Origin: Lolium rigidum
Lineage: Eukaryota; Streptophyta; Magnoliopsida; Poales; Poaceae
NCBI RefSeq assembly: GCF_022539505.1
Contig: NC_061513.1
Coordinates: forward strand, 347,773,617-347,837,616
DNA: 64,000 nucleotides
Reading direction: 5' to 3'
In this document: positions 1 through 64,000 of the stretch, one piece after another
How positions within the stretch are numbered: the stretch's first letter is position 1
Layout: the number at the start of each line of letters is the position of its first letter
Notes under the pieces: model-generated
Seen by the model: the letters and a program-made list of their open reading frames with translations, nothing else
What the model was told of the DNA's origin: nothing
Databases searched by the model: none
Made by a program: the position numbers and the translations under genes

Positions 1-3000
1 ACGAGATGCCGAAGAGCCAGTTGCTGTTTTCTGCTGTTTTTGGTTTCAGAAATCCTAGTAAGGAAATATTTTCGGAATTGAATGAAATCAACGCCCAGGG
101 GCCTATTTTTACACGAAGCTTCCAGAAGACCGGAGGACTTACGAAGTGGGGCCACGAGGCGCCGCCACAACAGGGCGGGGCGGCCCAGGTGCTGGCCGCG
201 CGGCCCTGGCGTGTGGGGCCCTCGTGTGGCCCCCTGACCTGCCCTTCCGCCTACTTAAAGCCTCCGTCGCGAAACCCCCAGTACGGAAAAGCCATGGTAC
301 GAGAAACCTTCCAGAGACGCCGCCATCGCTAAGCCAATATCTGGGGGACAGGAGTCTCTGTTCCGGCACGCCGCCGGGACGGGGAAGTGCCCCCGGAAGG
401 CTCCTCCATCGACACCACCGCCATCTTCATCAACGCTGCTGTCTCCCATGAGGAGGGAGTAGTTCTCCATCGAGGCTAAGGGCTGTACCGGTAGCTATGT
501 GGTTAATCTCTCTCCTATGTACTTCAATACAATGATCTCATGAGCTGCCTTACATGATTGAGATTCATATGAGTTTTGTATCACTATTCATCTATGTGTT
601 ACTCTAGTGATGTTATTAAAGTACTCTATTCCTCCTCCATGGTGTAAAGGTGACAAGTGTGTGCATCATGTAGTACTTGGCGTAGGTTATGATTGTAATC
701 TCTTGTAGATTATGAAGTTAATTATTGCTATGATAGTATTGATGTGATCTATTCCTCCTTCATAGTGTGATGGTGACAGTGTGCATTCTATGTTAGTACT
801 CGGTGTAATTGCAATGATCTATCATGCACTCTAAGGTTATTTAAATATGAACATTGAATGTTGTGGAGCTTGTTAACTCCGGCATTGAGGTGCTCTTGTA
901 GCCCTACGCAATTAGTGGTGTTCATCATCCAACAAGAGAGTGTAGAGTGGTTTTATTATGTGATCAATGTTGAGAGTGTCCACTAGTGAAAGTATGATCC
1001 CTAGGCCTTGTTTCCAAACATCGAATCTCCGTTTGTTTACTGTTTTATTGCATATTTACTCGCTGCCATATTTTATTCAGATTGCTATTACCACTCATAT
1101 TCATCCATACCACTTGTATTTCACTATCTCTTCGCCGAACTAGTGCACCTATACATCTGATAAGTGTATTAGGTGTGTTGGGGACACAAGAGACTTCTTG
1201 TATCGTGATTGCAGGGTTGCTTGAGAGGGATATCTTTGACCTCTTCCTCCGTGAGTTCGATAAACCTTGCACTACAACAGGACAGAGCTTTCGTAACACA
1301 GTCTAGTGTTACAATAGGTCCAGAACAGTGTTACTATTCCATGGAGTAACACATTTTGGTATGTGTTCCATTAGGCCGTGTTACTGAGAGGTATTTGTTG
1401 TCACACATAATTGTTGTTACTATATCTTTAAAAGTGTGTTACAATTACTTTTTAGTAACATAAATTTTACGTGTTACAATTGTAAGTGTAGGAACACAAG
1501 TAGTAACATATTTTCCAAAGAATAGTAGCACAATTGGTAACACCTCTTTTCAACTTCAGTAACACTGTTAGTAACACATTTGCCTAATTATAGTTACACT
1601 GATAATTACAAAAGTTTATTAAATCCAAAATTATGTGTCATTTTATGGAATATATTATTTATTTAAACATAAAATCATGACACATGTTAAATTGATTATT
1701 TTATATTGATGTTTGGCAACATGAAAGGTACGAGGAACTGACCTCGCATGACACATTCACAAATTAAGAAAATCAATATATTGCATATACACCGGGGAAG
1801 ACATATGTGTTACATTAAGTGAAAAACCAATACTATCCCCACAATATCATAATACTCGTACATATTTGACTAAAGAAAAATATTTCGGTGAATAAAAACA
1901 CATTTGCGAATAATGGTACATTACATTCTATAATGTAAACTACATTTATTCAAAAGTGAAATATTCTAAATATCTCTGCGTTTAAATCTAGCTGCATCGA
2001 AGAGTCCAACAACAACTCAATCATCCTTCTTTCTAATCTGCAAAAGAAAATGTTAACAAATATGATTATTGAACATGGAATAAAAAAGTTAACATAAAAA
2101 GCTGTTTTTTTCGACGTAATTATCTTACGTGAAAGGTAGAAAATTCAGATTAAAGCTTGATTATTACTCCAAAACATGAAGCTAGGGCAAACGAGTACCA
2201 GAAAGGTACTGACTCTCTCTCTCTCCCCCCAGCAGAAACCAATCAAATAAATCGGTCAGCATACTTTATAATCAGTTAAGGTTAAAGAAAAATAGGTGGC
2301 GTTCATGTTTAACAATGAACCATGCAGACTGACATAAATACTGCTACATATTGTGTGGATAGGCCGAAAACACTTTAGTCATATTCAACGCAACAACAAT
2401 CTGAATTCATGCAAATAGTGACTGAGATATTAGAAACTGTTAGAGATACTACAAATACTACCAAGCCATGCCATGTACTGATGCAGGATCAAAATACTAT
2501 TTTTGTGTTGTCAACTTCTCAAGAATTCCATTAATTTAATTAAGTTATGCTGAACCGAACAGCTATCCCTTGGTTAACTGAGCATACTTGCTACCGCTTG
2601 TATTTCACTTTAAAACACGAGGACGTGCCATACTCGTCTCTTGTTCGTTTGATTCAACACCCGAATTATTTCCTTGGTTTATAAACTTTAAACTCACGTA
2701 ACCAGATTCCAGTGGAAGTCAATCTGCAACCTGAACTAGTGCACGCACGAGAAAAAATGAGTCACACACGGAAGCAAATCAGTTGTGATTGTTAGAGCTA
2801 TCCCATGCCTCTTGTTTGATTAGTTTCCACGATAGTAGATGGAATCAGGGAGATGACTTCGATTACCTATCCTTGACGACGTGGCCGTCAGATCGCTCGT
2901 TGACGTGGCGACCGTGTAAAAAGATGGAGAAGGTAGAGGGCAACTCCCACCGCATCAGCCACAACGCATGAAGGCGGAGACGGCGGCAAGCTACGCGTTA

Positions 3001-4164
3001 CAACTAGGTCTGCAAAAAAGAAGAATCACAGAACACCAGATCTACATATGAGAAGATAAGATGGATGACTAGAGCTAGGAAGAAAGACGACCAGTCAGGA
3101 ATTCGTAGTATGGCGATTAACAGAAGCACGAGTGCCTAGATGAATACTAGCATCCAGAGTGGTGGTAACCGTCCACGTCCGTCCTTGAGGTAGTCACCAG
3201 ATGCGATGATCGGCAGTGCTACCGGCGCAGAATACAACGGGTCGCTGAAGAGCGGGCGGCGCGGTGCAGGGTGCTAGAGGGTGGGGCGAGGTGGAGGGGG
3301 CTGAAGGGCGGGTGGCGGCGTTGGATGGCTTGGACGGCGGCGGGATTGTGAAGTCAGGGGAAATCTGAGATCTAATCTTTTTAGGCTGTGAGTAATACTA
3401 GTAAATAAAGGGTAAACCATTGAGTGCCTTTGCGCTGGGGAAAAAACTGAAGCCGTAATGTACGGCACGATTAAGACACAAACTGTTTCCGAGTTTGCCA
3501 TGTGCGTAGATAAATGGGCCAAAATTGGCGGTAATCTTTTTATTTTTTGCGAAAAAATTTGCGGTAATCTTTCAACAGTGTTTTTTGCCTGCGGAAAGTA
3601 AAAATATTATGAGGGGAAATAGTGAGTTCGAATATTTTGAAAATAATTAGCACAAAAATGTATTTCCGGTTCAAAGTTTCTGTGGCACATTCAATGAATC
3701 TAGGTAGATTTTAGGCAACATGTTGTCTAAATCTAGGACAAATTATTTTACCTACCTCATCAGTCTAGACCCTAACGCTTCTCATCGGTGGCATGCCCGC
3801 ACCTAACACCGTCATCTCCCACCATCAAGTCGTCATTCGTCAATACCGCTCCTCACCTTAGACATATGTGCCTGTAACACAATACCTCCCACAAATATGT
3901 ATATGTTACTGCCTCGATATGCGTGTAACATATTTTTGGCACATATATAGTTTGTGTTACTGCCGGTCACTGGCACACAAATGATGTGTTACTATACATT
4001 TACCTGTAATGTCTTCTACTATGTGTTACATGATTGTGTTACCAAAGCTCTGTCCTGTTGTAGTGTTGGGTGATCCACTTAAGGGAAACTTGCTGCTGTT
4101 CTACAAACCTCTGCTCTTGGAGGCCCAACACTGTCTACAAGAATAGAAGTACCCGTAGACATCA
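1..4164 (+). repeat. 5' LTR of element A, interrupted by a CACTA transposon
   Basis: Bases 1-1269 and 4069-4164 together match the 3' LTR at 7793-9156. The gap between them is exactly the CACTA element plus one copy of its TTG target duplication. LTR parts visible here (1365 bases) plus the missing 118 equal the 3' LTR length to within one base. The TTAAAG stretch near 254 in a GC-rich context could be the promoter core, but this is weak. Confidence 0.9.
1270..4065. mobile_element. CACTA (En/Spm) DNA transposon, non-autonomous, 2796 bp
   Basis: The element begins CACTACAACAGGACAGAGCT and ends with its inverted complement, AGCTCTGTCCTGTTGTAGTG. It is flanked by the 3-bp target duplication TTG (1267-1269 and 4066-4068). 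The intact LTR at about 9058-9062 has a single TTG, so the empty site is present in the same window. Subterminal GTAACACA/TGTGTTAC motifs are dense in both ends (roughly 1300-1580 and 3880-4050), as is typical of CACTA elements. No transposase frame is visible, so it must have been moved in trans. The GC-rich patch at 3170-3370 reads like the 5' end of a plant gene on the minus strand and may be captured, but I do not recognise it. Confidence 0.95.
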
Positions 4165-4174
4165 AGCACTTTTC

Positions 4175-4192
4175 TGGCGCCGTTGCCGGGGA
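4175..4192 (+). promoter_or_regulatory. Primer binding site of element A (tRNA-Asp)
   Basis: TGGCGCCGTTGCCGGGGA starts ten bases after the LTR end at 4164. It is complementary over 18 bases to the 3' end of plant tRNA-Asp (GTC) including CCA. It defines the start of minus-strand DNA synthesis and therefore the + orientation of element A. Confidence 0.88.
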
Positions 4193-4331
4193 GGAAAGGT
4201 AAAAGGCACTCATACTCCGGTCTCAGGTAACTGAGTACTTTTCTATTGCCGTTGGGTGTGTGCTCGAAGCTATTTCCTTTAGATCCTGCAATTGCATATT
4301 TTTGTTTCTTGTTAAACACTAGTAAGGCATA

Positions 4332-5072
4332 ATGGAAAACATCTGTGAGCTTTTTGTACTATTTCCTGAGTCAAGACATGAATGGTTTAATGCGAAAATT
4401 AAAAAACCTATGGAATCTTATTTGCATGCTGGTAGTAATATTAGTATGAACTCTTTGAACACCATTGTTGATAATGATATAGAAAGTTCTAAGCTTGGGG
4501 AAGCTGGTTTTCATGATCTCTTTAGTCCCCCAAGCATTGAGGAGAAAATTTTCTTTGATGATACTTTGCCTCCTATTTATGATGATTATAATGATAGTGG
4601 TCTTTTGGTGCCACCTACTATGGAGAGTAAATTTTATTATGATTATACTATGCCTCCTACACTTGATGAGAATAATAATAATGATAGCTACTTTGTTGAA
4701 TTTGCTCCCACTACAACTAATAAAACTGATTATGCTTATGTGGAGAGTAATGATACTTTTATGCATGTGAATAAGAATGCTTTATGTGATACTTATATTG
4801 TTGAGTTTGCTCATGATGCTACTGGATATTATTATGAGAGAGGAAAATATGGTTGTAGAAATTTTCATGTTACTAAAACACCTCTCTTTTTGCTGAAAAT
4901 CTTGAAGCTGCACTTGTTTTATCTTTCTATGCTTGTTGCATTATGCTTCATGAATTTGTTTATTTACAAGATTCCTTTTCATAGGAAGTTGGTTAGGCTT
5001 AAATTTGTTTTGAATTTGCTTCTTGATGCTCGCTTTTGCTTCAACTCTTGTTTCTTGCGAGTGCATCATTAA
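4332..5072 (+). CDS. LARD-encoded protein of unknown function (246 aa)
   Basis: This is the only long frame inside element A, and it starts shortly after the primer site, where gag would normally begin. The first ~170 residues are Asp/Asn/Tyr-rich and contain a low-complexity stretch. The C-terminal ~70 residues are strongly hydrophobic then basic: KTPLFLLKILKLHLFYLSML, a second hydrophobic run, then an Arg/Lys-rich tail. This looks like one or two membrane-spanning segments. There is no zinc knuckle, protease DTG/DSG or capsid-like motif. Element D carries a clear homologue at 24508-25172 (frameshifted), so the frame is kept between diverged copies. I cannot assign a function; it is not recognisably a gag. 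Confidence 0.6.
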   Translation: MENICELFVLFPESRHEWFNAKIKKPMESYLHAGSNISMNSLNTIVDNDIESSKLGEAGFHDLFSPPSIEEKIFFDDTLPPIYDDYNDSGLLVPPTMESKFYYDYTMPPTLDENNNNDSYFVEFAPTTTNKTDYAYVESNDTFMHVNKNALCDTYIVEFAHDATGYYYERGKYGCRNFHVTKTPLFLLKILKLHLFYLSMLVALCFMNLFIYKIPFHRKLVRLKFVLNLLLDARFCFNSCFLRVHH

Positions 5073-7674
5073 AACTGCTGAGCCCATCTTAATGGCTATA
5101 AAGAAAGCACTTCTTGGGAGATAACCCATGTGTTTATTTTACTACAGCAATTTTGTTTTATATTTGTGTCTTGGAAGTTGTTACTACTGTAGCAACCTCT
5201 CCTTATCTTATTTTATTGCATTGTTGTGCCAAGTAAAGTCTTTGATAGTAAAGTCAATACTAGATTTGGATTACTGCACAGAAACAGATTTCTTGCTGTC
5301 ACGAATTTGGGAAGTGTTCTCTGTAGGTAACTCAGAAAAATCTGCCAATTTACGTGCGTGATCCTCAGATATGTACGCAACTTTTATTCAATTTGGGCAT
5401 TTTCATCTGAGCAAGTCTGGTGCCACTTTAAAATTCGTCTTTACGAACTGTTCTGTTTTGACAGATTCTGCCTTTTATTTCGCATTGCCTGTTTTGCTAT
5501 GTTAGATGGATTTCTTTGTTCCATTAACTTTCAGTAGCTTTGTGCAATGTCCAGAAGTGTTAAAAATGATTATGTCACCTCTGAATATATGAATTATGCA
5601 CTGACCCTCTAATGAGTTTGTTTCGAGTTTGGTGTGGAGGAAGTTTTCAAGGGTCAAGAGAGGAGGATGATACAATATGATCAAGAAGAGTGAAAAGTCA
5701 AAGTTTGGGGATGCCCCCGTGGTTCATCCCTGCATATTTTAAGAAGACTCAAGCGTCTAAGCTTGGGGATTCCCAAGGCATCCCTTCTTCATCGACAACT
5801 TATCAGGTTCATCTAGTGAAACTATATTTTTATTCCGTCACATCTTATGTGCTTTACTTGGAGCGTCTGTTTGTTTTTATTTTTGTTTTGTTTGAATAAA
5901 ATCAGATCCTAGCATTCTTTGTTTGGGAGAGAGACACGCTCCGCTGTTTCGTATGAACACATATGTTCTTAGCTTCATCTTTAATGTTCATTGCGGAAGT
6001 TGGACTATTTCATTCATTGCTATATGGTTGGAAACGGAAAATGCCGCATGTGGTAAATGGTTTAATGTCTTGAATAATGTGATACTTGGCAATTGTTGTG
6101 CTCATATAGATCTTGTTTAAGCTCTTGCATCATGTACCTTGTACTCATTAATGAATAACTACATAGAGCTTGTTAAAATTTGGTTTGCATGATTGATCTC
6201 TAGAGTCTAGATATTTTCTGGTTGAGGTGTTTGAACAACAAGGAGACAATATAAAGTCTTATAATAGTTACAATATGTTCATATGTGAGCTTTGCTGCAC
6301 CTTTTATACTTGAGTTTGCTTCAAACAACCTTGCTAGCCTAGCCTTGTATTGAGAGGAATTCTTCTCGTGCATCCAAATCCTTGAGCCAATAACCATGCC
6401 ATTTGTGTACACCATACCTACCTACTACATGGTATTTCTCCGCCATTCCAAAGTACATTACTTGAGTGCTACCTTTAAAATTTCCATTCTTTACCTTTGC
6501 AATATATAGCTCATGGGACAAATAGCTTTAAAAACTATCGTGGTGAAGAATATGTACTTATGTGTTTTATTTCTTAATAAGTTGCTTGTTGAGCGGTAAC
6601 CATGTTTTCTGGGGACGCCATCAACTCTTTTACCTTTGTTGAATATCATGTGAGTTGCTATGCATGTTCGTCTTGTCTGAAGTAAGGGCGGTTCTCACAA
6701 TCAAATGGTTTGAGTATGCATACTGTTAGAGAAGAACATTGGGACGCTAACTAAAGCCATGATTCATGGTGGAAGTTTCAGTGTGGACAATTAATCCTCA
6801 ATCTCTTATGAGAATATTAACTCGTTGTTGAATGCTTATGCATTAAAGAGGAGTCCATTATCTCGTTGTCTATGTTGTCCCGGTATGGATGTCTAAGTTG
6901 AGAATAATCAAAAGCGAGAAATCCAATGCGAGCTTTCTCCTTAGACCTTTGTACATGCGGCATAGAGGTACCCCTTTGTGACACTTGGTTGAAACATATG
7001 CTATGCAATGATAATCAGTGTTAATCCAAGCTAATTAGGACAAGGTGCGAGCACTATTAGTATACTATGCATGAGGCTTGCAACTTATAAGATGTCTTAT
7101 ACATAACACATATGCTTTATTACTACCGTTGACAAAATTGTTTCTTGTTTTCAAAATGAAAAGCTCTAGCACAAATATAGTAATCAATGCTTCCCTCTGT
7201 GAAGGGCCTATCTTCTACTTTATTGTTGAGTCAGTTTGCCTATTCTTTCTATCTTAGAAGCAAACACTTGTATCAACTGTGTGCATTGATTCTTACATGT
7301 TTACCTATTGCACTTGTTATATTGCTTTGTGTTGACAATTATCCATGAGATATACACGTTGAAGTTGAAAGCAACTGCTGAAACTTATATCTTCTTTTGT
7401 GTTGCTTCAATGCCTTTACTTTGAATTTATTGCTTTATGAGTAACTCTTATGCAAGTCTTATTGATGCTTGTCTTGAAAGTATTATTCATGAAAAGTCTT
7501 TGCTATATGATTCATTTGTTTACTCATTATCTTCATCATTGCTTCGAATCGCTGCATTCATCTCATATGCTTTACAATAGTATGATCAAGATTATGATAG
7601 CATGTCACTTCAGAAATTATCTTTGTTATCGTTTACCTACTCGAGGGCGAGTAGGAACTAAGCTTGGGGATGCT
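5073..7674 (+). other. Internal non-coding region of element A with polypurine tract
   Basis: AT-rich, stop-rich sequence with no recognisable protein domain in any frame. It aligns along its length with 25173-27758 of element D, so it is shared family sequence. The tract AAGCTTGGGGA at 7660-7670, directly before the 3' LTR, is the likely polypurine tract. Copies of the same word also occur at 4491 and 5759, with a variant at 5701. Confidence 0.75.
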
Positions 7675-9156
7675 TGATACGTCCCAAACGTATCTATAAT
7701 TTCTTATGTTCCATGCTACTTTTATGATGATACTCACATGTTTTATACACATTATATGTCATTATTATGCATTTTCCGGCACTAACCTATTGACGAGATG
7801 CCGAAGAGCCAGTTGTTGTTTTCTGCTGTTTTTGGTTTCAGAAATCCTAGTAAGGAAATATTCTCGGAATTGGACGAAATCAACGCCCGGGGGCCTATTT
7901 TTACACGAAGCTTCCAGAAGACCGGAGGACTTACGAAGTGGGGCCACGAGGCGCCGCCACAACAGGGCGGCGCGGCCCAGGTGCTGGCCGCGCGGCCCTG
8001 GCGTGTGGGGCCCTCGTGTGGCCCCCTGACCTGCCCTTCCGCCTACTTAAAGCCTCCGTCGCGAAACCCCCAGTACGGAAAAGCCACGGTACGAGAAACC
8101 TTCCAGAGCCGCCGCCATCGCGAAGCCAAGATCTGGGGGACAGGAGTCTCTGTTGCCGGCACGCCGCCGGGACGGGGAAGTGCCCCGGAAGGCTCCTCCA
8201 TCGACACCACCGCCATCTTCATCAACGCTGTTGTCTCCCATGAGGAGGGAGTAGTTCTCCATCGAGGCTAAGGGCTGTACCGGTAGCTATGTGGTTAATC
8301 TCTCTCCTATGTACTTCAATACAATGATCTCATGAGCTGCCTTACATGGTTGAGATTCATATGAGTTTTGTATCACTATTCATCTATGTGTTACTCTAGT
8401 GATGTTATTAAAGTACTCTATTCCTCCTCCATGGTGTAAAGGTGACAGTGTGTGCATCATGTAGTACTTGGCGTAGGTTATGATTGTAATCTCTTGTAGA
8501 TTATGAAGTTAATTATTGCTATGATAGTATTGATGTGATCTATTCCTCCTTCATAGTGTGATGGTGACAGTGTGCATTCTATGTTAGTACTCGGTGTAAC
8601 TGCAATGATCTATCATGCACTCTAAGGTTATTTAAATATGAACATTGATTGTTGTGGAGCTTGTTAACTCCGGCATTGAGGTGCTCTTGTAGCCCTACGC
8701 AATTAGTGGTGTTCATCATCCAACAAGAGAGTGTAGAGTGGTTTTATTATGTGATCAATGTTGAGAGTGTCCACTAGTGAAAGTATGATCCCTAGGCCTT
8801 GTTTCCAAACATCGAATCTCCGTTTGTTTACTATTTTATTGCATGTTTACTCGCTGCCATATTTTATTCAGATTGCTATTGCCACTCATATTCATCCGTA
8901 CCACTTGTATTTCACTATCTCTTCGCCGAACTAGTGCACCTATACATCTGACAAGTGTATTAGGTGTGTTGGGGACACAAGAGACTTCTTGTATCGTGAT
9001 TGCGGGGTTGCTTGAGAGGGATATCTTTGACCTCTTCCTCCCTGAGTTCGATAAACCTTGGGTGATCCACTTAAGGGAAACTTGCTGCTGTTCTACAAAC
9101 CTCTGCTCTTGGAGGCCCAACACTGTCTACAAGAATAGAAGTACCCGTAGACATCA
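7675..9156 (+). repeat. 3' LTR of element A (1482 bp)
   Basis: Begins TGATACGTCC and ends GTAGACATCA; it matches the split 5' LTR with only scattered differences, so the insertion is fairly young. The first bases form an imperfect hairpin (ATACGT...ACGTAT). An uninterrupted frame at 7798-8271 exists only because the LTR is GC-rich there; it is broken in the 5' LTR, so I do not call it a gene. Confidence 0.93.
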
Positions 9157-10869
9157 GTTCTCCTCTCAAGTTAACAAACCGGGCTTCATCCAAAGGCTTA
9201 GTGAAAATATCCGCCAATTGGTAGGTTGTCCCCACATGAGTGAGATCAATATCCTTATTGGCAACATGGTCACGTAGGAAGTGATGGCGAATGTCAATAT
9301 GTTTGGTGCGACAATGTTGAACTGGGTTATTGGCGATCTTAATTGCACTTTCATTGTCACAAAGAAGAGGCACCATACCAAGAGACACACCATAGTCTTT
9401 CAAGGTTTGCTTCATCCATAACAATTGAGTGCAACAAGATGCCGCGGATATGTATTCGGCCTCGGCGGTGGATAAAGCGGTGGAGTTTTGTTTCTTGGAT
9501 GACCAACTCACCAATGACCGGCCAATAAATTGGCAAGCCCCGGAGGTAGACTTTCGATCAACCTTGTCACCGGCCCAATCGGAATCCGAATAGCCAATGA
9601 GTTCAAAGGTTGACCCCTTTGGATACCATAGCCCGAGAGTAGGAGTGAGAACAAGGTATCTTAGAATCCGTTTGACCGCCATTAAATGGCTCTCCTTGGG
9701 AGCGGATTGAAAACGAGCACACATCCCTACACTTAGCATGATATCCGGCCTAGAGGCACAAAGGTAAAGCAAGGATCCTATCATGGAACGGTATACCTTT
9801 ATGTCCACATCCTTCTCACCGTCACATGAGCCAAGTTGCCCCTTTACGGGCATGGGTGTCTTCATTGGGATTGCATTGGTCATGTTGAATTTCTTGAGCA
9901 TGTCCTTCACATACTTTTCTTGAGAGATGAAGGTGCCTTTTGCAAGTTGCCTCACTTGGAAGCCTAGGAAGAACTTCAACTCTCCCATCATGGACATCTC
10001 AAATTTCCTAGTCATCAATAGCTCAAAAGCTTTGTTATGATTGGGGTAGTTCCACCAAAGATAATATCATCAACATATATTTGACATATAAATAAGCCAC
10101 CCCCTTTAACCCGTTTGGTGAAAAGGGTGGAGTCGACCGTACCCATGCAAAACCCATCATGTAGTAAGAAATCCCTAAGGAACTCATACCAAGCACGTGG
10201 AGCTTGCTTGAGACCGTAGAGTGCCTTATGGAGTAAATACACGTGGTTGGGTCGGCATGGATCTTCGAAACCCGGGGGTTGAGCCACATATGCGGTTTCT
10301 TTTAGGGGACCATTCAAAAATGCACTTTTCACATCCATTTGATAGAGTTTGAAATTGTGGAAAGATGCAAATGCAAGCAAAAGACGAATAGCTTCAAGAC
10401 GGGCTACCGGCGCAAAGGTATCCTCAAAATCCATACCTTCTATTTGGGCAAACCCTTGCGCCACTAACCTTGCTTTGTTTCGTATGACAATGCCATTCTC
10501 ATCTTTCTTGTTCTTGAATACCCATTTGGTCCCAATAACATTGATGCGATGATCCTTGGGTCTCTCAACTAGAGACCATACTTCATTAAGAGTGAAACAC
10601 TCCAATTCTTCTTGCATGGCAATTACCCAATCCGGATCAAGCAAGGCTTCATGTACCTTGAGTGGTTCAAAACTAGACACAAAAGCATGGTGTTGACAAT
10701 AAGTGATAAGTAATGCATGGTGTCTACGAGTTACCACTCCTCTTGAGATGCTACCAAGGACTTGATCTACTTTCATGTCACTTGCCCTTGTAGCGGCCTT
10801 GATCTTCCGAATGGTTCCTTCATGATCAATGAATTCATCTCTTGCTAGTACTTGATCATGAGGGATCAC
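9157..10869 (-). pseudogene. Copia B reverse transcriptase and RNase H
   Basis: The first segment (10869-10015) carries the Copia RT: the TKWVFK start, RLVAQGF, the [11 protein letters not shown] block, and the catalytic YVDDIIFG. The second segment (10018-9157) continues with MGELKFFLGFQ and the RNase H blocks SDWAGD, TALSTAEAEY, HIDIRHHF and LADIFTKPLD. The frame changes between the segments at about 10017, and between RT and the upstream integrase segment at about 10867, so no continuous polyprotein can be made. The frame runs into the LTR of element A at 9156, which marks the insertion point. Confidence 0.93.
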
Positions 10870-12443
10870 TTGAGCTTGATCATTGTGGATGTCTCTTGAT
10901 CATCATCATGGTCTTGCTCAGTGGAATGAGGACTTTCTTCTTGTTCTTCGAAATGTGACTCATCTTGAGTGGAGGATGGTTCTTGAGTTGCACTTGATGG
11001 TTCGGCTTGAGTTGAGCTAGGCTCCACTTGAGTCGTGCTTGATACTTCTACTCCATCATCTTGATCATCATTATGAACTTCCATGGGCCGGATGTGTCCA
11101 ATGCCCATATGCTTGATGTCACTAGATGGATCATCATTATTACCTGCAACACATGGAACAACTTGCTCCACTTGGGAGCCATTATCCTCCAAGAACACCA
11201 CGTCACAAGATACTTCAATAGTCCCAGTGGACCGGTTGTAGTATCTATAGGCGTGAGAGTTCTCCACATATCCAACAAATATGCCCTCTATGGTTCTAGT
11301 TTCAAATTTACCGAGCATTGCTTTGTTGTTCTTAACAAGACATTTGCATCCAAAGACACGAATGTACATGACATTAGGCTTGTTACCTGTGAGATGCTCG
11401 TATGGAGTTTTGTTATGGAGGGGGCGGAGGAAGAGCCGGTTGGAGTAGTGGACAGCCGTAGAGATGGCTTCTCCCCAAAAGTTGTGGGGTGAGTTGAATT
11501 CACTCAACATGGTTCTTGCCATCTCAATGATAGTCCGGTTCTTCCTTTCAACAACACCATTTTGTTGAGGGGTGTATGGCGCCGAAAACTCATGCTTGAT
11601 GCCCTCATCATCGACAAACTCTTGCATGGTGTAGTTCTTGAACTCGGTGCCATTGTCGGTCCTAATCGCCTTGATCTCGGATTCATACATACGTTGAGCT
11701 TTCTTGGCGAAGGTGATGAACTCTCTATGGGTCTCGTCCTTAGACTTAAGGAGAAAGACCCAAGAGTATCTTGAGTAATCATCAACAATGACAAGTCCAT
11801 ACTTGCTCCCACCAAGAGTATCATAATGTGATGGCCCAAAGAGATCCAAATGAAGGAGCTCCAAAGGCCTAGATGTGGTGACGATACTCTTGATAGGATG
11901 TTTCTTCTTGAGTTGCTTTCCGGCTACACATGCACTGCAAACACGATCTTTCTCAAAAGAAATGCCGGTTAGTCCCACAATGTGTTCACCCTTTAGGAGT
12001 TGTTTAAGATTCCTCATGTTGACATGACCAAGGCGGTGATGCCACAACCAACCTTCGTCATGCTTGGCCGCCATTAGACATGTGGAGGGAGAGGAGCTCT
12101 CTTTCGAGAGGTCAACCACGTAAAGGTTGTTCTCCACATATCCAACGAGGACCAATTTGAGATTGTCACTCCTAAAGACTTTCACACAATAATTAGTAAA
12201 ATATGAATTGTAATCGGCATCGGCAAGATGATATATAGAAAGCAAGTTATAGCCAAGGGATTCAACAAGCATGACCGTCTCAAGGCACAAGTCCTTAGAG
12301 ATTGCCACCTTGCCGTACCCAAGTACCTTTCCCTTTGAGTTGTCACCAAAGGTGATGCTTGACTTCTTGTTGATGTCTTCAATGAATTGATCAAGCACAT
12401 CTCTTCCTCCGGTCATATGATTGGTGCATCCACTATCAAACAC
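10866..12443 (-). pseudogene. Copia B protease and integrase
   Basis: Starts inside the aspartic protease motif FDSGCTNHMTG. It continues with the pre-integrase zinc finger (HHRLGHVNMRNL with later CSAC), then the integrase core: LHLDLFGP, VDDYSRYSWVF, IRTDNGTEF, and TPQQNGVVERKNRTI with the catalytic Glu. The C-terminal part is a Gln/Ser/Glu/Asp-rich linker. The upstream junction with gag (12444-12481) contains a stop and a shifted frame; the downstream junction with RT is a frame change. Domain content is complete, but the copy cannot be translated as one protein. Confidence 0.93.
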
Positions 12444-12478
12444 CCATTTTGGACCACCGGAGGAATACCCCTACAAAA

Positions 12479-13621
12479 TTAAGTAGAGGATTTAGGAACC
12501 CATCGATTAATGGGTTCCTTTGCAATGGCAACAATATCTTTTGGTACCCAAATTGAGTACTCTCTATAAGCATAGCCATTATGAGGGCCAACATAGTTAG
12601 CATAAACATCACCATAATAATCAACAAATAAAGCATAGTGATTGTTTGGCCCCGTGCGGTCACCACTAGTGGCTTTGCCCTTTGAGGCTTTGCCATCATT
12701 AGTGACCTTCTTGTTCTTATCTTGAGCGGGCTTCTCCTTCTTGTAGTTGTTCTTCTTGTATGACTTGGGAGTATATCCAAGTCCAAACTTTTGATTGTTT
12801 GACCTTTGCTTACTCAAGAGGTCATCCAATCCCATCTTGTTCTTGGCGGTGGTGAACTTTGCAAGTTCCTTTGTTAACCTAACATTTTCCTCAAGAATAG
12901 ATGCTTGCTCACAAGAAGATTCATTAGGGTGATAGTCGAGACCATATTTAGTCACCAAAGATTCAAGATATGCATTGGTCTCAACATGCAAGGAGAGTTC
13001 CTCTTGTAAACGAACATGTTCCTCAACAAGCTTAGCATGCTCACTAGTAAAATAAGTGGAGGAACTAGCAAGCTTTTCAACAACAATGGGATCCTTCATT
13101 GATCCAAGAGCCTTTTTGTAGGTTTCTTGGAGTAGGTCATGGTTCTCTCCAAGTTTCTTGAGCTCATCCTTAACAAGCTTGTTAGCTCTTTCAAGGTGGT
13201 CAAGATCCCTAGTGAGAGAAGCATGAACAACTTCAAGCTCCTCCTTTGAGGCATGGAGCTCTTGAGTCAATGATTGAGCCCTATCAATAGTTTCTAGGTC
13301 CTTAACTTTATCAAGTTCATAAGTTTCAATTTGTTGCTTAAGGCCTTGAGATATGCACCTTTCGGTTTTTAGCTCTTGTCTTAGGAGATTGAATCTCCGT
13401 TCTTCTTCATTCAATTGATATTCTAATTCCTCAATGGACTCATCCTTTTCTTTGAGGGAGTCCATCAAGAAATCAAACTTGACAAGAGCTTCACCATGAA
13501 GGGTGCATCTAACATTGTAAAGTTCCTTAAGCACAATTAATTCTTCTTGATTTTCATTTTCATCATCAAGAACACTAGATAGAGAAGGTGGGGGTTCCAT
13601 TACCTTGGTTTCTCTTGCCAT
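12479..13621 (-). pseudogene. Copia B gag extension with long coiled coil (380 codons)
   Basis: Residues ~25-265 are Glu/Leu/Lys-rich with heptad-like spacing (LKEKDESIEELEYQLNEEER and following), predicting a long coiled coil. The tail is Lys/Asn-rich (SYKKNNYKKEKP) and then leads toward the protease. It lies between the zinc-knuckle gag segment and the protease, as in large cereal Copia polyproteins. The start codon overlaps the upstream stop as TAATG; I read this as a chance result of an indel. Confidence 0.8.
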
Positions 13622-15093
13622 TAGACAAGAGCCGACGATTGTAGAGGAGAGAGAGAGTCATCGGAGTCATCATCTTGAGTTGTTCTTGCCATGAAGGAAG
13701 AACCAACATCATTCTCCGTGGAGTAATCCTTGGAGTAGTCATATGTGAAGAGTGACACGGGCTTGGAGAAAGCCAAACCGGCCACTCCGGCCTCCTTCTC
13801 CTCATCTTCCTCTTCTTCATCGGACAAGTACTCGGCCCCAACAAAGGCTCTTCCCTTGTTCTTCTTGTATCGATCGTTGATTGGGTTTGGCTTCAATCTT
13901 AGCTTGACCCCTTTGATGAACTTTGGCTTGTCTACCATTTTCTCATAAGGGCACTCATTTGCAAAGTGGGTATCTTCATCACAGTTGTAGCAAGTTCTCT
14001 TCTTCTTCTTGTCATTGAGGAGCATTGGAAGCTTTCCCTTGTACTTCTTGGCAAAGAAGGCAAAGTCGGTAACAATGTCACTAGTTGAAGTCATCTCTTC
14101 CTCTTCTTCAATTTCATAGTCTTCTTCTCTTCCATGGTCAGCTCTAGCTTTGAGAGCAAGGTTGTGTGACGCTTCATGGTTGTGTGAGGGTTCATCAACA
14201 CGGTTCATTGCCATGAGCCTTTTTCCTGCCTTGGCCATGTTTTCATTGACGACCACATAGGAGACTAGATCATCGGAGTTCAGATCGGCACTCTTGGTCA
14301 TGATTTGCAAGTTGAGTGCAAGGTTGGTGTCTTGTTGCTTGATCGCAATCATAGCAATGACCTTGGACTTTATGAATGCTTCATTCATCTCGAAGCCGTC
14401 ATTGTACTTCTCAACTCCTTGTCCCTTGACCCTTACTCTAAGAGCACCAAGCCTTGCATAGGCATCGGCCACGGATTCTCCTTCTCGAATCATGAACTGG
14501 TGGGCCTCTTGCTTTGCGGTCTCATAAAGAGCTGATTGGATCAAATCGGTTCCCTCTTGGAGTACTACGATCCGATCCCACAACTCTTTAGCGGAGTCAA
14601 TGTCATTGACTTGATCAAGGAGCTTGCGGTTGATGCCACTTCTAATCTTGTCACGTGCGGAGGCATTGAGTTGACGGTTGTAGAATTCGGTGGAGGTCAA
14701 CCGAATGGGATCATGTGGCTACCGGTATCCATGAACAATGATCTCCCATAACTCCACACTGCAGCTGCGAATATGAGATTCCATAGCAGATTTCCAAAAA
14801 GGAAAGTGAGTTCCATCAAAATGGGGAACATTCCCACTATGGTTTATATGAGGCATGGGTGAAGTGTTTTTGGGATAGTCATGGTTAACTTCATGGTAAC
14901 CCCCTAGAGAGGCCGAAGCCGCACTAGGAGACCCACTAGTCAAGTTCTTAAGCATGGCAGACATCTCTGCCATTTGGCTTTGTAGCTCATCCTCCTTTTT
15001 CTTCTTCTCGGCATCATATGCCAAGAATCTAGATTTCATCTCTTTAACCGAAAGGTTAGAGTCTTCATCTAGACCCTCAAATATTTTATCCAT
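13621..15093 (-). pseudogene. Copia B gag (retrotransposon capsid and zinc knuckle)
   Basis: N-terminal segment 15093-14719 is separated from 14700-13621 by one in-frame TAG at 14719-14721; the frame is the same on both sides. The second segment contains the UBN2-type gag core (LWDRIVVLQEGT, then ESVADAYARLGAL) and one CCHC knuckle, CYNCDEDTHFANEC, near 13990. An acidic, Glu-rich stretch follows. The nonsense codon and the 3' frame change show loss of function. Confidence 0.92.
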
Positions 15094-15132
15094 CTCACTC
15101 TAAAGGCGGTGAAGCCCTTAATAAGAGTCCAG

Positions 15133-15144
15133 GCTCTGATACCA
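15133..15144 (-). promoter_or_regulatory. Primer binding site of Copia B (tRNA-iMet)
   Basis: On the minus strand TGGTATCAGAGC lies two bases inside the LTR edge. It is the standard complement to plant initiator tRNA-Met and fixes the LTR boundary at 15147. Confidence 0.92.
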
Positions 15145-15146
15145 AT

Positions 15147-16446
15147 TGAAAGTATAGAGATGGTAAACCTAGAGGGGGGTGAATAGGTTTCTACAGATTT
15201 TTATTCTTTCTTTGCAATATTAGGCTTTGCGGAATATAAAGGTGAGCCTAATGCAAGCTAGGTGAAACAACCTATATGAGGATACAACTAACTCGAGCGC
15301 GAAGGCTCTCACAGGCAGTTAAATCACAAGTAAGGAGTTCGGTTAGAGATAAGCGATAGCACGCGGAGACGAGGATGTATTCCCGTGTTCCCTTCCTTTG
15401 CAAGAAGGTACGTCACGTTTGGAGGGGTGGAGGTCCCACGAAGGATTCCCCACGCCACGAAGGCTCACCCTATTCTCCGGAGCCTATCCCACGAAGGAAT
15501 AGCTCACTCACTTGCGATAGACTTTGAGGTAGCCTCCAAACCTTCACAATCTTGCTCGGATGCTTCCGGACCACTCTTGCCCACCTAGGATTTCCAATGA
15601 ACCCTAGAGAGCAAGCTTCTTGATGAATACAAGGGGGAATGAGATTTGGCATTATAGAACAGTAGATCGGGTCCTCCTCTATCGTTTCCTCGGAGGGATT
15701 TGAGTTTGGATGGAGGAGGAGGGAGATCTGAGGCTTTTGGTGTTTCTAGCAATGGAGTATGAGAGAGAGAGAGCTCAAGAACAGCTTGTAGTGTAGTGCC
15801 TAACTTTTCAGAGGTAGGAGAAGGGCTATTTATAGTGTTCTTCGAAATATGGCCGTTGCCCACTTGACACATCAGCAGATTCCTCGAGGAACCCGATCGA
15901 CCGGGTTTGGCGCCGGACAGGCCGGTTCACAGGCCGGTCCGACCGGGCCAGCGACCGGGCCGGCCGGTTTCCAACCGGAGCTGGGACCGGGTCTTGACCG
16001 GGCATGCTTCTGAGGTTACTGGATCACGCCCGGATGGCACAAGCGCAAAGGCCGGTTGGGCACCGGGGCGCTCGGTCTGGAGCCCGATCCGACCGGGCCA
16101 TGGACCGGAGCAGCCGGTCCAAACCGGGCTGGCGACCGGACGCAGACCGGAGTGCTCGCCCTCCTTTACTGGAATCTGCCCGGATCAGGTGCTGGGCCCG
16201 GTTGGCGACCGGGTGGTCCAGTGTCAGGGCCGGTCTGACCGGGTCTGGGACCGGCCAGGCTCTGGAAAACCTTGTAGATTTTTCATCGAAGTGGGGGGTC
16301 TCCCGTTGCCTTCTTGTTCCATTGATACACCATTATACCTTTTTGGCTAATATCTGGGAATCATCTTGTAGACATGTATTAGTCCAAATACACTAGCACG
16401 GTGTCATAGTTATCAAAATAATGGATAAGGGTAAAATACCCTTACA
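15147..16446 (-). repeat. 5' LTR of Copia B (about 1300 bp)
   Basis: On the minus strand it starts TGTAAGGGTA and ends ACTTTCA next to the primer site. Bases 16447-16451 (AAGGG) would be the target duplication, but the partner is outside the window. Bases ~15890-16260 are packed with CCGG words (more than twenty, mostly GACCGG or CCGGTY), in contrast to the AT-rich surroundings. The LTR inner edge is well supported; the outer edge rests on the TG/CA rule only. Confidence 0.78.
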
Positions 16447-16451
16447 AAGGG

Positions 16452-19400
16452 CGAGGAGTAGACGTTATTACAGCGCACAACAACGAGTAAATACAACCAC
16501 GGTATTTAGATTACACCTCTATGTAATTAAGGTTAACTTTGGTCAAATGTAATAAAATATGGCTATCTTTATTTATGAGTCACTTACTTGCAGGCTAGGC
16601 ACGGACTCGTGGAAAGGAATGCGCTTTGAAAAATGTTCATGATTTTTTAAAGTTTAAATTTAAAATACGTAGTTCCTTAATGAGATTACTTTAACACACC
16701 CTGAGGCTTAAGAAAAGAATCAAAAAAAAGGCATGAAAGTCTTGGGGGTAGGTTCGCAGGCCTAAGTCAGTCTCATTGTCCTCAGCGTAAATGGTTATAT
16801 CCTGTCACATACTGCTTCTTAAATATTTCCATGATTCTAGAAAGTTCAAACATAAAAATGTTCAGTTCAAAAAAAGGTTAAGATTATAGAAAATTTCATG
16901 ATCTAAAACATGTTCAGTTCGAAAAAATTCATGATGTAAAAAAAGTTCAAATTTTAAAATTATTAGCCACGTAAAATGATTCATTAAAACAGGGAAAAAA
17001 GCCGGGAAAATGAACAGGAAGAATCAAAACAAAGGAATTATAAATTAAAAATGCAAAAGGTAACAAATACTAGGGGAAAAAGAAATAATAATAATAATAA
17101 AACGATTCTAACTGCGTTGCAGCACGCTGTGCCCTGCTCGATGAACACGGGTCAATGCTAATACGCCTGACAATGAGCGAGATATAGCGGCTACGGTGGA
17201 CACTGGGGAGCGGCTACCCATCGCTCGTTAGCGATGGTTTGTATGCATTGCTAAGGGAAACGGTTAATGGGCTTGACCCATTTGGTTTGGGACGGAACAG
17301 AGACATTTGCTCAGATGCATGTGATCCGAATAATAACCCACAGGTTTAAACTTAGTACACTATCGTGGAGACTCAAGCTCGAATCCATAACTATTTTCCG
17401 AACCATATTTTGAATTTTTTGAATCTTAGCCAAAATTTTAAATTTTGAATCGGAGCAAAAATGTTTTGAATAAACTCTGAAACCGAGCAAAAATTATTTT
17501 GAACAAATTTAAAATCTGAGAAAATTTTATTTTTGAACAAATTTTAAATATGAGAAAATTTGGAATTTAAACAAAATTTGAATCTAAGCAAAAAATAATT
17601 TTGAAAAAATTCAAATCTAAGCAATATTTTAAATAAATTTCAAATCGAAGCAAAAATAATTTTGAACAAATTTCAAATCTAGGCAAAATTTGGTCAAATT
17701 TGTAATTTGATAAAATTCTAAAATAGAAAAGAAAAAAGCCATCTAAACCAGGAAAAAACCGACGAAATGGAAAAAAAGGCGAAAATAACCACACCAAAAC
17801 TTTCTAAACAGGGTGAACCATAACCAGCCAGCGCTATTGGGCCGCGGCCCGCGAGCTGCCGCACACGTGCGGGGTTTAGTACGCCCGCAGCGCGAATCCT
17901 ATTCTCCGCCCATTGCGGCCCCTATCTGGGCCGCCGCACAGGGTGTTACATGTTTGGGCTGGGCCCGTTAGGGAACGCTGGTGGTTACTTGTGGTTTTTA
18001 TTCAGTTTTCTTCTGCTTTCTTCCCATTCGGTTTTCCTGGGTTTTTTTTATGGCTTTTGGTTTTCCTACTGGTCTCTATTTTTAGATCTTTTAACAACCT
18101 GAACATTATGAAATTTTGAACATTTTTCAGTTTTGAACATTTTTCAAGGTTGAACTTATTTCAGATTTGAATAATTTATAATTTCGAACATTTCTTAATC
18201 TATTTTTTATTTCGAACATTTTTATGGAAATTTCTCAGATTTTGAAAAATATTTTTTAATTCGAAAATACGTACAAATTTTAAATTTGAACATTTTTTAG
18301 ATCCGAACAAATTTTAAATATGAACAAATTTCAAATTTGAATATTTTTTGAATCCAAACAAATTTTAGATATGAACTATTTCAAAATATTTTTTTATATA
18401 AACATATTTTATATCCGAACAAATTTTAATAGAAACAATTTCAAAATCTGAATGAATTTCACTTGAACATTTTTAGATCTAAAGATTTTTCGAGTTGAAC
18501 AGTTTTCGAATATAAAAATTTATTCAAACCATATAAGAAAAAGAAAAGAAAATATAGTAAAAAGGAAAAATTAGCCAAACCTTATTACGTAGATATCAGC
18601 AGGCAGCAGCGCACCAATTACAACGAAACTAGGTAAGCATCCCGGCGTACGTACGTAACATGGGCCAAGCCCATCTTAGTTTGGCACCTCCTATTCCCTA
18701 AGCGGAACCGATTGGGATCGCCGCTTAAGGCGATCAATAGGAGCCCCCCGCCCGCAGCGGGGCGATGAATAGGGGAGCTCCTATTCAGCGCTCGACGCGA
18801 AGGCTGGCGCGTTCGCGTCGACACTTGAAGAGGATCCCGCGTGGGCCAGCCCATATATGGGAAACAGAACAAGTATTGAGCGAATCCGGCCGCTTGCTCG
18901 TTCAGTTTATTTTTGTCGCTCTTTTCATATACAAGGCAGCCAGATGTGCTCACATTCAAATCTGAACAAATCAAATTTGAAAGGTTCAAACGTTAACAAT
19001 TTTAGATAAGAAAATTCTTCAAATCCGAAAAATGTTCAAAATTTGAAAAAAAATAGATTCGGGAAATGTTCAAATCCAAAAAATGTTTAAAATTCGAAAA
19101 TGTTCAAATTTTTAAAAAGTTCAGATTCAGAAAATATTCAAATCAGGAAAATGCTCAAAATTCAAAAAATTCAAATTTTAAAAATGTTCGCATTTTAAAT
19201 GGTTCGGATTTGGGAAATGTTCAGATTTCAAAATATGCGAATTTTAAAAAATGTTCAGATTTGAAAATGTTCACATTTAATAAGGTTCATATTTGAAAAT
19301 ATTCAAATAAAAAAAATGTTCAAATTTAAAAAAAAATCATAATTTGAAAATGTTCAGATTTAAAAAGGATAGTAAAAGAAAACAGAAACGGAAAAAAAAA

Positions 19401-19560
19401 AACCCGGAGAAACCAGTGAAAACCAACCAGAAACCAAAAAACAGAGAAAACTAAACCGAAAAGGTCTAGAATATTTGCAAAATTGGAAGAACCCAGAATA
19501 CACGGTTTGTACTGGGCCGACCAGTTTGAATTGCTAAGGAAGGAAAGTGGTACGCGGAGG
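16452..19560. repeat. AT-rich foldback-like region with degenerate TTGAACATTTT repeats
   Basis: No credible gene. Three blocks are built from the short words TTGAACATTTT, GAACAAATTT and their complements (about 17400-17800, 18100-18540, 18960-19370). They are separated by GC-richer cores (17816-17990 and 18560-18950). The block at 18000-18540 and the complement of 18960-19500 share a layout: a GGTTTTCC/GGGTTTTTT stretch followed by TTGAACATTTTT repeats. This indicates old inverted-repeat arms. It resembles degenerate DNA-transposon ends in cereal genomes, but I cannot assign a superfamily. Confidence 0.5.
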
Positions 19561-19627
19561 CTGGCTAACTGACGCAACAAGCCTCAAATAGGTGATGAAT
19601 ATGATTACCCACTCCGCTCTCCCAAAT

Positions 19628-20045
19628 GCGAAATTGTTAAAAAAAGGCCGATCTTCGCGAAGAGAAGGTAGCTCGTTTCACACGCGACAAGTGGCACGCT
19701 GTGGTGCCAGAAAATTCCTGAAAAGTGTCGCCACCTGTCGCAAGGGGAAGCAAGGTGGGGATGGGGGGAGAGAGAAGATTGGGTTGTGTCAGTTTTTTCT
19801 TTTTTCTTCTAGATTCATTTTTTTCAAAATGAAATATCTTGAGAACCGTAAGTCCAAATTGCGAACCGTTTTCACTTTTGAGATCCTCGTGTCGAGATCT
19901 TCAAAACTATATCCCACGTTGATAGGTTTGGAGATACTTTTTTTTCTTCGTACTTCCAATAATATTATGATTGTACCTGTGATGTGTACCTAACTGTACT
20001 CGTGTTTCAACTGATAAGTACTTCTTTTTTTAGTGTATTTGGTGC
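19628..20045 (+). repeat. Direct repeat, copy 1 (about 0.42 kb)
   Basis: Begins GCGAAATTGTTAAAAAAAGG and continues through CTTCGCGAAGAGAAG, GCAAGGTGGGGATG and TCTTCAAAACTA. The same order of words recurs 1335 bases downstream with about 85-90 percent identity by eye. Each copy is followed at once by a CTGTAC minisatellite. Confidence 0.85.
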
Positions 20046-20059
20046 AATTTTTCCCTTTA

Positions 20060-20600
20060 TTCGCTAACTGTACTCGCCCGTGTGCGGGATCAGTACTCGT
20101 ACTTACGCGCGACCTGTACCTGCCGTGTGCGCCACTGTACTTCTGTACATGTACTTGCTTGTGTTCACGACTGTACCTGCTCGTATGCGCGTTTGTACCT
20201 GCTCGTCTGTGTGACTGTACTTGTACTCGCTCGTCTGTTCAACTGTATTTGTGTGTTGTGCGTGACTGTACCTGCTCGTATGCACGATTGTACTTGTACT
20301 CGCCTGTGTGTTCAACTGTACTCGTGTGTTGTGCGTGACTGTACCTGCTCGTGTGCACGACTGTACCTACTCGTGTGCGTGACTGTACATGTACTCATCT
20401 GTGTGTTCAACTGTACTCGTGTGGACGACTGTACTCGCTCGTCTGCGCGACTGTACTCGCTCGTCTGTGTGACTGTACTCGATCGTGTGTATAACTGTAC
20501 TCGTACTCGCTCGTGTGTGTGACTATAACTGTACTTGATCATGTGCGCGACTGTACCTGCTCGTGTATGCGGCTGTACCTGCTCTTATATGCAATTGTAC
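20060..20600 (+). repeat. CTGTAC minisatellite, block 1
   Basis: About two dozen degenerate units of roughly 22 or 28 bases, each of the form (C/G)GACTGTAC then CTGCTCGTGTGCG. Longer units contain an extra TGTACT. Open frames across this block encode only a repeating Cys/Thr/Arg/Leu/Tyr pattern and are artefacts of the repeat. Confidence 0.85.
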
Positions 20601-20962
20601 CTATGTTTTGATAAAAAAAAAACATACACGTAGTGAGCTAGCTACATCGTTTTGTACTTGATATTTGTGAGAGTTGGCTAGCGGCGTACTTGCGCGGCAG
20701 TGCACATACTAGCTCGGGACGTGAGGAGCGAGACTAGCGCGCGGCGGTGCGCGGACATGAGGAGCAAAACATGAGGAGCGCGTACTCGCGCCGTACGGAG
20801 CGCGTACTCGCGCAGCGGCTTGGCCCGGGACGGACTCACGCGCGTACTCGCGCAGGCGGCTTCGCGCGGGACGGCACTCGCGTTGCGGTCACGACACGCG
20901 TCAGCTTCTCGTATATTTCGCGGGACGCGGTTTCCCTTCGCAAAGATTGATCCCTACCTAGT

Positions 20963-21395
20963 GCGAAATCGTTAAAAAAAGGCCGACCTTCGCGAAGAGA
21001 AGATAACTCGTTCCGCATGCGACAAGTAGCGCGCTGTGGTGCTAGAAAATCCCTGGGAAGTAGTCTCCCTGCTTGCCACGTGTCGCAAGGAGAAGCAAGG
21101 TGGGGATGAGGAAGGAGAGAGAAGAGCTGGGTTGGGTCAGTTTTTCCTTTTTTTCATAGATTCGTTTTTTCAAAATGAAATATCTGAGAACCGTAAGTCC
21201 AAATGACGAACCGTTTTCACTTTTGAGATCCTCTTGTCGAGATCTTCAAAACTAGATCCCATGTTGATAGGTTTCGAGATACTTTTTTTTCGTACTTCCT
21301 ATACTACTATGGTTGTACTTGTGTTGTGTATCTAACTGTACTCGAGCATGAACTGATAAGTACTTCTGTTTTGAAGGTATTTTAGTGCATCTTTC
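20963..21395 (+). repeat. Direct repeat, copy 2
   Basis: Homologous to 19628-20045 (GCGAAATCGTTAAAAAAAGG start, CTTCGCGAAGAGAAG shortly after), again ending just before a CTGTAC array. A short inverted relative of the start (AGGTCGGTCTTTTTC) lies at about 22072, so the composite may be bounded by inverted ends. Confidence 0.83.
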
Positions 21396-21399
21396 CCTT

Positions 21400-21790
21400 T
21401 ACTCGTGTGAGCAACTGTACTTGTACTCGTTCGTGTGCGCGATTGTACCTACCTTATGTGGATGACTGTACCTGTAGGCGACTGTACTTACTCGTGTGCG
21501 CGACTATACCTATCTTGTGTGAGCGACTGTACCTGTACTCGTTCGTGTGCGCGACTGTACCTATACTCGCTCGCGACTGTACCTGTCTCGTGTGCGCGAC
21601 TGTACCTGTACTCGCCCGTGTACGCGACTGTACTTACTCGTGTGCGTGACTGTACCTGTCTCGTGTACGCGACTGTACTTGTCTCGGATGCGCGACTGTA
21701 TCTGTACTCGCTCGTTTACACAAGTATACCTGTACTCGCTTATGTTTGTAGCTATACTTGTACTCACAATTTAGTTTCGCTGTACGTACT
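21400..21790 (+). repeat. CTGTAC minisatellite, block 2
   Basis: Same unit type as block 1, with more CTGTACCTGTCTCGTGTGCG variants. Both arrays share the core GACTGTAC and the CTCGTGTGCG half, so the array was part of the sequence before the two halves duplicated. Confidence 0.83.
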
Positions 21791-22379
21791 CAAGCTGAGA
21801 GTCGATCGTTACTTGAAAACGATGTGCATGCAAGTATTTTGTACTTTGACCAAACCGATCCATGTGCTAGCTTAGGACTCGATGCATATGCGTGTACCGC
21901 GCACGTGGCTGGTGCTGTGTACGCGCGATGGATGTAGCTGAGTTTGCATGCGGCTGTACTCGCGTGCGTGGATGAAGGGCGGGGTTGGAGCGCCGCGAGC
22001 GGGTTGGCGTCAGCGCTGTATACGTGTCAACGTCGGACTGTTCCGCGCGAGCACGGATCGGACCTCTCCAAAGGTCGGTCTTTTTCTAGTCCTACCCTAC
22101 CTAGTGGTACCCTCCCAAATGCGGAAGATCGGTATGGGCCACTAGATTATATGTGGGTCTTTTAGATCTATGAATCTATGATAGGCTTGGCCCGTTGTAA
22201 GAACAATTTTACACGGACCATCCTATGGACTCAGCTTCCATTGGTGCAAGTGTGCAATCATGGGCATTTTCCCATGCTCGGCAAGCGCCGGACAATCTGA
22301 AAGAGCGGCGGAAGTGATAGACAGAAAGAAAACGCAGAGGCAGAGACCACTCGCCGCCAGTCCCGTTCCTCTCGGTCAC
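21791..22379 (+). other. Intergenic; distal 5' flank of the GST gene
   Basis: No convincing gene. From about 22250 the sequence is GC-rich and continues, once Copia C is removed, into 41932-42295 just upstream of the GST start codon. I see no clear TATA box here. Confidence 0.5.
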
Positions 22380-22384
22380 CTCCC

Positions 22385-22513
22385 TGTTAGAGTTGTATTT
22401 AGCCCCAAACTATACGAGTCGTATTGTACATGTATTATACCTGATCATGCATATATAAAGTGAGACCGTGAGGGCTTAGACCCCACGGAAAACCCCAATC
22501 CTTTTCTCAAACT
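22385..22513 (+). repeat. 5' LTR of Copia C (129 bp)
   Basis: Begins TGTTAGAGTT; the right end is set by the abutting primer site and by the CTCCC duplication next to the 3' LTR, which gives an LTR ending in CAAACT rather than the usual CA. A TATATAAAG box at 22452-22460 is the likely promoter. LTRs this short recall Tos17-sized Copia elements. Confidence 0.88.
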
Positions 22514-22525
22514 TGGTATCAGAGC
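22514..22525 (+). promoter_or_regulatory. Primer binding site of Copia C (tRNA-iMet)
   Basis: TGGTATCAGAGC directly follows the LTR, as in most plant Copia elements. Confidence 0.92.
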
Positions 22526-22639
22526 CATACCTAGCTAACCCTAGCCGCCGCGAGTACCCAGCCCGCCGCCGCTAGATTGATCTCCCGCCGCCGCTAGCAC
22601 GTTCTAGTCTGCGGCGATGTCTGGTCCTCTTCAGCTCTC

Positions 22640-24241
22640 TGATACGTCTCCGACGTATCGATAATTTCTTATGTTCTATGCCATATTATTGATGATACCT
22701 ACATGTTTTATGCACACTTTATGTCATATTCGTGCATTTTCTGGAACTAACCTATTAACAAGATGCCGAAGTGCCGGTTCCGTTTTCTGCTGTTTTTGGT
22801 TTCGAAATCCTAGTAACGAAATATTCTCGGAATTGGACGAAACGAAGACCCGGGGCCCTATTTTTCCACGGAGCTTTCAGAAGACCGAAGAACACACGAA
22901 GTGGGGCCACGAGGTGGCCAAACTATAGGGCGGCGCGGCCCAAGCCCTGGCCGCGCCGACCTATAGTGTGGGCCCCTCGTGACGCCCCTTGACCTGCCCT
23001 TCCGCCTACTTAAAGCCTCCGCCGCGAAACCCCTGAGGCGAAAAACCACGATACGGAAAACCTTACTGAGACGCCGTCGCCGCCGATCCCATCTCGGGGG
23101 ATTCTGGAGATCTCCTCCGGCACCCTGCCGGAGAGGGGATTCATCTCCCGGAGGACTCTACACCGCCATGGTCGCCTCCGGAGTGATGAGTGAGTAGTTC
23201 ACCCCTGGACTATGGGTCCATAGCAGTAGCTAGATGGTTGTCTTCTCCTCATTGTGCTTCATTGTTGGATCTTGTGAGCTGCCTAACATGATCAAGACCA
23301 TCTATCTGTAATTCTATATGTTGTGTTTGTCGGGATCCGATGGATAGAGAATACCATGTCATGTTAATTATCAAGTTATTATACATGTGTTGTTTATGAT
23401 CTTGCATGCTCTCCGTTTCTAGTAGAGGCTCGGCCAAGTTTTTACTTTTAACTCCAAGAGGGAGTACTTATGCTCGATAGTGGGTTCATGCTCGCATTGA
23501 CACAGGACGATGTGATGAAAGTTCTAAGGTTGTGTTGTCGTTGTTGCCACTAGGGATAAAACATTGGCGCTATGTCCGAGGGATGTAGTTGTTGATTACA
23601 TTACGCACCATACTTAATGCAATTGTCCGTTGTTTAGCAACTTAATACTTGGAGGGGTTCGGATGATAACCTCGAAGGTGGACTTTTTAGGCATAGATGC
23701 GGTTGGATGGCGGTCTATGTACTTTGTCGTAATGCCCAATTAAATCTCACTATACTTATCATGTCATGTATGTGCATTGTTATGCCCTCTCTATTTGTCA
23801 ATTGCCCGACTGTAATTTGTTCACCCAACATGCTTTTATCTTATGGGAGAGACACCTCTAGTGAACTGTGGACCCCGGTCCATTCTTTAATACTTGAAAT
23901 ACAAATCTGCTGCAATACTTGTTTTTACTATTTTCTCCGCAAACAATCATCTTCCACACAATACGGTTAATCCTTTGTTACAGCAAGCCGGTGAGATTGA
24001 CAACCTCACTCTGTTTCGTTGGGGCAAAGTACTTTGGTTGTGTTGTGCGAGGTTCCACGTTGGCGCCGGAATCTCCGGTGTTGCGCCGCACTACATCCCG
24101 CCGCCATCAACCTTCAACGTGCTTCTTGGCTCCTCCCGGTTCGATAAACCTTGGTTTCTTTCCGAGGGAAAACTTGCTCGCTGTGCGCATCATACCTTCC
24201 TCTTGGGGTTGCCCAACGAACGTGTGAAATACACGCCATCA
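22640..24241 (+). repeat. 5' LTR of element D
   Basis: The first bases form a perfect 8-bp hairpin, GATACGTC-TCC-GACGTATC (22641-22659). The right edge is CGCCATCA, followed by the primer-site region. Confidence 0.95.
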
Positions 24242-24252
24242 AGCTCTTTTTA

Positions 24253-24270
24253 CGGCGCCGTTGCCGGGGA
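24253..24270 (+). promoter_or_regulatory. Primer binding site of element D (tRNA-Asp, first base changed)
   Basis: The site reads CGGCGCCGTTGCCGGGGA, matching the tRNA-Asp complement at 17 of 18 bases; only the first differs. It is 11 bases from the LTR end, the same layout as in element A. Confidence 0.8.
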
Positions 24271-24507
24271 GATCAAGACACGCCTGCAAGGGGAGTCTCC
24301 ACTTCTCAATCTCTTTACTTTGTTTTTGTCTTGCTTTATTTTATTTACTACTTTGTTTGCTGCATTATATCAAAACACAAAAAAATTAGTTGCTAGCTTT
24401 ACTTTATTTACTGTCTTGTTTGCTATATATCAAAAACACAAAAAAATTAGTTACTTGTTTTACTTTACTTAATATCATGCATGTTTTTATTTCACTAGTT
24501 AAGCATA

Positions 24508-25172
24508 ATGGAAAACAACAAAAATATGAGAGATCTTTATGAAGTTTATCTTGAATTAGGACATGATGTGTTTGAAGGGAGAATTAAAAAACCCATGGAA
24601 CTTTATATGCATGCTAATGGGAATGTTATTACTATGGATGCTTTGAACACCATTGTTGCTAATGCTATGGAAAATTCTAAGCTTGGGGAAGCTGGCTCGA
24701 TGAGCATGATCTTTTTAGTCCCCCAAGCATTGAGGAGAAAATTTTCTTTTATAATTACAATATGCCTCCTATATATGATGATAGCCACTTTGTTGAATTT
24801 GCTCCCACTACAACTAATAAAATTGATTATGCTTACGTGGAGAGTAATAATTTTATGCATGAGACTCATGATAAGAATGCTTTATGTGATAGTTACATTG
24901 TTGAGTTTGCTCATGATGCTACTGAAAATTATTATGAGAGAGGAAAATATGGTTGTAGAAATTTTCATGTTACTAAAACACCTCTCTATGTGCTGAAATT
25001 TTTGAAGCTACACTTGTTTTATCTTCCTATGCTTGTTACTTTGCTCTTCATGAACTTGTTTATTTACAAGATTCATATGCATAGGAAGCATGTTAGACTT
25101 AAATGTGTTTTGAATTTGCCTTTTGATGCTCTCTTTTGCTTCAACTACTATTTCTTGCGAGTGCATCATTAA
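24508..25172 (+). pseudogene. Frameshifted copy of the unknown LARD protein
   Basis: The first frame runs to ENSKLGEAG near 24692. The homologous sequence then continues in another frame, ending at 25172 with the same CFN.YFLRVHH tail as in element A. A single small indel near 24695 explains the break. The N-terminus (MENNKNMRDLYEVYLELGHD) is better preserved or longer than in A. The hydrophobic segment and basic tail are retained with conservative changes, although the frame is broken. Confidence 0.72.
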
Positions 25173-27758
25173 AACTGCTTGAGCCCATCTTAATGGCTAA
25201 AAAGAAAGAACTTCTTGGGAGATAACCCATGTGTTATTTTGCTACAGTACTTTGTTTTATATTTGAGTCTTGGAAGTTCTTTACTACTGTAGCAACCTCT
25301 CCTTATCTTAGTTTTATGTTTTGTTGTGCCAAGTAAAGTCTTTGATAGAAAAGTAAGTACTAGATTTGGATTACTGCGCAGTTCCAGAATTCTTTGCTGT
25401 CACGAATCTGGGTCTATCTCCCTGTAGGTAGCTCAGAAAATTACGCCAATTTACGAGCATGATCCTCAGATATGTACGCAACTTTCATTCAATTTGAGCA
25501 TTTTCGTTTGAGCAAGTCCGGTGGCCTAATAAAATCCATCTTTACGGACTGTTCTGTTTTGACAGATTCTGTCTTTTATTTCGCATTGCCTCTTTTGCTA
25601 TGTTGGATGAATTTCTTTGATCCACTAATGTCCAGTAGCTTTATGCAATGTCCAGAAGTGTTAAGAATGATTGTGTCACCTCTGAACATGTGAATTTTTA
25701 TTATGCACTAACCCTCTAATGAGCTGTTTCGAGTTTGGTGTGGAGGAAGTTTTCAAGGATCAATAGAGGAGTATGATGCAATATGATCAAGGAGAGTGAA
25801 AGCTCTAAGCCTGGGGATGCCCCGGTGGTCCACCCCTGCATATATTAAGAAGACTCAAGCGTCTAAGCTTGGGGATGCCCAAGGCATCCCCTTCTTCATC
25901 AACAACATTATCAGGTTCCTCCCCTGAAACTATATTTTTATTCGGCCACATCTTATGTACTTTGCTTGGAGCGTCGGTTTGTTTTTGTTTTTTGTTTTGT
26001 TTGAATAAAATGGATCCTAGCATTCACTTTATGGGAGAGAGACACGCTCCGCTGTTGCATATGGATAAATATGTCCTTAGGCTCTACTCATAGTATTCAT
26101 GGCGAAGTTTCTTCTTCGTTAAATTGTTATATGGTTGGAATTGGAAAATGATACATGTAGTAACTCTAAAATGTCTTGGATAATTTGATACTTGGCAATT
26201 GTTGTGCTCATGTTTAAGCTCTTGCATCATATACTTTGCACCCATAAATGAAGAAATACTTAGAGCTTGCTAATTTGGTTTGCATATTTGGTTTCTCTAG
26301 AGTCTAGATAACATCTAGTATTGAGTTTTGAACAACAAGGAAGACGGTATGGAGTCTTATAATGTTTACCATATGTCTTTTATGTGAGTTTTGTTGTACC
26401 GTTCATCCTTGTGTTTGTTTCAAATAACCTTGCTAGCCTAAACCTTGTATCGAGAGGGAATACTTCTCATGCATCCAAAATCCTTGAGTCAACCACTATG
26501 CCATTTGTGTCCACCATACCTACCTACTACATGGTATTTATCCGCCATTCCAAAGTAAATTGCTTGAGTGCTACCTTTAAAATTCCATCATTCACCTTTG
26601 CAATATATAGCTCATGGGACAAATAGCTTAAAAACTATTGTGGTATTGAATATGTACTTATGCACTTTATCTCTTATTAAGTTGCTTGTTGAGCGATAAC
26701 CATGTTTCGGGGACGCCATCAACTATTCTTTGTTGGATATAATGTGAGTTGCTATGCATGTCCGTCTTGTCTGAAGCAAGAGAGATCTACCACCTTCATG
26801 GTTGGAGCATGCATATTGTTAGAGAAGAACTTTGGGCCGCTAACTAAAGCCATGATTCATGGTGGAAGTTTCAGTTTTGGACATATATCCTCAATCTCAT
26901 ATGAGAATAAAAATTGTTGCCACATGCTTATGCATTAAAGAGGAGTCCATTATCTGTTGTCCATGTTGTCCCGGTATGGATGTCTAAGTTGAGAATAATC
27001 AAAAGCGAGAAATCCAAAATGCGAGCTTTCTCCTTAGACCTTTGTACAGGCGACATGGAGGTACCCCATTGTGACACTTGGTCAAAACATGTGCATTGCA
27101 AAGATCCGGTAGTCCAAGTTAATTAGGACAAGGTGCGGGCACTATTAGTATACTATGCATGAGACTTGCAACTTGTAAGATATAATGTACATAACTCATA
27201 TGCTTTATTACTACCGTTGACAAAATTGTTTCATGTTTTCAAAATAAAAGCTCTAGCACAAATATAGCAATCGATGCTTTCCTCTTTGAAGGACCATTCT
27301 CTTTACTTTTATGTTGAGTCAGTCCACCTATCTCTCTCCACCTCAAGAAGCAAACACTTGTGTGAACCGTGCATTGATTCCTACATACTTGCATATTGTA
27401 CTTGTTATATTACTCTATGTTGACAATTATCCATGAGATATACATGTTACAAGTTGAAAGCAACCGCTGAAACTTAATCTTCCTTTGTGTTGCTTCAATA
27501 CCTTTACTTTGATTTATTGCTTTATGAGTTAACTCTTATGCAAGACTTATTAATACTTGTCTTGAAGTACTATTCATGAAAAGTCTTTGCTATATGATTC
27601 ACCTGTTTACTCATATCATCACCATTGTTATGATCGCTGCATCCACTACATATGTTTACAAATTGTATGATCAAGGTTATGATGGCATATCACTTCAGAA
27701 ATTATCTTTGTTATCGTTTTACCTGCTCGGGACGAGCAGAACTAAGCTTGGGGATGCT
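25173..27758 (+). other. Internal non-coding region of element D
   Basis: No protein domain found. Homologous to 5073-7674. Contains a perfect 9-bp hairpin GGGGATGCC-CAA-GGCATCCCC (25871-25891) that follows a copy of the PPT word AAGCTTGGGG (25865-25874). A diverged PPT word lies at 25807, and the true PPT at 27744-27753 precedes the 3' LTR. Confidence 0.75.
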
Positions 27759-29358
27759 TGATACGTCTCCGACGTATCGATAATTTCTTATGTTCTATGC
27801 CATATTATTGATGATACCTACATGTTTTATGCACACTTTATGTCATATTCGTGCATTTTCCGGAACTAACCTATTAACAAGATGCCGAAGTGCCGGTTCC
27901 TGTTTTCTCGCTGTTTTTGGTTTCGAAATCCTAGTAACGAAATATTCTCGGAATTGGACGAAACGAAGACCCGGGGCCCTATTTTTCCACGGAGCTTCCG
28001 GAAGACCGAAGAACACACGAAGTGGGGCCACGAGGTGGCCAAACTATAGGGCGGCGCGGCCCAAGCCCCGGCCGCGCCGACCTATAGTGTGGGCCCCTCG
28101 TGACGCCCCTTGACCTGCCCTTCCGCCTACTTAAAGCCTCCGTCGCGAAACCCCCGAGGCGAAAAACCACGATACGGAAAACCTTACCGAGACGCCGTCG
28201 CCGCCGATCCCATCTCGGGGGATTACGGAGATCTCCTCCGGCACCCTGCCGGAGAGGGGATTCATCTCCCGGAGGACTCTACACCGCCATGGTCGCCTCC
28301 GGAGTGATGAGTGAGTAGTTCACCCCTGGACTATGGGTCCATAGCAGTAGCTAGATGGTTGTCTTCTCCTCATTGTGCTTCATTGTTGGATCTTGTGAGC
28401 TGCCTAACATGATCAAGATCATCTATCCGTAATTCTATATGTTGTGTTTGTCGGGATCCGATGGATAGAGAATACCATGTCATGTTAATTATCAAGTTAT
28501 TATACATGTGTTGTTTATGATCTTGCATGCTCTCCGTTTCTAGTAGAGGCTCGGCCAAGTTTTTACTTTTAACTCCAAGAGGGAGTACTTATGCTCGATA
28601 GTGGGTTCATGCCTGCATTGACACCGGGACGAGTGACGAAAGTTCTAAGGTTGTGTTGTGCTCGTTGCCACTAGGGATAAAACATTGGCGCTATGTCCGA
28701 GGATGTAGTTGTTGATTACATTACGCACCATACTTAATGCAATTGTCCGTTGTTTAGCAACTTAATACTGGAGGGGTTCGGATGATAACCTGAAGGTGGA
28801 CTTTTTAGGCATAGATGCAGTTGGATGGCGGTCTATGTACTTTGTCGTAATGCCCAATTAAATCTCACTATACTTATCATGTCATGTATGTGCATTGTTA
28901 TGCCCTCTCTATTTGTCAATTGCCCGACTGTAATTTGTTCACCCAACATGCTTTTATCTTATGGGAGAGACACCTCTAGTGAACTGTGGACCCCGGTCCA
29001 TTCTTTAATACTGAAATACAAATCTGCTTGCAATACTTGTTTTTACTATTTTCTCTCGCAAACAATCATCTTCCACACAATACGGTTAATCCTTTGTTAC
29101 AGACAAGCCGGTGAGATTGACAACCTCACCTGTTTCGTTGGGGCAAAGTACTTTGGTTGTGTTGTGCAGGTTCCACGTTGGCGCCGGAATCTCCGGTGTT
29201 GCGCCGCACTACATCCCGCCGCCATCAACCTTCAACGTGCTTCTTGGCTCCTCCTGGTTCGATAAACCTTGGTTTCTTTCTGAGGGAAAACTTGCTGCTG
29301 TGCGCATCATACCTTCCTCTTGGGGTTGCCCAACGAACGTGTGAAATACACGCCATCA
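27759..29358 (+). repeat. 3' LTR of element D (1600 bp)
   Basis: Near-identical to 22640-24241; differs by small indels and a few substitutions. Followed by the CTCTC target duplication, after which the Copia C gag resumes. Confidence 0.95.
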
Positions 29359-29363
29359 CTCTC

Positions 29364-31512
29364 CAGAACCTTGGGCGCCATGGTTTCGTCTTCCTCCTCC
29401 TCAGTCTCGACCGGCGAGATCAGCACAACGATCCCGGTCCGACTTGATGGCAACAACTTCACCCTGTGGAGAGGCCTAGCGCTGCCCAATCTGGCAGGCG
29501 CAAACCTCCACCTGCATCTCGACAAGACCGCCGTCGTCCCTGCGAAGACTGTGCAGCAGGGCACCGGCGACAAGGCTATCGCCGTTCCCAATCCAGAGTA
29601 TCACAATTGGTGGACTTAGGATCAGCGGGTTAAGGGTCTTCTCCTCGGATCAATGGGAGAGGACATGGCAGCGCAGCTCATCGGCTGCACGACGGCTGCA
29701 GAGGTGTGGGCATCCGTCCACGCCATGTTCGGCGCCCAAAGTCGGGCGAATATTCTCCATCTGCGTCGTCAGCTCCAGTCTCTCCGAAAGGAGGACATGA
29801 CCGCCAGCGCCTATATGCACAAGATGAAGGCACTGAGCGATGCTATGGCCGCCGCCGGGACAGTCGTTCCGGACGAGGATCTTATCGACTACATCGTCAC
29901 CGGGCTCGGGTCCTCCTACAGCACCGTCGCGGCCACCCTCAACTTCCGCACGACGCCCATCTCCTATGCCGAGTTCTATGCCAGCGTCCTCCAATTCGTG
30001 GCCATGCAGGTGCAGCAAGCTCATGCCGAGGGCTGGTCTTCCTCGGCCAACACTGCGGCTCGCCCAGGTCCGGGCAATGGCGCGCGCCCTCGTCCTGCCG
30101 ATCAGTACCAAGGAGGGGGCAGAAATTATCAAGGAGGAGGCAACCGTGGTGGCTACGGTAACGGCGGTGGTCAAGGCCGTGGCAATGGTTGCTACGATAA
30201 CGGTGGGAGTTATGGAAACCCCCGCAATGACGGCGGTGGTGGCCGTGGCCGTGGTAACGGCGGCCACAACAACGGTGGGGGCGGTGGCGGGAGCGGACGC
30301 AACGGACGTCGCTTCCATCCCCAGTGTCAACTCTGCGGTATCTGGGGTCATGATGCATATGATTGCCGCAATCGCTTCAACCATGACTTCCAACGCTCCG
30401 GCAACTCTGCCTCGACCAGCTCCAATGACAACAACCCATGGATCATGGACACGGGAGCCTCGGACCACTTCACCAGTGAATTAGAACGCCTCCAGCTCGC
30501 CGAACGCTACCCCGGCAAGGATCAGGTGCAAGTAGCAAATGGAACAGGTTTGTCTATTGCCCGTATTGGTCACTCTAATTTACCCGGTTCATCTCTTTGT
30601 TTGCAAAAGGTTCTTCATGTTCCAAATATTCGCAAGCACCTTCTTTCCGTCTATCGTCTTGTTTCGGATAACTATGTCTTTGTTGAATTTCATCGGGATT
30701 TTTTCTGTGTCAAGGACAAGGCAACGAGGAGGGTCATTCTTCTCGGTAGAAGTCGCGATGGTCTCTACCCAGTACCGTTCTGCAGAGCCTCTTCCTCCTC
30801 GCGTCGCGCCTGTTCGAGTAGCAAGGTCTCCCCTTCGCAATGGCATCAACGTTTTGGTCATCCATCCAATAATGTAGTTCAATATATTGGTAGAACAAAT
30901 AATCTTTTGTGTTCACAGTCAGACAATATATCTTTGGTGTGTGATGCTTGTCAACGCGCCAAAAGTCATCAATTACCATATACTGTGTCATCTGTGTTTC
31001 TGTTGCCTCACTTGAATTGGTTCATACTGATGTTTGGGGGCCTGCACGTACCTCCTCTGGTGGGTACAAGTACTATGTTAGTTTTGTGGATGATTATTCC
31101 CGTTTCTGTTGGATCTATCTTTTAAAACATAAGTCTGATGTTGAGCAGGTCTTCTATGCTTTCCAGGCTCATGTCGAGCGCCTCCTGAACGCTAAGATTA
31201 ATGCAGTTCAGTCTGATGGAGGTGGCGAGTATCAGCGCCTGTCTCGCTATTTTCAGCGCACGGGTGTGTCTCATCGTGTGTCATGTCCACACACTTCCCA
31301 GGAAAACGGGATCGCTTTCCTCCGCATCTTCGGATGTGCTTGTTGGCCTAGCCTACGCAAGTACAATACACACAAACTTGATCGCTCCAAAGCTTGCGTC
31401 TTCCTCGGGGCTACAGTCCGATGCATAAAGGGTACAAATGTCTAGATCGGTCCACGGGACGTATATATATATATCTCGTGATGTCGTTTTCGATGAAACA
31501 GTGTTTCCCTTC
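29364..31512 (+). pseudogene. Copia C gag, protease and integrase (5' half of polyprotein)
   Basis: The start codon lies at 22617, and 23 coding bases precede element D; the frame resumes exactly at 29364. Gag shows the UBN2-type core (AAEVWASVHAMFGAQSRA, LRRQLQSLRK), a Gly/Asn/Arg-rich spacer, and a CCHC knuckle CQLCGIWGHDAYDC near 30330. Then come the protease MDTGASDHFT, the pre-integrase finger (WHQRFGHPSNN, CDACQRAKSHQLPY) and the integrase core (VHTDVWGP, VDDYSRFCWIYL, QSDGGGEY). Defects: in-frame TAG at 29617-29619, a frame change near 31000, and loss of the SAERK-to-FLRIFGC segment near 31310 that removes the catalytic Glu region. Element E enters at 31513. Confidence 0.92.
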
Positions 31513-32671
31513 TGTTATCACCAGAATTTGACCGGATCAGAGGTGGGCCGCGATTAAGATGGGCTTGAAGAATATACCTGGAAGGAATACATTGAATCGG
31601 CCTTGTATACAAAGTTTGGGCTAGTTTGCCTGTGTATCTGTAAATATAGTAGACACGTGTCGGTTAGATAGAATTTGGCTCGTGCACGGTTGGGATTATT
31701 CCCACGTTAGAAAGTCTACGGACTATAAATATGTATCTAGGGTTATTGAGAAAAACAACTATCACGTTCATCACAAACCAATCTAGGCGCATCGCCAACC
31801 CCTTGTTTCGAGGGTTTCTTCCGGGTAAGCATCATGCTGCCTAGATCGCATCTTGCGATCTAGGCGAGACACGTTTATTCGTTGTTCATGCGTTGCTCGT
31901 GATGAAGCCTTGTTGATGGCGAGCAACGTAGTTATCATAGATGTGTTAGGGTTAGCATTGTTTCATCGTATCATATGCTTTCGTCCGTGCAACCCTTAGA
32001 CGTCTAGCCGCCCTTACACCTATCTTAGGTGTAAGGGCGGCACCTCGCTTGATCATTATTTAGTAGATCCGATCCGTTATGATTGCTCCTTGTTCTTCAA
32101 GGATTAGTTTAATATCTGCATAGTTATGCCTTACAAACGGGTTGAAGGATCCAGTGGCACGTAGGGTGTGGTTTGCTAGCCCTAGATAAGATGTTCCGGG
32201 GATCAACTTCATGTTGGTTTTTAGGCCTTGTCTAGGGTCGGTTTATTATCACCGTGCGTGGCCGCCAGGCTCAATCACGCGTAGGATGTTCCGATTATGT
32301 GGTGAAAACCCTAAATCGTCGTAGGTCGTTTTAGCCACATATTGATCAAGCAGGACCACCATGTGTTCGTATACCTCATACGGATCATGGGTGGATCGGC
32401 TCCTTGAGCCGATTCACGAGACAACCCGAGAGCCGATCGAGGCTCGTATTTAATGTTTACGTGTATGCCATGCAGGAAACTAAGCGAAGCAAATCCATCA
32501 CCTTCCGACTAGGTATAGGTCGGGTGGCACGCCCTTGCACCAGCATCGGACGTGCGTGCCGAGTCTTTGCGGGCCGTCGCTCGAGGGACCAGGGCCAGCC
32601 GCGAGTCCGGGAGCCTCCCGGCTCTCTCGTGTTGCCCGTCGCTGCTCGCCGGTGGGTTTCCGACCGCAACA
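31513..32671 (+). repeat. 5' LTR of Gypsy E, with TATA box and two strong hairpins
   Basis: TATAAAT at 31724-31730 is the likely promoter. Downstream lie two perfect hairpins with the same TCT loop: a 12-bp stem at 31839-31865 (GCCTAGATCGCA arm) and a 15-bp stem at 32008-32040 (CCGCCCTTACACCTA arm). A third, ATCGGCTC-CTT-GAGCCGAT, is at 32395-32413. All three recur in the 3' LTR. Confidence 0.93.
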
Positions 32672-32676
32672 CATTC

Positions 32677-32694
32677 CGGCACGCCCGGTGGGAC
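32677..32694 (+). promoter_or_regulatory. Primer binding site region of Gypsy E
   Basis: CGGCACGCCCGGTGGGAC lies five bases after the LTR. It matches the TGGCACGCCCGGTGGGAC site common in plant Gypsy elements except for its first base. I do not name the tRNA. Confidence 0.75.
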
Positions 32695-32732
32695 AGTCTT
32701 CGACATCAACCGCATCGCCATCTACATCCGAG

Positions 32733-35700
32733 ATGGCGGAAGGTACTCCAGTCACGTACGAAGATCTGACTGAGGAGCTCAAGAAGAAGTATGACGAGGT
32801 CAAAGCGATCCTCGAAGCCGACCTCATCGGCTCTTTCCAGAGAACCCGCTCACACGGCATCAAGTGGAAGGGGTTCTCACCCGAAGGCGCGCTCGATGGA
32901 TTGGACCTGTCTGCCCCGTCAGAAGAACGCACCAGGTCTCTGCGTCAGGAGATTAATTTCATGGTGGCTCATTCGCTGCATCGCCATTCTGAGAGCCTGG
33001 TGAACACTTTGGAGCGTGTCGCCCTTCGGGTGGTCCGAGAAATCATGAGGCATCAGCACTCTCCGTCGGGACCAGCTCTAGGGACTCACCAAGGAGAGAC
33101 ACCACTCCGAGTCCCGACCACCGCTGCCGTTCGCGTTGGCAGCACCGAAGTGCCGAGTTCACCGGCATACGTCGTCTACAAGATCGGGGTGACCCTAGTG
33201 ATTACCGAGTTCTTGTATGAGGCGCCTAAGGAGATCCCTCACGGATACACGTGCACATACGTGCCGGACCGCGATGAGTCGGGCACTCACGAACCGGACC
33301 GCAACAGCAGGGACTTCCGGAACAGCGAGGAGGAACTTCGGGAACAGATCTTGAGAAGCGAGACGTGGCTAGCTAAGTATGCCACTCCGACAAACCTCCG
33401 GAGCTCAACTCCTGCGGTTGGCTCGGAGCTTGAGAAGCAAGCGTGGCTGGCTAAGTATGCCACTCCGGCGAATCTTCGGAGCTCGACTCCTGCAGCCAGC
33501 ACCGCGGATCAGATCAGTACAATCTTGAGAGACCAGTTCGGCATGATGCCGAAAAGGAGGGCAATCGGCTATTCCAAGCCGTATCCCAACGAGTACGATT
33601 TGATCCCACTACCACCCAAATATCGGCTCCTTGAATTCTCCAAGTTTAGTGGATCAGATGGCTCCAGCTCAATCGAGCATGTAAGCCGATATTTGGCACA
33701 GCTGGGCACGATCTCAGCATCAGATGAGCTACGTGTGAGGTTCTTCGCACAGTCCCTCACAGGATCGGCTTTCGGGTGGTACACATCGCTGCCACCAGAC
33801 TCAATCCGGACTTGGAAGCGGTTGGAAGAACGAGTTCCACATGCGGTATCACTCGGAGGCTTCCGAGGCTGGCATTGCCGATCTAGCACAAGTACGACAG
33901 AAGCGCGGAGAAACAGTGTCAGAATACATCCAGCGCTTCAGGACCGTTAGGAACCGATGCTATTCGGCTCGTGTGACTGAAAAAGAATCAGTCGAGTTGG
34001 CTGTGGTGGGTCTCGCATCACCGATCAAGGATGTGGCCTCCCAAGCAGACTACCCTTCGCTGGCGCATATGGTGCAGAAGCTGTCGTTATATGAACAGCG
34101 CCACCCAGAGGTGTACCAGGATAAATTCAAGCGTGCGGTGGTCCTGGTTGAGGCGGATGAAGATGAAGGCTCGCGGGAGATCAAGAGGTAGCAGTGGCTG
34201 AATGGACTCGGGGGGCAAGCCCCGTGTCCTGCAAATGGGTTAAGCCACAAGGTCCTCCAAGAGGGTTTGACTTCGACGTCACCAAGGCTGAGCAAATTTT
34301 CGACCTCTTACTTAAAGAGAAGCAGCTAAAGGTACCCGAAGGCCACAGAATCCCCACGGCGCAGGAGCTGAACGGAAAGCCATACTGCAAATGGCATAAC
34401 ACGTTCACCCATACCACCAACGACTGCAGGGTGTGGCGTCAGCAGATCCAAATGGCGATAGAACAAGGGCGTCTAATTTTCAGCCAGTACGCCATGAAAG
34501 TCGACACACACCCCTTCCCTGCTGTTAACATGGTGGAGTGCACTTACCCTGGGAGGTGCCAGCCAGGTTTCTCGTTCAACATCAACATGGTAGGACCTGG
34601 GCACCACCCCGGTAAGGACAGAGACGAGGGCAGCTGCTCTCATAACAAGGACGAAGAGGAAGCCGTTCCATGCGATCGGCTCCGGCACGATGGCAAGCGC
34701 TACATCACAGAGGGAGAAGTGAAGAATGTGAGATATCAGCGACCTCTCTCTGATCACCTCCTCAACAAGTACGTGAGTCAATACGACCAACGCCGACGGT
34801 ACGACGACGACGACGACGGAGATCGTCTGGCTAGCGAGTGCACGCCGGGAGACATCGTCGGCATGATCGCGACGAGGAGAGATATGAGCGCCATGCCAAG
34901 GAGAAGTCAAGAGAGCAAGACGACGTGGATAGGCACCGGGACTGTCCCTTCTTCGGACACTGCTGGGATTCGGGAATGAGCCGATTGCCTACAATCGGCA
35001 ACTGCCCAGAATGTAGACAGAAGAAGAAGGATGCAGCTAACGTGTCCGTGTTCAAACGTCTAGGGCCTCTCCCGCCTCGGAACAAGCACGCTGGGTCCTC
35101 TCGGGTGGAAGATCTCGAGGAATTAGAAGACGATGAAGAAGAAGAAGAAGATAAGTACCACCGGCCAAGGTGGTGCCCTGATGGACTCAGCCGTTCCCAA
35201 AAGCGTAGGGTTCAGCGACTACGTGGTTTGGAGGAAGCCGAAAGGTTATACCTCCACACGTTAAGGAAGGCGCGGCCTGATCTGGCCGCGAAAATTCAGC
35301 GAACTCTGGACAAAGAAGGTCGGCCACAAAAGAAAGAGTGGCGCCCCAGACAAAGGAAAGCCGATGATGAGACATCGGTTGGCACAAACATGGTGTTCAT
35401 CCTTCCGGCGGAGTTTAGTGCTCCAGAATTAGACGAAGCACCTGTGGCACAACTTGACTGCGGCCCACGACCAGTTATCTTCGAGAAGCCACGAGAAAGA
35501 AGCTACGACACCTGAAGGCCCTGTATTTGCGAGGTTATATCAATGGGCAGCTTCGTCAACAAGATGCTTGGTGGACACCGGAGCGGCGATCAACATTATG
35601 CCATACTCCATGCTACGTCGGTTGGGACGCTCTAGCTCGGATCTGATCAAGACCAACGTTACACCGAGCGATTTCAACGGCCAAGCATCCGAAGCACAAG

Positions 35701-36041
35701 GTGTTCCGAACGTGGATCCGACCGTAGGAAGAAAAACCATCCCTACGACGTTCTTTATTGTCGATAGCAAGAGCACCTATGCTGTCCTGCTAGGGAGAGA
35801 TTGGATCCACGCCAATCGTTGCATTCCATCCACGATGCACCAATGTTTAATACAGTGGGATGGAGATGAAGTAGAGGTCATCCAAGCAGATGACTCAGCC
35901 AAGATTTCAACGGCTGGCATGAACGTTTGGGAGACGACAGGCCAAGAGCCACTCTCAGGCATTACTTTGGATGACTGCGAGCGCATCGACGTGACGAAGG
36001 ACGGAGTGAGGCTGGTCTTATCCACCGGCCTGACCGTGTAA
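32733..36041 (+). pseudogene. Gypsy E gag and retropepsin (gag-PR), frameshifted
   Basis: Gag starts at 32733 (MAEGTPVTYEDL). A 78-bp tandem duplication at 33366 and 33444 repeats WLAKYATP..NLRSSTPA. The retrotransposon gag core (FSKFSGSDGSSSIEHVSRYL, then FFAQSLTGSAFGWYTSLPP, then RFRTVRNRCYSA) spans about 33620-34020. After an acidic, Arg-rich linker comes the retropepsin motif LVDTGAAINIMPYSMLRRLG (about 35567-35626), followed by AVLLGRDWIHAN. The reading frame changes near 33830, 34190, 34830-34900 and 35480, so this copy cannot make the protein. No RT follows. Confidence 0.9.
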
Positions 36042-36535
36042 CAAGAGCAAAATCTATGGACGAATGTGGCAAGGCCGATCCTTGTGATCGGCCCCAAAAC
36101 AGAAAAAGGGATAATCTTGTCTCAAGCATGTCACGTAGTTATACTGAAGCAAGACCAAGATGTAAACCTTCATTGAACAATTCAATCAACATGGAGGCCG
36201 ATTCCAGCAATCGGCCAAAATTATCCTCACCATACGTTCTGCCCGTGTTCAACGTCGATCCAACGGGCGGCGGAAAGCGGAGATACGGGTTTACGTCGGC
36301 TGATGAGCTGGAAGAAGTCAATATTGGTCCGGACGGAGCCGATGTTCAAGTACAGTGCCTTGGCTAACTACAGAGCCGATATCTGCAGTTACCTGACAGA
36401 TTCGGCTCGGGGGGCACCTAATCAGATGAACATGTGCGATACATGTGCAGTGAAATATTGGGGGCCGATAGAAAATCGGCCAGTAAAAAAAAATTTCATG
36501 ATGTACAGCCGATGCACAGCCATCGACTCTAGTAC
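36042..36535 (+). other. Non-coding region of Gypsy E with GCCGAT hairpins
   Basis: Contains three perfect short hairpins sharing the GGCCGAT stem: 36073-36093, 36196-36216 and 36463-36481, with five-base loops. I see no convincing protein on either strand. Confidence 0.65.
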
Positions 36536-36538
36536 AAA

Positions 36539-37327
36539 TTACACAGGATCTACCAGCTGCGTGTTCAAGGCGCAGATTTCGACCAAGTCGGTCTTCAGTT
36601 CAGCTTCGGGGCCTTCTGCTCCCTTGAGGGAGTGAACGACGAGAGCTTCCTCAGCTTCAATGAGCTGTTTTGTTGCCCGATCCAAGGCAGCAAATGGAGA
36701 GGCTTGCGGTTCCTGGCGGGCTCTCTTGATGCATCGGCTCTCTGTTCGTAGGCTGCCCTGCCCCGCTCTGATGGGAGTTTGGGAAACGGCAGGTTCAGTG
36801 GCTGACCTTTTCTTGGAAGCCGACAGTGGCAGGTCTGGCTGGTTTTGCGTGGTGGTGTCCTCAGAGGTGCCCGAGCTTGAGCCTCGTCGGCTGGACTGCG
36901 TCTCCTCGCTGGTATTGTCTTCAGTGGAGGTCTGGAAGAGCAGGATTAATGGACACTGACATGCTATAAAAGCCTAGAAGGATGAATGGAACAAGATGGG
37001 GTATAGAACAGCTTACATATAAGCTTTCTGGAGCTGGCGCAGGGTTTTTGCCCTTCAAAGTTTTCCTGGCAGCTACTTTTCTCACTACTGTTCTCGCCCT
37101 GACTGAGGCTCGGGGGGCAGCTGGCCCTGAAGAGTCTTTACTCTTGGGAGTCGATTTTATTGGAATCGGCTGGCTCTGCATCACAACCTTTTTAAAAAAG
37201 GTGGTGAGTTCTTGCAGAAGAGGATCACTGGAGCTGGTGGGAGGAATTTAAAGGGGGATCCATCATCATTGACAGGCTCTGGGCCATCTTGTTGCTGCAA
37301 AGAAACGGAAGCAGGGTTATAAAGCAT
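36539..37327 (-). CDS. Antisense two-exon gene of Gypsy E (unknown basic protein), one frame error
   Basis: On the minus strand an ATG at 37327 opens exon 1 (37327-37017). It ends at a GTAAGC donor (37016). A TTCCAG acceptor ends at 36932, giving an 85-base intron. Exon 2 (36931-36539) is open for 130 codons to TAA although it contains no ATG, so an ORF finder misses it. Exon 1's final frame meets exon 2 in phase 0. The product is Lys/Arg/Ser/Pro-rich (KSTPKSKDSSGPAAPRASVR; then KKRSATEPAVSQTPIRAG) and ends with a Glu/Leu helix-like tail. Exon 1 carries one internal frame change near 37245, so this copy may be inactive. It could be a Tat-type additional ORF. Splicing is predicted, not shown. 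Confidence 0.55.
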
Positions 37328-37474
37328 CACCGGAAACTATCGCGAGGAGATTTGCGAGCAAGTGGCACCTGTTCGCGAAGTATCGGCTTCGGCGTCAAGT
37401 TGTTTCAGCAACGGTCCTAGGGCTCTCCGAAGGCATGGGTCTTCCACATTATCCACCAGATCTCAAAGTCATCA

Positions 37475-37640
37475 GTCGAAGAGATGAAGGATAGATTGTG
37501 AGGGACCGATGTGTTGCCATCGGCTCATTGAGCATTGACCAAGTTGACAATCGCTCCTTAGTCGAAGAAATGAAGGATAGATTGTGAGGGACCGATGCGT
37601 TGCCATCGGCTCATTGGGCATTGACTAAGTTGACAATCGG
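37475..37640 (+). repeat. 86-bp tandem repeat, two units, in Gypsy E
   Basis: Units start at 37475 and 37561 with GTCGAAGA(G/A)ATGAAGGATA and run through AGGGACCGATG..TTGCCATCGG to TTGACAATCG. Each unit contains a CCGATG-6-CATCGG hairpin. It lies between the two antisense coding units. Confidence 0.88.
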
Positions 37641-37821
37641 CAAAGTCAGTGTGAGGGGAAATCGGCTAAATTAGCATAAAGGAAATCGGCAAAATCAAAT
37701 TGAAGGAAATTCTTCATTGATAACGGGATTCCTTACATAAAGAGCTGATTGCTCTCAAAAGGAAGTACCAGGGGATACATTGCCCCATCTAGTACTACTG
37801 ATCCTATGCTAAGGGTCCTAT

Positions 37822-38328
37822 CTATGGGCCGTCGCTGCCCTCGTCGTCGCCATCGTCGCCGCTGTCAGCGCTACTCCCGGCTGGCTCGTCGTCGCTGCTG
37901 CCGCGGCCGCCGGCAGGGCCCTCGTTGTCCTCGTCCTCCTCGTCAGCGTCGTCGTCGCTGTCGAAGTCGCTGAGGTTCCCCGGCCAGGGCCAGAAGCGCT
38001 TGGCCGGCGGTTCATCGGAGGAGGTGTCGTCCTCCTCCTCCTCCTCCTCCTCCTCGAAGGAGGTGAAGTCGTCCCAGGAGAAGTGATCGTCATCGCTCTC
38101 CTCCTCCGTTTCCCCGTCGGCAAGGAAGCGGAGGTCACTTTCCCCGTCGGTCGAGGACTTGTCGTCCTCAGACCGGACGGAGAAGTCGTGATCGGACTCG
38201 TCCCCGTCTTCTATGGCGCGGCGAATGTAGGCCTCGTGGGCCTCCTCCGGGTCCCACTCCGGCGTCGGCTCGCGGGAGGGGGAGGACTGGGTGGAAAGAC
38301 CCGACGAGGCAGAGGAGGAAGAAGACAT
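37822..38328 (-). CDS. Antisense acidic Ser-rich protein of Gypsy E (168 aa)
   Basis: An uninterrupted minus-strand frame starts MSSSSSASSGLSTQSSPSRE, continues with a mixed segment, and becomes almost pure Glu/Asp/Ser (FEEEEEEEEDD, later DSDDDADEEDEDNEGP). The start codon is about 280 bases inside the 3' LTR border. It ends with TAG at 37822. Acidic tracts are partly due to GAG/GAC triplet runs, so composition alone is weak evidence. The Ser-rich N-terminus and position match my recollection of antisense ORFs in related cereal Gypsy elements. No known domain. Confidence 0.5.
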   Translation of the reverse strand: MSSSSSASSGLSTQSSPSREPTPEWDPEEAHEAYIRRAIEDGDESDHDFSVRSEDDKSSTDGESDLRFLADGETEEESDDDHFSWDDFTSFEEEEEEEEDDTSSDEPPAKRFWPWPGNLSDFDSDDDADEEDEDNEGPAGGRGSSDDEPAGSSADSGDDGDDEGSDGP

Positions 38329-38605
38329 GGTGGCAGAGGAGGGCTTTTTGGAGTGCTAATGCGAAGGGGATGAAGAAGTGAACTGCAGGATGCGGTTAAA
38401 ATAGAGGCGATATAGTGGAGATGATTCAATGCTGCAGCGGTTCCCGAGGATGTAGTGCCAAAACCATCAAATCTTGCAGAGAAGTTGATAAGGCAAGACA
38501 TCATGATGAAGGATACTGCGACGGTTCTGCTCTGTAACGACATGACCCGACGAAGGAAAATCAGAGTGCTTTTGGAATTATCATTTCCAAAACCAGGGGG
38601 GCATG

Positions 38606-39765
38606 TGTTATCACCAGAATTTGACTGGATCAGAGGTGGGCCGCGATTAAGATGGGCTTGAAGAATATACCTGGAAGGAATACATTGAATCGGCCTTGTA
38701 TACAAAGTTTGGGCTAGTTTGCCCGTGTATCTGTAAATATAGTAGACACGTGTCGGTTAGATAGAATTTGGCTCGTGCACGGTTGGGATTATTCCCACGT
38801 TAGAAAGTCTACGGACTATAAATATGTATCTAGGGTTATTGAGAAAAACAACAATCACATTCATCACAAACCAATCTAGGCGCATCGCCAACCCCTTGTT
38901 TCGAGGGTTTCTTCCGGGTAAGCATCATGCTGCCTAGATCGCATCTTGCGATCTAGGCAGTACACGTTTATTCGTTGTTCATGCATTGCTCGTGCTGAAG
39001 CCTTGTTGATGGCGAGCAACGTAGTTATCATAGATGTGTTAGGGTTAGCATTGTTTTATCGTATCATATGCTTTCGTCCGTGCAACCCTTAGACGTCTAG
39101 CCGCCCTTACACCTATCTTAGGTGTAAGGGCGGCACCTCGCTTGATCATTATTTAGTAGATCCGATCCGTTATGATTGCTCCTTGTTCTTCAAGGATTAG
39201 TTTAATATCTGCATAGTTAGGCCTTACAAACGGGTTGAAGGATCCAGTGGCACGTAGGGTGTGGTTTGCTAGCCCTAGATAAGATGTTCCGGGGATCAAC
39301 TTCATGTTGGTTTTTAGGCCTTGTCTAGGGTCGGTTTATTATCACCGTGCGTGGCCGCCAGGCTCAATCACGCGTAGGATGTTCCGATTATGTGGTGAAA
39401 ACCCTAAATCGTCGTAGGTCGTTTTAGCCACATATTGATCAAGCAGGACCACCATGTGTTCGTATACCTCATACGGATCATGGGTGGATCGGCTCCTTGA
39501 GCCGATTCACGGGACAACCCGAGAGCCGATCGAGGCTCGTATTTAATGTTTACGTGTATGCCATGCGGGAAACTAAGCGAAGCAAATCCATCACCTTCCC
39601 GACCAGGTATAGGTCAGGTGGCACGCCCTTGCACCAGCATCGGACGTGCGTGCCGAGTCTTTGCGGGCCGTCGCTCGAGGGACCAGGGCCAGCCGCAGTC
39701 CTGGGAGCCTCCCGGCTCTACTGTGTTGCCCGTCGCTGCTCGCCGGTGGGTTTCTGACCGCAACA
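38606..39765 (+). repeat. 3' LTR of Gypsy E
   Basis: Preceded by the purine tract CAGGGGGGCA. Same TATA (38817-38823) and hairpins (38932-38958, 39101-39133, and the ATCGGCTC hairpin near 39487-39505) as in the 5' LTR. Followed by CCTTC and then the Copia C coding sequence. Confidence 0.94.
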
Positions 39766-39770
39766 CCTTC

Positions 39771-41778
39771 TCCACTCCCGGCATCACGGTTCAAGTATCT
39801 TATCTTGCAGAGTCTTTGTCTTTTCCTGCAGATGAACCGGTTACGAGTGAGCATATGCGCAAATATGACCTGACCTATTTGTCTACTGATCCTCTTCCTA
39901 GTGTTGTGCTGTCTACACAGGAACATGCGCTGGAGAGTCGTCTGCCGCACCGCCAGCGCCGCCCGTTCGTGGGTCTGCCGTCGAGCCGATCGACGTGCAT
40001 GGCGCATGCACGCCTCCCCCTGGTCCGTCGCTCGGTTCGTCCGCAGCGGTGCCTGAGCCCTCGCCAGCTGCCTCTCCGGGGCAGTCCTCGCCAGCTCCCT
40101 CGCCAGCTGCTGGTGCTATACCACTGGCTTCCCCCCTTTTTACCTACGCCTGCTGTGCCCGAGCGTCGGATGGTCACACGCCACCAGGACAACACTCGGA
40201 AGGAGAAGGTGTACACCGATGGCACGGTCCGATATGATCCACGCCGCCGTGCTTTCTTTGCCGCGCCGCACTCCCATCGGATGCCCTGCAGGAGCCAGCG
40301 TGGCATGCCGCCATGAGCGAAGAATTTGCTGCACTTTGTCAGAATCAGACCTGGGTTTTGGTACCTCGACCGCCTGGAGTAAATGTCGTTGGCAGCAAAT
40401 GGATATTCAAGACTAAACATCGTCCCGATGGCACCATTGATAAACACAAAGCCCGGCTAGTTGCTCGAGGCTTCACTCAGCAGCAAGGCATTGACTATGG
40501 TGATACTTTCAGCCCGGTTGTGAAGCCTGCTACTGTCCGTCTGGTTCTTTCGCTTGCTGTGTCCCGTGGCTAGGCTCTCCGGCAAATCGATGTCAGCAAT
40601 GCGTTCCTTCATGGGTTTCTGAATGAAGATGTGTATATGCAGCAGCCGCCAGGGTTTGAGGATGCTCGCTTTCCCTCCCATGTGTGCAAGCTCCAACGAT
40701 CTATCTATGAAACAGTCGCCTCGAGCATGGTATGCCCGTTTGAGTCATCTCCTATATCAGTTGGGTTTTATCTCTTCTAAGGCAGACACTTCGCTGTTCA
40801 TTTTTCGGCGTCGTGGCGTTCACATCTTTATGCTTGTCTATGTGGATGATATAGTCATTGCTGGATCCTCGCCAGGAGCTGTTGATGTTCTGGTTCGTTC
40901 ACTATCAGCCAACTTCCCAATTAAGGATTTGGGTGTTCTTGACTACTTCCTTGGATTGGAGGTCTCTTACAATTCAGGGGTATGTCATTGACTCAGCGGA
41001 AGTATGCTCTTAATCTCCTGCATAGAGTCAATATGGAGAATTGTAATGCAGCCCCTACACCGCTTGTTCCGTCGGAGAGGTTGTCACGGGATGAAGGAGC
41101 GCCTCTTGGTGCGGATGACTCATTCAGATATCGTAGTGTGGTTGGAGCATTGCAGTACTTGACGCTCACACGTCCCGACATCTCCTTTGCTGTTAATAAG
41201 TTGTGTCAGTTTCTCTCGCAGCCCACTGAAGTGCACTGGGAGGCAGTGAAGCGTATACTGCGGTATGTTAAAGGGACATTACAAACTGGCTTGCAAATCC
41301 GCAAGTCTCCACTGGCTGGCATCAGTATATTTACAGATGCAGACTAGGCAGGTGATGTTGATGATAGACGCTCCACAAGTGGCTTTGCTGTGTTTGTTGG
41401 TCCGAATCTCATTTCTTGGAGTTCGAAGAAGCAGCCTACAATGTCCAGATCGAGCACCGAAGCTGAGTATAAAGCTTTGGCTAATGGCGCTGCTGAAGCC
41501 AAATGGGTAGACTCACTACTCAAGGAACTTGGTGTGACTAAGCAGCGAAGATATTATGGTGTGATAACCTTGGGGCAACGTATCTGACCGCGAATCCAGT
41601 CTTTCACGCTCGAACAAAGCACATTGAGATCGATTTCTATTTTGTGCGGGAACGAGTAGCAGCAGGCGAACTGGATGTCAGATTTATTTCCACTAACGAT
41701 CAGGTGGCTGATGTATTTACTAAACGAGCTACACGACTCATGCTAGATAGATTTAAGTCCAATCTAAACCTTGTATAG
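39771..41778 (+). pseudogene. Copia C reverse transcriptase and RNase H (3' half of polyprotein)
   Basis: Resumes Copia C after element E. After a Pro/Ser-rich linker, RT shows [46 protein letters not shown] and the catalytic YVDDIVIAG (about 40840). RNase H shows [36 protein letters not shown] and [10 protein letters not shown], ending with TAG at 41776-41778. Defects: in-frame stops at 40572-40574 and 41345-41347 (where DADW would be expected), and frame changes near 40315, 40710, 40980 and 41560. Confidence 0.92.
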
Positions 41779-41797
41779 TGGTTCAGATTGAGGGGTA

Positions 41798-41926
41798 TGT
41801 TAGAGTTATATTTAGCCCCTAGCTGTACGAGTCGTATTGTACATGTATTATACCTGATCATGCATATATAAAGTGAGACCGTGAGGGCTTAGACCCCACG
41901 GAAAACCCCAATCCTTTTCTCAAACT
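41798..41926 (+). repeat. 3' LTR of Copia C, upstream of the GST gene
   Basis: 129 bp, same length as the 5' LTR with only a few changes. It carries the TATATAAAG box (about 41865-41873) in the orientation of the GST gene, whose ATG is 370 bases downstream. Confidence 0.92.
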
Positions 41927-42295
41927 CTCCCCCTCCGGTACGCACGAGAAGAGGAAGAGGCGCACCCACGGCGAAAGTGGCAAGGCAGGAAAGTCAGGTA
42001 AACCGCATCTCCTCTCTCCTTTTGACCTATTCTACCGTTCTATATACCCATCTCGACCAAAATCTTTAAAATCCTTGGTTTGTGATACCAAGTTTTCTCT
42101 GAAATTGAGAGGGATGAGTAGGAGAGCGAAGATGATCCCTTAAATTTCGCTCTGTATGCTGTTGGTCTTGTGTTCAAGCTATATACTGGTGGGCCGGCTG
42201 TAGGCTGTTGGTGCAGCAGCGCACAAGCTGGATTTGCTCGAGGTGAAGTACCAGAGTTCATCTTTCGCTTGTGCTCTCTCATCCATCACCAGAGC
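41927..42295 (+). promoter_or_regulatory. GST 5' leader region, cut from its distal flank by Copia C
   Basis: Begins with the second CTCCC target duplication. The GC-rich stretch to 41997 could be a leader exon ending AAAGTCAG before a GTAAAC donor-like sequence; the stretch near 42190-42295 could be the next leader exon. Before insertion of C this continued from 22250-22384. Promoter elements are not clear. Confidence 0.45.
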
Positions 42296-43168
42296 ATGGC
42301 GCCGGTGAAGGTGTTCGGGTCGGCGGCGTTCACGAACGTGGCTCGGGTGCTGGTGTGCCTGGAGGAAGTCGGCGCCGACTACGAGATCGTCGACATCGAC
42401 TTCCACGTCAAGGAGCACAAAGGCCCTGAACACCTCGCCAGAAACGTAAGAACCAACTGCAGTTCTTCTACTAGACATAGGAGAGACTCAGAGAAGTATT
42501 GGATTATAGAAGTATTGCGCCCTGGATGCTAATTTACCTACCCTGCTTTTCCCCAATCATCAGCCATTTGGACAGGTTCCGGCGTTCCAGGACGGCGACC
42601 TGATGCTGTTCCGTGAGCTCACTAACCTCTCTTCAAAATCACTATCAGCATTCAAGTAAAGTCAGTTTCTAGTTAGTTATACATCTCCATCTCCTCCACA
42701 GAGTCCCGAGCAATATCGCGGTACGTTCTGAGCAAGTACAAGACCGACGAGGTCAACTTGCTGAGGGAGGGAGAGGGCGACCCCGAGGAGTCCGCGCTCG
42801 TGGACGTCTGGCTGGACGTGGAGGCCCTCCAGTACGACCCCGCCATGAGCTCGGTCTTCTTCCAGCACCGCGTCGTGCCGGCGCTGGGCGGGACGCCGGA
42901 TGAAAGCTTCATTGGCGAGAGCGTCGAGAAGCTGAAGAATGTGCTGGACGTGTACGAGGCCCGGCTGACGAAGCACAGGTACCTGGCGGGGGATTTCGTG
43001 AGCCTGGCGGACCTCAGCCATTTCCCCGAGGCGCACTACTTCATGGAGTTGCCATACGCGGCGGTGTTCGACTCGTACCCTCGCGTCAGGGCGTGGCTGG
43101 AGGATCTGTTCGCCAGACCGGCAGTCAAAAAGGTCGTCTCCCTCATGGCCAATGACTTTAGTGGATGA
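42296..43168 (+). CDS. GSTF: Glutathione S-transferase, phi class (GSTF), 3 exons
   Basis: Exons 42296-42445, 42564-42612 (49 bases, the usual phi-class exon 2) and 42702-43168 join in frame to 221 codons. Introns have GTAAGA...CAG and GTGAGC...ACAG ends. The thioredoxin-like domain covers residues ~3-80: VKVFG start, FTNVARVLVCLEEVG, NPFGQVPAFQDGD with the cis-Pro, then QSRAISRY. The helical domain follows (ALVDVWLDVEAL, YEARL..HRYLAGDFVSLADLSH). GSTFs conjugate glutathione to electrophiles and herbicides in the cytosol. Oddity: Phe stands where most phi GSTs have the catalytic Ser (S.TNVARV). It faces the SKP1-prolidase gene tail to tail. The upstream region was altered by insertion of Copia C. 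Confidence 0.92.
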
Positions 43169-44129
43169 CGTGAGAGTCTCTTGATGGATGTCGCATGATT
43201 TCCCTCTTACTAGTAGGATCTGAGAAGAAGTATCTTGTTTGAAGATTGTACACTTGCCTTTGTCCAGTGAGAAAAGTCGAATTATGTCATTGTCATGTAT
43301 GCATGCTTGGATATTGCGTGTGATTTGCAGTATATGCAGGGTATTGAATCTTACACCATTTAGGATCAAAGTCTTTCATACATAAGTTGGTACGTGATTG
43401 TTGTAAAAAAAGACGAGTTGAACTCGCCTTTGCCTTCTCAAAATCTATTTTCAGAAAACGTCCTCTAGCTTTTTCTGGTCAAGCTCATTAATTGTTTCGT
43501 GGAAGAATGAGTTGAAATCGGTAAAAAGTTGGCTTGGCATGGTTGCGGTCTAGGAAAGGTACAACCAGCGGGCTAGGGATTAATAACACCCTAGCATGGC
43601 GCACTTGTGCCAACTATTGCCCTTTTTGGCAAAAATTTGTGGTCCACACGTTTTCCGTACATAGAGAATGGGGGAGTCGGAGGCTAGCAAAAATATGAAA
43701 CAACATGGTACACATCTCTGGATCGAATCTTATTCATCGAGGACGCGAACTCAGTCGTTTCGGTACGGCGAACCCCCGTACGATAATGATCCTGACTCCT
43801 GAATTCAGCTATTGCATTTTGTCAAAAACCCTTTGCTCTAAAACCATCTCGCGTCCACATACCACACTCACATGTATTGCTGAAAGATGCTCAGTACAAT
43901 ATCGTTAAAATCATACAATTTACATTGTAAAATACTGCCATGTGTGATCTGGTTGTCGTAAAATACAAGGGTGTATGCATTATGGTAAAGTAAGTGCACT
44001 TGAGAACCGTCTTGTAACTAGCTGAATGCAAACCACATTGTCTATGGAACGGCTATACTGGAAGGACATCGCTAATTCAACTGAAAAAAAAAGGTAAACC
44101 CAAAGCTCACATAAACAACGACATAAACT
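43169..44129. other. Intergenic between convergent GST and SKP1-prolidase genes
   Basis: Holds both 3' untranslated regions. It is duplicated, with changes, at 54290-56726, where a 1.39-kb retroposon has also been inserted. No separate gene seen. Confidence 0.7.
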
Positions 44130-45998
44130 TTAGTTCTTAGCACGCAAAGGCCAATGTGCGCCGGCCATCACCGCTTCGATTTCCCAGGTCTCTCTTGGGC
44201 AATTTGTCATGTTCTTGCATCCTTGGGCGGTCACATACAAATTACTCTCAATACGAACGCCACCAAACCTTTTATAATTTTCAATCACTTCCCACTTGAA
44301 GAACTTTGAGGAAATTGGGTCATCTCTAACAGGCCCCAGCAAAGCATCGATGAAGTAACAGCCTGACTCGACAGTAATAACCATCCCTTCTTTAAGTTCT
44401 CTAATGGTTCGCAAGGCGCTTAGTCCTGGCTCCTTTGGCCTCTCCGAGCCTTCAGGGTAGCCTCCAACATCATGGGTGTCAATTCCAAGTAAGTGCCCAA
44501 GACCATGAGGCATGAAAAGAGCTCCCAGCCTTCGAGCCATCATATCGCCAATATCACCTTGGATGATGTTTTCTTTCTCTAAAGATTCCAATATTCTTTG
44601 CTCTGCCAGCTTGTGCATATCAATCCATTTTACTCCCGGGCGCATATGTGATATAACGGCATTATGAGCCTCAAGGACAGCATTGTATACTACTGTCTGG
44701 TGTCTATTAAATCTCCCATTTATAGGGTATGAACATGTGATGTCGGTGCCATAGAAATGGTATTCAGCTCCCATGTCCATCAGAGCCATGTCTCCATCCA
44801 CTAGTGTCCGGTCATTTGGAGCTGCAGCATGCCCATAATGTAGTACAGAACTGTTCTCTCCGGTAGCACATATACAAGTGTAGGAGCAATGTCGGCAGGC
44901 TCCGTACATGTAAGCGTGATGAAGAAAGATGCTTTCTAACTGAAATTCCTTCATTCCTGGTTTCGCTCGTCTCATAACCTCAATGTGTGCTTCTGAGCTA
45001 ACATCATTAGCGTACTGAAGGACGGCAAGCTCCATATCAGACTTTATAACACGACATTCAGTTATGATAGGATGAAGCGTGCTCGAGTCGGTGTCAAAGT
45101 ACTTGTCCATGCCTTCAAAGCTAGCAGGTTTCGAGTAATTTCCACTGTCGGTGCTCTTTCCATGTAAGAGGAAAAGAAGAGGCTTCCCATGCTCATCACT
45201 GGACTGATTTTGCAAGACCTGTGCAAGCTCATCAACATAGAAGACCTTGTCAACCTTGTACATATCCTTGAAATAAGACGATGGTTTTATTTGACCCATC
45301 CAGACAGCGTAGGCAGGTGGCAACCTTGGAGCGAATAGGATGGACTCTCCGGAGGCAATGTCGAGTGCGCCATAGAAGCCGGGCTCTCGCACGCCGAAGA
45401 GATAGGCAAAGTAGCTCTCCTGCCTGAAAAGCTCGACGTGATCGGTAGAGTCACGAGTCCGCTCCTCGCCGCCCTGGAGGAGGACAAGGCCACGGAGAGG
45501 GCGGGTGGAGGCGGTGAGATGGGCACGGAGCGCAGCGACGAGTCGCTCGCGGTTGCCGGCGTGCAATTCCATAGGCACTCTGGGTGGAGCAAGAGCGGAA
45601 GAAATCTTCTCTGGCGTCTTCCGACGACTCGTCCGGTCGGCCACCGTCTTACAGGCCAGGCCCAAGAGACCCTGCACGTCGAGGTAGTTGGCGGCGAGGA
45701 TGAGGCTCATCAACGTGTCATGGTCCATTCCGCCGACGAAGTCGGCGTCGAAGCGCTCCAGGTCGGGGTTGACGACGGCATGCGCGGCCTCATAGTGACA
45801 GGTGCAGTAGTCGACAACGCGAGCGAGGATGCGGCCGGTCACCTTAGGCAGCGGGATCACGCCGGCGCCGGCGCCCGCGCCGTCGTCCTCCAGCATGTCC
45901 CGGATCAGCATGGACGCCGCCGCCATAGTCTCTGCCTGGACCACGAGCTCCTCGCCGTCCGAGCTGCGGAGCATCACGGTTTTGCTGCTAGTCACCAT
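44130..45998 (-). CDS. SKP1 domain fused to Xaa-Pro dipeptidase (prolidase), single exon, 622 aa
   Basis: Start chosen at 45998 (GCAATGG context, where SKP1 proteins begin); the frame is open back to 46085. Residues ~5-60 match the SKP1 POZ fold (MLRSSDGEELVV, VIPLPKVTGRILARVVDYC). Residues ~88-130 match the SKP1 dimerisation part (FDADF, LILAANYLDVQGLLGLACKT, KTPE). The C-terminal F-box-binding end of SKP1 is absent. From residue 143 a full prolidase follows (480 aa): AMP_N-like domain, then the M24 pita-bread domain with all five metal ligands: DMGAEYHF, TDITCSYP, MPHGLGHLLG, VITVESG and GGVRIES. Prolidases cleave Xaa-Pro dipeptides in the cytosol. The usual VEPG is VESG here. No intron interrupts 1.87 kb, suggesting a retrocopy. 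The fusion is seen in sequence; its expression is not. Confidence 0.85.
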   Translation of the reverse strand: MVTSSKTVMLRSSDGEELVVQAETMAAASMLIRDMLEDDGAGAGAGVIPLPKVTGRILARVVDYCTCHYEAAHAVVNPDLERFDADFVGGMDHDTLMSLILAANYLDVQGLLGLACKTVADRTSRRKTPEKISSALAPPRVPMELHAGNRERLVAALRAHLTASTRPLRGLVLLQGGEERTRDSTDHVELFRQESYFAYLFGVREPGFYGALDIASGESILFAPRLPPAYAVWMGQIKPSSYFKDMYKVDKVFYVDELAQVLQNQSSDEHGKPLLFLLHGKSTDSGNYSKPASFEGMDKYFDTDSSTLHPIITECRVIKSDMELAVLQYANDVSSEAHIEVMRRAKPGMKEFQLESIFLHHAYMYGACRHCSYTCICATGENSSVLHYGHAAAPNDRTLVDGDMALMDMGAEYHFYGTDITCSYPINGRFNRHQTVVYNAVLEAHNAVISHMRPGVKWIDMHKLAEQRILESLEKENIIQGDIGDMMARRLGALFMPHGLGHLLGIDTHDVGGYPEGSERPKEPGLSALRTIRELKEGMVITVESGCYFIDALLGPVRDDPISSKFFKWEVIENYKRFGGVRIESNLYVTAQGCKNMTNCPRETWEIEAVMAGAHWPLRAKN

Positions 45999-46112
45999 TG
46001 CGATCGCTCTCGCTCTCGCTCCTATAGAACTTGATCGATCGTATATATCGCGTGTACTAGTCAGATGAATCGATCGGTGGGTCAAACAATACTAGAGACG
46101 CGGCGCGCGCCC

Positions 46113-46126
46113 AAATATATATAAAT
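46113..46126 (-). promoter_or_regulatory. TATA box of the SKP1-prolidase gene
   Basis: ATTTATATATATTT on the minus strand lies about 115 bases upstream of the chosen ATG. This places transcription start near 46085, so the first usable ATG would be the SKP1 one at 45998. Confidence 0.55.
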
Positions 46127-46139
46127 CAGGGGAAGTCGG

Positions 46140-46665
46140 AAGCGGTCGATGGACACATATTCGAGTCCGAATCGGTCACGAGTCTGAGTTTGTACCGACA
46201 AGTTAATAACGTGCGACAAAGGGTTTTTTTTTTTTTGCGAATTACAAAGGGTTTTTTTTATTTTATTTTGAGTGGAACGTGCAGAAAACCTAGAGAGAAG
46301 TAGAGGGAATTTACGGAACGCAATGGCTTCAACTTTTCTTCTGTTACACCGGAGCGACCATGATCATGTCCACGCCACCAAGCTTCCACCACACCAAAGC
46401 TGCAGCTCGAGGGGGAACTTGACGACGGGACATCATCCAAGCATAACTTGAGGATCCAAAGGAGGAGGGGTCTTGCGGCGACGCCTCCAAGGTGGTGCAT
46501 GGCACGAGAACGGGTCGTCGTCATCGACAGAGACCAAGGTCCTAGGATGCTTTCACCCAAACCCAAAACCACCACCCCTATAGCTCAGCTAGGTCCACAC
46601 CAAAAACAGAACATCTTCCAAGGTGTTGGGGATATTAACATCGGCAACAGCTACGGCCTAGTGCA
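46140..46665. other. Upstream flank of SKP1-prolidase, no gene recognised
   Basis: Contains poly-T stretches near 46225 and 46250 and a GC-richer segment at 46320-46640. I recognise no domain on either strand. The sequence continues at 47534 after element F. Confidence 0.5.
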
Positions 46666-47533
46666 TGTTAGACCAATATGCTTGTTGTATTACCAGGGGG
46701 CCAAAGGCCACAATATATAGTACATGTACAGGTGCAAATATGCAGGAAGCCCCCTAACATATGGGGAAACTACAATATACAGATATATACTTCTAACACA
46801 CTCCCCCCCTCAAACTCATGGTGGATCCACAACACTGAGTTTGGAGAGTAAGAAATCATGCTGCGCTCGAGTCTGTGCCTTCGTAAAGAAATCCGCCAAC
46901 TGCAAATCTGAAGGCACATAATGAACCGTAACAACATCATCCTGCACCTGAGCATGTGTGTAAAAGACATCCACAATACGTTTTTTTTTCAGAATCAACT
47001 CATATCAGATCGGAATTAGGTACCGATCGAATAGATGTCGGTCGAAAATCACCTGCAAGACGTAGGACGACAGCGGGAGATGACCCGGGCGGAGGCGAGG
47101 CGAGCGGGCCGATTCCCGGCTGGGCGAGAGCGGGGGCCGACGGGCAGAGCGGGGAATCGAGCGCAGGGGCGAAGCAGGGGGAGGACGAACCAGCGACGGC
47201 CGGAGAAGATCGGGGCGAGCCGGGCAGGCGGCGGGGATGGTAGAGGACGGCCCAGCGACGGCCGGGAAGAGGAGTTCCGGCGACGGCCGGGAAGATAAGG
47301 TTTGGCGATGGTCGGGAAGAAGCCGGCGGCGGGGCGGCCGGGAACAAGTCTTCAAGAAAAACGTCTGTAGGGAGAGGAGGACCAATTTTGCTCTGATACC
47401 ATGTTAGGCCAATATGCTTGTTGTATTACCAGGGGGCCAAAGGCCACAATATATAGTACATGTACAGGTGCAAATTTGCAGGAAGCCCCTAACATATGGG
47501 GAAACTACAATATACACATATATACATCTAACA
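46666..47533 (-). mobile_element. Copia element F, internal deletion derivative (868 bp)
   Basis: Two LTRs of 132-133 bp (46666-46798 and 47402-47533; TGTTAG...CTAACA) flank only 0.6 kb. On the minus strand a tRNA-iMet primer site (complement at 47390-47401) follows the right LTR. Next are a GC-rich leader and the last ~55 codons of a Copia polyprotein with DLQLADFFTKA, ending at 46816. A purine tract lies next to the left LTR. Flanks GTGCA and GTGCC are probable target duplications with one change. The element kept only the ends needed for replication in trans. Confidence 0.88.
46816..46998 (-). pseudogene. Copia F polyprotein C-terminal remnant
   Basis: Codes for DVVTVHYVPSDLQLADFFTK and a short basic tail, the end of Copia RNase H. 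Everything from gag to most of RNase H is missing. Confidence 0.82.
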
Positions 47534-47620
47534 GTGCCGACCTAGCAAAGCCACCCAAGGGCGCTAGGAAAGCCGCCAGCAACCGAAGCAAGACCGTGTA
47601 AAATCAGCTTGCGAGAGGGT

Positions 47621-49800
47621 TGTGACACTAAGGGTGTCGAGGGTACTCCTCGCCAATGCCCTCCGATAGGGGCTTAGGGTTGATGGAATCCTGCAAGCTG
47701 ACACGAGACATCGGTTCACAGACAAGCGGGGAGACGATTTACCCAGGTTCGGGGCCCTCGATGACGTAAAACCCTTACGTCCCGCTCGTCTGTTCTTGAT
47801 TATGATGATAATGGGTTACAATGGGGTGCCGAATAGTTCGGCTGAGATCTCGTCGAGATGGCTATTCCTAAGGTGACCTAGCTCTAAGCTTTTGCTAGCT
47901 AAGATTGCTAAGATTGATTGTGTCCCTCGGCAGCCCCTCTCCTGGCCTTTATATAGGAGGCCAGGTCTCAAGAGTCCTAACCGAGTACAACTAGGTTTAC
48001 AGCAGTTTTAGATCCGATCTTTCCTTGTTCGACCGCTTCCTTGTCTTGCCCGTCAAGGAACCTTCTGGTGCACCGTCCTAGTGGCCCATCTCGCCTTCAA
48101 ATGTCTTCATGGGCCTCCAATTAATCAATACAGGATAGGGCAATGTTGGTTACCCGAAGGGTAGTGCCCACGTCAGTAGCCCCCGAGTGTCTAGCCGAAG
48201 ATAGTTCGGGTAGAGACTAAAATACGTCTCCTCCTGATGTTCTTCTCCTTTATTGTCCTTGTTCATCTTGAATCTGCTTCATCTGCTTCATCTTGCAATC
48301 CGTGCGTAGACTCAGGTTGTACCACTCGAATGTTCTCTTCTGTCGAAGTTTTTCGCAGGTCTTCATAGGTCATTTGACATATTTTCTTTATGCAAGGGAT
48401 AATGAGTAACGTGCCCAACTTTTGTTGGTTAACTGCCGATGGCAAAACAACGTTACCCTACACAAAATCAAGTCCCCGGGCATGATCCTGGAGTGCAAAA
48501 AACTTCTATCAGGTGTGCATCACGCGCTCCCGATGGGAGTAGTAGCCCCCGAGTGTCTGGGTGCGAGCGCTTGCAACCGAGTGCAGACTCAAACCTTCTT
48601 CCTTCGACTCGCTCATTCCGTCGAGTCTTCATTTTATCGGGTGCGCGTCAGCGCTCCCGATGGGAGTAGCCCCCGAGTCTAGGTACGGATGCTTACAATC
48701 CATGCGTAGACTTAAGTCCTTCATCCGATAACTTTCCATTTTCCCTTCGAATGCTTCTAGTTTTTTTTATGACGTCACTGATGACGTGTAATTGCTGTGG
48801 GCTGATTGACAGGACGTGACCTGACGGGCCTACCCTAGCTCTGCGCGGGCAGTTTTTAGGGCTTGACCATTGCACGCGTGGCGATCGAGGTATCTCCTCA
48901 ATTTTCCCACAACGTGGGAATAATGGGCCGCCGGTTCCACTCTTTCTTCAAGCGCCACGTGCTTACACAGCACTTATCTTTTCCTCAAAATCTCCAAAGG
49001 GCGAGAAATCTCTAATCTTCTCCACGTTTTCCGTAGCATCTTCTCATTCTTCTCCTTCTTCCTCCCTTTGCCGTTGCTGCGCCGCCACCACCTGCTTTTC
49101 CAATCTTCATCAGATCTCACAATGGTGAAGAAGAAGAATCCTGCCGCCGCTGCCAGTTCCACCAGCGGAGGAGCCGCCGCCAAGTCCTCTTCTTCTCTTC
49201 CGAAGGGGAGCGCTCCAAGTGCTCCTCCCCCAGCTCCGGCGCCGCCAGCGCCGTCGAGTTCAAAGGTCAAGCCCGGAGATTGGGTGGCATCAACCGTCAC
49301 CAAGCGTGACGAGAAGAGATCCCGAAGCCTGGGATTGATTTCTTCCGAAGAGGGAAACGTGATCCTTCCGAGTGCGATTTCTCGGCCTGACCCCCTGCTG
49401 GCTTTACCGTGATGTTCTTATCTTTCATGTACCGAGGCCTTTCGCTTCCTACTCATGGATTCCTCCTCCACCTCTTGCGGACGTACGAAATTCAACTATG
49501 GCAACTTACCCCCAACTCAATCCTCCACGTTGCTGTGTTCATCACCCTTTGCGAGACGTTTCTGGGTATCGAACCTCATTTCGGTCTGTGGAAAAAGATC
49601 TTCTATGTGAAGAGATACAACAGTAGTAATGGATACTTTGTCACCGGAGGAGTGGGGTTTGTAGCCCGTTCAGAGGTCAATTACTTCAATTTCCCAATGA
49701 GAGAGTCCGTGCAAGGGTGGAGGCTGAAATGGTTTTACATCAAGGACTCCCTGTCACCCGAATCTCAGCTTCCTTGCTTTGCCGATGTTTATTAACATCA
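47621..49800 (+). mobile_element. Fragment of a Gypsy-like LTR retrotransposon
   Basis: Starts TGTGACACTAAGGG and shows the kind of sequence seen in cereal Gypsy LTR and leader regions: CCCAGGTTCGGGGCCCTCGA near 47750, GTAGCCCCCGAGTGTCTAGC near 48176, and the repeated word GCGCTCCCGATGGGAGTAG at 48524 and 48649. The leader is followed by a frame with a gag-like domain at 49121-49793. No second LTR, primer site or pol is found, so the limits are approximate. Confidence 0.6.
49121..49793 (+). pseudogene. Gag-like protein with PF04195-type domain, frameshifted
   Basis: Starts MVKKKNPAAAASSTSGG with a low-complexity Ala/Pro/Ser stretch. It breaks near 49395, where the homologous frame continues in another phase: GLSLPTHGFL, LTPNSILHVAVFITLCETFL, GLWKKIFYVKR. 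This matches the domain known in Pfam as putative gypsy-type transposon (PF04195, Transposase_28), found in many cereal Gypsy LARDs. It ends at 49793, shorter than the family. Confidence 0.7.
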
Positions 49801-51664
49801 TCTCTGATATTACCATGTCATCCTGACAAACTAGGTTCATTCGTAGCTCTGATTCATCAACCGGATGGATCAGACTTCAACAGCTAAGCATGGCTAAGCA
49901 TATCATATATAAGGCTCTAGCGATGCGATCAAGCTCAACCTAGTTTTGCTGGGAGCGGTGGATGAGGAACTTTAGGCTACAAGGATAGATTGTGCACACA
50001 TAGGATATCTACAACTGCCGATAAAACATATTTGAAGCGTATGCAATATGTAATAACCAGAAGTAAAAGCATTTCGAAACCATATATGAACCAGGTTAGG
50101 GCTTGCCTTGTCCCTCGTTGTTCTGATGCTGCTCTTCGGTGGCGTTGATCTGAGGCTCGCGTTCGGTCCCTATCGAGAAGAACCAAATACCAGAAAGGAA
50201 GAGCACAATCAAGACAAGGTACAATGCAATGCACATACAACATGATGACATGTCATATTAAAGGGGTTTGGGTAACCCTAGGTGCATCGATGGAAATTAA
50301 AGGGGTTCGGCTTCGAACCTCGACATATGAGAGGGGTCAAATTAGGGTTTCTACTAAGGCTCATATTTAATTGGTTCAAAAATGTATGAAACATGGATAA
50401 ACAACTAGGATTTGTTTTTCTGATCATTTTGATATATAAATTTATATTTTTCTGATTTAAAATGAATTATTTATGAATTTCTCAAGTTTAATTCATTTTA
50501 AAACAATTTCTGAAAATTCTATAAAAATAATAAAAGTTTAACAATTTGGACCCACATGTCATAATTTTATTATTTTCCAAATATTTCCTAAATTAATAAA
50601 ATCCTGACAGATGGGGTCCACCTGTCATTATTTTTCTATTTACAGAAATACAGAAAATAATATAAGAAAATAAGAAAAAGAGATATGGCGTCAGCATGAC
50701 GTCATACTGATGTCATGCCGGCCATGAGCTCTCTGGGGAGCTCGGCCTGAGCTCAATCGGGCGATTCGGCCGCGATTGAGCCGCGCGCGCAGGGGGAAAG
50801 GGGCGGCTCGACGCGGCGGGCCGTTTGGTGGCGGCGCCGCCTCGGATTGGTCGCCGGAGCGCGGCCGGCGTCGAGGAGAGGCGGAGGCCGGGGCAGGTAG
50901 CTCGACGCGGGCGGGCTAGAGGGCGAGAGAGGGGAAACGGAGGGCACAGGGAGGTGCGGAATCTCACCCTGACGCCGATGGAGTCGACGGCGACGGCCGG
51001 GGGAGCTCGCCGGCGCCGGAATCGACGGTGGCCGGCCCGCAGATGCCCGGCTAGGGTTTGCTCTAGGGGGCGCGGGAGAGCGTGGGGGAAGGGGAGAGTG
51101 GGGGATAGGGTTCGGGCGGCGGCGGAGGGGGTACTTATGGCCGCCAGGGGGCGGCGGCGGCGATCTTGGCGCGGCCGAGCTCGCAGCTGCTGCCAGCGAG
51201 CTGCTTGCTCGAACGGATGAAGGGGATGACCCCGACCATTTTGCAGATAACCCCCTGGAAAGATTTCGGGGATGGTTTGGGCTGTGGTGGGTTGCTGTTG
51301 GGCCGAGTTGGGCTGCGGCCAGAGAGAGGAGAGAGTGGGCTGAGCCCAGGGAGAGAGAGAGGGGTTTCTCTCTTTTCTTTTTCTGGTTTTCTTTTTCTCT
51401 TTTCAAAACCCAATTTCAAATCTGTTTTGAATTTTTGTTTGAACTCAAATTTTACAGAGAATTTATAAACACACATGGGCTTATTGAAATAACAACAAGA
51501 CAATGTTGCCTAATAAAACTTGCAAGATTTGAAGGAGGAAGAAATAGAGAATAATTTGCACAACTCAAAAAAATGGAGATGCAAATTTTGCTCAAATGCA
51601 AACTAAATGCATGAAATGCACATGATCTCTCATTTATTTAGATAAACAAGGTTGGGATGTTACA
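49801..51664 (-). repeat. Probable LTR-like retroelement fragment inserted in Copia G
   Basis: On the minus strand it begins TGTAACATCCCAACC at 51664, exactly where the Copia G integrase stops, so it is probably an insertion or breakpoint. The sequence goes through an AT-rich part, a GC-rich leader-like part (50750-51350) and again AT-rich sequence. Long Pro/Ser/Arg-rich frames in the GC-rich part are compositional. I could not find its other end or a target duplication. Confidence 0.45.
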
Positions 51665-53924
51665 GTTTTGGAGAGATTCTGGTAGAAGGAGAATTTCTTG
51701 ACGAAGGCGGCTACCAGCATTGGAGTGAAGGCTAGCAAAGGGAAACACTGTTTCATCAAAGACAACATCGCGTGAAATATAAACACGGCCAGAAGCAATG
51801 TCGAGACATTTAACACCTTTGTGCATATGACTATAGCCAAGGAAGACACATTGTTTGGAACGAAAGGCTAATTTTCTTTGATTGAAGGGACGAAGATTAG
51901 GCCAGCATGCACAACCAAAAAACACGAAGAGAAGCATAATCTGGTGTTTTGTGGAGTAGTCGTTCCATGGGTGTTTCATGATTAATGACCTTGCTAGGCA
52001 ACATGTTAATGAGATGTGTGGCGGTTAGGAAGGCTTCATCCCAAAATTTGAGTGGCATGGATGCATCTGCAAGAAGAGCAAGGCCAACTTCAACAATGTG
52101 GCGATGCTTTCTCTCGGCAGAGCCATTTTGCCGATGTGCATGGGGACATGACACATGATGCTCAATGCCTATCTTTCGAAAGAAGGAATTTAATTTCTCA
52201 TATTCACCACCCCAATCGGATTGGATGGCTAGAATTTTTTCGTCAAATTGGCGTTCAACAAGTTGCCGAAAATTATGAAACACTTGGAAAACATCGGATT
52301 TTTTCTTGAGAAGATAAATCCATGAAAATTTACTAAAATCATCGATGAAGCTTACATAGTACTCATATTTCCCTACAGACATAGGTGCTGGTCCCCATAC
52401 ATCGGAGAACACAAGTTGCAAGGGATATGTAGATGCACTAGTAGACCTCTCATAAGGGAGTTGGTGGCTTTTGGCTCTTTGGCAAGAGTCACAAACCGAC
52501 TCAATGCTAGGTTTATTTGAATGGGGAAGTTCATAATTGCTAAGAACTTGTTGAACAATGCGAAAGGAAGGATGTCCTAAACGACTATGCCATCTGACAG
52601 CTGAAGGCTTGGAGATGCTAAAGGCATGTTTATTCTTGATGGATGGTGAAGATATCAACGGGTAGAGGCCACGCACACATCGTCCTTTAAGAAGAATTTT
52701 CTTCGTTGCCTGATCCTTGACATAAAAATACCACGGGTGAAATTCAATAAACACTTGATTATCTCTAGTAAAGCGATGAACTGAGACAAGGTTTTTGGTG
52801 GTATGTGGAACATGAAGAACATTTTTTAGATGCAAGGATTTAGAGGGGGTTTTAACAATTGCATGACCAACATGACTAATGTTCATACCTTGTCCATTGG
52901 CCGCATGAATCTGCTCACGGCCGGTGTATTTCTCCTTCATGGTGAGCTTGTTGAGCTCACCGGTGATGTGGTCGGTGGCGCCCGTGTCACCATACCAGTT
53001 GGTGTCCACGCCGTATGATGCAACGTTGGCGCCCTTCTCCTCTTCTTCTTCATCCTCGGAGTAGCGGTGCCAGCACTTCCGAGCCTCATGGCCCGGCTTG
53101 CCACGGATTTGGCGAGTGACAAGGTCACGGTCCTTGTGGCCGCTCCTCGCCTCCTCCACGACGGCCACCATTGCCGCCGCGCGCGCCGACGGCCATGGCC
53201 ACGGCTGCTGTAGCCCCGGCCTCCTCTGCATCCGCCACGTCCACGCGGTCCGCCACGTCCGCGCTGCGCCGAGTTGACGGAGGAACCTCCGCCGGTGTCA
53301 CCACCAAGCAGCTCGATGCGGCTGTCGTAGGCGCAGACCTGGGCGTACAGGTCGCCCACGGTGAGATCTTCTGCTCCATTAACCCCAATGGCGGCGAAGA
53401 GAGGGTTGTAGGATTCGTCGAGGCCGGCGAGGAGATACTCGACGAGCTCTTCTTCATCAATTGGCCGGCCCGCTGCGGCGAGCTCATCAGCGAAGCCCTT
53501 CATCTTGGTGAAGAACTGGGCCGTGGTCATGTTCTCCTTTTTGTTTTGGCCGGTGCGACGCGCAGATTGGAGATGCGCGTTCGGGACCGTGAGGCGAACA
53601 TGGACTTGATCGCGCTCCAGACATCTGCCGCTGTTTCCATCCCAATAACAGAGATGAGAATATCAGGTGAGAGAGTATTTAGCAGGAACGATAGAACCTG
53701 CTGATCCGTCGCCACCCATGCGTCGTAGGCTGGGTTGGCCTCCTGGGGCGGCTTGCCGTCTTTTTCGACGGTGATGGTTTCCGGCGGAGCATCCGTCTTG
53801 GTGTCGAGGAAGCTCGTCAGACGGGCTCCACGGATCGGCGGAAGAACTCGTGGACTGCCGAGAGAAGGTAGTTGGATCTGGTCAGCTTCTCGCTCACGGC
53901 TAGACCGGCTAAGGGATTCGTCAT
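51665..53924 (-). pseudogene. Copia G gag, protease and integrase (truncated)
   Basis: Gag starts at 53924 (MTNPLAGLAVSEKLTRSNYL) but meets a frame change and TGA near 53830. The core continues with VATDQQVLSFLLNTLSPDIL, AADVWSAIKSMFASRSRTRI and DELAAAGRPIDEEELVEYLL, then an Arg/Gly-rich tail. A later frame gives GDTGATDHITGELNKLTMK (protease), WHSRLGHPSF and CDSCQRAKSHQLPY (zinc finger), then the integrase core: VFSDVWGP, IDDFSKFSWIY, QSDWGGEY, NGSAERKHRHIVEV. Frame changes occur near 53540, 53100 and 51930. The last codons at 51665 encode the region after FDETVFPF. Confidence 0.9.
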
Positions 53925-53972
53925 GGCGACGGTGGTGAAGCGGCGAGGCTGTAGATGTGTTTCAGGAAGTCG

Positions 53973-53984
53973 GCTCTGATACCA
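53973..53984 (-). promoter_or_regulatory. Primer binding site of Copia G (tRNA-iMet)
   Basis: Minus-strand TGGTATCAGAGC, two bases from the LTR edge. Confidence 0.92.
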
Positions 53985-53986
53985 TA

Positions 53987-54231
53987 TGATCGCTAGAGGG
54001 TTTTGGTTTTAACGATGGGGACTTCCATCGGTTGCGTGTTAATTTATATGCCAACATCGGCAGAGGATAAGTACACGGAAGGTTACAACAAACAGAGAAA
54101 AGGAAGGGATGATCCTGATCTTATAGTTTACGATCGGATCATCACAAATATATCTGAACTCCTATCTATCTCTATCTGAACTTCCGTCAGGGTTTAAACT
54201 GAACTTCCGTATCATAACAGATACTTCAACA
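53987..54231 (-). repeat. 5' LTR of Copia G (245 bp)
   Basis: Minus strand TGTTGAAGTA...CTAGCGATCA. Single LTR in the window. Its outer edge joins the GST remnant. Confidence 0.85.
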
Positions 54232-54289
54232 CGCCAGACCGGCAGTCAAAAAGGTCGTCTCCCTCATGGCCAAGGACTTTAGTGGATGA
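54232..54289 (+). pseudogene. Remnant of duplicated GST gene (last 19 codons including stop)
   Basis: Encodes RPAVKKVVSLMAKDFSG and a stop, matching the end of the GST at 42296-43168 with one changed residue (Asn to Lys). The sequence 3' of it also matches the 3' region of the intact GST. The 5' part of this copy is not found in the window; Copia G lies at the break. Confidence 0.93.
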
Positions 54290-56726
54290 CGTGAGAGTCT
54301 CTTCATGGATGGCGCATGATTTCCCTCTTACTAGTAGGATCTGAGAAGAATTATCTTGTTTGAAGATTGTACACTTGCCTTCGTCCAGTGAGAAAATTTG
54401 AATTATGTCATTGTCATGTATATATGCTTGGATATTGCAAGTGATTTGCAGTATGTGCAGGGTATTGAATCTTGCACCATTTAGGATCAAAGTCTTTCAT
54501 ACGTAAGTTGGTAGTGCTTGTTGTAAAAAAGACGAGTTTAACTTGCCGTACGCCTTTGCCTTCTCAAAATCTTTTTTCAGAGGAACGTGCTCTAGCTTTT
54601 TCCGGTCAAGCTCGTGAATTGTTTCGTGGAAGAACGGGTTGAAATCGGTAAAGTTGGCGTGGTTGCAGTCTGGCGCAGGTACAACCATCGGGCTTAGGAT
54701 TAATAATACTGTAGCAGGCCGGCCCATGTGTGCCAGCTATTTCTGTTTTTGGTAAAGATTTGTGCTCCACATGTTTCCCATTTTAGAAATATAATCTGGT
54801 CTGAGCCATAGCTGCCAAGTTTCCGAGATGAAAAGCCCTCGACGTCCCCGCGTCCCCCCCCCGCGTTGGGCGACTCAGGCGGAACCCTAGCGTCGCCGCC
54901 TCTACCTCCCCTTCCTCCGATCTCCCTCCTCCATGCCGCCGCAAGCGCACGCGTGCGGGCAAAGCTCGTGAAGCCCTCGGCGGCGGAAGGTCCCCCTCTC
55001 GCAGCGCGCGCGGAGGCGGTGCTGGATCGGTGCCGGTGACGATCGGCCGGCGGCGGGGCTGGTCGGTGGCCAGCGTGGTGGGATCCAGGGTAGGATCCGT
55101 GGCGGCGGCCTCGGGCGGTTGTTTCTGCGGCGCGTCGCGCCGGCTACCTTGGCAAGGGCTGCGGTGGCCGGTTGATGTTCGGCGATGTGGCCGGCGGCGG
55201 GGAGATCGCGAAGGCTGCGGATCCGACTTCCTCGGTGGTGTGGCCGTGCCTGGTTGTTGCCGGTGAGTCCTCTGCGCCCCCTCCTTCCGATGGCTCACGT
55301 TGGTGGCCTTCTTCGGTTTTGGGGGTGGCGGCGGATGACTTGTCGACGGGTTTGTGGCCGGTGGCGGCCTCCTCTTCCGCCGTTGAGGTCGACTGGCGGG
55401 CGGCGGCGAGGGGGCCTGCCGTTCTGCCTAATAAAGGTGGCAGTCCTAGGGTTTCTCTCGCGCCAAGTGAAGATCGTCGGAAGCTTCTTCCCACCGAGAT
55501 GGTTGGATTGTCGTGTTCCGGAAGGTCCTGCCGGCGAAATTCATTGTGCGACCAATGCCTGAAGATTGCTGGATTGGGCGTTTTCGGTCGGGCGCACCCA
55601 TGTTTTTAATCTGACCGTTTGGTTTCAGAGGGAGCGCTTCGAAGCTCTGCTGGCTGTTAATATCATGGAGCTTGTTTTCTTTCCATGGTGCTGGCGGAGA
55701 AGGTCATGAAAGCTAAGATCGGTGGAAGAGCAATGGTGGTCAGATCGTGGTGGTGAGATGGAATTGGCTTGGAGGTTTGTGACTTCAAACAGCGGCTTGT
55801 ATGTGGGGGCGACTGCACAGGAGAAGTTCAGAGTTCTATCTTTCAGGGTGAAAATCCAAGGTCTGGTCTTAATTGGTTGTGTGTGGCAATGTTTTTATTG
55901 AAGACATTGTTTTGAGAGGGAAGACTTTCTTCAGGGTGAAAACTTAAGATCTATGATCGGGCGACGACAGCGTTTGTGCACTGTTTCCTTCTTGGAGGCG
56001 TCGCTTATGGAGAAGCTGATCTTCTGGTGTTGTTTTGGTGGTGTCAGTGTTGCTGTTTCAAGTTTATCGATCTCTTTAGCGGGACTTTTCTTTTCTGTAA
56101 TTCTTCTCTTTTTTTTGGCTGTGTGCATCCTTTATGCCATTAGGGCATGATGTTGTTGTAGAGGCTGGGTATAATTGGTATCTCCGTGATATTAATATAT
56201 GCTCTTTATCGAAAAAAACTGCCAAGTTTCCGGTATAGAAGAAACGGGGGACCGGAGTCGGAGGCTGGCAAAAAGAAACAATAGGGTGCACATCTCTAGA
56301 TCGAATCTTATTCATCGGGGACGCGAACCCTGTCGTTTTGGTACGGTAAACCCGGTACGGTAATGATTTCGGCTCCTAAATCCTAAGTTTAGCTTATTGC
56401 ATTTTTTTTTTGTCAAAAACCCTTTGCTGTAAAACCATCTTGCGTCCACGTACCACCACCCTCACATGTATTGCTGAAAGATGCTCAGTACAATATCGTT
56501 AATATCATACAATAATGTACATTGTAAAATACTGCCATGTGTGATCTGGTTGTCGTAAAATACACGGTGCATGCATTATGGTAAAGTAAGTGCACTTGAG
56601 AACCGTCTTGTAACTAGCTGAATGCAAACCACATTGTATATGGAACGGCTAGTATACTGGAAGGACAGCGCTAATTCAACTGAAAAAAAGGTAAACCCAA
56701 AGCCCACATAAACAGCGACATAATCT
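54290..56726. other. Duplicated GST/prolidase intergenic region
   Basis: Homologous to 43169-44129 outside the retroposon at 54825-56218. Contains the shared 3' flank words, such as GATCGAATCTTATTCATCG at about 56301. Confidence 0.85.
54825..56218 (+). mobile_element. Non-LTR retroposon (LINE-derived or SINE-like), 1394 bp
   Basis: Flanked by a perfect 13-base duplication CTGCCAAGTTTCC (54812-54824 and 56219-56231). The 3' end reads ATATGCTCTTTATCGAAAAAAA, as in many grass LINE/retroposon tails. The 5' part (54830-55600) is GC-rich and the rest AT-richer. Frames such as 55172-55609 show no RT, endonuclease or other domain. It is absent from the homologous position in copy 1 (near 43655), so it came after the duplication. 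Confidence 0.85.
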
Positions 56727-58532
56727 CTAGTTCTTAGCACGCAAAGGCCAATGCGCGCCGGCCATCACCGCTTCGATTTCCCAGGTCTCTCGTGGGCAAT
56801 TTGTCATGTTCTTGCATCCTTGGGCCGTCACATACAAATTACTCTCAATACGAACACCACCAAACCTTTTATAATTTTCAATCACTTCCCACTTGAAGAA
56901 CTTTGAGGAAATTGGGTCATCTCTAACAGGCCCCAGCAAAGCATCGATGAAGTAACAGCCTGGCTCGACAGTAATAACCATTCCTTCTTTAAGTTCTCTA
57001 ATGGTTCGCAAGGCGCTTAGTCCTGGCTCCTTTGGCCTCTCTGAGCCTTCAGGGTAGCCTCCGACATCATGGGTGTCAATTCCAAGTAAGTGCCCAAGAC
57101 CATGAGGCATGAAAAGAGCTCCCAGCCTTCGAGCCATCATATCGCCAATATCACCTTGGATAATGTTTTTTTTCTCTAAAGATTCCAATATTTTTTGCTC
57201 TGCAAGCTTGTGCATATCAATCCATTTTACTCCCGGGCGCATGTGTGATATAACGGCATTATGAGCCTCAAGGACAGCGTTGTATACTACCGTCTGGTGT
57301 CTGTTAAATCTCCCATTTATAGGGTATGAACATGTGATGTCGGAGCCATAGAAATGGTATTCAGCTCCCATGTCCATCAGAGCCATGTCTCCGTCCACTA
57401 GTGTCCGGTCATTTGGAGCTGCAGCATGCCCATAATGCAGTACAGAACTGTTCTCTCCGGTAGCACATATACAAGTGTAGGAGCAATGTCGGCAGGCTCC
57501 GTACATGTAAGCGTGATGAAGAAAGATGCTTTCTAATTGAAATTCCTTCATTCCTGGTTTTGCTTGTCTCATAACCTCAATGTGTGCTTCCGAGCTAACA
57601 TCATTAGCGTACTGAAGGACGGCAAGCTCCATGTCAGACTTTATAACACGGCATTCAGTTATGATAGGATGAAGCGTGCTCGAGTCGGTGTCAAAGTACT
57701 TGTCCATGCCTTCAAAGCTAGCAGGTTTCGAGTAGTTTCCACTGTCGGTGCTCTTTCCATGTAAGAGGAAAAGAAGAGGCTTCCCATGCTCATCACTGAA
57801 CTGATTTTGCAAGACCTGTGCAAGCTCATCAATATAGAAGACCTTGTCAACCTTGTACATATCCTTGAAATAAGACGATGGCTTTATTTCACCCATCCAG
57901 ACAGCGTAGGCAGGTGGCAGCCTTGGAGCGAATAGGATGGACTGTCCGGAGGCGATGTCGACTGCGCCATAGAAGCCGGGCTCTCGCACGCCGAAGAGAT
58001 AGGCAAAGTAGCTCTCCTGCCTGAAAAGCTCGACGTGATCGGTAGAGTCACGAGTCCGCTCCTCGCCGCCCTGGAGGAGGACAAGGCCACGGAGAGGGCG
58101 GGTGGAGGCGGAGAGATGGGCACGGAGCGCAGCGACGAGTCGCTCGCGGTTGCCAGCGTGCAATTCCATGGGCACTCTGGGTGGAGCGAGAGCGGAAGAG
58201 ATCTGCTTCGCCGGCGTCTTCCGACGACTCGTCCGGTCGGCCACCGTCTTACAGGCCAGGCCCAAGAGACCCTGCACGTCGAGGATGAGGGTCATCAACG
58301 TGTCATGGTCCATTAATTCCGGGCGTCGAAGCGCTCCAGGTCGGGGTTGACGACATACGCTGCCGCGCGCGTAGTGACAGTTGCAGTAGTACATCGACGA
58401 CGCGAGTTTTGGTTTTGTGTCTGGAATGGACGGAAGAATTAAGCGCGTTTGTTGGCGGCTCGGTGGATCGGTAGCTGGAGCCAGCCAGGCAAAGGCAAAC
58501 CTCCTTGGAACGGAATTAAGGATGACCCCCAA
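56727..58532 (-). CDS. Xaa-Pro dipeptidase (prolidase), second copy, with decayed SKP1 remnant
   Basis: The prolidase part (start-equivalent Met at 58169; 480 aa) is about 98 percent identical to the copy at 44130-45998; I count about 11 substitutions. All five metal ligands are kept (DMGAEYHF, SDITCSYP, MPHGLGHLLG, VITVEPG, GGVRIES), with the canonical VEPG. Upstream, a SKP1 remnant remains (MDHDTLM, DVQGLLGLACKTVADR, KTP) but has lost the LAANYL segment and the whole POZ part. Homology ends at about 58407, and the frame then runs into unrelated sequence to 58532. The true start is unclear: 58532, 58313 (Met of the remnant) or 58169. No intron. No obvious promoter. Confidence 0.78.
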   Translation of the reverse strand: MGVILNSVPRRFAFAWLAPATDPPSRQQTRLILPSIPDTKPKLASSMYYCNCHYARGSVCRQPRPGALRRPELMDHDTLMTLILDVQGLLGLACKTVADRTSRRKTPAKQISSALAPPRVPMELHAGNRERLVAALRAHLSASTRPLRGLVLLQGGEERTRDSTDHVELFRQESYFAYLFGVREPGFYGAVDIASGQSILFAPRLPPAYAVWMGEIKPSSYFKDMYKVDKVFYIDELAQVLQNQFSDEHGKPLLFLLHGKSTDSGNYSKPASFEGMDKYFDTDSSTLHPIITECRVIKSDMELAVLQYANDVSSEAHIEVMRQAKPGMKEFQLESIFLHHAYMYGACRHCSYTCICATGENSSVLHYGHAAAPNDRTLVDGDMALMDMGAEYHFYGSDITCSYPINGRFNRHQTVVYNAVLEAHNAVISHMRPGVKWIDMHKLAEQKILESLEKKNIIQGDIGDMMARRLGALFMPHGLGHLLGIDTHDVGGYPEGSERPKEPGLSALRTIRELKEGMVITVEPGCYFIDALLGPVRDDPISSKFFKWEVIENYKRFGGVRIESNLYVTAQGCKNMTNCPRETWEIEAVMAGAHWPLRAKN

Positions 58533-60000
58533 ACGCGCGCCCCGTGTCTATCTCTATCGAGGAGGCGGTGATCGCGTGACCCGATCGCGCGCGGTTACCG
58601 GCTTACCGCCCGCGTGGCCGTACGTGCGTGACTAACTCGCACCGATCATAGTTGATGAAGAAAAAAAAAAGTCCCTGGAATTTCCCTAGGTACCGACGAA
58701 GCTGAATTAATTACCACCAAATGAGCCACCGTTAAAAAGAAGGAAGCTCCGCTTCATCAAAAGGAAAGAACGATCCCAGCGCGTTCCAGGCTCGCTACGC
58801 AAATTCCACCGCTCCTAAATTCTGGCCGCGCCACCTAAAATACTCTCTCAACATATAAATAAGACCCACTAATCTATACATATAAATCTACTCTCTTAAA
58901 ACATATACTACCTTCATTCAGCTAGTAATAGTACTAGTTAATCTAATTATTAACCAGCTAATAACCAACAACGCTTAATTCAGCAGTTCAAATATTTGGC
59001 CGACTTTCACAACTCCACGAGACAATTAAATACTACTAGTGCTCATCTGGGTCACACAACTCCACGATACATCTAATAGACTGAAAACACAAGTCTGATC
59101 CAAGAACTCAAGATTACAGATACCACGCAAATCCCAGGACAACTACTTCACTTGCTTCACTTGTATTGTATTACAACAAACTCTCCTACTCATGTCATCT
59201 GGAGCATGAATATTACAGCCACAAATCCTAACCCCAAAAAATTCCTCCAGTTTCATCGAATCCTAGCAACAGCTCTCCTTCTCTGATTGATTGGTGGGTA
59301 CCAAAGCAACAAAATGAAACCCACAGCTTCAATAAAACTCCTTCGACTTAAAGATGTCAAACAAAATCAATAACAGGCAGCATCAGCAACTCGAAGAAAG
59401 ATGTAGTCGACCAATCTGAAAAAGGCAGAAAAAAAAAAGGAACTTGCGTATATGTTGAGGGTAGTATCGAACAAGTATGAATTCTTAATAGCCACAGGTA
59501 ATAAGCAACACCAACAGCCATTTCTGTCAAAAAAAAGTTCAGAGTATTAATCAAGAGATCCCTCCTGCCATTAATAACAGCAATATCACTATCACAAAAA
59601 CGCTTAACGGTTGCACCAAATCATTCAAGTTATCACTGAATGTGCTAGTTAGTAGTTGAAATCGCATTGCATTAATATAAACAGAACAAGATCATGCATA
59701 TGATTTTAATCATAGGCAGGAAGTTGAGTCCCAGAACCACATGTGCATCACCAAAGAGTAGTTGCGTTTATCCCATTTCAAAATAAAAAAAATGAAGCAG
59801 GGTATAGTGCTGAATGTTATGGCCAGATCAACAACACTTGCAGAAACATAAAACTTCAGAAAGTTTCAATGCTAATCATAAAAATTTAATTACCGAACGC
59901 TAAACATGGCTAATGTTGCTAAACAGGTGCGCATCCTAATTACAGAGGACTCTAATGGAACCCTTAAGCTGACATAAAGGGGGAAAAAATCAACCTTTGA
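58533..60000. other. No gene recognised
   Basis: AT-rich, stop-rich sequence after a short GC-rich stretch (58540-58640). I find no protein domain, LTR or tandem array. Confidence 0.5.
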
Positions 60001-60620
60001 TCCTCCACGACATGGAGGCCTCCTGCACCAAGTCTCTAGTCCACGGACTCCTGCGAGGACGCCGGCCGTTGGGGGCATCACCGTCAGTGGAGTCCGGCAA
60101 GCAGGTGCTGCCAGAATGGTGGACCTGAGGGAGACCACCGAACAGCGCTGTTCCCCTGCTCCGAGGAGACGACCTCAATCTCCTTGCAGCGCGTGGAAGA
60201 CGACGGCCTTCCGCAGCTCGCGACTTGGCGGCCGACGCGTGCTGGTGGCCGGAGACACCTCGCTGGCGTGGAGAACTGCATTGGCCAAGCTGCGACGAAG
60301 TCCGGCCATCTCGGTGGAGCCGCGCGCATAGGTGCACGCGGGCGCCGGCAAACAGGCAGACCGCGGCGCCATGGTCCGGGCTGCGCTGCCTCTCTCGTGG
60401 TCAACGCTAGGGCGGTGGTATGGACGCAGGGATGGCGCAGGGGAGGAGGCTCAGGGCTGGAGGAGACGGGCGGCGGGAGGGTGCGCAGCGAGGGAGGAGC
60501 GGCTGCTGTCATTGGATGAATTGGCTGATTGCGTCGGGGGTTGACACAGAGGAGAATGAGGATTCGGGCAAGCTCATGCACGCCGTGGACACCTCTGCAG
60601 CCAGCCACCCTCCTTCAGTT
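60001..60620. other. GC-rich island, possible captured exon
   Basis: GC-rich and open in several frames on both strands (for example minus 60608-60084), flanked by AT-rich DNA and close to a MULE transposase fragment. No domain is recognised. A Pack-MULE-style captured gene piece is possible, but there is no terminal repeat to support it. Confidence 0.35.
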
Positions 60621-60807
60621 CCTTGCAAGACTCCCATCAACCTGAAAATTAAAATGAGGCTACATATCAGCACAGTAATAAAATAGAGCTCATAATTTAC
60701 ACGGCAATGCACTGGAAATCAACATCAACACTGCTGATGTAGCTACTTTTTTTCTTTCTTTTCTTCATCATGCTTCTTCTTGGTTTAATTACTGAACACA
60801 AACATGC

Positions 60808-61542
60808 CTACTGATACCACAGTTTGCCTACTAGCACTGTTAATTTGTTCCTGAAATGAGAGATTAGCACTGTGAGCATATTTGAATCAGATTCATCATC
60901 ATCATTTTCTGACACTACTTTTGCTTCTTCTGTCACTTCTTCATTGTTGCTTCTCTTCCTCTTGCCGTGGCTTGTTCTATCAGCTACACACTCCTCATTC
61001 TCTTCTTCAATGTTTGGACAAACAATTTGAATTGGTGTAGAGGCAACTGAATCTGAATCTTTACTAGATTGCAATTCTGGCTGTGTGTTGTTGCTAGGCT
61101 TAGATGGGCTGAAGGTCTGATCATGATCCAAATATAGACTGAAGAAATGTTATCCAATATCAACTAAAGTTATCATGAACTTTATGTCCATCTCATCTCT
61201 GATTTCCCTCAAACCATTCCTGGCAATTGTGAGCATAGGAATACAATAATGTACCTTCATTCTGCCGGCCATCTCATACCCTATTTCTTCCACTATCTTC
61301 TCAAGCATCAATTCAGACCAAGTGAGAGAATCGACATTATCATAATAGATAACATGGCCATCAACATATGATCTGTTGTTACCATTTCCCACAAAAAATC
61401 CCCCATGGTTGATCTCAATGGTGAAAAACATACTACATGATCCTGCACGTGACAACAATAATAGGGGTTCAGTTAACTGAATGAGCACTTTCAGTAAGTA
61501 AACAGTAAGATTCAGTTCGTCTACAGGAATTACACTCTTCAA
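60808..61542 (-). pseudogene. Mutator-like (MULE) transposase N-terminal fragment
   Basis: Minus-strand segments 61542-61150 and 61131-60808 encode FTIEINHGGFFVGNGNNRSY, a YYDNVDSLTW..L block, GYEMAGRMKVHYCIPML and a short-spaced REIRDEMDIKFMI. They are followed by a Ser/Glu/Asp-rich linker with KRKRSNNEE. This is the layout of the N-terminal domain of plant MuDR transposases. The two frames are separated by a stop or frame change near 61140, and the catalytic DDE and SWIM zinc-finger parts are not found. Confidence 0.6.
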
Positions 61543-62244
61543 TAAATCTGTTTCGGTTCAGAAAAACAACATTTTACCAGCATGACAACGTTATTCCATC
61601 CCTCGGCCAACCTTATGTTTCATCCACAATTTCAGTCAAATGGTTTCAGAGGTTGCACTTGCTCTTGTAAGAAGTTTCAGATTACAACAACTTTGTTCGG
61701 TGTCTTTTATGTAACCTGGGTGTAAATTTACCTGATGCATTATGCCAATATAAGTGGATAACAAACTATCTGATAAATCCGAGAAACATGTGAGGCCAAA
61801 TTTTGTAGGATCGATATGCAAACAGGTGTTAAATAAGTTTTTTTTTGATTTTACATAGCTTGTTCCGTTGATATATGAAACTGAAGTCAGTTATATGGTT
61901 GATGTCCCTCAATCCATTTAATTTGATTATGATATGTTATGTGCTCTGCCACGAGGTACCTCTTTAGTTTCAGTGATACACTAAAATAAGGTGTATAGGG
62001 CTCAACAATGCCGAGTTGAAATCTGGGCAAGAGCAGAAGTGTGAACCTTAAGAGAATAGGATTTCTAATGTTTTGCTCGGTCCATTTTTTGTCTCCTATC
62101 AACAATGTGACCTAGAGTCATTATAGAATAATAACATGTCTCTTGCATTGTAATTCAAGTATACTGCTTGTTCTTTTGATATGTGAAACTGAACGTGATC
62201 CATTTGTTCCCACAGTTGCACAAACTGAACATTGGCGGCGGCCT

Positions 62245-62375
62245 GGAGATCACATTACCTCTTCACCTCACTCATGATATGCCTGATTCAGTATTTTGGC
62301 GTTGGACTGAAGACCGTATGTTCATGGTTGCCTCAGCGTATGCTATTCAGTTTGAAGGAGCTAAGCACGGGAAGG
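62245..62375 (+). pseudogene. LINE reverse transcriptase C-terminal (zf-RVT) fragment
   Basis: Encodes MPDSVFWRWTEDRMFMVASA followed by YAIQFEGA. This is the hallmark of the zf-RVT segment at the end of plant LINE ORF2 proteins. Only this short piece is present and it runs into a tandem repeat. Confidence 0.6.
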
Positions 62376-62490
62376 AGCGTATGCTATTCAGCCTATGTTC
62401 ATGGTTGCGTCAGCGTATGCTATTCAGTTTGAAGGAGCTTATGCTATTCAGCGTATGTTCATGGTTGCGTCAGCGTATCACTCCTTTCCT
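62317..62490 (+). repeat. Degenerate tandem repeat derived from LINE sequence
   Basis: TATGTTCATGGTTGC recurs at 62317, 62394 and 62454, with TATGCTATTCAG and TTTGAAGGAGCT between, giving spacings of 77 and 60 bases. Confidence 0.85.
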
Positions 62491-62645
62491 AAACCCTCAT
62501 CATACCGCGAAGCACAAATCCCTCGCAAAACCGCCTGAAACCCGCCAAAATCTCTTTCTCAAACCGTACTGAAATCGTGACGGAGCCATAACTAAATCCT
62601 AACTAAACCGCTTCAAACCTAAATGTCTACCTCCGAATCAAATCC

Positions 62646-63029
62646 ATGGATTTTTTGTATGGCGGAAAGCTCGAGGTGAGGCCCTTACCGTACACAGGAG
62701 CCGGGTCGCCTTCCGGCCGTCGACGGGGAGCCATCGCCGCGGCGCAGCAACGGCTGTACTCGCTCCTGTCGCCCCTCTCCAACTTGCTGCCGCCGGGAAC
62801 CCACGGGAGAGAGGTGGAGAAGTACGTGCGAGCTGCGTCCGGAACGATCGGGATAAATACAACGAATTTCAGAGGCGTCCAGCATACAGGCAGATGTTTC
62901 AGGGGGATTTTTGCAACTATTGCACACCTGCAGACACTGCCAGTGGGTCCGGACACCATCCACGTCAGCAAATACAATGCCCTGCCTGGCCCAGTGACCG
63001 TCGCCGACGCTGCAACACTAATTCGATGA
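62646..63029 (+). other. Uncertain ORF (127 codons), no known domain
   Basis: Starts MDFLYGGKLEVRPLPYTGAG and is GC-rich in its first half. The minus strand is also open, so coding is not established. I do not recognise the product. Confidence 0.25.
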
Positions 63030-63262
63030 CCGTACATCTGTATTCTCTGTGTACGGTGACCAACTTGAGATTGCTCATTTAGTTTGATTACCTACGATGA
63101 ATTTTACTCTTTCTTGATTACCCAACGTCTGACCCGATCAAGGCCTACGGGTTAATTTGTTAATGGACATGGACTCCGACCCACGATTATTGAGTAAAAT
63201 CTATCAGTAGTACCGAAATCATTTTGGCCATCGTACATAGAGAATACAGTTTTACGGTCATT
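63025..63262. repeat. Inverted repeat pair, possible MITE (~238 bp)
   Basis: ATGACCGTA..CTGTATTCTC at the left end reappears inverted at the right end (GAGAATACAG..TACGGTCAT). The left arm itself contains ACCGTACA (63029) and its complement TGTACGGT (63050). Target duplication not found. Confidence 0.45.
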
Positions 63263-63489
63263 CTGTACGAGTGGGTGTGTCATGGACGGTCACCGGTGAT
63301 GTTGAAGCGGTGTATTTGATGATGTGGCAACTTGCATGATCCACTGTCACACTTTGTTTTTGCAAATAGACCCCAAATATACTAGAAACCGTCTATACAT
63401 AAAGGACCAGCTACCCAGTGTCCATGACAAATGGGGCACCGGTCAAAAATTACCTAGTCAACACTCAGTGTAAATAATCTTCCCCAAAA

Positions 63490-64000
63490 ATTAACCGACG
63501 AGTGGTAGACGCCTTCGGCCTGCCCCAGTTCCGGCTCACCGGGAGGATGAGGAGCCTGCTGGAGGTGGGCGACGTCTAGCATGCCCCGGCCGTCACCAAC
63601 ACCATTGTCCCGTCCGTCACCGCCGGGGGCGTATGCGCCTGTAGGGGCCTTGTCGCGGACTCGCACACGCTCGTCCACGCCGTCCACCGTGCAACTCACC
63701 GGCTTTGGCACCCGTGACCTTGGAGAGGTCGAACCAGACGCGACCGACAGACCGAGGTGGTCGTTACTGGCGCAGGCACGCTCGAAGATCTGGCCGCCAG
63801 GCAGTGGCGTAGCCAGTAGGTGTTAGGGTGGGGCATGCCCCACCCTAACATTTCATCTTTGCACATATTTCAGTTAGAGAAAAAGAAAAATTAATTTTTT
63901 TTAGCTCATATATACATAAGATTAGCATGGTTGCCCCACCCTAAGAAATTGTTCTAGATCCGCCACTGCCGCCAGGCCGCGCCCGCACACCACGTGCAGA
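63490..64000 (+). pseudogene. Decayed gene-like segment of unknown family, split by a MITE
   Basis: A GC-rich stretch reads DAFGLPQFRLTGRMRSLLEV on the + strand, then a stop (63578-63580), then further codon-like sequence. It is interrupted at 63801 by the hAT MITE and resumes at 63977. No domain is recognised, and the frame has at least one stop and one probable indel. Confidence 0.35.
63802..63968. mobile_element. hAT-type MITE (167 bp)
   Basis: Terminal inverted repeats CAGTGGCG...CGCCACTG, with a perfect 8-bp target duplication CCGCCAGG (63794-63801 and 63969-63976), the signature of hAT elements. Contains a perfect 28-base palindrome, arms GTTAGGGTGGGGCA and its complement (63822-63849). 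Non-coding. Confidence 0.93.

What the first reader, a model, noticed from the sequence alone, without database searches (positions are those of the whole stretch)
44130..45998. SKP1 domain fused in frame to a full-length prolidase
Seen: one uninterrupted minus-strand frame of 622 codons begins as a SKP1 protein (POZ part, FDADF, LILAANYLDVQG, KTPE) and continues, with no stop or intron, into a complete prolidase with all five metal ligands. A TATA box sits about 115 bases upstream of the SKP1 ATG. Known: the SKP1 N-terminus binds CUL1 and its C-terminal helices bind F-box proteins; here the C-terminal helices are replaced by the peptidase. Inference: the protein could bring prolidase to CUL1, or use a CUL1 complex without an F-box protein. 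I know of no described SKP1-peptidase fusion.
Basis: partly seen in the sequence, partly recalled or inferred. Interest (0 to 1): 0.87.

Follow-up and report, generated by a model that had tools for sequence, protein, structure and literature searches.

The report
SKP1–prolidase chimeric retrogene in ryegrass
A ryegrass gene really does join the front part of SKP1, a ubiquitin-ligase adaptor, to a nearly whole proline dipeptidase copied from spliced messenger RNA; related grasses carry the same join, but what the SKP1 part does is not known.

Summary
The window (probably Lolium rigidum) has an intact 622-codon minus-strand ORF, 45998-44130: a SKP1 POZ region lacking the last F-box-binding helices, joined to a nearly complete M24 prolidase with all five metal ligands.

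It is a chimeric retrogene. The parent prolidase on contig C2 lies in 16 coding blocks; its introns are absent from the copy. The closest stand-alone SKP1 genes found lie about 76 and 199 kb from that parent.

It is not an artefact. The genome has three intact fusions; L. perenne and Festuca glaucescens have orthologues. Alopecurus aequalis shares junction and C-terminus, but its model lacks about 170 prolidase residues. No further SKP1+M24 protein appeared among 2037 candidates.

The prolidase part is constrained (dN/dS 0.10-0.20). The SKP1 part is only suggestively so (5 synonymous, 2 nonsynonymous changes, p 0.011; a site-pattern test was not significant). Three L. rigidum paralogues lost an intact SKP1 part yet keep a constrained prolidase. 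Most likely a working prolidase with a folded SKP1-derived head; CUL1 docking is possible, untested.

The parts
44130..45998 (-). SKP1-prolidase fusion ORF, 622 codons plus stop
45609..45998 (-). SKP1 POZ part, codons 1-130 (ends KTPE); lacks the last F-box-binding helices
   Evidence: Pfam PF03931; alignments; AF2 model of residues 1-137, mean pLDDT 84; Foldseek's five best rows are ASK1-containing complexes
45602..45609 (-). junction of SKP1 part and retrocopied prolidase
   Evidence: parent homology starts at window 45602; same junction in P0191 of Alopecurus aequalis
44139..45602 (-). prolidase retrocopy; introns of the C2 parent gene absent
   Evidence: 16 collinear blocks with the parent; GT-AG introns found at 14 of 15 joins
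45198..45563 (-). AMP_N domain (residues 146-267)
44226..45020 (-). Peptidase_M24 domain (residues 327-591)
44247..44777 (-). span holding the five metal ligands D408, D419, H502, E544, E584; residue 545 is Ser where relatives have Pro
46116..46123 (-). TATATATA stretch, begins 125 bases upstream of the ATG
   Evidence: the flank shared with the other full copies reaches 46222 (L024) or 46199 (L025)
56727..58169 (-). second prolidase retrocopy in the window (from the MELHAG methionine)
58233..58388 (-). decayed SKP1 remnant of the second copy (5' half missing, frame changed, internal deletion)
42677..43168 (+). C-terminal region of a GST gene, convergent with the fusion and copied along with it
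   Evidence: Pfam GST_C; copies at 88% identity or more only in the two C6 clusters

Best explanation
A chimeric retrogene with one origin, older than the Lolium-Alopecurus split. Spliced prolidase mRNA was reverse-transcribed (shown by the missing introns), and its coding part became joined in frame to the first ~130 codons of a SKP1-like gene (the join is shown, the route is not). The gene encodes a two-part protein: a SKP1 POZ head that ends around helix 6, followed by a prolidase with intact metal ligands. Inferred function: the main job is Xaa-Pro dipeptide hydrolysis by a duplicated prolidase. The SKP1 gene gave it a start codon and possibly a promoter, and the head adds a folded dimerisation or docking module (self-dimer, CUL1 or SGT1) rather than a complete SCF adaptor, because the F-box-wrapping C-terminus is missing.
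For: Intact ORF and domains. Metal ligands conserved. The parent has introns and the copy has none: 16 blocks, GT-AG at 14 of 15 joins. Three full copies in the genome. P0002 (L. perenne), P0003 (F. glaucescens) and P0191 (A. aequalis) share the junction and the C-terminal AKN. The fusion prolidases form one clade (98/97); the fusion SKP1 parts group apart from the C2 genes (100/99), with one fragment of unknown origin, P0133, among them. Prolidase dN/dS 0.10-0.20 in all 15 pairs of six copies. SKP1 part among the three full copies: 5 synonymous, 2 nonsynonymous, one-sided p 0.011. The SKP1 part is predicted to fold (pLDDT 84) and its best structural matches are ASK1 complexes. Truncated Skp1 lacking helices 7-8 folds and homodimerises through helices 5-6 (PMC12101541, passages). 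The Skp1 POZ domain carries the CUL1 and SGT1 surfaces (PMC5282575, passages).
Against: SKP1-part constraint is weak. The pairwise counts are tiny and depend on where the part is cut: syn:nonsyn 5:1, 4:2, 1:1 (Fisher p 0.004, 0.03, 0.43), or 5:1, 5:3, 2:2 with the junction codons in. dN/dS against the C2 SKP1 genes is ~0.5. Changes within fusions do not significantly avoid family-conserved columns (p 0.12, 0.09, 0.08). Absence of stops since Alopecurus is no test (about one expected). Three L. rigidum paralogues lost an intact SKP1 part. The Alopecurus model lacks about 170 prolidase residues, probably through a frameshift. The window copy has Ser for a near-invariant Pro beside a metal ligand. 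No RNA or protein evidence was available.
Confidence: 0.5

Rival explanations
1. Hitch-hiking: the SKP1 gene only supplied promoter, 5' UTR and start codon. The SKP1 head is an inert N-terminal extension under little selection, and the gene is simply an extra prolidase.
For: Three of six near-complete L. rigidum copies have no intact SKP1 part but keep prolidase under purifying selection (pairs L026-L027, L026-L030, L027-L030: dN/dS 0.12-0.20; Fisher p 7e-6, 3e-9, 5e-8). SKP1 part dN/dS ~0.5 against C2 genes. Site-pattern test not significant. [quoted passage not shown]
Against: 5:2 synonymous to nonsynonymous in the three full copies (p 0.011). 34 of 37 family-conserved SKP1 residues kept in the window copy and 31 of 37 in Alopecurus. 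SKP1 frame open in four species.
Confidence: 0.35
2. Single-chain CUL1 adaptor or poison: the POZ head docks on CUL1 and the prolidase acts as substrate receptor or passenger, so that no F-box protein is needed, or CUL1 is sequestered.
For: The POZ region that faces CUL1 is present and folds like ASK1. LAANYLDVQGLL and most other near-invariant SKP1 residues are kept. Precedent of a retrocopy fused to a ubiquitin-ligase gene: TRIM5-cyclophilin A (PMC5408686, passages).
Against: No interaction data. The F-box also contributes to CUL1 binding in SCF (recalled). SKP1-less paralogues persist. In Alopecurus the prolidase half looks damaged.
Confidence: 0.12
3. Assembly or annotation artefact, or a plain pseudogene.
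For: One gene model (Alopecurus) seems to hold a frameshift; three near-complete copies have decayed SKP1 parts.
Against: Three intact copies in this genome and the same fusion in proteins of L. perenne and F. glaucescens. Prolidase dN/dS 0.10-0.20.
Confidence: 0.03

Closest known systems
Plant SKP1-like proteins (ASK type; nearest found in this genome C2 L022/L023, 168-aa type)
   Same: POZ fold and most near-invariant residues up to KTxE
   Different: the C-terminal part (Pfam PF01466, last helices) is replaced by a peptidase
Plant Xaa-Pro dipeptidase (prolidase, M24; relatives of human PEPD 2iw2)
   Same: AMP_N + M24, five metal ligands, about 74-85% identity to the SKP1-free grass prolidases listed
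   Different: intronless; N-terminal SKP1 head; the last 15 codons of the parent replaced by KN-stop
Chimeric retrogenes of grasses (rice; PMC6881317 abstract, PMC5408686 passages)
   Same: intronless copy of a multi-exon parent that has joined foreign coding sequence
   Different: domain pair found only in Lolium, Festuca and Alopecurus in the database searched
TRIM5-cyclophilin A fusion of owl monkey (PMC5408686, passages)
   Same: a retrocopy joined to a ubiquitin-ligase component
   Different: TRIM5 is the ligase itself (recalled); here the partner is an adaptor fragment and function is untested
Truncated Skp1 homodimer (Dictyostelium, PDB 6V88; PMC12101541 passages)
   Same: Skp1 without its C-terminal region, ending near helix 6 as this head does
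   Different: engineered construct, not a natural fusion

Membership tests
SKP1 family | Skp1_POZ domain (PF03931) | tested here: met
   E 2.9e-13, residues 7-68
SKP1 family | C-terminal Skp1 dimerisation / F-box-binding domain (PF01466) | tested here: not met
   absent from the Pfam hits and from the alignments; only chance-level C-terminal hits downstream
SKP1 family | binds CUL1 and F-box proteins | not testable with these tools
   needs an interaction assay
M24 prolidase (Xaa-Pro dipeptidase) | AMP_N plus Peptidase_M24 domains | tested here: met
   PDB best hit 2iw2, E 1.2e-162
M24 prolidase (Xaa-Pro dipeptidase) | five metal ligands D, D, H, E, E | tested here: met
   D408, D419, H502, E544, E584
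M24 prolidase (Xaa-Pro dipeptidase) | Pro after the first of the two Glu ligands (EPG); near-invariant, not formally defining | tested here: not met
   Ser in the window copy; Pro in the other two full copies; among P0001-P0121 a motif search gave Pro in 119, Ser in 1, no match in 1
M24 prolidase (Xaa-Pro dipeptidase) | hydrolyses Xaa-Pro dipeptides | not testable with these tools
   needs an enzyme assay
chimeric retrogene | intronless copy of a multi-exon parent | tested here: met
   16 blocks, GT-AG introns at 14 of 15 joins
chimeric retrogene | joined in frame to unrelated coding sequence | tested here: met
chimeric retrogene | poly-A tail and target-site duplication, or LTR-element flanks | tested here: inconclusive
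   no parent 3' UTR homology; no formal search for target-site duplications or LTRs was made; the event is old (dS ~0.6)

The most novel reading that the evidence does not exclude
Pooid grasses evolved a single-chain, F-box-free CUL1 adaptor. The POZ head of a SKP1 docks on CUL1 (or SGT1), and a retrocopied prolidase in the same chain acts as substrate receptor or locally delivered peptidase, much as BTB-substrate-receptor proteins do for CUL3 (the comparison is recalled).
Probability: 0.12. Interest if true: 0.85.

Novelty: new variant of a known kind. Interest (0 to 1): 0.5.

Why it matters
The domain pair was found only in a few related grasses. The full frame is intact in Lolium and Festuca, the same join exists in Alopecurus, and the retrocopy can be traced to a parent gene that is still present. 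Paralogues that lost the SKP1 half, and an Alopecurus model that seems to have lost the peptidase half, form a natural experiment on whether the two halves need each other. If the head binds CUL1, it would be a CUL1 adaptor that bypasses F-box proteins.

Tried and rejected
(1) Assembly artefact: rejected, because three full copies and the same fusion in other species exist. (2) Retrocopy inserted into an SKP1 gene with the SKP1 3' end left downstream: four SKP1 C-terminal pieces gave only chance-level hits downstream of the fusion in the window and in the paralogue loci; the lowest E-value of a C-terminal-piece hit away from the known SKP1 parts was 0.002, at 53120, inside a retroelement frame. 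This does not exclude later loss. (3) Parent 3' UTR at the retrocopy end: the best local score beyond the stop was 26 against a maximum of 27 in 50 shuffles, so no homology. (4) An empty site elsewhere: the 3' flank was found at length only in the two C6 clusters, other hits being short repeat pieces, but only 40 of 80 candidates were scored. The 5' flank search scored 40 of 2443 candidates and returned mostly a high-copy repeat at window 46666-46975; it did not even list the flanks of the other two full copies, so it decides nothing. (5) Co-origin of both halves from C2: the closest SKP1 genes found flank the parent prolidase, but both are on the opposite strand and the synonymous distances differ somewhat (SKP1 0.39-0.43; prolidase about 0.62), so the joining route stays open. 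(6) P0122, an 83% 'stand-alone' SKP1: its first 82 aa equal the L. perenne fusion and its last 81 aa equal P0127, overlapping in PDLERFD; in L. rigidum the two genes share 20 identical bases there, so I read it as an assembly chimera, not a parent gene (inference). (7) The AF2 model of the whole fusion had low confidence over the SKP1 part (34-69 by block of ten), probably from a poor joint alignment; I used a separate SKP1-part model instead. (8) The first prolidase tree, without P0191, put the fusions near the base of Pooideae; with P0191 they lie inside Pooideae (100/98), their place there is unresolved, and grouping with Poeae parents is not rejected (p 0.365). (9) CUL1-contact residues from print: searches gave nothing usable. 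(10) Divergence dates: passages of PMC11655881 and PMC13260365 gave no Lolium-Alopecurus date. PMC6054272 (passages) was seen but not used.

Full report
Observation. The minus-strand frame 45998-44130 encodes 622 residues without an internal stop. Pfam gives Skp1_POZ (7-68), AMP_N (146-267) and Peptidase_M24 (327-591). The SKP1 part runs to KTPE (codon 130). Aligned with stand-alone SKP1 proteins, it lacks the C-terminal stretch, and Pfam's C-terminal SKP1 domain PF01466 is absent. The prolidase part matches human PEPD (2iw2, E 1.2e-162), and the five metal ligands plus H255, H366, H377, R398 and R450 (human numbering, list recalled) are conserved. The TATATATA stretch begins 125 bases upstream of the ATG.

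Species and copies. The genome search places the window at G000:C6:347773617-347837616. The genome has three full in-frame fusions (window; C6:347944441, 98%; C6:258535898, 97%), three copies with SKP1 cut or decayed (C6:258480029 and C6:347864857, each with a stop; the second copy of this window, C6:347830346), and one fragment (C6:347921742). All seven lie in two clusters on C6. Pieces of a GST gene at 88% identity or more also occur only in these clusters; the next full-length relatives are on C7 at 61%, with one 40-residue piece there at 68%.

Origin. The parent prolidase lies on C2 (protein matches from 89464799 to 89473294) in 16 blocks collinear with the copy. GT-AG introns fit at 14 of the 15 joins; the remaining join has an alignment gap and was not resolved. 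The copy has none of these introns, so it derives from spliced RNA. Homology starts near parent codon 4 and stops 15 codons before the parent's stop, with no UTR homology. The closest stand-alone SKP1 genes found in the genome (68% and 67%; the next are at 53% or less) lie at C2:89388067 and C2:89672174, about 76 kb and 199 kb from the parent prolidase (71 of 101 candidates were scored). In a 2.44-Gb genome this is unlikely to be chance (inference) and hints that both halves came from one neighbourhood, but both SKP1 genes are on the opposite strand, and the route (insertion, read-through transcript or template switch) is open. Synonymous distances are about 0.62 (prolidase against parent) and 0.39-0.43 (SKP1 against C2).

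Relatives. A whole-protein search found P0002 (L. perenne, 620 aa, 97%) and P0003 (F. glaucescens, 619 aa, 95%) with all three domains; only the best 120 of 1659 hits were listed. A search scoring only residues 1-136, with candidate lengths set by the whole protein, gave 4 hits at E <= 1e-5 among 2037 candidates: these two, P0191 of Alopecurus aequalis (446 aa), and a fungal protein with a full SKP1 and an enoyl-CoA-hydratase-like part, which is a different fusion. The search reaches only relatives that share short exact words, so more distant fusions could be missed. P0191 has the same junction (..DKT|SSSLAPP) and the same C-terminal AKN but lacks about 170 residues, including two metal ligands. 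The peptide SSMLMSLHR at the gap equals another reading frame of the Lolium DNA, so the model probably hides a frameshift behind a false intron (inference, Alopecurus DNA not seen). The fusion prolidases form one clade (98/97) inside Pooideae (100/98). The fusion SKP1 parts group apart from the C2 genes (100/99), with an unplaced fragment P0133 among them. A single origin before the Lolium-Alopecurus split is the simplest reading.

Selection. Prolidase part: dN/dS 0.10-0.20 in all 15 pairs of six copies, including the three without an intact SKP1 part (0.12-0.20; Fisher p 7e-6, 3e-9 and 5e-8). SKP1 part, up to KTPE: among the three full copies 5 synonymous and 2 nonsynonymous changes over 93 and 291 sites, one-sided p 0.011. 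The counts are small and shift with the cut: pairwise 5:1, 4:2 and 1:1 (Fisher p 0.004, 0.03, 0.43), or 5:1, 5:3 and 2:2 with the junction codons included. Results against SKP1 constraint: dN/dS about 0.5 against the C2 SKP1 genes; variation within fusions is lower at family-conserved columns but not significantly (p 0.12, 0.09, 0.08 at three thresholds); zero stops since Alopecurus is uninformative (about one expected). In favour, 34 of 37 family-conserved residues are kept in the window copy and 31 of 37 in Alopecurus. Identity between L. rigidum and Alopecurus is 73% in the SKP1 part and 84-88% in two prolidase pieces of the fusion, against 92% between parent-type prolidases (P0012, an unnamed sequence next to the L. 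rigidum parent in the tree, against P0005). The fusion evolves faster than the parent, its head fastest.

How it may work. AlphaFold2 predicts the SKP1 part to fold (mean pLDDT 84, pTM 0.78), with helices to residue 126 and a low-confidence stub after it. Foldseek's five best rows are ASK1-containing complexes. Published passages say that the Skp1 POZ domain binds CUL1 and, on a shared surface, SGT1, while a C-terminal extension of about 35 residues folds around the F-box (PMC5282575, passages read); and that Skp1 cut before helices 7-8 still folds and homodimerises through helices 5-6 (PMC12101541, passages read). The head thus keeps the parts needed for self-association and possibly CUL1 or SGT1 docking but not the F-box clamp. 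I judge an enzyme with an added dimerisation or docking head most likely (0.5), an inert head next (0.35), and a true single-chain CUL1 adaptor least likely of these three (0.12). None of these functions was tested here.

What is in print. One search (at least three of prolidase, SKP1, fusion, Lolium) listed 8 papers, none on this by title and start of abstract. One search (at least three of chimeric retrogene, plant genomes, retroposition, SKP1) held 27 papers; none of the 20 listed shows such a fusion by title and start of abstract. The wheat SKP1 family paper PMC6650978 has no mention of prolidase, peptidase or Lolium in its main text (word search). Chimeric retrogenes in rice are described (PMC6881317, abstract; PMC5408686, passages). 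So the mechanism is known, and these searches found no description of the domain pair.

Noticed in passing
window 42677-43168 (+) and C6 clusters near 258.5 and 347.9 Mb: A GST gene region convergent with the fusion is copied with it: pieces at 88% or more occur only in the same two C6 clusters; the next full-length relatives are at 61%. One copy has two stops and one is split.
   Followed up: partly
window 56727-58547 (-), L026, L027: SKP1-decayed prolidase copies share a different 5' flank; the Festuca fusion P0003 carries YVV and DLVR residues that fit this lineage, so two fusion lineages may predate the Lolium-Festuca split.
   Followed up: partly
residue 545 of the fusion (within window 44247-44777): The window copy has Ser where the other two full copies and 119 of 121 listed proteins have Pro next to a metal-ligand Glu; it may impair this copy alone.
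   Followed up: partly
G000:C2:89388067 and C2:89672174 (L022, L023): Two nearly identical SKP1-like genes (dS 0.017) flank the parent prolidase gene at about 76 and 199 kb.
   Followed up: partly
P0017, P0020, P0023, P0031, P0034, P0038, P0048 (Triticeae): Triticeae have a second, divergent prolidase clade (100/99) without an SKP1 domain.
   Followed up: no
P0192 (Modicella reniformis): A fungal gene model joins a full SKP1 to an enoyl-CoA-hydratase-like domain; fusion or mis-annotation not tested.
   Followed up: no
window 9071-14718 (-), 29620-31445 (+), 51897-53297 (-): Copia-like retroelement reading frames, judged by eye from the ORF list.
   Followed up: no
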